This document shows, in pieces, positions 1 through 34,215 of a DNA stretch of 34,215 bases. Source of the DNA: a virus. The first letter of the stretch is position 1, and every line of letters starts with the position of its first letter. Location: positions 1 to 34,215 of the IMG/VR virus record IMGVR_UViG_3300043219_000127. One strand, 5' to 3'. The notes under the pieces are model-generated. The model was not told the DNA's origin, made no database searches, and saw only the letters and a list, made by a program, of their open reading frames with translations. The position numbers and the translations under genes are program-made.

Positions 1-127
1 AAGGATTAACGGTAACGAGTGATAGAATGTTTTGTGGTAGTTGCGGAGAGTTAAAGTATAACTATTTACTTGATGAAGAATTTAAAAAGAAGTTAGAATC
101 AAAGAAGAAGTTTGTTAAAGAAAAAAA
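1..127. repeat. Terminal direct repeat, left copy (circular closure)
   Basis: Bases 1-127 are identical to 34089-34215. The match ends only because the window ends, after a run of seven A. The repeat lies inside a coding region whose frame continues perfectly across the junction. An exact 127-base overlap is what a de Bruijn assembler with k=127 leaves on a circular contig, so I read it as an assembly overlap and not as a biological terminal repeat. The unique genome is then 34,088 bp. Confidence 0.95.
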
Positions 128-800
128 CAAAAGGTTAGGTAAAAAACTTAGTGACTCAATTAAAGATTGGTTATTGTATGTAGGATTCGCTAGTGCGGTT
201 ATATCGATAATGAGTTATATTGCAATTACAGTTGTTATGATTCGAGGGTTTGAAAGTGACTTAGAATTAAAAAATCATTTTTTATTCTCATTGATCGGTG
301 TAGGATTTGGATTGGTAATTATGTTTACGTTACGTATTCAAGGTATAGCGTTTGCCAAATCAGAACCTGAATCAAAAACGGTTATGACGACATATTACAA
401 AGCAAAGAACAAGCATAAGAAAGTTAAAGATTTAAAAGATATTAACCATTATTTAGTGGTAGCTACGATTATAGACGTACTTGTAAAAGGTTCAATACTT
501 ATTATAACAACAACGTTTGTAATGCAAATATTTAAAATGGGAAATGGAGACAAGTCGTTATACGGTTTAATGTTATCTAACATATTAACATTCACTGGAT
601 TCGGCTTAATGGCAATCGCTAAATCATACGACCATTATATCGAACAACATATCCCAGTAATCGAAGAACGTACACGTAAACTTAATAATCCAGTAGTTGG
701 AGTTAAATGGGAAGATGTTAAGGCTAAATTAGGTATGGAAAATAAACCATTACCATTCGCTGAGTTAGATAAAGATTATTCAAAGGGGGAAGTAGAATGA
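1..800 (+). CDS. YgiT-like zinc ribbon fused to four membrane helices (3' part; begins at 34028)
   Basis: The first in-frame ATG here (27) is internal. Across the circle junction the frame starts at ATG 34028, giving 286 aa. The N-terminus carries CNC (residues 4-6) and CGSC (32-35) with a YxITIKGLTVTSDR segment between, the layout of YgiT/MqsA-type zinc ribbons. Four hydrophobic helices follow at about residues 77-101, 114-133, 172-197 and 208-227, with lysine-rich linkers. It is therefore probably an inner-membrane protein with a cytosolic zinc domain. The start overlaps the stop of the preceding gene (TAATG) and has GGAGGAG upstream. The stop overlaps the next gene. Known YgiT domains are antitoxin or DNA-binding modules; the membrane fusion is unusual and no toxin partner is recognised. 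Function unknown. Confidence 0.85.
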   Translation, partial: GLTVTSDRMFCGSCGELKYNYLLDEEFKKKLESKKKFVKEKNKRLGKKLSDSIKDWLLYVGFASAVISIMSYIAITVVMIRGFESDLELKNHFLFSLIGVGFGLVIMFTLRIQGIAFAKSEPESKTVMTTYYKAKNKHKKVKDLKDINHYLVVATIIDVLVKGSILIITTTFVMQIFKMGNGDKSLYGLMLSNILTFTGFGLMAIAKSYDHYIEQHIPVIEERTRKLNNPVVGVKWEDVKAKLGMENKPLPFAELDKDYSKGEVE

Positions 801-1087
801 GATATAAAGAATTGTTAATTGCAATTGAAAGTAAAAAAGAAGAACTAAAGGAAAAAGTTTCCATTTCAATATTTAACCAATTAAGTTATAGAGTTAACGT
901 ACATCTATATGGTGAAAAAATCAGTGTTTCATCATCTTCATTTGGAAGCGATAAAATAGAGGTAGAATACAAGATTGTATCACAGTTACAAGACTTAAGC
1001 ATAATGAAGGTTCAAGGTGTTACAATGGAAGCGTTAGCAGTTATTTCATTAATTGTTAAAGATTGTTTAGAGGAGGACACAAAATAA
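797..1087 (+). CDS. Hypothetical protein, 96 aa
   Basis: Unrecognised. The ATG overlaps the TGA of the zinc-ribbon membrane gene (ATGA), and the ribosome site AAAGGGGGAAG lies inside that gene's last codons, so translation is coupled. The protein begins with a charged amphipathic helix (about 1-20). A beta-rich middle (VNVHLYGEKISVSSSS, EVEYKIV) follows, then a hydrophobic helix near 75-90. No membrane segment or metal motif is seen. It belongs to the rightward accessory operon. Confidence 0.75.
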   Translation: MRYKELLIAIESKKEELKEKVSISIFNQLSYRVNVHLYGEKISVSSSSFGSDKIEVEYKIVSQLQDLSIMKVQGVTMEALAVISLIVKDCLEEDTK

Positions 1088-1185
1088 TGTCTTCAATGTT
1101 ATTTATAACTATACTATTTTTACTGTTTGAGGTAATGTGTTTGCTAATATTTATTGAATGGATTACAAAGGAGGAAGTAGAATGA
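1087..1185 (+). CDS. Single-pass membrane micropeptide, 32 aa
   Basis: The ORF MSSMLFITILFL...IEWITKEEVE starts at the ATG of a TAATG overlap with the upstream stop and ends in an ATGA overlap with the next gene. AGGAGG lies about 8 nt upstream, in GAGGAGGACACAAAATA. Residues 4-24 form one hydrophobic helix and the tail is acidic. Its last codons carry the ribosome site for the next gene, so it may serve partly as a translational coupler. It would be missed at the usual length cut-offs; perfect tiling between two genes supports it. Confidence 0.7.
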   Translation: MSSMLFITILFLLFEVMCLLIFIEWITKEEVE

Positions 1186-1478
1186 AATTAATTAGCGATT
1201 ATGTAATAGAGGAAATGAGTACAACTGATAATCAATTTTGTAGAGAAGGTAAAATATGGATAGGCGCACACGAATTGTTAAATAAATCGTATCTTAATTA
1301 CCTTGAAGATAACCCTAAAAAAGAGAATCCAGGATTGTATAGTAGAATACAGTTTGCGTGGAATTCAGTTACAAGAGATGATAGATTTGAGAAAACATTA
1401 AGGACTATTAAGAGTGTACTATTTAGTGAAAGGGAAACAAAACATAGAGTTTACAAACTAAAGGAGGAAGTAGAATGA
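1182..1478 (+). CDS. Hypothetical protein, 98 aa
   Basis: Unrecognised. A longer in-frame start exists upstream, but ATG 1182 is preferred. It sits 7 nt after AAAGGAGG in an ATGA overlap with the micropeptide gene, which is the arrangement used by its neighbours. The protein (MKLISDYVIEEMST...) is mixed-charge and soluble, with aromatic residues in GKIWIGAHELL and FAWNSV. The C-terminus, KLKEEVE, is the repeated junction tail described at 782-1478. Confidence 0.7.
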   Translation: MKLISDYVIEEMSTTDNQFCREGKIWIGAHELLNKSYLNYLEDNPKKENPGLYSRIQFAWNSVTRDDRFEKTLRTIKSVLFSERETKHRVYKLKEEVE

Positions 1479-1786
1479 GTTGGTTCAAGAAAAGAGAAAG
1501 TTTTAAAATAACCGTACTTCAAAATGAACGTTCAGAACTGAATAGAATGTTTAGAAAAGCACTAAGAGAAAACGGATTTAAAGATTACCCATTCAATTTT
1601 TTATATGTTAATAAAGAGGATAAAATAGTTTTTGAATTTAATAACATTGTTATTGAGTATTGTGAAAGACTTGGTGGTTGGAGATTTGAAAAATTAGATA
1701 TAAATGGTGTATCTTTTGATGAATTAGAAAAGTTAATAAATTTAGTTAAAGATACATTTGACACAAAAGAAAAGGAATCCGATTAG
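1475..1786 (+). CDS. Hypothetical protein, 103 aa; last gene of the rightward operon
   Basis: Unrecognised. The start is an ATGA overlap after AAAGGAGGAAGTAG. The protein is basic at the N-terminus (MSWFKKRESFK) and acidic at the C-terminus, with alternating beta-like segments (NFLYVNKEDKIVFEFNNIVIEY). The pattern resembles a small alpha/beta phage accessory protein. The stop codon lies inside the stem-loop of the terminator that ends this operon. Confidence 0.75.
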   Translation: MSWFKKRESFKITVLQNERSELNRMFRKALRENGFKDYPFNFLYVNKEDKIVFEFNNIVIEYCERLGGWRFEKLDINGVSFDELEKLINLVKDTFDTKEKESD

Positions 1787-1803
1787 GGACTCCTCTTTTT
1801 TTA
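1773..1803. terminator. Bidirectional intrinsic terminator between convergent operons
   Basis: AGGAATCC (1773-1780) pairs with GGGACTCCT (1786-1794) with one mismatch. It is followed on the plus strand by C and seven T. On the minus strand the same stem is followed by TTTTCTTTT. It lies between the stop of the last rightward gene and the stop of the last leftward gene, so it probably serves both. Confidence 0.8.
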
Positions 1804-2250
1804 TGGTTTTTCCTCAAATACGTAACCGATTACTCCTAAGAATATTCCACTTATTAGTATCAATAATGAATTACGCATTGACACTTGATAGCCGACTAAA
1901 TCTTGTATGAATTGATTGGCGCTAACTTCGATTAGTAATTTAAGTTTATTAGTTCCTAGCCACGATATAACCATTGTTCCTATCAACAATATATAAATTG
2001 GTAAGAATGTATAAATGCTAAATTTATCGTCTTTAATTTTCTCCCACCAACTAACAAGTAATATAAAGAATCCACCGTATACGATTATTGCGGTTGATAT
2101 GATTATTAACAATAACGGTATAATACTAATTTTCATTTGTGATTCTTGCACCACTTCGATTGTTGTATATTTCGCTATCCAATAAATTAGAAACCAAAAT
2201 ATTGCACCTATCATATAAATACGTGGTAACCATTTCTTAATCCATTTCAT
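1801..2250 (-). CDS. Four-helix membrane protein, 149 aa, next to the holin-like gene
   Basis: Hydrophobic helices lie at about residues 10-27, 41-69, 79-98 and 127-145. The N-terminus is basic (MKWIKKWLPR) and there is no cleavable signal peptide. The start follows TAGGTGATTAG. As the last gene of the morphogenesis operon, directly after a holin-like gene, it sits in the usual lysis position. It could be a second holin, an antiholin or a membrane modifier. No family is recognised. Confidence 0.75.
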   Translation of the reverse strand: MKWIKKWLPRIYMIGAIFWFLIYWIAKYTTIEVVQESQMKISIIPLLLIIISTAIIVYGGFFILLVSWWEKIKDDKFSIYTFLPIYILLIGTMVISWLGTNKLKLLIEVSANQFIQDLVGYQVSMRNSLLILISGIFLGVIGYVFEEKP

Positions 2251-2258
2251 CTAATCAC

Positions 2259-2624
2259 CTACAATTTCAAACTGGATAATAGTTCTTCTTTTTCTTTTCT
2301 TGCTAATGCAAACTCTTCGCTAATTGCTTTAACTTCATCACGTAGTAGTTGTAGCTCGTCATATAACGCATCTAAAGTTTGAAAGAACTTGGTTACTTTT
2401 TCTTCTCCTAAGTTAGCTAAAAAGTTTTTAGGTACCAAAACCCTCACAGTATACAATAACGTTGCTAGAGTTAATCCTCCACCACTTAATACCATACCAG
2501 TTAAGTTTTGTATTGATGTTAATTGCTCACCGCTAAATACTCCTTCGGCTACTAAGAATCCACCGACGATTGTAACTAATCCTAATATAATACTTGTTGC
2601 CTTTTCTTTTAATGTTCGTTTCAT
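2259..2624 (-). CDS. Holin-like membrane protein, 121 aa
   Basis: The start is set at MKRTLKEK (2624) because it follows AGGAGTGAT and overlaps the upstream TGA (ATGA). A longer in-frame version would run far into the upstream gene. Hydrophobic segments lie at about 11-30 and 43-63, separated by a short polar turn. A charged coiled coil (75-118) ends the protein. Small size, two helices, a charged C-terminus and a position after the tail genes fit a phage holin, but no holin family signature is clear. A structural role in the tail tip is the alternative. Confidence 0.65.
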   Translation of the reverse strand: MKRTLKEKATSIILGLVTIVGGFLVAEGVFSGEQLTSIQNLTGMVLSGGGLTLATLLYTVRVLVPKNFLANLGEEKVTKFFQTLDALYDELQLLRDEVKAISEEFALARKEKEELLSSLKL

Positions 2625-2986
2625 AATAAAATCACTCCTATATATTTTTTTAGTTTTTCTTTGTCTACTTCCACGTTGCCATTTACTAACTTGTAACAAC
2701 CACTATTTATATTGATTGGTAACGGTTGCTCATACGTTGTTACGAATCCGCCTAGTACTTGTCCGCTTGCTACGATATAATCTTCATCGTTTAGTATGTA
2801 CCAGTTGAATCCACGTTGCTGTGCGTTGAGTTCTTTCTCTTTTATATCACGATCAATTTCCACAGCGTTAAGTTTACCTTCTAATATTTCGTAATCTCGC
2901 TTATGGTTTTTGTTATCTTTCTTGTGTGCTGCCTTCGATTCGTTTAACTTGTTTGTTGCACTTAATAAATTCTCTGAAATTACCAT
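2621..2986 (-). CDS. Small tail-associated coiled-coil protein, 121 aa
   Basis: Residues 1-55 are a charged, heptad-like coiled coil (ENLLSATNKLNESKAAHKK...). The C-terminal half is a compact domain (FNWYILNDEDYIVASGQV...VDKEKLKKYI). Small proteins of the type 'Y..D....V..G.....' after tail fibre genes are common in phages of Gram-positive bacteria. Its role is probably tail-fibre associated, but this is an inference from position and composition. It overlaps both neighbouring genes, with GAGGTGGAG before the start. Confidence 0.7.
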   Translation of the reverse strand: MVISENLLSATNKLNESKAAHKKDNKNHKRDYEILEGKLNAVEIDRDIKEKELNAQQRGFNWYILNDEDYIVASGQVLGGFVTTYEQPLPININSGCYKLVNGNVEVDKEKLKKYIGVILL

Positions 2987-3438
2987 ATCTCCACCTCTAT
3001 ATAATTTTGATATCCTTCAACTTGTGAAGTCCACCATTTTTTAAAATCTTCTTTTGTCATCATTATATGTCTTTCTTGGCTGTTACATTCTTCTATACAA
3101 TTATAGAATTGAGTAACTGTTATAATGTTGTGATAAGTTTCGTGTGTTATTTCAATATACTGTGTATCGGTATAGACGTGTCTGATAATAGTTACAACCA
3201 ATGTGTTATAAGTTTCTTTGTCTTGTGCTTCTTCTAGTCTATCAAATAACGAATCAATATCTTTATCTGAACAATGCTCGAATAAGCCAATGTCTAGTTC
3301 GGCAAAACTGTCTCCTAATTCATCGATGATTGCATCTATATCTTCTTGTGTGCAAATACTATCTTCATCTAATCTTTCAACACATCCACTTAATCCTAAT
3401 GTGAATAACGCCAATAATACTAATAATGTTTTTTTCAT
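2980..3438 (-). CDS. Phage lipoprotein, 152 aa
   Basis: MKKTLLVLLALFTLGLSGC is a classic lipoprotein signal: lipobox LSGC with Cys19 as the predicted lipidated residue. The start at 3438 is chosen because AAGGAGGTAAAT precedes it; a longer frame adds 14 unsupported residues. The mature part is acidic and helical in the first half (DIDAIIDELGDSFAEL) and contains further cysteines (CTQED, EHCSD, YNCIEEC). It would face outward from the cell membrane. Its place between the large tail fibre and the lysis-type genes, together with phage precedents (TP-J34 Ltp, T5 Llp), suggests superinfection exclusion. That is inference. Confidence 0.8.
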   Translation of the reverse strand: MKKTLLVLLALFTLGLSGCVERLDEDSICTQEDIDAIIDELGDSFAELDIGLFEHCSDKDIDSLFDRLEEAQDKETYNTLVVTIIRHVYTDTQYIEITHETYHNIITVTQFYNCIEECNSQERHIMMTKEDFKKWWTSQVEGYQNYIEVEIW

Positions 3439-3499
3439 ATTTACCTCCTTGTTACAAATAATTATCACAATATATTTCAAACTGTTTCATTATGTGATT

Positions 3500-6400
3500 T
3501 TAACTTGGGTCTGTGTTAGTTGCGCTTTGAATAAATGTTGCTGATAACTGTAATGTTTCTCCGTTTGTCATACTACCTGTTATGTTTATAATTTCACCAG
3601 ATACGGTAAATAATATTGTAACCACCGAACCATCAAGTAACCCTGCTATCTGAATATTAACATCTGGTCTTGACCCTATCGGTAATACCATAAATGGAGT
3701 ACCTTGATTAACAGTTGTTGTAATGTCAACATCAAATAGTCCAGACAATAAAGTTCCAAACGCTCTTACGTTAGTTAAGCCACCATCACTTGTATCTCCA
3801 TCGAATCTAGGTGTGATAACTATTCCATCTTGTAAATCTACAACGTCAGCTTTAATTACTACGATATCCGCTTCAACGTCATCTAATCTTACTTCTTGGT
3901 TATCACTATCTTTTTGTAATTCTTTTATGTTGTCCGTGTGAGTTTCTACTTGACCTATTAAATCATTGTTGAATTGTATCGTAACCTCAGTACTTAATCC
4001 AGTTTGAATAAGTGTAGTAGGATTCTCTTGTATCAATCCACCATCTTTATCAATGTCAGTATATACCGCTTCATCTAATTCATATGTGAATGTTACGTCG
4101 TTTGCTTGTAAGTAAGTTTCAAAGTCTCCCGTATTTGCATATGTTGTTTTATTTACTCTAATCCATAACTTCCCATCAGTATTCATACCTATTAAGTTTT
4201 CTATATCATTTGAAAAGATATAGTCAGCCGTTTGTAATGAGAAAATAATGTTACCTATTTTTAAACTAATGTTTGCTAACACGTTTGATGCTGAAACTAT
4301 TTTGTATAACAATGATGAACTTATATCTTTGTTGAATGTGTGAGTTACAGTTTTAACATCTCTAATACCCCAAGTAGTCTCGGCTTGTAATATATCATTG
4401 AAATCATATCCTACATTTTGCTCTAACTTCCATACACCGTTATCTTGGTATATTCTATCTCGTATATCGCCAACACTTCGTAATGTAGTGTTAGGGAATG
4501 AGATTGTATCACTGTTATATGGTGCGTATGTTGTTGCTACTGTGCCTTGTTCTAATTGAGTATTTTCAAGATAGTTTAGTCCTTCTTGGAATTGTGATAC
4601 TCGTAAATAATGTGTGTTTGCTCCAGTTGTAAATGTTGCTGATTGTACTATTGTTCTTATAATGAAATTCTTATCTTTATCATATTCAATAAGGAACAAG
4701 TTATTTTGATTACCGAAGTATGATGTACTTGGAGACACGCTAATATAATCTGGACTATATTCACTTGTTGCATCTGCTGTAATCGTACCAGTAAACCCAT
4801 AATAACTTCCCTCTATAATTCCACTCTTATCAAACATATTCTTACCGATAGATTGCACGGATAAGTCTACGATTGATTTTGTATCTTCAAAGTATGATGA
4901 GATTATGTTGTTAAGTTGTGATGCTGTGTGTGATGCGAGTGGTGTGTTGGTAATGTCAAATAATGTAACTCCTACCACTTCATCTTTGTTGAATGTTCCA
5001 CTTGTTCCTACGCTCTCTTGGAATTTAACATTTGCTAATAGTGTTTTTGTTGCTGTGATAAGTCCAAAGTTAGTAGGTGTTGTTAAGTCCGCTCCAGTAC
5101 CTATTGATGTATTACTACCATCACTATATTGAATTAAGATACTATTACTTAAATTAACGTGCGTTCCATCTTTAAATCCTATTCTAATGAAGTAAATATG
5201 TCCTGTAACTGCGTTAAATGTAAATGATGCTCCATCATATGAATTGGTAAATGCGAACGTTCCATCAACTTTAATGTTAAATTGTGTACCACTTCCATCA
5301 CTAACTAAACTTGCCGTAGCATCTCCATTTATTAACGGTTGTGTTAATGATAATCCTAATCCTTCTATGAACTCTGGACTACCCTCACTTGGAGATAACA
5401 CACCAAATGTACTTTCGTGTAGTTCGTCAACAGTGAATGAGGTTTGTACTCCACTATCTAATTTAGCAATAAAGTTTGTGCCATCAAACTGCATTTGTAT
5501 TAATTGTTCACTTACTGATTCTGCATATACCGAAGTTCCATTTACTAATACTGGATAATAAATAGTTCCGTTATCCGTTGATAATTGCAATGGATTTGTA
5601 TTACTTGTAATCACTGGGAACAGCACAAATACAATTTGTTGATTCTCTTGTGTTTTAATATTAACTTTATAATTACCTAATGTATCTAAAATTAGATCGT
5701 GATAAGTTAATTCTGCTGCTTTATAAGAACCAAGCCCATTACTTTTATAATCTGCTGATGCTACAAATGAACCTGTTGCTGCGTTTGCACCTGCATAAAT
5801 TTCATTAAGTGAAATCTTTCTTGGAACTCCATTATCATTAATATACACATCTGTTAGTTCGTCATCGACCACCGAAGCTGCTGCGATTGGTGGATATGTT
5901 GTATCGTTAGATAAATCTTTTTCAACAACTTCCCCAGTTAATTTAGTAAGTTCAGCCTCGCTTAGATGGAATCTTTCAGTTGAGTTACCACCTTGAAGCC
6001 CAGCTAAGTCATTATGTAACGTTTGTAACGGTGTATCAATATGTGAAGCGTTTTCCGTTCCACTATGAACCATTGTTATAGTTGGATTTGCTGCACTTGT
6101 TGTATGACCATAATACTTAATAACTAATCTGTCAGTTGCTAAGATTGTAAATTCTGGTTGTACTGAAATAATACTATATAATTGATTAACTGAATTGTTG
6201 ATTTCTTCTGTTTGAGATTCAAACAATAATGTTTCTGTTCCTCCAGTTACTCTTTTGTAAACTTTGAATTTAATAATTGTTGTACCATTTGAACTTGATA
6301 CTCTTGCATATGTTTCAAAATTCCAAGTTCCTGCTTCTATTTTAGTTCTTCCTAATACTTCGGTTGCATAAGGGCTTATCAATGTGTCAGTTGATGCACT

Positions 6401-8128
6401 TGATAATACTACTGCGTCATCTTCTTCTACTAAACCTAACGGAATTGGACTTAATAATTCATAACCTGCAATAGGAGGAATCGTCGCTGTATCTTCAATA
6501 AAGAATGTAATTGATTTACCCGCCCCTTGTGTTACGATATCTCCATTAACCCATTCTACACCGTTCCACTGTAATACCTCGCCTACCATTGGTGTTGATG
6601 CATTAACGTCTTTAATATCATCTAATACTCTGTCAGTATAATTTGTTAATTCCCATCTGCTGTTGCTTTCATTATAAAGCAACATTTCTCCACCAACGAA
6701 CGTATGTCCATTAAAATACACATCGTGTAAATCCGATAAGAATAATCCGAATGATGGTCTAACTTTAACTTGACCTTCTGTTGCACTATATATTGATATA
6801 ATCGCCATTTTTACTTGTACGTTTGGTGCCGTTGGTTTTGTAAGTGTCATTCCACCGTTACCATTAACACTATCATAATATAATATTTTTCCTTCATCTG
6901 CCGAAGTTCCGCTATTACCATCATAATTTGTTGTGTCTAACTCATTAACTGCACCATAGAAGTTAATATCTTTTTCTTCGTTGGCAGAAAATGTAGTAGT
7001 TGTTACTCCTAATATTAAATAAGGTGCAACGTTTATTTCTGCTTTATCAGCAATTTTCATCCATATCTTACCACTTACTCCAACTGCCCCATCATATTGA
7101 ACAACTACGCCATCACCTATAATGGTTCTTGCTTTAACACCTACGAATAAGTTTTTACCACGCTCACGCGTAATACCGCCGTACTCGTCAACCATATCTT
7201 CTCCATTAAAATAAGTCTCTACATCTGTCTCATATGTAACTTTGTCTGTAACTATTTCTGGGAATATACCATTCATTATATCTTCGGCTGATTTACTATC
7301 TCCCTCTTCACCTATGTTACGTGCATATTTAACTGATTTTGTTGCGCTTAATTCCGTGTCGTAATCTGCTTCTAACATACCTAAAGATTGATTGTCTTCT
7401 AATGTTGTGATACGTGATTCATGATCGTTTAACACATTTATTATTTGTAATGTTAAAGAACTCTCATCTGATGCATTTGTATTAGGAGTTACTGCTGGTC
7501 CTACTCCTAGCGTTCTTTGTTCCGTGTTAAATGAAGGCATAGATGTTGTTGCTCTTTGCCAGTCATTTCCATCATAATAAGACGCTTCATTATATAAGAA
7601 ACTTTCTCCTACACTTGCTGAATCATATTCAGGGATGTCTAGTCTATAATAATCTCCTAGTGTACCCACTCCACTTGCTGGAACGTCTCCTCCTGTTGTT
7701 GATGTTACGCTACCAAATGTTCCTTTGTCAGTGATTAAGACTGATTCATCTTCTACTAACTCATATTTGTAGAAGTTTACTTTGATATCTCCTGCTCTAA
7801 ATTTTGATATTTTGTTAAAACTCGTATCTCCAATGTCTCCTTCCCATACTAACCACTCTTGCGCTGTTGCATAGTTAGGGTCTGTTGGGTCTACTACGTC
7901 TCTACCATATAATTGTTCCCCATCCGTATCTTTAGCTAACGTCATTAAATCTGTCGTTACTTCTCCGTTTGCTAATAACGCATTTGCTAAGATGTTTGAT
8001 GTTGATTCATACGGTGCTACTAACTGATAGACGTTTGTTAAGTTGTCTAGTCTTCTTGCCCCTCCTGGAGAACCACCTAAATAGTCTCCACTAGAGTCGA
8101 TAATAAATTGTATAACTTTTAATTGCAT
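3500..8128 (-). CDS. Giant tail fibre / receptor-binding protein, 1542 aa
   Basis: The gene is the largest in the genome and follows the other tail genes with AAAGGAGG before the start. It is rich in Ser, Thr, Asn and Gly, as fibrous adhesins are. A short coiled coil lies at about 224-246 (INVLNDHESRITTLEDN). At about 715-730 is the fibre-type segment FHLSEAELTKLTG. At about 1095-1205 is a jelly-roll-like module running from NMFDKSG through YISVSPSTSY to EQGTVATTYAPY, a pattern frequent in carbohydrate-binding modules of phage tail proteins. A second coiled coil at about 1391-1433 precedes a beta-rich C-terminal head of about 105 residues. No endosialidase, lyase or peptidoglycan hydrolase motif is recognised. 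Host-receptor binding is the likely job. Confidence 0.85.
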   Translation of the reverse strand: MQLKVIQFIIDSSGDYLGGSPGGARRLDNLTNVYQLVAPYESTSNILANALLANGEVTTDLMTLAKDTDGEQLYGRDVVDPTDPNYATAQEWLVWEGDIGDTSFNKISKFRAGDIKVNFYKYELVEDESVLITDKGTFGSVTSTTGGDVPASGVGTLGDYYRLDIPEYDSASVGESFLYNEASYYDGNDWQRATTSMPSFNTEQRTLGVGPAVTPNTNASDESSLTLQIINVLNDHESRITTLEDNQSLGMLEADYDTELSATKSVKYARNIGEEGDSKSAEDIMNGIFPEIVTDKVTYETDVETYFNGEDMVDEYGGITRERGKNLFVGVKARTIIGDGVVVQYDGAVGVSGKIWMKIADKAEINVAPYLILGVTTTTFSANEEKDINFYGAVNELDTTNYDGNSGTSADEGKILYYDSVNGNGGMTLTKPTAPNVQVKMAIISIYSATEGQVKVRPSFGLFLSDLHDVYFNGHTFVGGEMLLYNESNSRWELTNYTDRVLDDIKDVNASTPMVGEVLQWNGVEWVNGDIVTQGAGKSITFFIEDTATIPPIAGYELLSPIPLGLVEEDDAVVLSSASTDTLISPYATEVLGRTKIEAGTWNFETYARVSSSNGTTIIKFKVYKRVTGGTETLLFESQTEEINNSVNQLYSIISVQPEFTILATDRLVIKYYGHTTSAANPTITMVHSGTENASHIDTPLQTLHNDLAGLQGGNSTERFHLSEAELTKLTGEVVEKDLSNDTTYPPIAAASVVDDELTDVYINDNGVPRKISLNEIYAGANAATGSFVASADYKSNGLGSYKAAELTYHDLILDTLGNYKVNIKTQENQQIVFVLFPVITSNTNPLQLSTDNGTIYYPVLVNGTSVYAESVSEQLIQMQFDGTNFIAKLDSGVQTSFTVDELHESTFGVLSPSEGSPEFIEGLGLSLTQPLINGDATASLVSDGSGTQFNIKVDGTFAFTNSYDGASFTFNAVTGHIYFIRIGFKDGTHVNLSNSILIQYSDGSNTSIGTGADLTTPTNFGLITATKTLLANVKFQESVGTSGTFNKDEVVGVTLFDITNTPLASHTASQLNNIISSYFEDTKSIVDLSVQSIGKNMFDKSGIIEGSYYGFTGTITADATSEYSPDYISVSPSTSYFGNQNNLFLIEYDKDKNFIIRTIVQSATFTTGANTHYLRVSQFQEGLNYLENTQLEQGTVATTYAPYNSDTISFPNTTLRSVGDIRDRIYQDNGVWKLEQNVGYDFNDILQAETTWGIRDVKTVTHTFNKDISSSLLYKIVSASNVLANISLKIGNIIFSLQTADYIFSNDIENLIGMNTDGKLWIRVNKTTYANTGDFETYLQANDVTFTYELDEAVYTDIDKDGGLIQENPTTLIQTGLSTEVTIQFNNDLIGQVETHTDNIKELQKDSDNQEVRLDDVEADIVVIKADVVDLQDGIVITPRFDGDTSDGGLTNVRAFGTLLSGLFDVDITTTVNQGTPFMVLPIGSRPDVNIQIAGLLDGSVVTILFTVSGEIINITGSMTNGETLQLSATFIQSATNTDPS

Positions 8129-8152
8129 TTCTTATTCCTCCTTTTTTAGTAT

Positions 8153-8186
8153 AAATAGTTGGTAGGAGATTGCCCTCGAACTATTT
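8153..8186 (-). other. Inverted repeat between the two large tail genes
   Basis: AAATAGTT (8153-8160) and AACTATTT (8179-8186) form an 8-bp stem around an 18-nt loop. The right arm overlaps the stop codon of the 1012-aa gene and the left arm lies about 25 nt before the fibre start. No T-run follows, so it is not a standard terminator. It may be an mRNA processing or stability element. Evidence is pairing only. Confidence 0.4.
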
Positions 8187-11100
8187 ACCTTTTGTTTCAT
8201 CTTGCGTGAAGAATACTGTGTCTTCGTATACTGTTGGTACTAATGTACTTGAAGGTATTACTTCATTTGTTGCGAATATTAATTCTTTTGATATCTTATC
8301 AATCAACGCCCATCCGTTATAAGTTCTACCTAAACCTGTAACTGGTACATCAATATCGTAAACAACTTTATTTGATAGTAATGGTATTAACCCTACTATT
8401 GATGAACTCATGGTTGTCTCAACGTAATTAGTCGGTTTAATTGTTACTTCTTCTACTGTTGGATAATAGCCGTTTATTAATAATACTGGTACTATATCTG
8501 TTTCTAAATCTTGAATAGCTAATCCGTTAAACTTTGCTATCCCTGCATATACTCTTAAATCCTCTACACCATTTCCTAAGTCGCTAAAGAACGATGCTTG
8601 GAATGCGTGGAATGATGCTTCTCTTGAATCCTTTTTAACTCTTAAATCATATGTTAACATCTTAGTTGCTGATGTCACTTCGTCAATACCTGGATAGATA
8701 TTTCCATCATCTACAGTATTGTCTACCTTACCAGTAGTATAGAATGTATATCTTGCACTATCATATTGACCGAATGCGTTAGTATAGTTGTAATTGTTTT
8801 GATACCATTTAGTTGGATTACCTCCACTTAACTCTTGGCCTTCTACTACATCATCTACATTGAAATTGTCTTTAACTGTTACATTAATGATTGTAGATGT
8901 TCCTTCTGCAACGATATCAACTGGGCCTTCTGATTCACTATCGAATGTTTCCCAATTAGCATCACCAGGATTAAGTGCTGTGTTTCTAGTTTGAAATGTA
9001 TGATACGTTACAAGGTCTGTTGATAATTGAGCGAACGGTTTAACTAAGTTTAGAAATCCACTCAACGTCCATACGTTCCAAGTTGGTGTTCTTAATTGTC
9101 TACCTACTGTAATGAAGTCTTCGTAAACTAATACACGTTCTACAATATCTTTGTCTGATACTTGCCATTGTCTATACTCTGAATTAATACCTACAAACTC
9201 ACTAATCTCTGCATAGCCTTCATACGTTGCTAATCCATATTCAAACAATCCGTTTTTTAATATTACATTTACTTTAGTTGCTACCTCAGTTCCGTTAATT
9301 ATATTCCCTGTCTTAGGAACATCATTGTAGTTTTCAGTTAGTCCACTTTCTATCCTAGTTTTGTTACCGCTTCTGTTAACTAGAGATTGGCTATAACGCC
9401 CCAATTTTACGTTGTCATTAACTTTTGCTCGTGCATTGCTATAAAGAGTCGTATTAAACTCAAAGTCTCGTGCATTGTGTTTATATACTTTGGCTCTTAT
9501 TTTCTTAAATGCTGAATATTGTACGTTATATTGTGTTTGTAATAAGTCTTCTATTGACTGTGAACCATTTACACTTGTTACCACTTTACCTGAAACTTGT
9601 GTCGCTACTGATGCAATGATTTGATATATTGATAAGTCTAGTGCCAAACTTATTGATGTTGCTTTTGGCGCTCTATATCCAAAACTCTTAAATCTTCTGC
9701 CTGATTTTGTATAGTAAATGGTATTACCTTTACCTAGATTTACCGTAGTTCTTGATGACTCAAACGCTACATCAGGTAAGCCTAACCATTTCTTTTCTTC
9801 CACTGTGTAATCACTAATATCCCATTCCGTTGTTGGACCATCAGAACTTGCATCACTATACCCTACTGTGAATCCTTTGGCTGTAACAGTTTTATGTTGG
9901 TAGATATTACTTCTTACTTTTAATCCTACTGTTTCATCTGTTAATTGATTAGGTCCTTCGGTTTCAGAACGAAGTGTCATCCATCCACCTTCATAAGGTT
10001 CAACCTTTATTGCTTGATTCTCAATAGACTCTATTACATTATCTGCATTGATTTCTACTGAGGTGCTAAATTTATCTAATACTAGTTTTTGTCTTTCTTC
10101 TGTCTTGTTTGTATTAACAAACTCATTTACATTTAAATCATCTATGAAGTCAAATGTTAATTCATTCCATACATGTTTACTTAATCTAGGAATTGCTTTT
10201 AATGGTTCTGCTAATTCTTCTAGTTTATCCCAAACACTATATGTCTCAAATGTAAATTCAGGTGTTACTATATTACTCACTAGATTCCTTGTATCTTCAT
10301 TCAACGTTATCTCTTGAATAAACGATGTATTATTAATATCCGACACTCTAAACGATTCTAGTATCTTATCTATTGATTCATCATAATAAGTTATAGGGTC
10401 AGTTACATCTTCTAGTTTTGTTGTTATTGTTAATGCTACTTTATATGTGTATGTATCTATTTCAATCGTAGTAGTCATGTTAGGTCGTATTTCTACCTCT
10501 ACTAATTCATCTACTACACTTGATGTATAATCAAGAGTTATTAACCCTTGTGATATATCAAATAAGTTAATTGTTACTGGAACTACTTGTTCTTTTACTA
10601 TGTTACCATTTATTTTAATTCTTACATCCCAATCATCTACACCTTGTTCAAAGCGTTGTAATTGAACTTCTAAGAATAATTTATAATCTGTGGTTGCTAG
10701 TTTCAACACATCTTCATCTATGATTGCTATATCTGTTGGTGCTGTTGTATTAGCTAAATCAATAAGATTATATACATCTGGAAGTAGTGTTACTGAATCA
10801 TTAGGAGGTCCTAAGTCATCAGGATCAATATCTAACTGAGATGATGCTGTACCTACATCTCCTTTAGGTTGTGTGATTGCCATATCTGGTGATGCCTTTA
10901 ATTCTAATAATTTGGTAGGTTCAATCAAACTTACTTTATGTGAGTATTCATGAGGAGTCACGAGTGATATTGTTTCTACATCATCTTCTCTAACGTAATA
11001 ACGTTTTATGTCTCCATCTATATTAAACTCTACTCGTGTTAATTGAGTAAAAGGAACAGATAAGTCTAACCCTTCGATTGTATTTGATAGTGTAACAGGG

Positions 11101-11219
11101 ATAATGAAATCCGCTAAATCTAACTCTTTGCTAATGTCATCACTATATGATACATCGTATAAAACTATTGACGAGATGTCATATTCAACATCATCTTTTA
11201 TAATTGTTATTGTAAACAT
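8181..11219 (-). CDS. Large tail hub/baseplate-type protein, 1012 aa
   Basis: The N-terminus (MFTITIIKDDVEYDIS..., then YYVREDDVETISLV and YSHKVSLIEPTKLLE near 75-108) resembles the opening domain of tail-associated hub proteins in phages of Gram-positive bacteria. The remainder is beta-rich. AAAGGAGTAG precedes the start. It sits directly upstream of the giant fibre, as a hub to which the fibre attaches would. No peptidase, lysozyme or CHAP motif is seen, so a wall-degrading activity cannot be claimed. I am confident of a structural tail role and less so of the exact part. Confidence 0.75.
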   Translation of the reverse strand: MFTITIIKDDVEYDISSIVLYDVSYSDDISKELDLADFIIPVTLSNTIEGLDLSVPFTQLTRVEFNIDGDIKRYYVREDDVETISLVTPHEYSHKVSLIEPTKLLELKASPDMAITQPKGDVGTASSQLDIDPDDLGPPNDSVTLLPDVYNLIDLANTTAPTDIAIIDEDVLKLATTDYKLFLEVQLQRFEQGVDDWDVRIKINGNIVKEQVVPVTINLFDISQGLITLDYTSSVVDELVEVEIRPNMTTTIEIDTYTYKVALTITTKLEDVTDPITYYDESIDKILESFRVSDINNTSFIQEITLNEDTRNLVSNIVTPEFTFETYSVWDKLEELAEPLKAIPRLSKHVWNELTFDFIDDLNVNEFVNTNKTEERQKLVLDKFSTSVEINADNVIESIENQAIKVEPYEGGWMTLRSETEGPNQLTDETVGLKVRSNIYQHKTVTAKGFTVGYSDASSDGPTTEWDISDYTVEEKKWLGLPDVAFESSRTTVNLGKGNTIYYTKSGRRFKSFGYRAPKATSISLALDLSIYQIIASVATQVSGKVVTSVNGSQSIEDLLQTQYNVQYSAFKKIRAKVYKHNARDFEFNTTLYSNARAKVNDNVKLGRYSQSLVNRSGNKTRIESGLTENYNDVPKTGNIINGTEVATKVNVILKNGLFEYGLATYEGYAEISEFVGINSEYRQWQVSDKDIVERVLVYEDFITVGRQLRTPTWNVWTLSGFLNLVKPFAQLSTDLVTYHTFQTRNTALNPGDANWETFDSESEGPVDIVAEGTSTIINVTVKDNFNVDDVVEGQELSGGNPTKWYQNNYNYTNAFGQYDSARYTFYTTGKVDNTVDDGNIYPGIDEVTSATKMLTYDLRVKKDSREASFHAFQASFFSDLGNGVEDLRVYAGIAKFNGLAIQDLETDIVPVLLINGYYPTVEEVTIKPTNYVETTMSSSIVGLIPLLSNKVVYDIDVPVTGLGRTYNGWALIDKISKELIFATNEVIPSSTLVPTVYEDTVFFTQDETKGK

Positions 11220-11221
11220 TG

Positions 11222-11731
11222 TTATCTACTCCTTTTTGTAATGTCCTTAATTAATCGTTCTTGGTAGTAGTTTGATTGATATTTATCTACCGCTCTTGTA
11301 TTGATTAACTCTCTGTTTTCTTTTGCTAAGCCTAACGCTGTATACCCTACGAATAAGGCTGCACCGACGAAATTACCTGTTACTAATAACCCACCTGTTG
11401 CTCCTAACGTACCTAACCATTTTTTACCTTCGTTGATTCTTAAATTTCTATTTGAATCTCCTCTAAATGAACGGTCTTGTTGATATAAATCTAATGCTAT
11501 AAATCCAGCAGCAGTTCCTATACCTGTTGTTTTTTTAATAGTATCAAATCTACTTTTACCTATTTTGTCTTCAAGTAAGTCTAATGCTGATTTTCTCTTT
11601 GGTTTTGTTTTATCTTTTGTTACTGGTGTCTCACCCTCTGGAACACCACCTTGTTGTCTCTCTAAGGCATCTGAACCACTAGGCGCACCTTCTACTTCTA
11701 CTACTATTTTATAAGTATCTCCGCCTGCCAT
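11222..11731 (-). CDS. Virion protein with hydrophobic C-terminal half, 169 aa
   Basis: The N-terminal 50 residues are polar and low-complexity (EGAPSGSDALERQQGG...KTKPKRKSALD). Hydrophobic glycine/alanine-rich stretches follow at about 69-81 and 106-136 (GATGGLLVTGNFVGAALFVG), then a basic tail. In siphophages this position, between tail completion and hub genes, holds the tape measure. This protein is far too short for that, but has the same flavour of a polar start and membrane-compatible segments. An ejection or membrane-penetrating role is possible. Unrecognised family. Confidence 0.7.
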   Translation of the reverse strand: MAGGDTYKIVVEVEGAPSGSDALERQQGGVPEGETPVTKDKTKPKRKSALDLLEDKIGKSRFDTIKKTTGIGTAAGFIALDLYQQDRSFRGDSNRNLRINEGKKWLGTLGATGGLLVTGNFVGAALFVGYTALGLAKENRELINTRAVDKYQSNYYQERLIKDITKRSR

Positions 11732-11735
11732 CTAA

Positions 11736-12602
11736 TCACCCCAAACTTTTATATAATAAGAATGTAGCTTCTATTGTTTGAAATGTTCCCTCAGCAAACT
11801 CTATACCACCATTACTTATTACCATTGTGATTGTTCCGTTATCATACAAACAAGTTACTTCCTCTTCAACTTCAACGCATGACACTCCATAAAATATCTC
11901 GTACTCTCTATTTAGAAAGTCACCTGAGTCTACATCTTCTAACACTTTATTGATTTCAGCGTTATTGATGTGAATGAATTTGAATGTCTTTGATATCATT
12001 GATGTTGTAAACCTAGATGTGTCTTTACCCGGAACGGTTATTACATCGCCTGTAGGCCCTTTTTTCTCTATCTTACTAACATAACTTAATACTGGAACTG
12101 AAACGTTGTTAATCTTCAATGTAATGTCATCCGATACAATACCTTTAAACACAAAATCATATTGTATTTCAAAGAAGATAGATACTCGTTGTTCTCCTGC
12201 ATCTACGTTTCTATTTATAAACGATGGCTTTTCAAATGTTGCTTGATATATCCAGTCGTCCAATTTAAAGAATTTACCTGTATATTGTCTGGCATATTCA
12301 TTAAGTATATAATCCATATCATTAGCATCTTTAGTAAACGCATCAAACGTCACTAAGATTCTATCTCTATATCCTACATATTGTTGAGATGGAGAGAAGG
12401 AACCATTCAGTCTTACTGCTACCGCTCCTATACGTACGTCTTCACTCCATGCTTTGTCTTCTTCGTTATCTTGATAATGAGGTACTATAGCAAAAGGTAT
12501 CGCTCTATCAATCTTTGTATCTGCTTTTAGTGTTATAGATAACGCATTTAAATCCGTATTCAATAATTTAACTATTGCCTTTAACGTAATTAAGTCTGCC
12601 AT
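11736..12602 (-). CDS. Tail or neck structural protein, 288 aa
   Basis: The protein has two parts. Residues 1-150 (MADLITLKAIVKLLNTDLNAL... with FEIQYDFVFK at the end) resemble tail-terminator/completion proteins. The second part (SDDITLKINNVSVPVLSYVSKI...) is beta-rich, like a tube- or adaptor-type domain. TAGGAGATGATTGT precedes the start. Position after the HK97 gp10-like gene supports a head-tail joining or short-tail role. A terminator-tube fusion is a guess from the layout. Confidence 0.7.
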   Translation of the reverse strand: MADLITLKAIVKLLNTDLNALSITLKADTKIDRAIPFAIVPHYQDNEEDKAWSEDVRIGAVAVRLNGSFSPSQQYVGYRDRILVTFDAFTKDANDMDYILNEYARQYTGKFFKLDDWIYQATFEKPSFINRNVDAGEQRVSIFFEIQYDFVFKGIVSDDITLKINNVSVPVLSYVSKIEKKGPTGDVITVPGKDTSRFTTSMISKTFKFIHINNAEINKVLEDVDSGDFLNREYEIFYGVSCVEVEEEVTCLYDNGTITMVISNGGIEFAEGTFQTIEATFLLYKSLG

Positions 12603-12613
12603 ACAATCATCTC

Positions 12614-12922
12614 CTATCTATTACCTTCATAACTACCTGTTGCGTTTAACTCTGCTCTGATTAATCTAAATACCAACTCAACCGCTTCTCTGAACCATCC
12701 TTCATTAGGATTAGCTCGTCCGTTCCATTGAGGAGATATCCATTTCTCTTCTGTATATTTCATATGTGGCGCTGTTATTTTTATCTCATAACCTGTACCA
12801 GTAGCAATTAACTTAATACTAAGTTTTAGTTCACCACTACGTTCAGGCGCTATTGAATCTACAAGTATTCTTGCTTTCTCCATTGCATTTAATAATGTGC
12901 GTTGAAGCTGTTTTAATGTCAT
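12614..12922 (-). CDS. HK97 gp10-like neck/tail-completion protein, 102 aa
   Basis: The pattern AMEKARILVDSIAPERSGELKLSI, then a short beta pair, then PHMKYTEEKWISPQW, fits the gp10-like family: an N-terminal helix, an 'AP..(S/T)G.L..S' turn, and a 'YA.YVE'-like segment (here PHMKYTEEKWI). These proteins join the portal-connector complex to the tail. The start overlaps the upstream gene and has only a weak ribosome site, so coupling is likely. Confidence 0.7.
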   Translation of the reverse strand: MTLKQLQRTLLNAMEKARILVDSIAPERSGELKLSIKLIATGTGYEIKITAPHMKYTEEKWISPQWNGRANPNEGWFREAVELVFRLIRAELNATGSYEGNR

Positions 12923-13359
12923 CGTAACGTCATTACCGCTTTACTTGTATATTCTTTAACTAGTCCTGGTAAAATAACCGCAGCCTTTGAATTATACGTG
13001 TTCTTGTTATACTCAACTAACATAATTTGATACGGTTTCTCGTCATCTGTTTGCTCCATTAATCTAAAGCGGTCTTTCTTTTTGAAGTCAATAAACTCAT
13101 CACTAGATTCTATACGATGTGATCGTGTTCTCTTTTGTCCTGTAGTTCCATAAGTGCTTGTGTCTTTAGTATCTGAGTAATGTTTATATCTTACTTCCTT
13201 TGGTATCTCGCTTACACCATCGTTGTCGTAGTCTTCGTCATCCACAAATGTTGATGCTTCTATTAAGCGTTTAATTTCTTCACGAGTTTTGTCCTGGTCT
13301 GGATTGTAATTATACCATTTACCTGTATACCACTCGTTGTTTAATTTTCTATTGTACAT
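12919..13359 (-). CDS. Head-closure type protein, 146 aa
   Basis: This is the second of three consecutive connector-sized genes after the capsid. It is strongly charged (EEIKRLIEAS, DDEDYDNDG, KKKDRFRL) with a C-terminal beta segment. By position and size it fits a head-closure (stopper) protein, but I do not recognise a sequence signature. AGGAGTGGTTACTA precedes the start, which overlaps the upstream stop region. Confidence 0.6.
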   Translation of the reverse strand: MYNRKLNNEWYTGKWYNYNPDQDKTREEIKRLIEASTFVDDEDYDNDGVSEIPKEVRYKHYSDTKDTSTYGTTGQKRTRSHRIESSDEFIDFKKKDRFRLMEQTDDEKPYQIMLVEYNKNTYNSKAAVILPGLVKEYTSKAVMTLR

Positions 13360-13862
13360 TAGTAACCACTCCTATAATCCTCTGCTGAGATTTTATATGA
13401 GTATGGACCTTTGTGCAGTATTCCGTATGCAAATAAACCATCCATAGCATCTGGAGCTATTGAAGGTATGTTACTTAAATCCATTACTACCCCACTCTCA
13501 GGGTTAACCCAAGATAAGTCCTTGTCTAATGTATAACCGTTGCGTATAGTTGCTCTTACCATATCTAACATAGTCTCTAAGATTGTTTCTCTTATATCAC
13601 CATTCTTTGCTAGTTTATGCTCGTCCGCCTTACGCTTGTCAATATCTCTACGATTATACTTATATATAAATTTATACATATCTGCTGAAAATTCTCTAAT
13701 CAACTGATTGGCATTGTCTTTACTACCTGCAAATTGTACAAACGATACATTAAACTCTTTATCTATTGCATCAATCGTTAATCTATATCGATGTTTATTA
13801 TCATCGTAAATCATATTTGTATCGTCCGATGGGTCTACTTGATTATCGTAATACTCTCTCAT
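13359..13862 (-). CDS. Head-tail connector/adaptor type protein, 167 aa
   Basis: This is the first gene after the major capsid, with AAAGGAGTGATTAG before the start. It is mostly helical and charged (DKEFNVSFVQFAGSKDNANQL, FIYKYNRRDIDKRKADEHK). Position and length fit a head-tail adaptor that binds the portal ring. No clear family motif is visible. Confidence 0.6.
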   Translation of the reverse strand: MREYYDNQVDPSDDTNMIYDDNKHRYRLTIDAIDKEFNVSFVQFAGSKDNANQLIREFSADMYKFIYKYNRRDIDKRKADEHKLAKNGDIRETILETMLDMVRATIRNGYTLDKDLSWVNPESGVVMDLSNIPSIAPDAMDGLFAYGILHKGPYSYKISAEDYRSGY

Positions 13863-13879
13863 CTAATCACTCCTTTTAA

Positions 13880-13908
13880 TAAAAGAGGGCAGGGCATTCA
13901 CCCCACCC
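13880..13908 (-). terminator. Stem-loop after the major capsid gene
   Basis: On the minus strand GGGTGGGG pairs with CCCTGCCC (13887-13908, eight pairs including two G-T, six-base loop) and is followed by TCTTTTATT. It lies 20 nt after the capsid stop. A leaky terminator here would raise capsid mRNA relative to the downstream connector and tail genes. Confidence 0.6.
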
Positions 13909-13927
13909 AATTAATTTATTCTATTTC

Positions 13928-14824
13928 TTACGTTGCTGATGCATCATGTAATTTAACTAATGCTCTTGATGTGTTTGTTAATTTGTATCCTGATACGATT
14001 TGAACTTGCGCTAAAATTCCTAAGAATCTTGAAGGCTCGTCAACTAATCGAGTTGCGTCTACTGATGTTACAATACTGTATGCATCTGAATCATACATTA
14101 CATATTCTAATTCGTCATCCGCTTTAACCCAAGTAACTCCACCTACAACGTCGCCATCTTCTAACCATGAATCTACTGATTGATATTCAACAACGTTAAG
14201 TCCTGCGATACTACCTACGATTCCACCTGCTACTGCTAAATCTCCGATGACACCAGTTCTTTGGAATTCATCTGATTGTAGTAAGAATCCATAGATTGAA
14301 GGTGATACGATAATAGTATTTGGATTAGCTTTAGCTTCTACCATTTTTTGTCTATCATCTACGATTTGATCGTATACTGTACCTTTAGCTAATAAAGTTA
14401 ATTTATTATCTGATACCAAAATTGAAGTAGTTAATACTAATGATTTAAACGCTTGTAAATGCCACGCTTCTGCTACTTCTTTAATTGCTGTTTCCATTTC
14501 AACTGCTGCTGCTGCATACGCTACTGAAACTACTGTAGCTCCATACATTTTTCTTGAACGGTTGAATTGTTTATCTAATGCGATAGTAACTAAACTATCT
14601 TGTACGATTGAATCAGAGAAATCTGCACCTGGTGCTGTTGGTGAGATAACTGCGATACCTGCTTTATGTACGAATATTTGACCTGCTGGTCCTGTTTGAT
14701 ATTTATCTGTATATGTCATTCCTGGTTGGAATGGACGATTGGCCCATAAATTCGGTTCTACTAATGCACTATATTTGTCATCTGTATAGTGTCCTGTTGA
14801 TGCTGGATATAATAAATTTGCCAT
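13928..14824 (-). CDS. Major capsid protein, 298 aa
   Basis: Follows the scaffold gene and precedes the connector genes. The segments VRENs-like entry (LVEPNLWANRPFQPGMTYTD), a helix-rich central part (VAYAAAAVEMETAIKEVAEAWH), and NTIIVSPSIYGFLLQSDEFQRTG with GSIAGLNVVEYQS near 185-220 fit an HK97-fold coat protein: the 'P-loop, A-domain' part reads like 'iivsP..yg.L....f......G.vg.iaGl.v'. At 298 aa it is normal length without an N-terminal scaffold fusion, consistent with a separate scaffold gene. AAAGGAGATT precedes the start. It is expected to be among the most abundant products. Confidence 0.85.
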   Translation of the reverse strand: MANLLYPASTGHYTDDKYSALVEPNLWANRPFQPGMTYTDKYQTGPAGQIFVHKAGIAVISPTAPGADFSDSIVQDSLVTIALDKQFNRSRKMYGATVVSVAYAAAAVEMETAIKEVAEAWHLQAFKSLVLTTSILVSDNKLTLLAKGTVYDQIVDDRQKMVEAKANPNTIIVSPSIYGFLLQSDEFQRTGVIGDLAVAGGIVGSIAGLNVVEYQSVDSWLEDGDVVGGVTWVKADDELEYVMYDSDAYSIVTSVDATRLVDEPSRFLGILAQVQIVSGYKLTNTSRALVKLHDASAT

Positions 14825-14838
14825 TGTTTAATCTCCTT

Positions 14839-15372
14839 TTATTTTGGTTTTGGTTTGTAGTAGGGATTATTGGCGTAATTCTCTGCCATATATATATCTA
14901 CTTCCGTTTGTCCTGTAGGTGGCTTACTGTTGTTAGGGTCAGTTACACCAATCTTTATACCTTCTTTAGATACAAACGCTGGGTACTTCTTAATAACATC
15001 TGCCAACTTTTCATAATCATTTCCTGCTAATAACAAAGCGTCAGGTAAATCTTTTTCAGAGATGCCTAATTCGGTAGATTTTAGTTTACCATTTAAAACA
15101 GCTTCTTTAGTTTGCCATTCGCTCTCTTTAGTTTTATATGAGTCTAATTGTTCCTGCAATATGTCTTGCTCGGACTTTTGGCTTGTTTTCCATGTATTAT
15201 ACTCATCAAACTTTGCTTTTAGTTCTACTGGGTTAAAAGCATTGATGCCTAATTCTTTTGATAATTCTCTCATTGCTTCTGTTTTATTTTGTGCCTTTAG
15301 TTCCGCTGCGTTAGTTTCCGCTAATGCGGTTGCTTCGTTCGCTGCTATTTGTTCGGGTGTTAAATCTGCCAT
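14839..15372 (-). CDS. Capsid scaffolding protein, 177 aa
   Basis: Highly charged, helical and coiled-coil-like (EATALAETNAAELKAQNKTEAMRELSKEL is one such stretch in part; see residues 13-40), with no cysteine and a proline/lysine-rich tail (NNPYYKPKPK). This matches scaffold proteins of Gram-positive siphophages that lie directly upstream of the coat gene and share the 'GI....' and 'DLPDALLLAGNDYEKLADVI' layout. It would assemble inside procapsids and leave before DNA filling. CGGAGGAAACAAA precedes the start. Confidence 0.8.
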   Translation of the reverse strand: MADLTPEQIAANEATALAETNAAELKAQNKTEAMRELSKELGINAFNPVELKAKFDEYNTWKTSQKSEQDILQEQLDSYKTKESEWQTKEAVLNGKLKSTELGISEKDLPDALLLAGNDYEKLADVIKKYPAFVSKEGIKIGVTDPNNSKPPTGQTEVDIYMAENYANNPYYKPKPK

Positions 15373-15413
15373 TTTGTTTCCTCCGTTTTAAGTCTGTACG
15401 ACTATGTCCTAAC

Positions 15414-15875
15414 TTATATGGCGTTAGTTGCCAATATTGATTCTATTATATTCGGTCTTGCTATAATACCTAATTTCAATAAATTCTCTTTACTCATCAA
15501 TGATGGGATAAGAGGTCTCTTAGTTGGTTTCTCTGACACTGTCATTAAGTCACGATCACTGAATTGTGCATCATCTTTAAACGTCACACTACCAACTTTG
15601 CTAAATGATACTTTCGGATTTATTAGTTTTCTCCATACGAAGCTACCTTTACTACTTGATTTAAGCATTGGTCTAAATAAATCACCTGCACCTTTATATT
15701 TATATGTTGCTCCTCCGTGAAATCGAACTACTAAGTCGTTTCCATCTTCGGCTATTGCGCTTACATTACTTGATAATACATGTTGAAATCCTGCTCTTGA
15801 TAACTGTGCTTTTTCTTTTGCTGAATGGCGTAGTCGTTTGAACTTCCTATTCTTATCTTCTAAGCGTATAGGCAT
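15414..15875 (-). CDS. KTSC-domain protein in the head cluster, 153 aa
   Basis: Residues about 34-88 match the KTSC domain layout: SSNVSAIAEDGNDLVVRF, GGATYKYKG, then SSSKGSFVWRKLI. The flanks are basic at the N-terminus (RKFKRLRHSAKEK) and variable at the C-terminus. KTSC domains are also found alone or at the ends of phage head and nuclease-like proteins; their function is not settled. Position between portal and scaffold is where a minor head (Mu gpF-like) protein normally sits, so this may replace it. The start overlaps the portal stop (TAATG). Confidence 0.75.
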   Translation of the reverse strand: MPIRLEDKNRKFKRLRHSAKEKAQLSRAGFQHVLSSNVSAIAEDGNDLVVRFHGGATYKYKGAGDLFRPMLKSSSKGSFVWRKLINPKVSFSKVGSVTFKDDAQFSDRDLMTVSEKPTKRPLIPSLMSKENLLKLGIIARPNIIESILATNAI

Positions 15876-17854
15876 TATTCTTCTACAGTAGGGTTAGTCG
15901 GTTTTCCATTATTCAACATTGTTTTAGCTTGGTCTTCTGGTATATTCAAGAATGTCATAAGCATTTGTAATGCACCTTCATATGATAATACACCACTGTT
16001 GAAACTCTCTACTATTGATACCGCAGAAGTTATTTGTGCTCCATTTAATAATGTGTCTTCTACGCTTTCTGTATCATTTGTATCATTTGTATCTAATGGG
16101 TCAACTGCGTCTTCTTCATTATCAGTAGTAATATCTTCCTCTGTGGTTGGTATTACTTCATCTAACAGTTTAACTCCATCTTCTACTAACTCTTCTCCAT
16201 CTTTAGTATTAACATCTTGTAATGCGCTTGCTTCCGCAGTACTTAACGATTCAATACCATTCTCTATTTTGATTCTAGCACTAATAGCTAGTTGCTCTTT
16301 CTCTGTTTTCTCATCGTGGACGTATTTAACTCCAGTTAATATATCCCAAGAGATACCTGTTCCGTCTGTTACTTCTTTTGTTCTATCTGCTTTAGACTTA
16401 ACAATATAGTCTTCAAATGCCACTATGATATTAAACTCTGGTATTGATGATACTGTAAAGTTTCCATCTTGTCCTGGTTTCATAGTCTTAGTCATTATAT
16501 GAAACTCTAATGCTGTCTGGATAAAGTCTTCTAAGAACTCAGTCCATAACTCGATTTTCTTATTACGAGTACGGATTGATACTTTCTCACGTTCTTGCTG
16601 TGATTCAGCACTTGCATCTATACTTTCTAATCCAGTTACTCCTACTGTTAATGGGCTTAGTCCTGCATTGTTTAATGCTTGTGTAACCCACATCTTGTAT
16701 GACTCTTTATGTTTCTCTGTTCTTAAATCACCTTGCTCATATTGTATTTTAGCTCTGTCTACGTTCTCACTTGGACTATCAGCATATACCATATGATTCC
16801 TTTTAAAGTCATCAGGTGCTTGTTCTCCTCCTTTAGAGTCTTTTGGTACATACTCTTCTGGAAAGTATCTAACTAACTTACTATCTCTAAATTCTTGAAT
16901 CTCAGTTGATAATATTTCATCTATTGCATCGAATGATCCATATGAACCTGCATAATCTGATTCACCTAATATACTATGTCTAAACTCACTGTTAGGTAGT
17001 TTGTTAGGCTTGTATAAACTTAACTTATTAAAGTAACCTGTGAATGTTATTTTCTTTAAGTCTTTAGTTTCCTCTAAATCTTTGAAACTAGCTTCGTGCC
17101 ATTGAGCATTCTTATTTGTATTTGTGCCTACTGTTGTGAAACTAAGTTTATGTAATTTATAGTCAATGTATGCTCCACTTTTATCAACACCATACATTTC
17201 ACTTAATCTATACTTTTGGTCACCTTTCTCATAGTACACATAGAATATATCTTCTACTATACGCCCACTCACTACAACGTTTGTGTAGTTTTCAGGTTGC
17301 CACGATTCAAGTATAGGGTATTCACTTATCAATGGATTACGTGTCATTTTCCACGCTACCCCACCACTCCATGATTCAGTCTCTATACCTTTGCTCATAA
17401 GTATTTTAAGTTTGTTTTCTTTTAGCATTTCGTCTAATTCATCTTGTAAGGTTTCCTCGTCTTTACCTTCTACTTGGATACTCATACCATTACCAATGAT
17501 TAAATCAACCATCTTCTCGCTTATTAGTTGTGGGAATCCACTATGTATCTTGCGGAATTCAGTATTAGAATTTACCCAAAAATAGTTTAGTGATTCACTT
17601 GCTTGTGCTGAACGCCAATACTTAGGTGCTTCAGTCTTATAGAAATATTGTAAGTCAGGTTCTATACCTGAATACCATACACTGTTCTCTAGTAATCTAC
17701 GTGTCATATATCTGTCATTGTATCTGTCTGGTAACGTAACTAATAATGGGTTATACTTCATCTCTGTTCCAACTCCTTTGCCATAGTGTGCTATTCTTTT
17801 ATCTATTGCTCTATTAGCCCAATAGAGAGGGTTTATTGCTTGCTTTATTTTCAT
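15875..17854 (-). CDS. Portal protein, 659 aa
   Basis: Size, position after TerL, and content fit the dodecameric portal through which DNA enters and leaves the capsid. The segments ISEKMVDLIIGNGMSIQVEG, SGGVAWKMTRNP and ESWQPENYTNVVVSGRI resemble the clip and wing regions of SPP1-like portals. The C-terminus has an acidic linker (TEEDITTDNEEDAVDPLDT) and then LLNGAQITSAVSIVESFNSG, a tail motif common in phage portal proteins ('NGAQ..s...Iv.....G.l....A'). AGGAGGGTTGAAGA precedes the start. Confidence 0.88.
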   Translation of the reverse strand: MKIKQAINPLYWANRAIDKRIAHYGKGVGTEMKYNPLLVTLPDRYNDRYMTRRLLENSVWYSGIEPDLQYFYKTEAPKYWRSAQASESLNYFWVNSNTEFRKIHSGFPQLISEKMVDLIIGNGMSIQVEGKDEETLQDELDEMLKENKLKILMSKGIETESWSGGVAWKMTRNPLISEYPILESWQPENYTNVVVSGRIVEDIFYVYYEKGDQKYRLSEMYGVDKSGAYIDYKLHKLSFTTVGTNTNKNAQWHEASFKDLEETKDLKKITFTGYFNKLSLYKPNKLPNSEFRHSILGESDYAGSYGSFDAIDEILSTEIQEFRDSKLVRYFPEEYVPKDSKGGEQAPDDFKRNHMVYADSPSENVDRAKIQYEQGDLRTEKHKESYKMWVTQALNNAGLSPLTVGVTGLESIDASAESQQEREKVSIRTRNKKIELWTEFLEDFIQTALEFHIMTKTMKPGQDGNFTVSSIPEFNIIVAFEDYIVKSKADRTKEVTDGTGISWDILTGVKYVHDEKTEKEQLAISARIKIENGIESLSTAEASALQDVNTKDGEELVEDGVKLLDEVIPTTEEDITTDNEEDAVDPLDTNDTNDTESVEDTLLNGAQITSAVSIVESFNSGVLSYEGALQMLMTFLNIPEDQAKTMLNNGKPTNPTVEE

Positions 17855-17887
17855 TCTTCAACCCTCCTATTTAGGATAGTATGTCTA

Positions 17888-18058
17888 TTATTCTTTCTTA
17901 TCTTCAACGTGCGGTGTTATATCAAACTTAAGCATTTGTAATGTAACAAATACCGTATCTAGTTTATCTTTTAAGTTTACTACTAACCCTGCTAATTGTT
18001 CTTTTGTTAAGTTCTTACTGTCCGTACTCTCTAATAACATTTCGTAATTACTTTTCAT
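17888..18058 (-). CDS. Small protein between TerL and portal, 56 aa
   Basis: The ORF MKSNYEMLLESTDSKNL...HVEDKKE fills the gap between the large terminase and portal genes and ends 33 nt before the portal start. It is helical (EQLAGLVVNLKDKLDTVFVTLQ in part) and charged, without membrane or metal motifs. The start has only a weak GAGG ribosome site (GAGGTACAAT). Function unknown. Its coding reality rests on tight packing and lack of an alternative on that strand. Confidence 0.65.
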   Translation of the reverse strand: MKSNYEMLLESTDSKNLTKEQLAGLVVNLKDKLDTVFVTLQMLKFDITPHVEDKKE

Positions 18059-18072
18059 ATTGTACCTCTTTC

Positions 18073-19473
18073 TTATTCTCGTATAACTGGTTTACTGCTA
18101 TTTGTCTTTCTCATCATATATGCGGTGTAAGGTGCTTGTCCGTACTCTACACCATCTACTCTATCTTTATGCTTATGTTCTTTAAATCCTCGTATATCAG
18201 TCTTTGATGTTGTTACATAGAATGCTTTGGTAAACGACTCATATATAGGTGTTGTTCTGTTAGTGAATAATAATCTACCTTGATCGAGTAATGTTTGTCC
18301 TGCTTCTATTCTATCAATGATTGTATACTTATACGCTTTATAACACCTTAATCCAAAGTGTAGTTTCAATCTTGCATCCATTGTCAATCTCATTATCTTA
18401 GCTGCTGCATCTATGAAGTCTCCTTTAATGTGCATTGAGTATCTTTCATAGTATGGCGTGAACCATTTAACGAATGCATCCCATATTTGGTCGTGGTTGA
18501 TATTATTAACTTCAAAGAAATCAACTACTATATGGTGATTGAAATTTCTTGTAAAGACGTTTAATGTAAGTACGTTGTTATCTGTACCACCTACATCTTG
18601 TCCTATTGTGATTATCTCTAATCCGTGTTTGTTAAGGAACTCCATATCGTTTACATTATCTGATAACATATCTAAATGGATAATATTCTTTTCTCTTGTC
18701 ATGTAGTCTGCATATATTACACCTTCACGTATTCCTCTTATACCAAGTATTTTAGTTTGCCATTGGTACGAGCCTTTAGGTGTATTCTCAATTAACTTCC
18801 TTCTATCTTCCATTGTCATAGTAGGGTTGTCATCAAAGTTAAAAAAGTAATATACAAAGTCTTCGCTCTCTGGACTACGTTCTAATTCTTTGATAGTCTC
18901 AGGCGGTACTTGATGTTTGTATTTGTCTGTTGGTCTCCCTTTATTTAAGTGGTCCGTGTATACTGGTGTATCTGGGTCTCCTCCATTTGATGTAGCATAT
19001 AGGAATCCACCGTTCCTAAATACACGAATAAACAACTCACTTATAAAGTCGTTGTCTGCTATGTTAATCTCTTCTATGTTAAATCCATATATTGTTAAAC
19101 CTAATATGTCACTCCAACGTTTCTTGTTATCATAACCTGATAGGTATATTATCTTGTTTGGTTTTACCCCTTGCATATCTATAATAATCTTTGCTCCACC
19201 TTGTCCTGCATTTGTATACGTGCAGATAGGTTTGAATATGTTATAGAATGAATCAGGGTTCTGTATATACATCTTTTCTAATACTGGTAGCGATTTACCA
19301 CCTAGAAAGAATTGTGTGTGTGTATCTGGTGTTTCCATTATTCGTAGTATAAATGATATGCCAAATATAAATGACTTACTAGAGTTAGTTACGCCTTCAC
19401 CAAATATAACCTGGTGTCTATCTTTAATAAGGTCTCTATGCTTCTCTAATATTAACACTTGATCTAATGTCAT
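18073..19473 (-). CDS. terL: Terminase large subunit, 466 aa
   Basis: This is the ATPase-nuclease motor for DNA packaging. Residues 25-34 (GEGVTNSSKS) are a variant Walker A of the terminase type. FNIEEIN near 131-137 is the Walker B/catalytic acid region, and FLYATSNGGDP (157-167) the coupling segment. In the C-terminal nuclease, GQDVGGTDNN puts an acidic residue at 293, and KGDFIDAAAK (350-359) and DRIE (387-390) are candidate metal ligands. The length is typical. The ATG overlaps the TGA of terS (ATGA). Confidence 0.9.
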   Translation of the reverse strand: MTLDQVLILEKHRDLIKDRHQVIFGEGVTNSSKSFIFGISFILRIMETPDTHTQFFLGGKSLPVLEKMYIQNPDSFYNIFKPICTYTNAGQGGAKIIIDMQGVKPNKIIYLSGYDNKKRWSDILGLTIYGFNIEEINIADNDFISELFIRVFRNGGFLYATSNGGDPDTPVYTDHLNKGRPTDKYKHQVPPETIKELERSPESEDFVYYFFNFDDNPTMTMEDRRKLIENTPKGSYQWQTKILGIRGIREGVIYADYMTREKNIIHLDMLSDNVNDMEFLNKHGLEIITIGQDVGGTDNNVLTLNVFTRNFNHHIVVDFFEVNNINHDQIWDAFVKWFTPYYERYSMHIKGDFIDAAAKIMRLTMDARLKLHFGLRCYKAYKYTIIDRIEAGQTLLDQGRLLFTNRTTPIYESFTKAFYVTTSKTDIRGFKEHKHKDRVDGVEYGQAPYTAYMMRKTNSSKPVIRE

Positions 19474-19841
19474 AGTTTCTCTACAAATCGAGCAAACATT
19501 GCACTAAACTCTTTTACCTCTAGGCTACCACTAATATCTATTCTATCTCCCCATTTTTGAGGTGCTAGGTTCTTTAATGCGAATATCAATAGTGTAGAAT
19601 TACCTTCTAATGCCTTTTGGAATAATGTTTGTTCCAACTTAGCTATTAAAGTATCCTTACTGATTTTTAAGGCTTCCGTTAATTCTTTATACTCGTTCTT
19701 ATATTTCTCTAGTGAAGATACTGATATATCTAACACTTTGGCTATATGTTCTTCCGTATTACCATCGATTCGCATTGACTTGATTAAATCTAAATATGGC
19801 TTTACATGAGTTTCATACTTGCTCTTTCTTCCACCTGGCAT
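19470..19841 (-). CDS. terS: Terminase small subunit, 123 aa
   Basis: The start is taken at MPGGRKSKYETHV (19841), 7 nt after AGAGGTG. A longer frame begins with TTG and has no ribosome site. The N-terminal domain is a helix-turn-helix of the 'MRIDGNTEEHIAKVLDIS.SSLEKYKNEY' type (about 20-55), which binds the packaging start site. A helical oligomerisation region follows (TLIAKLEQTLFQKALEGN), then LKNLAPQKWGDR, a segment common in Gram-positive phage TerS. It is first in the morphogenesis operon. Confidence 0.88.
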   Translation of the reverse strand: MPGGRKSKYETHVKPYLDLIKSMRIDGNTEEHIAKVLDISVSSLEKYKNEYKELTEALKISKDTLIAKLEQTLFQKALEGNSTLLIFALKNLAPQKWGDRIDISGSLEVKEFSAMFARFVEKL

Positions 19842-19918
19842 TTGACTACACCTCTTTTTTGCTCTTGAGTGTGAGCGTATCTTGTGTTTGGTACACAATA
19901 ACCTTATTATACACTTTT

Positions 19919-19948
19919 ATTGTAAACTCTTTTGCTGTGTAATGTCAA
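19919..19948 (-). promoter_or_regulatory. Promoter of the packaging/morphogenesis operon
   Basis: On the minus strand TTGACA (19943-19948) and TACAAT (19919-19924) are 18 nt apart. A second TATAAT lies at 19906-19911, within GTGTATAAT, without a good -35. The site lies directly downstream of a terminator and about 80 nt before terS, so late genes appear to have their own sigma-A-type promoter. Confidence 0.65.
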
Positions 19949-19966
19949 TGTTTTTGTATATTGCCA

Positions 19967-19992
19967 TAAAAAAGGAGGGTATCAACCTCCTA
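19967..19992 (-). terminator. Intrinsic terminator ending the small-zinc-protein cassette
   Basis: On the minus strand AGGAGG (19986-19991) pairs with CCTCCT (19973-19978) around a seven-base loop and is followed by a run of T. It separates the cassette from the terS promoter. Confidence 0.8.
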
Positions 19993-20046
19993 TTAGATCA
20001 CTCCATTCTTATATGTTATTTAATGCTATTGCTATCTTATTTTTCA

Positions 20047-20199
20047 TTAAATCTCCATCCCATCTATCGAAATAAAGTATACTTCATCAATTTGTGTAAA
20101 CAAATCTTTCAATTCTAGATATTTTGTAGTATCGACTTTACCTAACTTTTCATTTAGTTTGTGTATTTCTTCTCTTAATTCATCTACTAATTTACCCAT
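20047..20199 (-). CDS. Small helical protein, 50 aa
   Basis: ORF MGKLVDELREEIHKLNEKLG...ISIDGMEI. GGAGGAGTAGAGT precedes the ATG, and the ribosome site lies within the upstream gene's end (GLEE). The first 22 residues form a charged amphipathic helix and the C-terminus is beta-like (VYFISIDG). Function unknown. It is last, or nearly last, in its cassette before the terminator. Confidence 0.65.
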   Translation of the reverse strand: MGKLVDELREEIHKLNEKLGKVDTTKYLELKDLFTQIDEVYFISIDGMEI

Positions 20200-20202
20200 A
20201 CT

Positions 20203-20550
20203 CTACTCCTCCAATCCTTGATAGAATTCACCAAGTAATATTATTAGGTGTGGTGGTATAGCGTAACCACTTATGGCATATGTATTATGATAGATGTTAC
20301 ATCCAGTAATACAACCACCTTTTCGGTCTCCACTTGCAAACACAAATAATCGTTCATCGTCTTTGTATGATACTTCTTCTTTAAAATACTCACTCAAAGC
20401 CTTACATACGGATTCACTTGTAGGTTTGTTATGTTCCCTAATAATATTTTGAATATCAATACATTTATCATCAACGCTATAACAACTATCATTATCTCGT
20501 ATGACTTTTTTAATCTTAATATATAATGATTCTTCTTTCTTACTTGTCAT
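20203..20550 (-). CDS. Hypothetical protein, 115 aa
   Basis: The ATG at 20550 (MTSKKEES) is preferred because AGGAGTGATAGTA lies just before it; a longer version would start at the GTG inside that ribosome site. The N-terminal two-thirds are helical and charged. A glycine-rich segment (GDRKGGCITGCNIYHNTYA) with two cysteines follows. Not recognised. Co-transcribed with the paralogous zinc proteins upstream. Confidence 0.7.
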   Translation of the reverse strand: MTSKKEESLYIKIKKVIRDNDSCYSVDDKCIDIQNIIREHNKPTSESVCKALSEYFKEEVSYKDDERLFVFASGDRKGGCITGCNIYHNTYAISGYAIPPHLIILLGEFYQGLEE

Positions 20551-20565
20551 TACTATCACTCCTAT

Positions 20566-20964
20566 TCATTGTATGGGGTTATCCCTATAAAATTGTTCTC
20601 TATCTTCTCGGTCTTGTGCTTCTTTTATATTTTCATATTTCCTTTTGTATTCCTCCAATGCTGGTATCTTAGATAGTTCTTGTTTAATTGATGATAATAG
20701 AAATTTATATCTTTGCTCGTTCATCGTGGTTGATGTTTCTAATTCTTCCAACGCACTCTCTACATTGCCTATTGGTGTGATAGGTTGTAGGGGGCATTTA
20801 GGGTGTCGTTTATCGTATACCGCAATGCTTTCTCCTAATGTTTTTCCTATCTTTGTATAGGGACAAGTTAAGAATACGTCTCCGCCTTGATGCCTATCTT
20901 TAAAACTTAGTTTACATTGTCTACAACTCTTAGGTGTAGGTATTACTAATTTACTTTCACTCAT
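20566..20964 (-). CDS. Zinc-binding small protein, copy B, 132 aa
   Basis: Cysteines at 14 and 17 (SCRQC), 34 and 57, with His54, form a probable zinc site. The segment HPKCPLQPITPIGNVES (54-70) and the start SESKLVIPTPKSC match the upstream neighbour, so the two are tandem paralogues. A coiled-coil C-terminus (LLSSIKQELSKIPALEEYKRK) follows. Function unknown. The start overlaps the upstream stop (ATGA). Confidence 0.8.
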   Translation of the reverse strand: MSESKLVIPTPKSCRQCKLSFKDRHQGGDVFLTCPYTKIGKTLGESIAVYDKRHPKCPLQPITPIGNVESALEELETSTTMNEQRYKFLLSSIKQELSKIPALEEYKRKYENIKEAQDREDREQFYRDNPIQ

Positions 20965-21443
20965 TTCTTCATCTCCTCAGCGTTAGCATTGATAGGTGCT
21001 AGGTCTAAATCGGTGTACCTGTTATCTATTGCATTGCGTTTAGATTCAAGTTTTACTACTTTGTTAGTTAAATTATAATTAGTATCGTATGTCATTTTTA
21101 TGATTGCATCTTTATCTTGTAGTTTTTGTTTGATTGTGGTGAAAAAGTTATATTCTTCTCTCAACTTTTTAAGTTTACCCTCTAATTTTGAGGTATCAAA
21201 TGAACTATCTTCTAAACTATCTAAATTCCCTTGTATATTTTGAATTTCTCCATCTATACAATTTATCCTATGTTCCAACACACTCTCTACATTGCCTATT
21301 GTTGTGATAGGTTGTAAGGGGCATTGTGGGTGTACTTTGCTACTAGCCTCCTCATAATCTTCTGAACCAAACTCACATGCTAGATAATATTCACATTCAC
21401 TACAACTATTTGGTGTATCAATTACTAATTTACTTTGTTCCAT
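20961..21443 (-). CDS. Zinc-binding small protein, copy A, 160 aa
   Basis: The N-terminus EQSKLVIDTPNSCSECEYY (Cys14, Cys17, Cys23) and HPQCPLQPITTIGNVES (38-54) match copy B. A long coiled coil (about 60-130) separates this from the tail YTDLDLAPINANAEEMKK, which resembles the tail of the 67-aa gene upstream. The start lies in a GGAGGAGTTATAATG junction. The cysteine-rich head plus coiled coil suggests a binding or assembly role, but no function is recognised. Confidence 0.8.
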   Translation of the reverse strand: MEQSKLVIDTPNSCSECEYYLACEFGSEDYEEASSKVHPQCPLQPITTIGNVESVLEHRINCIDGEIQNIQGNLDSLEDSSFDTSKLEGKLKKLREEYNFFTTIKQKLQDKDAIIKMTYDTNYNLTNKVVKLESKRNAIDNRYTDLDLAPINANAEEMKK

Positions 21444-21455
21444 TATAACTCCTCC
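21441..21455 (-). repeat. GGAGGAGTTATAATG junction repeat (also 33143-33157, 34016-34030, 27665-27679)
   Basis: The 15-base string GGAGGAGTTATAATG is exact at 33143-33157 and 34016-34030 on the plus strand and at 21441-21455 on the minus strand. The copy at 27665-27679 (minus) has one change. Each holds the end of one gene (LEEL or similar, TAA) and the ribosome site plus ATG of the next. Confidence 0.85.
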
Positions 21456-21646
21456 AATTCAGCATTGCTGTTGTGTGGTGCTAGGTCTAGTCTTTCGTAC
21501 TCTTCGTGTATTAGTTTTATCGTTGTATTAGTGTTATTCGTTCCGTGATGCTTCTTTATTGCTTTGAACTCGTTATTACTCCTCTTGTTTAGTTTAGCTT
21601 GTAACGTGAAGACTTTTATTTCATCTATTTTTATTGCTTTAGCCAT
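21443..21646 (-). CDS. Small ribbon-helix-helix-like protein, 67 aa
   Basis: First gene of the cassette, with AAAGGAGGAAAAAT before the ATG. KVFTLQAKLNKRSNNEFKAIKKHHGTNNTNTTIKLI reads like a beta strand followed by two helices, as in ribbon-helix-helix proteins (residues 11-46 as a whole), so it might autoregulate the cassette. The tail ERLDLAPHNSNAELEEL resembles that of copy A. The fold assignment is tentative. Confidence 0.7.
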   Translation of the reverse strand: MAKAIKIDEIKVFTLQAKLNKRSNNEFKAIKKHHGTNNTNTTIKLIHEEYERLDLAPHNSNAELEEL

Positions 21647-21679
21647 TATTTTTCCTCCTTTGTATTCTTTTATACTCGT

Positions 21680-21708
21680 ATTATATCATACACTTTACCG
21701 TATTACAA
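21680..21708 (-). promoter_or_regulatory. Promoter of the small-zinc-protein cassette
   Basis: Minus strand TTGTAA (21703-21708), 17 nt, TATAAT (21680-21685) with TGA before it (extended -10). The 16 bases AAGTGTATGATATAAT are identical to those in the promoter at 26531-26559. It lies between a terminator and the 67-aa gene. Confidence 0.75.
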
Positions 21709-21710
21709 CA

Positions 21711-21745
21711 CAAAAACGATAAACTTTTACATCTATCGCTTTTTT
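21711..21745. terminator. Bidirectional-looking intrinsic terminator
   Basis: CGATA (21717-21721) pairs with TATCG (21734-21738). The stem is extended by A-runs and T-runs on either side with one unpaired base. On the minus strand it follows the leaderless gene and ends in TTTTT. Confidence 0.7.
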
Positions 21746-21781
21746 AGGTGTTACTCATGAACTAACTCCCTTTCTGTTATC

Positions 21782-22024
21782 TCATTCACGCTTATCTTCA
21801 CGTGACTTGGACTTGTTAATAATCTTGGTTATATAATATTTGCGTTTACCTTTTCGAGCTATAACTCTCTTTTCTTCCTCCGTTGTATTTGTGTGTCCGT
21901 TTTCACATACTGTCTTATACGCTTTGATTGTGAACGTTATACCGTTATGTGTGAGGTTGATAACTTGTTTCTTAGTTATACGTTCAACGATCAATTTACA
22001 AGTATAACAATATATATCTTTCAT
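21782..22024 (-). CDS. Leaderless small zinc-ribbon protein (YgiT-like), 80 aa
   Basis: Cys6, Cys9, Cys40 and His44 (CYTC...CENGH) form a probable zinc ribbon, with a beta hairpin between (NGITFTIKAYKTV) like YgiT-type fingers, followed by a very basic tail (KGKRKYYITKIINKSKSREDK). The ATG has no ribosome site. A TATAAT box ends only 5 nt upstream, so the mRNA should start at or next to the A of the ATG. The basic tail suggests nucleic-acid binding. It is monocistronic between terminators. Confidence 0.75.
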   Translation of the reverse strand: MKDIYCYTCKLIVERITKKQVINLTHNGITFTIKAYKTVCENGHTNTTEEEKRVIARKGKRKYYITKIINKSKSREDKRE

Positions 22025-22029
22025 ACTGT

Positions 22030-22058
22030 ATTATACCATAGAGAAAGGCACAAATCAA
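22030..22058 (-). promoter_or_regulatory. Promoter for the leaderless gene
   Basis: Minus strand TTGATT (22053-22058), 17 nt, TATAAT (22030-22035). The -35 falls in the loop of the preceding terminator stem-loop and the -10 is 5 nt from the ATG. Confidence 0.65.
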
Positions 22059-22065
22059 TGTGCCT
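22042..22065 (-). terminator. Terminator-like stem-loop
   Basis: On the minus strand AGGCACA pairs with TGTGCCT (22046-22065, seven pairs, loop TTGATT), followed by a weak T-rich tail (TTCTCT). It follows the stop at 22072. The short T-run makes it a weaker terminator. Confidence 0.55.
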
Positions 22066-22071
22066 AGTTTG

Positions 22072-22626
22072 TTACTCGATATTAGGTTGTTTAAATACTT
22101 TTTTATCTACACTTACCTTTTCTAATTGACGTGGTGTTTCTAATTTAACAATCTCTTCATTACCAAACCACTTACCACCTTTAACTAATTGGTATTCGTT
22201 ATATACATCAACCAACCTCATTGCATATACAAATTGTGCTTTTGTTGATTTGCCACGTGTAACCGCATCGCCTAAATTAATCTTAGCGTTATCGTGTGCT
22301 ATCATTGTGTCTATGCGTGATTTGTAGTTCTCGTTAGATAATGTTAGTTCTTCGTTGTTGTCCATATAATAATCTCTTGTTTTCCTAACCAAACTCAAAC
22401 TGTTAATTGATTTGATTGATTCTTTTACTTCTAACTCTATTATTTTATCTCTCTCTTTGATTTTCCTACTCTTTACGTAACTTATACCTAATTCAAATAT
22501 AAACAACGATACAAGCGAAATTATGAATGTTCGTTCTAATAATTCTATACCTTCTTTATTGTACATTAATGCTGTTTGTAGGAATATCACTCCTATTACT
22601 GTTAAATATATTATTACTCTTTTCAT
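22072..22626 (-). CDS. Two-helix membrane protein with cytosolic tail, 184 aa
   Basis: Hydrophobic helices at about 4-21 and 33-50 are followed by a charged coiled-coil region (about 52-110) and a soluble C-terminus (YAMRLVDVYNEYQLVKGGKWFGNEE). The N-terminus is basic (MKR). Not recognised. The start overlaps the upstream stop (ATGA). It lies downstream of a lipoprotein gene, so this operon end is enriched in envelope proteins. Confidence 0.75.
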   Translation of the reverse strand: MKRVIIYLTVIGVIFLQTALMYNKEGIELLERTFIISLVSLFIFELGISYVKSRKIKERDKIIELEVKESIKSINSLSLVRKTRDYYMDNNEELTLSNENYKSRIDTMIAHDNAKINLGDAVTRGKSTKAQFVYAMRLVDVYNEYQLVKGGKWFGNEEIVKLETPRQLEKVSVDKKVFKQPNIE

Positions 22627-22823
22627 TTCTTTCCTCCTTTAAATAATTCTAGTGATTTGTGTGATATTAGTAAGGGACCATTTCCAAATTCTACATCTAA
22701 ACTTTCTTGTTGACTACATTCAATAACAATTCCTACGTCTCCCACATTATAAAAAATTCCTATTGACACTTCTTTTTTATTAGGTATCACTACTACTTTA
22801 TCGCCTTTTTTAAACTCTTTCAT
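22623..22823 (-). CDS. Small SH3-like beta-barrel protein, 66 aa
   Basis: The pattern KKGDKVVVIPNKKEV...NVGDVGIVIECSQQESLDVEFGN (residues 5-47 overall) is that of a small KOW/SH3-like barrel: GDKV, then GD.G.V, then .V.F..G. Function in phages is unknown. ATGA overlaps at both ends tie it to its neighbours. Confidence 0.7.
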   Translation of the reverse strand: MKEFKKGDKVVVIPNKKEVSIGIFYNVGDVGIVIECSQQESLDVEFGNGPLLISHKSLELFKGGKK

Positions 22824-23323
22824 TCTATCTCTCCTTCTAATTCTAGTCTTTGCATTAATAGTAAATTATACATTGCTATGTCTGCCTCTGTAGGGTTTTC
22901 AATTGTATTCTCGTACTGATATATTAATATGTCCAACATCGCTATTGTTGCAATCGCTATTTCATCTTCTAATGTTGTTATATCTTCTTCTAATGGGCGG
23001 TAATCTAATTCAACATAACACTCTTCATATCCACTCGCATCTTGACATTGTGCATATAATAATCCGTTGCTTTCTTCATAGAATACAAAATACTCTTCGT
23101 ATAAATTTTCTTGATATCGTGCAGATTCTTCAATCAACTCATCTACTTCATCATCTGTGTAAGTTATATCATCGTTATAATAGTTAGATTCTACCATACT
23201 TAATACATCGTTATACTGCATTTCAAGTAATTCATCTACCTCTTCGTTCGTATACCTATACTCCCCACACCCACTTAATCCTAGTGTTAGTAATATCGTT
23301 AATACTAATAAAACTTTCTTCAT
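22820..23323 (-). CDS. Second phage lipoprotein, 167 aa
   Basis: MKKVLLVLTILLTLGLSGC is a lipoprotein signal with lipobox LSGC, nearly the same as that of the lipoprotein at 2980-3438. The mature part is very acidic and helical (NEEVDELLEMQYNDVL, DDEVDELIEESARYQENL), with a cysteine pair in AQCQDASGYEEC. It should be anchored on the outer face of the membrane. AAAAGGAGAATTGAT precedes the ATG. Unlike the tail-cluster lipoprotein it is in the replication-side operon. A superinfection-exclusion role is possible. Confidence 0.8.
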   Translation of the reverse strand: MKKVLLVLTILLTLGLSGCGEYRYTNEEVDELLEMQYNDVLSMVESNYYNDDITYTDDEVDELIEESARYQENLYEEYFVFYEESNGLLYAQCQDASGYEECYVELDYRPLEEDITTLEDEIAIATIAMLDILIYQYENTIENPTEADIAMYNLLLMQRLELEGEIE

Positions 23324-23550
23324 ATCAATTCTCCTTTTTCTATTTTATTATATTCGTGGTAGTCTACATCTCTGCGTCTACCTTTTTGTGATTTAACTTT
23401 CGTGTCTACTTCATAATCTCGGTGCAGTTGATATCCTTGTTCGTGTAATGCTGTATCTATCTTCGGTTTATTGAACTCGTATATTATCGTGCGTGATTTG
23501 TCGATGAGTTCATTGATTCTATTTTGTATATATGGTGTGGCGGTATTCAT
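23320..23550 (-). CDS. Hypothetical protein, 76 aa
   Basis: Basic, mixed-charge, no membrane or metal motif (IQNRINELIDKSRTII, KSQKGRRRDVDYHEYN). The start follows AGGAGGCAACC in a 17-base junction module shared with 26686-26702. The end carries the ribosome site of the lipoprotein gene. Not recognised. Confidence 0.7.
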   Translation of the reverse strand: MNTATPYIQNRINELIDKSRTIIYEFNKPKIDTALHEQGYQLHRDYEVDTKVKSQKGRRRDVDYHEYNKIEKGELI

Positions 23551-23562
23551 TGGTTGCCTCCT
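23546..23562 (-). repeat. AGGAGGCAACCAATGAA junction repeat (also 26686-26702)
   Basis: The 17 bases TTCATTGGTTGCCTCCT occur at 23546-23562 and 26686-26702 on the plus strand. In both, the minus-strand reading is a ribosome site plus ATG for unrelated small genes. Confidence 0.85.
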
Positions 23563-24287
23563 AACATTTTACTTAATATTTCTACGATCAATTTTGGTGG
23601 CACACTAGCTTTCTCAGCATATGAGGTTACTTTCTTTTGATTAGCACCGTACTCTTTTAATGTAGTCCTACTACCTATTTTTCTTCCGTGATATTCGTGA
23701 TTACATTGTTTTAAGTCTAATACATACTTACTAAATATATTAGTAGACTTCTTATAATCAAATCCATACATACAATAATTAGTATTGTTCATTACGTATA
23801 GAGGATTAAGGAAGTTTTTGATATAACTTGTTTGTGGGTTCTCAATTACAAAGTCACAATCGTAATAATCTATTATCTTTTGAATATTAGACACTAACTT
23901 AATACTAAAATGTGCGTCTTCTTTTATTTTATCTTGGTCACTATTTTTGTATATGCTATTTTTCAAAGGTTCAAAATTTTCTCTTACTTTAACTCCTTGC
24001 TTAGTTATCTCAAAATATAAATTACCACCTTTAATAGCTGCGGCGGTGCTAAATTTATTACACGGAGGACTAACCCATATGAAATCAGGGTTAAATCCTT
24101 TCGGCAATACTTCAACAACTTTATTAACAATATCATCTTGTGATAAATCTAATATGATGTTTTCGCCTTCTGGACTATATATATCAATTCCATAATATTC
24201 AAAGTCTATACCTCTTTTTAATCCCATTAACAAGAAAGCCTTTAACATTGATTGAGTTCCACTAAATAAGTCTAATACCTTTATCAT
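23547..24287 (-). CDS. DNA cytosine-C5 methyltransferase-like protein, 246 aa
   Basis: Motif I is DLFSGTQSM (6-14), motif IV is PPC (74-76, with Cys76 the expected nucleophile in WVSPPCNKFS), and motif VI is ENP (149-151). The C-terminal VPPKLIVEILSKML resembles motif X. The target-recognition part is short, so it is a compact phage version, and specificity cannot be read. No restriction enzyme is nearby; protection of phage DNA or regulation is likely. The start overlaps the RusA-like gene (ATGA). Confidence 0.85.
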   Translation of the reverse strand: MIKVLDLFSGTQSMLKAFLLMGLKRGIDFEYYGIDIYSPEGENIILDLSQDDIVNKVVEVLPKGFNPDFIWVSPPCNKFSTAAAIKGGNLYFEITKQGVKVRENFEPLKNSIYKNSDQDKIKEDAHFSIKLVSNIQKIIDYYDCDFVIENPQTSYIKNFLNPLYVMNNTNYCMYGFDYKKSTNIFSKYVLDLKQCNHEYHGRKIGSRTTLKEYGANQKKVTSYAEKASVPPKLIVEILSKMLGGNQ

Positions 24288-24628
24288 TCTATTACCTCAA
24301 TTCTAACCCCTGCTTTATCACTTAGTTCAAATTCGTCTTGGAAACCTAATAGATATCTATGTGTATCGTTTGGTATTATTTTTGACTTAACTAATCCATC
24401 TAAAATTTGTTTCTTGGCACTCGCCGAGTTGTCGGGATCAGTTTTTCTATCTTTTATTAACCAAGTAAATTTAAGCCTACAAGGTGTTTTAAATGGTGTC
24501 TTATTTAACGTTGTCAATCTTACAAACTCCGTTTCGGTTTTCTTTATTTTATTTCCTGCATGATAATTACCACGATTAGCATTTATCATTTTGTTCAATG
24601 ATGTAAACTCATAGTATAGTGTTATCAT
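24284..24628 (-). CDS. rusA: RusA-like Holliday junction resolvase, 114 aa
   Basis: The start at 24628 (MITLYYEF) follows GAGGAGGG; a longer frame starts with TTG inside that site. The core KDRKTDPDNSASAKKQILDGL, read around residues 63-83, holds the acidic DPDN motif of RusA nucleases, and the segment IIPNDTHRYLLGFQ gives the second conserved Asp. RusA cuts Holliday junctions made during recombination and clears branches before packaging. It sits between two methyltransferases. Confidence 0.85.
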   Translation of the reverse strand: MITLYYEFTSLNKMINANRGNYHAGNKIKKTETEFVRLTTLNKTPFKTPCRLKFTWLIKDRKTDPDNSASAKKQILDGLVKSKIIPNDTHRYLLGFQDEFELSDKAGVRIEVIE

Positions 24629-24632
24629 ATAT

Positions 24633-25382
24633 CTAACCCTCCTCAAAGTCTGTAAATATACTTGTTTGTCCGTTTGCCGTTATACCATTAAGTCTATTCT
24701 TAGCTATGTCATAATATTCTTTATCTATTTCAAACCCTATGTACTTTCTACCGAGTTCTTTTGAAGCCACACAAGTTGTACCACTACCTAGAAAGAAATC
24801 GGCCACTATGTCATTTTTCTTGCTACTGTTTCTTATTAAAGTTTTAATAATATTTAATGGTTTTATAGTTGGGTGTTTGAATTTCTTTTTATCATCCATA
24901 TTTAATGGTTGTCTAAATACAGTATGAGCATCTTTGTAATTTTGCGGATTACAATATCCACCTTTTCTAAAATACAAACAGTATTCTTTATCTGTCATAT
25001 ATTTATTACTAAATAGTGGAGTTGCATTGCTCTTCTCCCAAATTATAATATCAAACTTGCAACCATTCTTTGTAACAAAAAAATCTAAATATTGTATTAA
25101 TTGTTTATGATTACACCAAATATAAATGTTTGTCTTTTTTTGAATACGTAACAACTCTGGGAAAATATTTTTATTTATACCGTTAGCAATCGTTTTGCGT
25201 TTAGATTCTAATTCACTATTCATATTTTTAATAGATTTTGCTAAATCACTTTTTGTTCCTCCTTTTGTAGACTCAATAATATATGGAGGGTCTATGATGA
25301 TCAAATCTATGCTATTATCTGGAATATTTTTAATTGCTTTGTATGAATCCTCATTGTATATATTATTTAGTTCATATTCCAT
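24633..25382 (-). CDS. DNA N6-adenine methyltransferase, 249 aa
   Basis: The start is placed at MEYELNNIYNED (25382), which follows TAGGAGGAAAGAGA; an upstream frame adds 14 unlikely residues. DPPY (31-34) comes before the SAM-binding FLGSGTT (around 205-211), the beta-class order. HPTIKPLNIIK is the usual segment preceding the SAM site. DPPY favours N6-adenine over N4-cytosine. No restriction partner. The recognition site is not predictable from sequence alone. Confidence 0.88.
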   Translation of the reverse strand: MEYELNNIYNEDSYKAIKNIPDNSIDLIIIDPPYIIESTKGGTKSDLAKSIKNMNSELESKRKTIANGINKNIFPELLRIQKKTNIYIWCNHKQLIQYLDFFVTKNGCKFDIIIWEKSNATPLFSNKYMTDKEYCLYFRKGGYCNPQNYKDAHTVFRQPLNMDDKKKFKHPTIKPLNIIKTLIRNSSKKNDIVADFFLGSGTTCVASKELGRKYIGFEIDKEYYDIAKNRLNGITANGQTSIFTDFEEG

Positions 25383-25393
25383 TCTCTTTCCTC

Positions 25394-26137
25394 CTAAAAT
25401 TCTTCGGCCATTTTGTCTAACCAATCTGGCTCGTTGCGTTTATTTGATTTTTGATTTAGATAACCTTCAAACTTATTACCAAACAATGTTTCTGGTCTTA
25501 AGAATTTCATATATTCCGTTTTATACCAATCATCATATTTGTTATCAATAACCTTGTAAAAGTTTTCTAAGGTAAATCCTTCATTAAACCTTGCTTTAAT
25601 AAATCCTTGTGTTTTTTTACTTGTTGATTTATAAAATGTATCGTTCTTTTGATTTAAATAACTAACAATATCTTGATATGGTATAGTTGAGGTTTCCTCG
25701 ACAATAGTTTCTATATCTAAGTCTAAACCTATATCTAAGTCTAAACCTAAACCTATGCCAACACTTGGCTGACTACTGACTGACAGTTGCTCTCTTACCT
25801 CTGTATAGGCATTTGCTTCGTTTAATTCTAGTAAGGACTTTTCCTTTTTATGCACAGTTGGTATGATACGATCAATTCTAATTGTATTATGAATTAACCA
25901 ATGTTTAATAACTACAACTCCACTCTCAAAAGCTAATACAAATCGCTTACCAATTAACATCTTTAAATCATCTTCTCTTGCACCAATCATTCTCATTACT
26001 TTCTTAACTCCGTTAGTAAATCCTTCATCGTCAGTTCGTTGTAATAAGTGAAAATATAATGCTTGTGTAGATAATGGCATTTCTAAGAAATCATCACTAT
26101 CCGTTATTTGTAAACTAACCATTCTTTTCTTTGCCAT
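25394..26137 (-). CDS. DnaD-like replication initiation protein, 247 aa
   Basis: The N-terminal third (LEMPLSTQALYFHLLQRTDD, then RIDRIIPTV near 105) is a winged-helix of the phage replisome-organiser type. The C-terminal domain (IVSYLNQK...KTQGFIKARFNEGFTLENFYKVID, LRPETLFGNKFEGYL; about 158-230) is the conserved phage domain named Phg_2220_C. Such proteins bind the phage origin and recruit the host helicase loader. The linker contains six residues repeated (GLDLDI twice), encoded by 18-bp DNA repeats. Confidence 0.85.
   Translation of the reverse strand: MAKKRMVSLQITDSDDFLEMPLSTQALYFHLLQRTDDEGFTNGVKKVMRMIGAREDDLKMLIGKRFVLAFESGVVVIKHWLIHNTIRIDRIIPTVHKKEKSLLELNEANAYTEVREQLSVSSQPSVGIGLGLDLDIGLDLDIETIVEETSTIPYQDIVSYLNQKNDTFYKSTSKKTQGFIKARFNEGFTLENFYKVIDNKYDDWYKTEYMKFLRPETLFGNKFEGYLNQKSNKRNEPDWLDKMAEEF
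25712..25790. repeat. Direct repeats inside the initiator gene; candidate origin
   Basis: TATATCTAAGTCTAAACC occurs twice in tandem with no change (25712-25729, 25730-25747), followed by a partial unit (TAAACCTATG) and, at about 25768-25786, short CTGACT-type repeats. Phage initiator genes often contain their own origin as iterons in the linker. The position fits, but no function is shown. Confidence 0.55.
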
Positions 26138-26138
26138 A

Positions 26139-26342
26139 TTATCGCCTCTCTATATCGTCATTCTCAATGTACCATATATCATTATGACCAAAATAAACCC
26201 AAGTTCCTATTTTCTCTCGTTGTACTACTAATCCATAATCTCCATTATGATTTACTATCTCGTCAACATACTTCTTGCCATCGGGAAATTCGATTATAAT
26301 TCTTACTTCTTCGCCCGTTATTTCAATTCCATTTATTCTCAT
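26139..26342 (-). CDS. Small beta-rich protein, 67 aa
   Basis: MRINGIEITGEEVRIIIEFPDGKKYV and TWVYFGHNDIWYIEND suggest a small beta fold; no motif is recognised. It lies between the XRE gene and the initiator gene, with AAAATAGAT before the ATG and no strong ribosome site, so it may be coupled to the XRE stop 3 nt upstream. Confidence 0.6.
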   Translation of the reverse strand: MRINGIEITGEEVRIIIEFPDGKKYVDEIVNHNGDYGLVVQREKIGTWVYFGHNDIWYIENDDIERR

Positions 26343-26344
26343 AT

Positions 26345-26509
26345 CTATTTTCCTACTTTCAATGCTTCTTTTAACTTCTTCATGTTATCTTCGTTTGGTT
26401 GTGTAACTCCTTGTTCCCAATTACGAATAGTATTAAGACTAACGTTACATTCTATACCTAGTCTTGCTTGTGTGATTCCTAGTTCAGTTCTTCGTTTTTT
26501 AATGTTCAC
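26345..26509 (-). CDS. Short XRE-type regulator with GTG start, 54 aa
   Basis: ORF with GTG start after AAAGGAGTGATATA: MNIKKRRTELGITQARLG... then SLNTIRNWEQGVTQPNEDNM. This is a complete HTH of the XRE/Cro type (helix-turn-helix about 11-32, with the 'NWEQG...P' signature). The gene is first after a strong promoter whose -35 lies in a 6+6-bp palindrome, so autoregulation is likely. It is short for a repressor and has no oligomerisation domain, more Cro-like. Confidence 0.8.
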   Translation of the reverse strand: MNIKKRRTELGITQARLGIECNVSLNTIRNWEQGVTQPNEDNMKKLKEALKVGK

Positions 26510-26530
26510 TATATCACTCCTTTCATAAAC

Positions 26531-26559
26531 ATTATATCATACACTTGGTTGTTGTGCAA
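26531..26559 (-). promoter_or_regulatory. Promoter of the replication/methylation operon
   Basis: Minus strand TTGCAC (26554-26559), 17 nt, TATAAT (26531-26536), with TGA before the -10 (extended). It shares AAGTGTATGATATAAT with the promoter at 21680-21708. Confidence 0.8.
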
Positions 26560-26562
26560 CCA
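26546..26562. promoter_or_regulatory. Palindromic operator candidate
   Basis: TGGTTG (26546-26551), five bases, CAACCA (26557-26562) is a perfect 6+6 palindrome that covers the -35 element of the promoter in front of the short XRE gene. It is a natural site for that regulator or the XRE protein at 31687-31884. Confidence 0.55.
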
Positions 26563-26576
26563 CCAATAAGAGGTAA

Positions 26577-26600
26577 ATAAAAAGAGGCGATTAACCTCTC
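26577..26600 (-). terminator. Intrinsic terminator after the 29-aa gene
   Basis: On the minus strand AGAGG pairs with CCTCT around a seven-base loop (TTAATCG), then TTTTTATTT. It follows the 29-aa membrane peptide gene and ends the upstream operon before the next promoter. Confidence 0.75.
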
Positions 26601-26690
26601 TTATCTTAAACTCATTTGCATAGCCCATAATGCGTATATACAATATGATATTACTAGGGTGGCTAGGGCTATTAATATTTTACGTTTCAT
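26601..26690 (-). CDS. Single-pass membrane micropeptide, 29 aa
   Basis: ORF MKRKILIALATLVIS...ALWAMQMSLR with a strong site (GAGGAGGCAACC) before the ATG. A basic start and one hydrophobic helix (about 5-24) make it a membrane peptide. The start lies in a junction module identical to the one before the 76-aa gene at 23550, and the terminator lies directly after its stop. Function unknown. Confidence 0.65.
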   Translation of the reverse strand: MKRKILIALATLVISYCIYALWAMQMSLR

Positions 26691-27114
26691 TGGTTGCCTC
26701 CTCGTGTATGTTGCCTATTACTTCACAATCTAACACACAAAATCCGTAACCTAATTCCATAAAAATAACCTCTTCCTCTAATGTCCCGTCTTCACTATAT
26801 TCAGTTGTTTCTCCTTCGCTATCCTCAAAATAAAACCCTGTTAGTCCATTCCAAGAACCATCATATCCTATCTTTCCAAACTTTACAATTCTTCTACTAG
26901 ATAACTCATCAACGATATCTCCCTCGTAAATTTCTACACCGTTCTTATCTTTTAATCCAGTGAACATTTCAACGATATGTAATTTACTGTCGTCTCTCCA
27001 TATTCCATCAAGTTTATATTTTCTAAACAACTTTCCGCTTGGAGTTAGTGACGTTTCTTCTTTCTCATATTCTCGTTGGTCTATACACCATACTCTAAAT
27101 TTAATTTCTCTCAT
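26680..27114 (-). CDS. YopX-like phage protein, 144 aa
   Basis: The opening REIKFRVW, the centre FTGLKDKNGVEIYEGDIV (about 51-68) and the end EVIGNIHE are the YopX family signature, here with a longer middle than usual. YopX-like proteins are common in phages of Gram-positive bacteria; their function is unknown. The ATG overlaps the TGA of the upstream 58-aa gene. Confidence 0.88.
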   Translation of the reverse strand: MREIKFRVWCIDQREYEKEETSLTPSGKLFRKYKLDGIWRDDSKLHIVEMFTGLKDKNGVEIYEGDIVDELSSRRIVKFGKIGYDGSWNGLTGFYFEDSEGETTEYSEDGTLEEEVIFMELGYGFCVLDCEVIGNIHEEATNET

Positions 27115-27287
27115 TTCTTTTCCTCCTTGATTAGTTTACATTTTACCGTGTACGATGTTTTGCATAGACTACACCAATATACATCTATCCCTTTTGGGGG
27201 AGGTGGTACCATCCATGCACGTTGTCTATATTCTTTAGGATGAGGACACTTCTTAAATACGTTGATGAGTTTGATTAACCATTTCAT
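27111..27287 (-). CDS. Small zinc-binding protein, 58 aa
   Basis: ORF MKWLIKLINVFKKCPHPKEY...WCSLCKTSYTVKCKL. CPH (14-16) and CSLC (39-42), with another Cys50, suggest a zinc site. The start overlaps the upstream TGA (ATGA) and the stop overlaps the YopX start (ATGA). AAGGAGGAAAAGAA at its end is the YopX ribosome site. Both flanking overlaps show it is a real gene below normal length cut-offs. Confidence 0.8.
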   Translation of the reverse strand: MKWLIKLINVFKKCPHPKEYRQRAWMVPPPPKGIDVYWCSLCKTSYTVKCKLIKEEKK

Positions 27288-27667
27288 TTTGATTGCTCAT
27301 TTTTGCTTATTTTCATCTCTATTGAGTCTTCGTTTAATGTTTTTACTATGTCTCTTGGGACGTTATTAACAAGTGATTCCACTACCTCAAACGGTAAATT
27401 ATGAATCGTTGCCACGAACTGATTATCTATATCACTACCTAAAGTAAATTGTTCGTTAGCGTATCCTATTAGAGCATTTTCAAGTTTAATATATAAATCT
27501 CCACAACCTTGATATGTAAGATTAAACTTACTTAATACCCTTTCTAATCTTTGTTGGTATTTAACCGCTTTAGAATAATCTGCACCACATTTGATACAAG
27601 TGTTAAACACTACTAAATATTTAACCTCTAATATAAATTCTTCACTTCCACATTTAGGACATTTCAT
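27284..27667 (-). CDS. Zinc-ribbon protein, 127 aa (paralogue of 32455-32760)
   Basis: CPKC (3-6) and CIKC (24-27) form a zinc ribbon. KYQQRLERVLSKF (36-48) is shared with the 101-aa gene on the other strand (KYQQRLDKVLSKF). The C-terminal part is helical with no motif. The gene begins at a GGAGGGGTTATAATG junction. The zinc ribbon suggests nucleic acid or protein binding. Function unknown. Confidence 0.8.
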   Translation of the reverse strand: MKCPKCGSEEFILEVKYLVVFNTCIKCGADYSKAVKYQQRLERVLSKFNLTYQGCGDLYIKLENALIGYANEQFTLGSDIDNQFVATIHNLPFEVVESLVNNVPRDIVKTLNEDSIEMKISKNEQSK

Positions 27668-28077
27668 TATAACCCCTCCTCTAATAATTGTTCTATCATA
27701 CTAATTTGATGTCTACTTGCGCCTGTGTCGTGCTTACGTATATAGTTTAATCTATCTTGGATTGCACATAGAAAGTCATTCTTGGACTTCTTATCCATTT
27801 TATCTTTATGTTTAGATGTATTGTCGAATCTACGGTAATATCCTTCTAGCGTGTAAATACTGTATGTTGGATTAGTGCCTATGTATTTATAGTTATTCCA
27901 TTTCTCTTTCATATCACGTATGTCACGATCAGTTAGCTTTAAATTATATTCGTGGTTAATATCGTTGACTAATTCCTCTTCTTTATATCCTGTTGAATCG
28001 TTAGTCCATTTCATTAACTCAACGAAATACTGTGCGACCTTATCGAACTCAACTTGGGGACTTAGTTTAACTCTCAT
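27667..28077 (-). CDS. Hypothetical protein, 136 aa
   Basis: Soluble, mostly helical and charged (YKEEELVNDINHEYNL, DRDIRDMKEKWNN). It ends in RHQISMIEQLLEEGL, whose codons hold the next ribosome site. Starts in an ATGA overlap. Not recognised. Confidence 0.75.
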   Translation of the reverse strand: MRVKLSPQVEFDKVAQYFVELMKWTNDSTGYKEEELVNDINHEYNLKLTDRDIRDMKEKWNNYKYIGTNPTYSIYTLEGYYRRFDNTSKHKDKMDKKSKNDFLCAIQDRLNYIRKHDTGASRHQISMIEQLLEEGL

Positions 28078-28370
28078 TGTTGTCGCTCCTTTAGTTCATA
28101 GTATGAAATAATGTTATTAATATTTTTCCAAGTTTCTTTGTCACTTGTTGTCATAGCGTAAGATTCTTTACCTAAAACTTTATCATATATATCATCTCTC
28201 ACTATCTTACATGGGAGACCAACAAATCTATAAGTGCATTCGTTTTGGTCTACTGCCATACAGAACATGTCAACACTTGCTGACTCTTTAATCCATATGT
28301 GATTTTCCTCTTGGTTTTGATACTCCTTTAATTTGTTTATAGCATCTAGTATCGTGTTTAAAGTTTCCAT
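28074..28370 (-). CDS. Hypothetical protein, 98 aa
   Basis: A helix at the start (METLNTILDAINKLKEYQ) and a mixed C-terminus. Contains two cysteines in CMAVDQNEC. AGGAGGAATAGGA precedes the ATG. Not recognised. Confidence 0.7.
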   Translation of the reverse strand: METLNTILDAINKLKEYQNQEENHIWIKESASVDMFCMAVDQNECTYRFVGLPCKIVRDDIYDKVLGKESYAMTTSDKETWKNINNIISYYELKERQQ

Positions 28371-28381
28371 TCCTATTCCTC

Positions 28382-28714
28382 CTATTTATTATATTGAAAA
28401 TTCTTGTATTTGTTATATACTAACTCACTTGTTAATATATCGTAATGACTTCGTAAATAACTTTCGCAATAGTCCTGGATATGCTTTGCTTGTGAATCAC
28501 TTACTCCGTTATCTAATGCGTGATGATGTTCTTGACATAGCAATACACCATTCTCCTTAACTCCTAATCCACCTTTAGAACGAGGATAGAAGATGTGTGC
28601 TACACCTAACATTTGCTTATTACAGTTAGGCATTACACATTTGTAACTATCACGTGAGTATATTAACTTCCTAGTCTTAGGACTGAACTCTAACTTTCTA
28701 CTGACACTACTCAT
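28382..28714 (-). CDS. HNH endonuclease, 110 aa
   Basis: The start at 28714 is preferred over an upstream TTG. CVMPNC (26-31) with a later CQEHHH (60-65) forms the zinc part; AHI (39-41) plus Asn55 and the HH pair form the HNH active site. The form (S.R..Y.C....C......AHI.P...GG......N...LC..HH) is that of free-standing HNH nucleases. Phage HNH proteins often assist packaging or act on invading DNA; here it is in the replication-side operon, away from the terminase, so its role is uncertain. Confidence 0.85.
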   Translation of the reverse strand: MSSVSRKLEFSPKTRKLIYSRDSYKCVMPNCNKQMLGVAHIFYPRSKGGLGVKENGVLLCQEHHHALDNGVSDSQAKHIQDYCESYLRSHYDILTSELVYNKYKNFQYNK

Positions 28715-28734
28715 CAAGCCACCATCTCTATCCT

Positions 28735-28965
28735 TTACTCATTGTTTTCTTTCAATATATCACTTATTAAAGTTTGTTTATAAGGAAGTTTTAACCCCTT
28801 AAATAAACCCCTAACTTCATTACCAAATATAAAGTACTTTGCTTCTTCTGGATTTGAAATAAACGTTGCTTCGTGGTCATCTATTACTAACTCGCTTCCA
28901 GTATCACTAATGTAAGGTGCGTATGTTTTAAACATTTTTAATAATTGTCGTTGTAAATCTGTCAT
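28735..28965 (-). CDS. Hypothetical protein, 76 aa
   Basis: Starts MTDLQRQLLKMFKTYAPY with GGAGATGATAGT before the ATG. Helical at both ends with a beta middle (SELVIDDHEATFIS). Not recognised. Confidence 0.65.
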   Translation of the reverse strand: MTDLQRQLLKMFKTYAPYISDTGSELVIDDHEATFISNPEEAKYFIFGNEVRGLFKGLKLPYKQTLISDILKENNE

Positions 28966-29005
28966 ACTATCATCTCCGTTTCTATATTATGTTCGTTGCA
29001 ATATC

Positions 29006-29329
29006 TCATTTAGTGTTGCCCCACTCTTTGTCGTATTGATTCTCCATGATGCGTATTTTAAGTTTCTTAACGTTTATTGCTTCTAGTGCTGACTTATACA
29101 TTGTTTCACCTATATCACGATCAAATCTTAATTTAGCAATACTTGGCGTTCCATAACATAAGTCTTTAATAACTGTCACCTTTTGTCCTTCATCACGTAA
29201 TTTCAGTATCTCAGTTCTCATTGCAATCTTATAATTCATTTCAGCAGTGGCATAAACTCTACCACGTTTACCTAATTGTTTTAACGCTTCTTCCATTATT
29301 GATACTTCATTCATTATCTCGTTATACAT
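29006..29329 (-). CDS. Conserved-looking phage protein, 107 aa
   Basis: Almost entirely helical: MEEALKQLGKRGRVYATAEMNYK, then KLRDEGQKVTVIKDLCYG, then LRFDRDIGETMYKSALEAIN. The layout resembles small phage proteins that accompany SSB and annealing genes, but I cannot name a family. GAGGTGAAGTAA precedes the ATG. Confidence 0.7.
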   Translation of the reverse strand: MYNEIMNEVSIMEEALKQLGKRGRVYATAEMNYKIAMRTEILKLRDEGQKVTVIKDLCYGTPSIAKLRFDRDIGETMYKSALEAINVKKLKIRIMENQYDKEWGNTK

Positions 29330-29941
29330 TTACTTCACCTCTACTATTTTATATGTGTTTCCTTCTAAATCGGTTGCTGTTTGTTTTCCTTTTTTTAATT
29401 TTAAATGTATATAAGTATGACTTCTTCCCAAAAATAAACCAGCTTGTACTTTTGACCTAAACTCTTTATAGTTATCTTCGCTATCAATTAGAGCAATTTT
29501 ATGTTGTGTCGGCATTAACCCTGTATGGAAAGCGTGTTGGATGTTTTCTTTCAACGTACACCATTCAATGTTTTCAACTTTGTTATTAAGTCTATTACCA
29601 TCTATGTGATTGACTGTCATTCTTTGTCCTGTTCCTTTGATTGTGTAGCCATTTGGTATGCCATAAAACGCTAATGCAACCAACCTAGCCACAAGCCAAT
29701 CTTTCGGTTTTTTATTTAGCCATAAGGTGACCCTGTATCCCATTTGAGGATTAACTACTTTCGTCTTGTTTTTAAGTATTCTTCCGTTCCATCTTCTAAC
29801 GCCGTGTCTTATTGAGTGTGTAACTTTACCATCTATCGTTCTTATTCTACCAAGACTAGAAGCCTCATACACATTTTCATACACTGGTATAGGCTTCCAT
29901 ATCTCGTTTTCTAAACAATATTCTTCTATTTTAAATGTCAT
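29330..29941 (-). CDS. NUMOD4-HNH homing endonuclease, 203 aa
   Basis: NUMOD4 is at the N-terminus (WKPIPVYENVYEASSLGRIR, residues about 15-34). The HNH core follows (VNHIDGNRLNNKVENIEWC; near 110-130), with TLKENIQHAFHTG after it. A NUMOD1-like DNA-binding tail lies at the end (AGLFLGRSHTYIHLKLKKGK). These free-standing nucleases copy their own gene into phages that lack it. It has a private promoter just downstream of SSB. Confidence 0.9.
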   Translation of the reverse strand: MTFKIEEYCLENEIWKPIPVYENVYEASSLGRIRTIDGKVTHSIRHGVRRWNGRILKNKTKVVNPQMGYRVTLWLNKKPKDWLVARLVALAFYGIPNGYTIKGTGQRMTVNHIDGNRLNNKVENIEWCTLKENIQHAFHTGLMPTQHKIALIDSEDNYKEFRSKVQAGLFLGRSHTYIHLKLKKGKQTATDLEGNTYKIVEVK

Positions 29942-29960
29942 TATAACACCTCCTACTTAT

Positions 29961-29989
29961 AGTTTACTAGAAAGGTTACAAAATGTCAA
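29961..29989 (-). promoter_or_regulatory. Private promoter of the homing endonuclease
   Basis: Minus strand TTGACA (29984-29989), 17 nt, TAAACT (29961-29966). The -35 matches consensus; the -10 matches 4 of 6. It starts a few bases after the SSB stop and 20 nt before the nuclease ATG. Confidence 0.6.
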
Positions 29990-29994
29990 CTTCA

Positions 29995-30468
29995 TCAAAA
30001 CGGAAGCGAATCCTCGTCTATATCAATCGTTTCGTAATCTTTCTTCTTATGTAATCCGTTCATATCATCTTGTAATATCGTGAAGTCAATATCCTTTTCC
30101 GCTTCTTTTTGTGCTTCCGTTTGTTGGTATGAATCTTGTTCTTGAGTTCCTTTTGGTTCTAAGAATTGAACGCTATCACATACGACATCAGTTGTGTATT
30201 TTCTATTGCCTTCTTTGTCATCATATGAACCAGTTTGGATACGTCCTTCAACTCCAAGCAACGAACCTTTTTTTACGAATTTAGATATATTCTCCGCTTG
30301 GTTTCTCCATACGATACATTGAATGAAATCCGCTTTTCTCTCTCCGTTAGCTTCCGTAAATGAACGATTAACCGCTAATGTAAATTTAACGAATGCGATG
30401 TTGCTTGCTGTATATTTTAGTTCTGGTGCTTTAGTAATGCGACCTACTAATATTGTTCTATTTATCAT
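29995..30468 (-). CDS. ssb: Single-stranded DNA-binding protein, 157 aa
   Basis: MINRTILVGRITKAPELKYT is the standard OB-fold start, and FIQCIVWRNQAENISKFVKKG and LLGVEGRIQTGSYDDKEGNR continue it. The last residues (EDSLPF) are the acidic protein-recruiting tip. The linker is Gln/Glu-rich. It binds single-stranded DNA in replication and recombination and is coupled to the upstream annealing protein (TAATG). Confidence 0.95.
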   Translation of the reverse strand: MINRTILVGRITKAPELKYTASNIAFVKFTLAVNRSFTEANGERKADFIQCIVWRNQAENISKFVKKGSLLGVEGRIQTGSYDDKEGNRKYTTDVVCDSVQFLEPKGTQEQDSYQQTEAQKEAEKDIDFTILQDDMNGLHKKKDYETIDIDEDSLPF

Positions 30469-31130
30469 TATTCTTCCGCCTTATCTTTATCTAGTTTTAA
30501 CTTCTCAATCATAAACTTTGCGTTACGATAAGTCATTGATTCTATGTCATCACACTTAAAGAACGTCAACCATTTAGCAAGTTTATCATCTTCAACTTCT
30601 TGTAATTCTTTATGTTGTTTCTTTGTAATTTGTTTGATATTTCCTTCGGTAAATCTAACTTTACCATTTTGATCGGTTATCTGTACGAACGTAATCACGT
30701 TATTTATTATCTCTATATCGTGTACATGAAACTTACTCCACGTTTTAAATCTACCGCTATTTTCAAAGAACTCTTTATCGTCAATCGGTTTAATTTTAAT
30801 ATGTGGTGCGGTATATAATTCTCTACCTATTCCCCAATTAAAACAAGCACGTTTGAAACTATCACTTGCTAATCCTTTCGCTTTCTCTGTATTCGATTCA
30901 CTACCTGTATCCTCTTTACCTATCCATTGCTCTAAGTCTTCGCTGTAAATAGATACTGTACAGTTAGCGTTATCTCGGCTGTGTTCACGTTTCCAACCAA
31001 ATGGCGTTACAGTCTCATCAAGGATATTCATATCGCATCTAGCATCCTTATATAATAATAGTGTAAGCCAAGTTCCTTTAATCTGTGATACTCTACATTC
31101 AATCTCACTCGCTTTTAATCCTCTAAACAT
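30468..31130 (-). CDS. Rad52/Sak-like single-strand annealing protein, 220 aa
   Basis: The central motif ASDSFKRACFNWGIGRELY (about 88-106) is the 'G.ASD..KRA..NWGIGR.LY' signature of phage Rad52-like (Sak type) annealing proteins. FGWKREHSRDNANCTVSIY and the TESNTEK-like EDTGSESNTEK lead into it. The C-terminal part is a short helical region. It pairs complementary single strands with SSB, whose gene is directly downstream. The exact Sak subgroup cannot be fixed by eye. Confidence 0.8.
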   Translation of the reverse strand: MFRGLKASEIECRVSQIKGTWLTLLLYKDARCDMNILDETVTPFGWKREHSRDNANCTVSIYSEDLEQWIGKEDTGSESNTEKAKGLASDSFKRACFNWGIGRELYTAPHIKIKPIDDKEFFENSGRFKTWSKFHVHDIEIINNVITFVQITDQNGKVRFTEGNIKQITKKQHKELQEVEDDKLAKWLTFFKCDDIESMTYRNAKFMIEKLKLDKDKAEE

Positions 31131-31131
31131 T

Positions 31132-31515
31132 CTATTGTTCCTCCTTGATTGATTTTTTAAATTCGTTATATAGTTCTTGCACTTTATTAGTGTTTATCAT
31201 AATAACGTCTAACTCACCAAAATCTTCGTCCTCTTCTTGTAAATCATTTCCTGTATAATCAATTAGTTTTTCTTCTTTACAAACGCTAAAGTCGTCTAGC
31301 GAATTATCATATCTTGCTTCAAAGAACGCACTTGCAAATTCTTCATCTACAAACTCAATAGATAATGGTTCCCAACCACTTCCGCTCCCACCGTGATTTA
31401 TTAATGCAACATTGTCGTTGTCAATCTCAACAATATACTTATAACTCCAATAATACTCACAGTCGGTATCACGAAAATATAATACTTTGTTTTGCAATAT
31501 ATCTTTTAACTTCAT
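31132..31515 (-). CDS. Acidic hypothetical protein, 127 aa
   Basis: Beta-rich start (KVLYFRDTDCEYYWSYKYIV) and a strongly acidic C-terminal half (LQEEDEDFGELDVI). No motif recognised. The small GGSGSGWEP turn is unusual. GGAGAGTGAGTAGGA precedes the ATG. Confidence 0.7.
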   Translation of the reverse strand: MKLKDILQNKVLYFRDTDCEYYWSYKYIVEIDNDNVALINHGGSGSGWEPLSIEFVDEEFASAFFEARYDNSLDDFSVCKEEKLIDYTGNDLQEEDEDFGELDVIMINTNKVQELYNEFKKSIKEEQ

Positions 31516-31517
31516 TC

Positions 31518-31685
31518 CTACTCACTCTCCTTTTTGCTGTCACGATGAATATAGAATCCGTAATTTAACAACCCTGCTCCAATGTTTATAAATCCCATCG
31601 TGTAACTATTGTTGCCTATTAACACAACCCCTGTTACTGTCGCAACTATAAATGCGTATAGACTAAGATATTTTATATACTTCAT
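31518..31685 (-). CDS. Two-helix small membrane protein, 55 aa
   Basis: ORF MKYIKYLSLYAFIVATVTGV...NIGAGLLNYGFYIHRDSKKESE. Two hydrophobic helices (about 8-24 and 29-46) and a charged tail. It fills the gap between the XRE gene and the next gene and ends with the ribosome site of that gene. The start lies right after the XRE stop. Confidence 0.65.
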   Translation of the reverse strand: MKYIKYLSLYAFIVATVTGVVLIGNNSYTMGFINIGAGLLNYGFYIHRDSKKESE

Positions 31686-31686
31686 A

Positions 31687-31884
31687 TTACTCACTTACCT
31701 TTCTATATATATTTAATATACGTTTTTCGCTAACTCTAAATGCCTTTGCTAATTTGATAACTTCGATTGCACTTGGTACCGCACCGTTATCTAACCTTGA
31801 TATACGTGCTTGTGATACATCAATCCTGTTCGCTAGTTCTTGTTGCCTAACTCCTTTTGCTTGTCTTAATTCTTTAAATGTCAT
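31687..31884 (-). CDS. XRE-family transcription regulator, 65 aa
   Basis: The ATG at 31884 (MTFKELRQAKG) follows AGGAGGTG; an upstream GTG is part of that site. HTH at about 12-33 (VRQQELANRIDVSQARISRLD), with the VPSAIEVIKLAKAF follow-on helix. It is Cro/repressor-like. It is first in the leftward domain and divergent from the rightward promoter, so it probably controls one or both. Confidence 0.9.
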   Translation of the reverse strand: MTFKELRQAKGVRQQELANRIDVSQARISRLDNGAVPSAIEVIKLAKAFRVSEKRILNIYRKVSE

Positions 31885-31904
31885 TTCTAACACCTCCTAT
31901 CCAT

Positions 31905-31933
31905 ATTGTATCATATCATTATTCGCTATGCAA
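31905..31933 (-). promoter_or_regulatory. Leftward promoter in the control region
   Basis: Minus strand TTGCAT (31928-31933), 17 nt, TACAAT (31905-31910). The -35 is poor (3 of 6). ATATTG (31903-31908) and CAATAT (31931-31936) form an inverted repeat that spans the promoter and may be an operator. Confidence 0.55.
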
Positions 31934-31965
31934 TATAAACTTATTTATTTATGTATAGAAAACTC

Positions 31966-31993
31966 TTGACATTGATATTCAGTAGTGTATAAT
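31966..31993 (+). promoter_or_regulatory. Rightward promoter in the control region
   Basis: TTGACA (31966-31971), 16 nt, TATAAT (31988-31993), preceded by AGTG. Both elements match consensus. It drives the rightward accessory operon, with a roughly 38-nt leader before ATG 32038. Confidence 0.85.
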
Positions 31994-32037
31994 TAAGGTG
32001 AGATTAAAAGTGGCAACCCCACATAAAGGAGAGTAAG

Positions 32038-32358
32038 ATGAAACAATTAACATTCAAAGAGTTTAGGAAAAACGGAACTTATATTTTAGCAGTTGGAGAA
32101 GAACAAAAATCAATTCGTACAGCGTGGCTTAAAAGAAATAATTATGAGTATTTAGAATATGGTAGTATGGGTAACGAATTAAAATGTCATGATGGTGGAC
32201 TAACTACTGTATTAGGATTAAATAAACATGACCTTTCGCAAAAGATGGAAATCTATTCAGTATATCAACTTGAAGGTTGGGACGAACCAACAGTTAAAGA
32301 AATGACAATCGCTGAAATCAGCAAGTTAGTAGGATGTGAAGTTAAGATAATTAAATAG
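32038..32358 (+). CDS. Hypothetical protein, 106 aa; first rightward gene
   Basis: MKQLTFKEFRKNGTYILAV... follows AAAGGAGAG. Basic first half and mixed second half (MGNELKCHDGGLTTVLGLNK, VKEMTIAEISKLVGCEVKII). No motif recognised. Being first after a consensus promoter divergent from the XRE gene, it may be an early or control protein. Confidence 0.75.
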   Translation: MKQLTFKEFRKNGTYILAVGEEQKSIRTAWLKRNNYEYLEYGSMGNELKCHDGGLTTVLGLNKHDLSQKMEIYSVYQLEGWDEPTVKEMTIAEISKLVGCEVKIIK

Positions 32359-32454
32359 GTTAATTTATTGCTAGAGTATATAAGCATAACAAATGAAACG
32401 ATTGAAAATGTTTGTATACTCAATGGAGAATATTAAATAGAGGAGGAATGAGAA

Positions 32455-32760
32455 ATGAAATGTAACAAATGTGGAAGTTACGAAATAAAGCATTATCTTA
32501 ATGGTAAAATAAAATGTTGTAAATGTAATGAAATTATCAGAACCATTAAAGAACATAAATACCAACAAAGATTAGATAAGGTATTAAGTAAGTTTGACGA
32601 CAAAACAAAAAAATGGAAATATTTAGAATATCATTTAGGTTATGAGGTGTATATGCAATATGTAGCTAAAACATTTTATTTACAAGCAAACAACTGCGAA
32701 CACATTCTATCACTTGACACAGTTGAATCACTTATCAAAGACTTGGAGGAAACAAAATGA
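32455..32760 (+). CDS. Zinc-ribbon protein, 101 aa (paralogue of 27284-27667)
   Basis: Two cysteine pairs: CNKC (3-6) and CCKC (21-24). KYQQRLDKVLSKF (35-47) matches the 127-aa protein on the minus strand. The C-terminal part is helical with no motif. GAGGAGGAATGAGAA precedes the ATG. The 97-nt gap before it holds no convincing gene. Confidence 0.8.
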   Translation: MKCNKCGSYEIKHYLNGKIKCCKCNEIIRTIKEHKYQQRLDKVLSKFDDKTKKWKYLEYHLGYEVYMQYVAKTFYLQANNCEHILSLDTVESLIKDLEETK

Positions 32761-33155
32761 CAACTTACTATATTAAACGAGGAAAGTATTACATTCAAGA
32801 AACGAACAAAGAGGGACAATTTAATTCAGTATTAAGCAAGGCACAAGCAACGGAGTTTAGTTCGCTAGACACGTTAGAATCTTACGTTACACGTGATATG
32901 AAATTAAATCTAGCTAAGGTTACAGTTGAAATGGAAACAGTGGTTACAGTTGAATTAAAGAATATAAAAGGATCGTGGCTAGACACATCAGAAATCGAGC
33001 AATGTAGCGTATGCCTTAAATGGTATCCAGTTGTATCGTTAATACCTAGTGTGCTTGATAGAGAAAAAGGTATAGAGTTATTATGTGAATCGTGCGAAGC
33101 GGATGCAGATGTAATTATATCTAATCAACCTTTAGATGAATTGGAGGAGTTATAA
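32757..33155 (+). CDS. Treble-clef-type zinc protein, 132 aa
   Basis: CSVC (83-86) and CESC (110-113) form a probable zinc knuckle in the C-terminal half. The N-terminal half is beta-rich (YYIKRGKYYIQETNKE). The tail LDELEEL is the coding side of a GGAGGAGTTATAATG junction. Function unknown. Confidence 0.75.
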   Translation: MTTYYIKRGKYYIQETNKEGQFNSVLSKAQATEFSSLDTLESYVTRDMKLNLAKVTVEMETVVTVELKNIKGSWLDTSEIEQCSVCLKWYPVVSLIPSVLDREKGIELLCESCEADADVIISNQPLDELEEL

Positions 33156-33307
33156 TGTTAGCAATGAGAATTATAGCAACTGTATTATTAACGATTAAAT
33201 TATTAATTGGTTGGGGATTATTGATAGATAGCGGAGACATTAATGATGATGGAGCCTCACTAGGTTTAGGAATGATATTCTGTATCGTAACTGTTTGGGT
33301 AATTTAA
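33155..33307 (+). CDS. Small two-helix membrane protein, 50 aa
   Basis: ORF MLAMRIIATVLLTIKLLIGW...GMIFCIVTVWVI starts in a TAATG overlap with GGAGGAG upstream. Two helices flank a polar SGDINDDGAS turn. It ends at the start of the 331-nt gene-free stretch that holds the RNA candidate. Confidence 0.7.
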   Translation: MLAMRIIATVLLTIKLLIGWGLLIDSGDINDDGASLGLGMIFCIVTVWVI

Positions 33308-33310
33308 TAT

Positions 33311-33339
33311 TTGATATAGAACATATGATATGATAGTAT
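33311..33339 (+). promoter_or_regulatory. Candidate promoter of the structured RNA
   Basis: TTGATA (33311-33316), 17 nt, TAGTAT (33334-33339); the -10 matches 4 of 6. It would start transcription near 33345. TATGAT and TATAAG, overlapping alternatives, lie nearby but are badly spaced. Confidence 0.5.
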
Positions 33340-33344
33340 AAGAG

Positions 33345-33583
33345 TAGGACATACCGAACGTTAAATGAGAAATGGTTGAAGAAGCCATAACGAATAGGCT
33401 ATATGCAGATTTGTAAAAAGTCGGATGTCACAACTTATCCCTTACAGTGAATAGTTATGGCAACCTTGAGTTCTTATTACGGATAGGAACCTCGCAAGAT
33501 AATTTATTCACCATCCCCTTAAGACCTACACGAATGTCGTTGTAGGCACACATTAGAAAGACTGGATTCGGTCTTTCTTTTTT
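33345..33583 (+). ncRNA. Structured non-coding RNA candidate, about 240 nt
   Basis: No protein gene fits this stretch, but it has extensive pairing. GACAT(A)CCGA (33348-33357) pairs with TCGGATGTC (33421-33429), closing a domain that holds the hairpin 33373-33387. GTGAATAGTTAT (33447-33458) pairs with ATAATTTATTCAC (33499-33511). Inside that, CTTGAGTTC (33465-33473) pairs with GAACCTCGCAAG (33487-33498). The 13-nt loop contains GGATAG, which can pair with TTATCC (33435-33440), a possible pseudoknot. A third hairpin (33525-33546) has nine pairs and one bulge. A terminator ends it. It does not match tRNA, tmRNA, RNase P or 6S features I know. Confidence 0.7.
33555..33583 (+). terminator. Strong intrinsic terminator of the RNA candidate
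   Basis: AGAAAGAC (33555-33562) pairs with GTCTTTCT (33571-33578), extendable by two pairs, followed by TTTTTT. It is the clearest terminator in the window. Confidence 0.9.
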
Positions 33584-33584
33584 A

Positions 33585-33613
33585 TTGAGTTATATATATC
33601 TGTATGGTATACT
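33585..33613 (+). promoter_or_regulatory. Promoter of the last rightward segment
   Basis: TTGAGT (33585-33590), 17 nt, TATACT (33608-33613). It begins two bases after the terminator T-run. It gives the RHH-like gene and all downstream genes through 1786 an independent start. Confidence 0.7.
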
Positions 33614-33638
33614 ATGAATATATAGGAGGTGTTTACAT

Positions 33639-33797
33639 ATGAAACGTAAACAAGTACCATTTTTAATTAGTGAAGAAGAAGAGTTAGACATTAAAGAGAT
33701 TGAGCAACATTTCAAACGAGATGGACGAAACGATACTCTCCGCTACTGTGTATCAGTGGTTAAGGATATTGTTAAGAAAGAGAAGGAGGGGAAGTAG
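33639..33797 (+). CDS. Ribbon-helix-helix-like protein, 52 aa
   Basis: ORF MKRKQVPFLISEEEELDI...RNDTLRYCVSVVKDIVKK. A beta-like start followed by two helices with the 'R.DTLRY' element resembles small ribbon-helix-helix DNA-binding proteins. ATAGGAGGTGTTTACAT precedes the ATG. First gene after its promoter, so it may regulate the operon. Confidence 0.65.
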   Translation: MKRKQVPFLISEEEELDIKEIEQHFKRDGRNDTLRYCVSVVKDIVKKEKEGK

Positions 33798-34028
33798 ATG
33801 ATAATCAATGTTACAATTAAAGATTCAAAAGGAAACGACTTAAATATAGGAGATACAGTAAGTGTTTATAATTGGCATACGAAAAGACCAAGAGACTTAT
33901 TATATGTTGGAGTTGTTGAGTTTGATAAAGATGAAATGCAATTAGAGATTCAACCTAAAGATGGATACTTTGATATAGACCAATATGATTTATGGCTTAA
34001 AGCATATAAGATTAAGGAGGAGTTATAA
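33798..34028 (+). CDS. Small SH3-like barrel protein, 76 aa
   Basis: INVTIKDSKGNDLNIGDTVSVYN, then LYVGVVEFDKDEMQLEI, looks like an SH3-like barrel ('G..v.vG..V.'). Its stop (TAA) overlaps the ATG of the zinc-ribbon membrane gene in a GGAGGAGTTATAATG junction. Starts right after the TAG of the 52-aa gene. Function unknown. Confidence 0.7.
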   Translation: MIINVTIKDSKGNDLNIGDTVSVYNWHTKRPRDLLYVGVVEFDKDEMQLEIQPKDGYFDIDQYDLWLKAYKIKEEL

Positions 34029-34215
34029 TGGAGAAATGTAACTGTGGCAGTAATGAAGAAATAAAGAAGGAATATACTATTACTATAAAAGGATTAACGG
34101 TAACGAGTGATAGAATGTTTTGTGGTAGTTGCGGAGAGTTAAAGTATAACTATTTACTTGATGAAGAATTTAAAAAGAAGTTAGAATCAAAGAAGAAGTT
34201 TGTTAAAGAAAAAAA
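34028..34215 (+). CDS. YgiT-like zinc ribbon membrane protein (5' part; continues at 1)
   Basis: ATG 34028 (MEKCNCGSNEEIKKEY...) is the real start of the gene whose remainder lies at 1-800. The sequence is in frame across the junction: 29 residues are added before the internal Met at 27. This part supplies the first cysteine pair (CNC, residues 4-6), without which the zinc ribbon is incomplete. The ribosome site is AAGGAGGAG. Confidence 0.9.
   Translation, partial: MEKCNCGSNEEIKKEYTITIKGLTVTSDRMFCGSCGELKYNYLLDEEFKKKLESKKKFVKEK
34089..34215. repeat. Terminal direct repeat, right copy
   Basis: Identical to 1-127. See the left copy. Confidence 0.95.

Follow-up and report, generated by a model that had tools for sequence, protein, structure and literature searches.

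Between two short ORFs of an uncultured phage lies a gap of 331 nt, which raises the question of whether it holds a structured RNA with a transcription unit of its own and, if so, how much of that RNA is kept between phages. The gap belongs to IMG/VR record IMGVR_UViG_3300043219_000127, which was analyzed over its whole 34,215 bp (here called the window), and extends from the stop of a 50-aa ORF (ends at 33307) to the start of a 52-aa ORF (33639). The first-pass annotation had described it as gene-free, and this was borne out, as no credible ORF was found in the 331 nt. The sole relative, L002, was reached via a neighboring 132-aa protein (69% identity) in IMGVR_UViG_3300033153_003551, whose parent record is here called G001.

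Since the ends of both genomes overlap, by 127 bp in the window (a direct terminal overlap, with 1-127 equal to 34089-34215) and by 114 bp in G001, both look like complete circular assemblies. The genes of the window include those for the portal (phrog_533), a head protein, a scaffold, the small terminase subunit, a Rad52/Erf-like annealing protein, SSB, a DnaD-like helicase loader and DNA methyltransferases, mostly on the minus strand. The RNA region lies in a plus-strand gene cluster that opens at about 32.0 kb, beside a divergently oriented HTH regulator (31687-31893), and ends at about 1.8 kb on the far side of the circle junction. An ORF beginning at 34028 crosses the junction into 27-800 and encodes a 286-aa membrane protein. 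A 466-aa ORF (18073-19473, minus strand) occupies the position of a large terminase, with the small terminase subunit on one side and the portal on the other; no PHROG or Pfam match was found for it at E 0.001. Several observations concern the two genomes rather than the gap. Window positions 26353-26701, between listed genes, match G001 4539-4888 at 73% identity, and this stretch carries a small ORF (26345-26509, minus strand) that is common to both phages. The plus-strand gene at 32455-32760 shares 39% identity with a G001 gene on the opposite, main operon strand, and two short DNA matches (88-95%) relate window 32560-32765 to G001 5085-5048 and 4923-4869, which points to a gene moved or duplicated between operons. 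On the minus strand of G001 (L026), at about 30164 and 25808, two hairpins, with stems CGTAG/CTACG and GTCG/CGAC, share the pentaloop GCTCA and stand just 5' of the Shine-Dalgarno sequences of two genes; this pair, absent from the window, is possibly a translational operator.

The DNA match between the window and L002 covers 33302-33429 (89% over 128 bp). It starts just 5' of the -35 element of a predicted promoter and stops at the last base of a predicted closing stem, P1 (33429), and the flanking genes differ, the upstream one being unrelated and the downstream one alike in its first residues only. A promoter, a strong terminator and a second promoter had been proposed for the gap; all three were located, and the same three elements are present in L002. 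The first promoter is of the sigma-70 type, with TG before the -10 element and an expected start at about 33343-33347; its L002 counterpart, TTGATA-17-TAATAT, is 94% identical over 32 bp. Because the counts of promoter-like sites in the scan were close to the shuffled expectation (6 versus 4.0 +/- 2.2, near chance), the promoter claim rests on conservation in L002 and not on the scan. The terminator scan gave one site versus 0.4 expected. At the corresponding place L002 has a terminator with an 11-bp stem, which starts 8 nt past P1, so that a terminator is kept in both phages though its sequence has diverged. The predicted RNA is about 240 nt long in the window and about 125 nt in L002. The features of the locus are as follows.

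33311-33339, plus strand: promoter (TTGATA, 17-nt spacer, TAGTAT), from the scan and conservation in L002
33343-33429, plus strand: conserved 87-nt structured core, 88.5% identical in L002, with z-scores against shuffles of -3.0 (window) and -2.6 (L002)
33348-33357, plus strand: P1 5' arm, GACAU(A)CCGA, from pair probability, with 18 of 18 paired P1 bases unchanged in L002
33358-33371, plus strand: J1/2 single strand, ACGUUAAAUGAGAA, with one difference in 14 nt from L002
33372-33388, plus strand: P2 hairpin, AUGGUU-GAAGA-AGCCAU, with a GNRA-like pentaloop of boxB type and 17 of 17 bases identical in L002
33390-33414, plus strand: P3, a weaker hairpin, with four outer and two inner pairs common to L002
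33421-33429, plus strand: P1 3' arm, UCGGAUGUC, on the same basis as the 5' arm; the L002 DNA match ends at 33429
33430-33552, plus strand: variable 3' tail, which folds in the window and is absent from L002
33555-33585, plus strand: intrinsic terminator, with a 10-bp stem (33555-33578), a 4-nt loop and a T-run
33585-33613, plus strand: second promoter, for the downstream genes (TTGAGT-17-TATACT), from the scan; L002 has TTGAGT-17-TATAAT
33639-33797, plus strand: downstream 52-aa ORF, of which the first residues only resemble the L002 gene at the same place

In the predicted fold of the core, P1 is a closing stem with one bulge; it encloses a purine-rich single strand, the hairpin P2 with its GAAGA pentaloop, and P3. 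P1 corresponds to the long-range stem proposed earlier (33348-33357 with 33421-33429), which held up well: pair probability is 0.92-0.94 at eight of the nine pairs and 0.70 at the innermost one, and the paired bases are kept in L002, the bulged purine being A33353 in the window and G in L002. Conservation is highest in a 24-nt invariant stretch made up of the strand AUGAGAA and P2 directly after it; neither genome has a second GAARA hairpin with six stem pairs including two G-C pairs. P3 in L002 shows one change from G-U to G-C and loses some pairs. Folding was compared with that of shuffled sequences, as the first-pass annotation had suggested, and both RNAs folded below their shuffles, with z of -2.6 for the window RNA with its terminator (5/200) and -4.4 for the complete L002 RNA (0/200). 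The 5' domain of the window alone gave z of -3.0 (8/1000) and the 3' half alone -2.0 (32/1000).

The 3' half fared differently in the comparison of the two phages. The stretch from about 33431 to 33550, which carries a 12-pair stem, a nine-pair stem and a third hairpin (about 33524-33547), is absent from L002. Its 12-pair stem (33447-33458 with 33499-33511), which encloses an inner hairpin, folds in silico with pair probabilities of 0.60-0.98, as had been proposed, but none of the three elements has comparative support, and these predicted stems are private to the window phage. The tail also carries unpaired C-rich motifs near 33435-33445 and 33512-33523. A six-pair pseudoknot between a hairpin loop and an upstream single strand, the remaining part of the earlier architecture, was not found in a search for helices of at least six pairs between largely unpaired stretches; the sole extra helix from that search joins 33465-33470 with 33518-33523 and has two G-C pairs. 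Since the L002 terminator follows 8 nt after P1, the whole 3' half is either dispensable or replaced, and this early terminator and the limits of the match together define the unit as an 87-nt 5' core with a variable 3' tail. The claim of a separate structured RNA unit is supported for the 5' 87 nt, for which promoter, fold and terminator layout are kept in L002, and not for the larger architecture.

Next, the conservation of the core was compared with that of nearby shared genes. Over 87 columns, the core differs from L002 by eight substitutions and two single-base gaps (88.5% identity), whereas identity at third codon positions of these genes is 64% and 63% (Fisher p 6e-5 and 7e-6 versus the core). 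With four-fold sites as the reference, one gene showed a weak contrast (p 0.36) and the second a moderate one (p 0.007). The differences favor unpaired over paired positions with the structure taken from either sequence (p 0.04 and 0.05). With two sequences, which show no double-sided change and one compatible one-sided change, covariation speaks neither for nor against the fold. Identity also reaches 92-94% in other blocks of the two mosaic genomes, so recent exchange could account for the high identity of the core. The only frame across the core, encoding the short peptide MVEEAITNRLYADL, was rejected as a gene: it lacks a Shine-Dalgarno sequence, and a 1-nt deletion shifts the frame in L002. 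Homologues that keep an ORF in place of the stems, which the first-pass annotation had named as a refutation, were accordingly not observed. The locus carries a predicted promoter and terminator of its own with no conserved ORF, by which it qualifies as a putative independent small RNA.

The region had been described as unlike the standard phage RNAs, and the searches agree with this. Over the whole window, nothing reached the gathering threshold among 4227 Rfam families (including tRNA, tmRNA, 6S, RNase P, T-box, phage pRNA, riboswitches and ribozymes). A permissive search gave one chance miRNA match (E 4, opposite strand), and ARAGORN found neither a tRNA nor a tmRNA. Neither the region nor the core had a real blastn match in phages or plasmids; ten matches to Enterococcus phages cover chiefly the promoter stretch (E 0.4). 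Five patterns searched over viral contigs, each requiring 16-22 exact bases so that homologues below about 80% identity could escape, recovered L002 only; the other matches lay in unrelated, mostly coding sequence, with covariance-model E values of 0.2 or worse. Genome contigs searched with one pattern and with one protein-alignment scan for the neighboring protein pair gave nothing, and the covariance model detected no third member among the fetched loci. Relatives reached via protein 32757-33155, the portal and the membrane protein amounted to one genome and short fragments lacking the RNA; tblastn of three proteins (phages or plasmids) and of 32757-33155 (phages) gave no match. No second copy of the core was found in either genome. 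A resemblance to the hammerhead ribozyme noticed by eye (GAUGAG...CGAA) was dismissed, the consensus core positions not being kept and Rfam giving no match. A CRISPR-repeat mimic, a type III antitoxin and a retron RNA were also dropped; the region lacks direct repeats, and the scanned genes include no reverse transcriptase.

Taken together, these observations give about an even chance to the reading that the locus encodes an independently transcribed, structured phage small RNA, with a core of the protein-binding type and a replaceable 3' tail, acting in trans. This small-RNA reading is supported by a promoter-core-terminator-promoter layout that the two phages share despite different genes immediately on either side, and by a conserved block that spans from just before the -35 element to the last base of P1 between non-homologous adjacent genes. 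It is also favored by the identity of the core relative to third codon positions, the placement of the differences at mainly unpaired sites, and folding below shuffles. A protein-binding core is suggested by the 24-nt invariant stretch centered on a hairpin with a GNRA-like pentaloop, a loop class recognized by phage N peptides in boxB RNAs (PMC12550061). A host or phage protein would recognize the core through the P2 loop and the preceding strand, and the transcript may hold or titrate this protein in trans. Through its unpaired C-rich motifs in the window phage, the replaceable tail may in addition pair as antisense with Shine-Dalgarno sequences. Nothing specific pointed to the earlier suggestions of a role in packaging, ribosome binding or superinfection control. 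The reading is weakened by the family having two members, the lack of covariation, the weak four-fold contrast, the 92-94% blocks and the lack of a common antisense target, and the complementarity between the P1 5' arm and a terminator arm leaves room for a role in cis.

That complementarity underlies the main rival, a cis-acting leader resembling an attenuator or riboswitch, which we consider possible but unlikely. The P1 5' arm would pair either with the P1 3' arm, in which case the terminator forms, or with the 3' arm of the terminator, allowing read-through to the downstream plus-strand genes. Consistent with such a switch, the 3' arm of the L002 terminator, UCGGUAGUC, is nearly the same as that of P1, UCGGAUGUC, and its duplex with the P1 5' arm reaches -11.9 kcal/mol, compared with -10.7 for P1; in the window six of these pairs remain, with UUCGGU (-7.3 to -7.4 kcal/mol). 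The best of four pairings exceeded permuted terminator stems at p 0.005 in L002 and 0.046 in the window, but the pairing was found post hoc and the terminators are partly homologous in appearance, so these p-values are not independent. Moreover, P1 and the terminator can form together, and forcing the alternative fold therefore costs 8.1 kcal/mol in the window and 10.1 kcal/mol in L002; any such gate would also be circumvented by the conserved second promoter that immediately follows the terminator. An element that modifies RNA polymerase, of the HK022 put or lambda nut type, appears decidedly improbable. Here the nascent core would bind elongating RNA polymerase, directly or with a factor, and the enzyme would then pass the adjacent and later terminators. 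HK022 put suppresses termination independently of factors, through the beta' zinc-binding domain. HK022 putL lies just downstream of PL and spans about 70 nt, and putRNA folds as two stem-loops and is present twice per genome (PMC9378689). Like putL and putR, the core is a phage RNA element of about 70-90 nt placed directly 3' of a promoter, within a few bases of the expected start, and followed by a terminator and then genes. Unlike them, it has a predicted closing stem enclosing two hairpins and a single copy per genome. As for nut sites, the P2 pentaloop hairpin (U-GAAGA-A) is of the boxB loop type bound by N peptides; however, neither the core nor its surroundings gave a boxA-like site, no small ORF rich in arginine and resembling N was conspicuous, and nut sites lack such an elaborate closing stem.

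The locus might also hold no functional RNA, its promoter and flanking sequence being of recent common origin or exchange and its structure due to chance. Two genomes only, their mosaic character with other blocks at 92-94%, and the lack of covariation would fit this. Against it, the limits of the block coincide with the promoter and P1, the differences are mainly at unpaired positions, both sequences fold below shuffles and the terminator is kept despite sequence divergence, so that we hold it to be markedly unlikely. An antisense small RNA, with unpaired C-rich motifs acting on Shine-Dalgarno sequences and the core serving only as a stabilizing 5' structure, seems very improbable. RsaE and FsrA are small RNAs of Firmicutes with C-rich motifs of this kind. 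The 3' part of the window RNA resembles them in its unpaired UCCC motifs and differs in that these are not conserved in L002 and that Rfam gave no match. Within the window RNA, CUUAUCCCUUA and CAUCCCCUUAAG are mostly unpaired, and the C-rich part of L002, GCCCUCCC, forms one outlier duplex with a gene start (-18.5 versus -13.4 +/- 2.2). Nevertheless, the C-rich tail is not conserved and is half paired in L002, the conserved part being the core. Most best energies against phage gene starts fell within the spread of shuffled RNAs, the two outliers belonging to L002 only, and no gene-start target is common to both phages. Phage small RNAs with their own transcription unit, such as OOP, sar, VpdS and PreS, are short transcripts, and those of known function are antisense or Hfq-dependent base-pairing RNAs (PMC12197685). 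The small-RNA reading agrees with these examples in a short transcript with a promoter and a terminator, here predicted, and departs from them in that its conserved part is structured and the search for antisense partners gave none.

Overall, this is probably an orphan phage small RNA, previously undescribed, forming a two-member family in which both members come from uncultured phages. It is rather unlikely, though conceivable, that the core represents a novel type of phage RNA regulator. In that case a compact, closed RNA bearing a boxB-like hairpin would act at the terminator of its own transcript, by exchange between P1 and the terminator arm or by action on RNA polymerase, and would gate a phage operon without a known factor family. 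Functionally studied phage small RNAs come mostly from phages of enterobacteria and vibrios (PMC12197685). With a minimal core of 87 nt and a natural pair of phages with and without the 3' tail, the roles of core and tail become testable.
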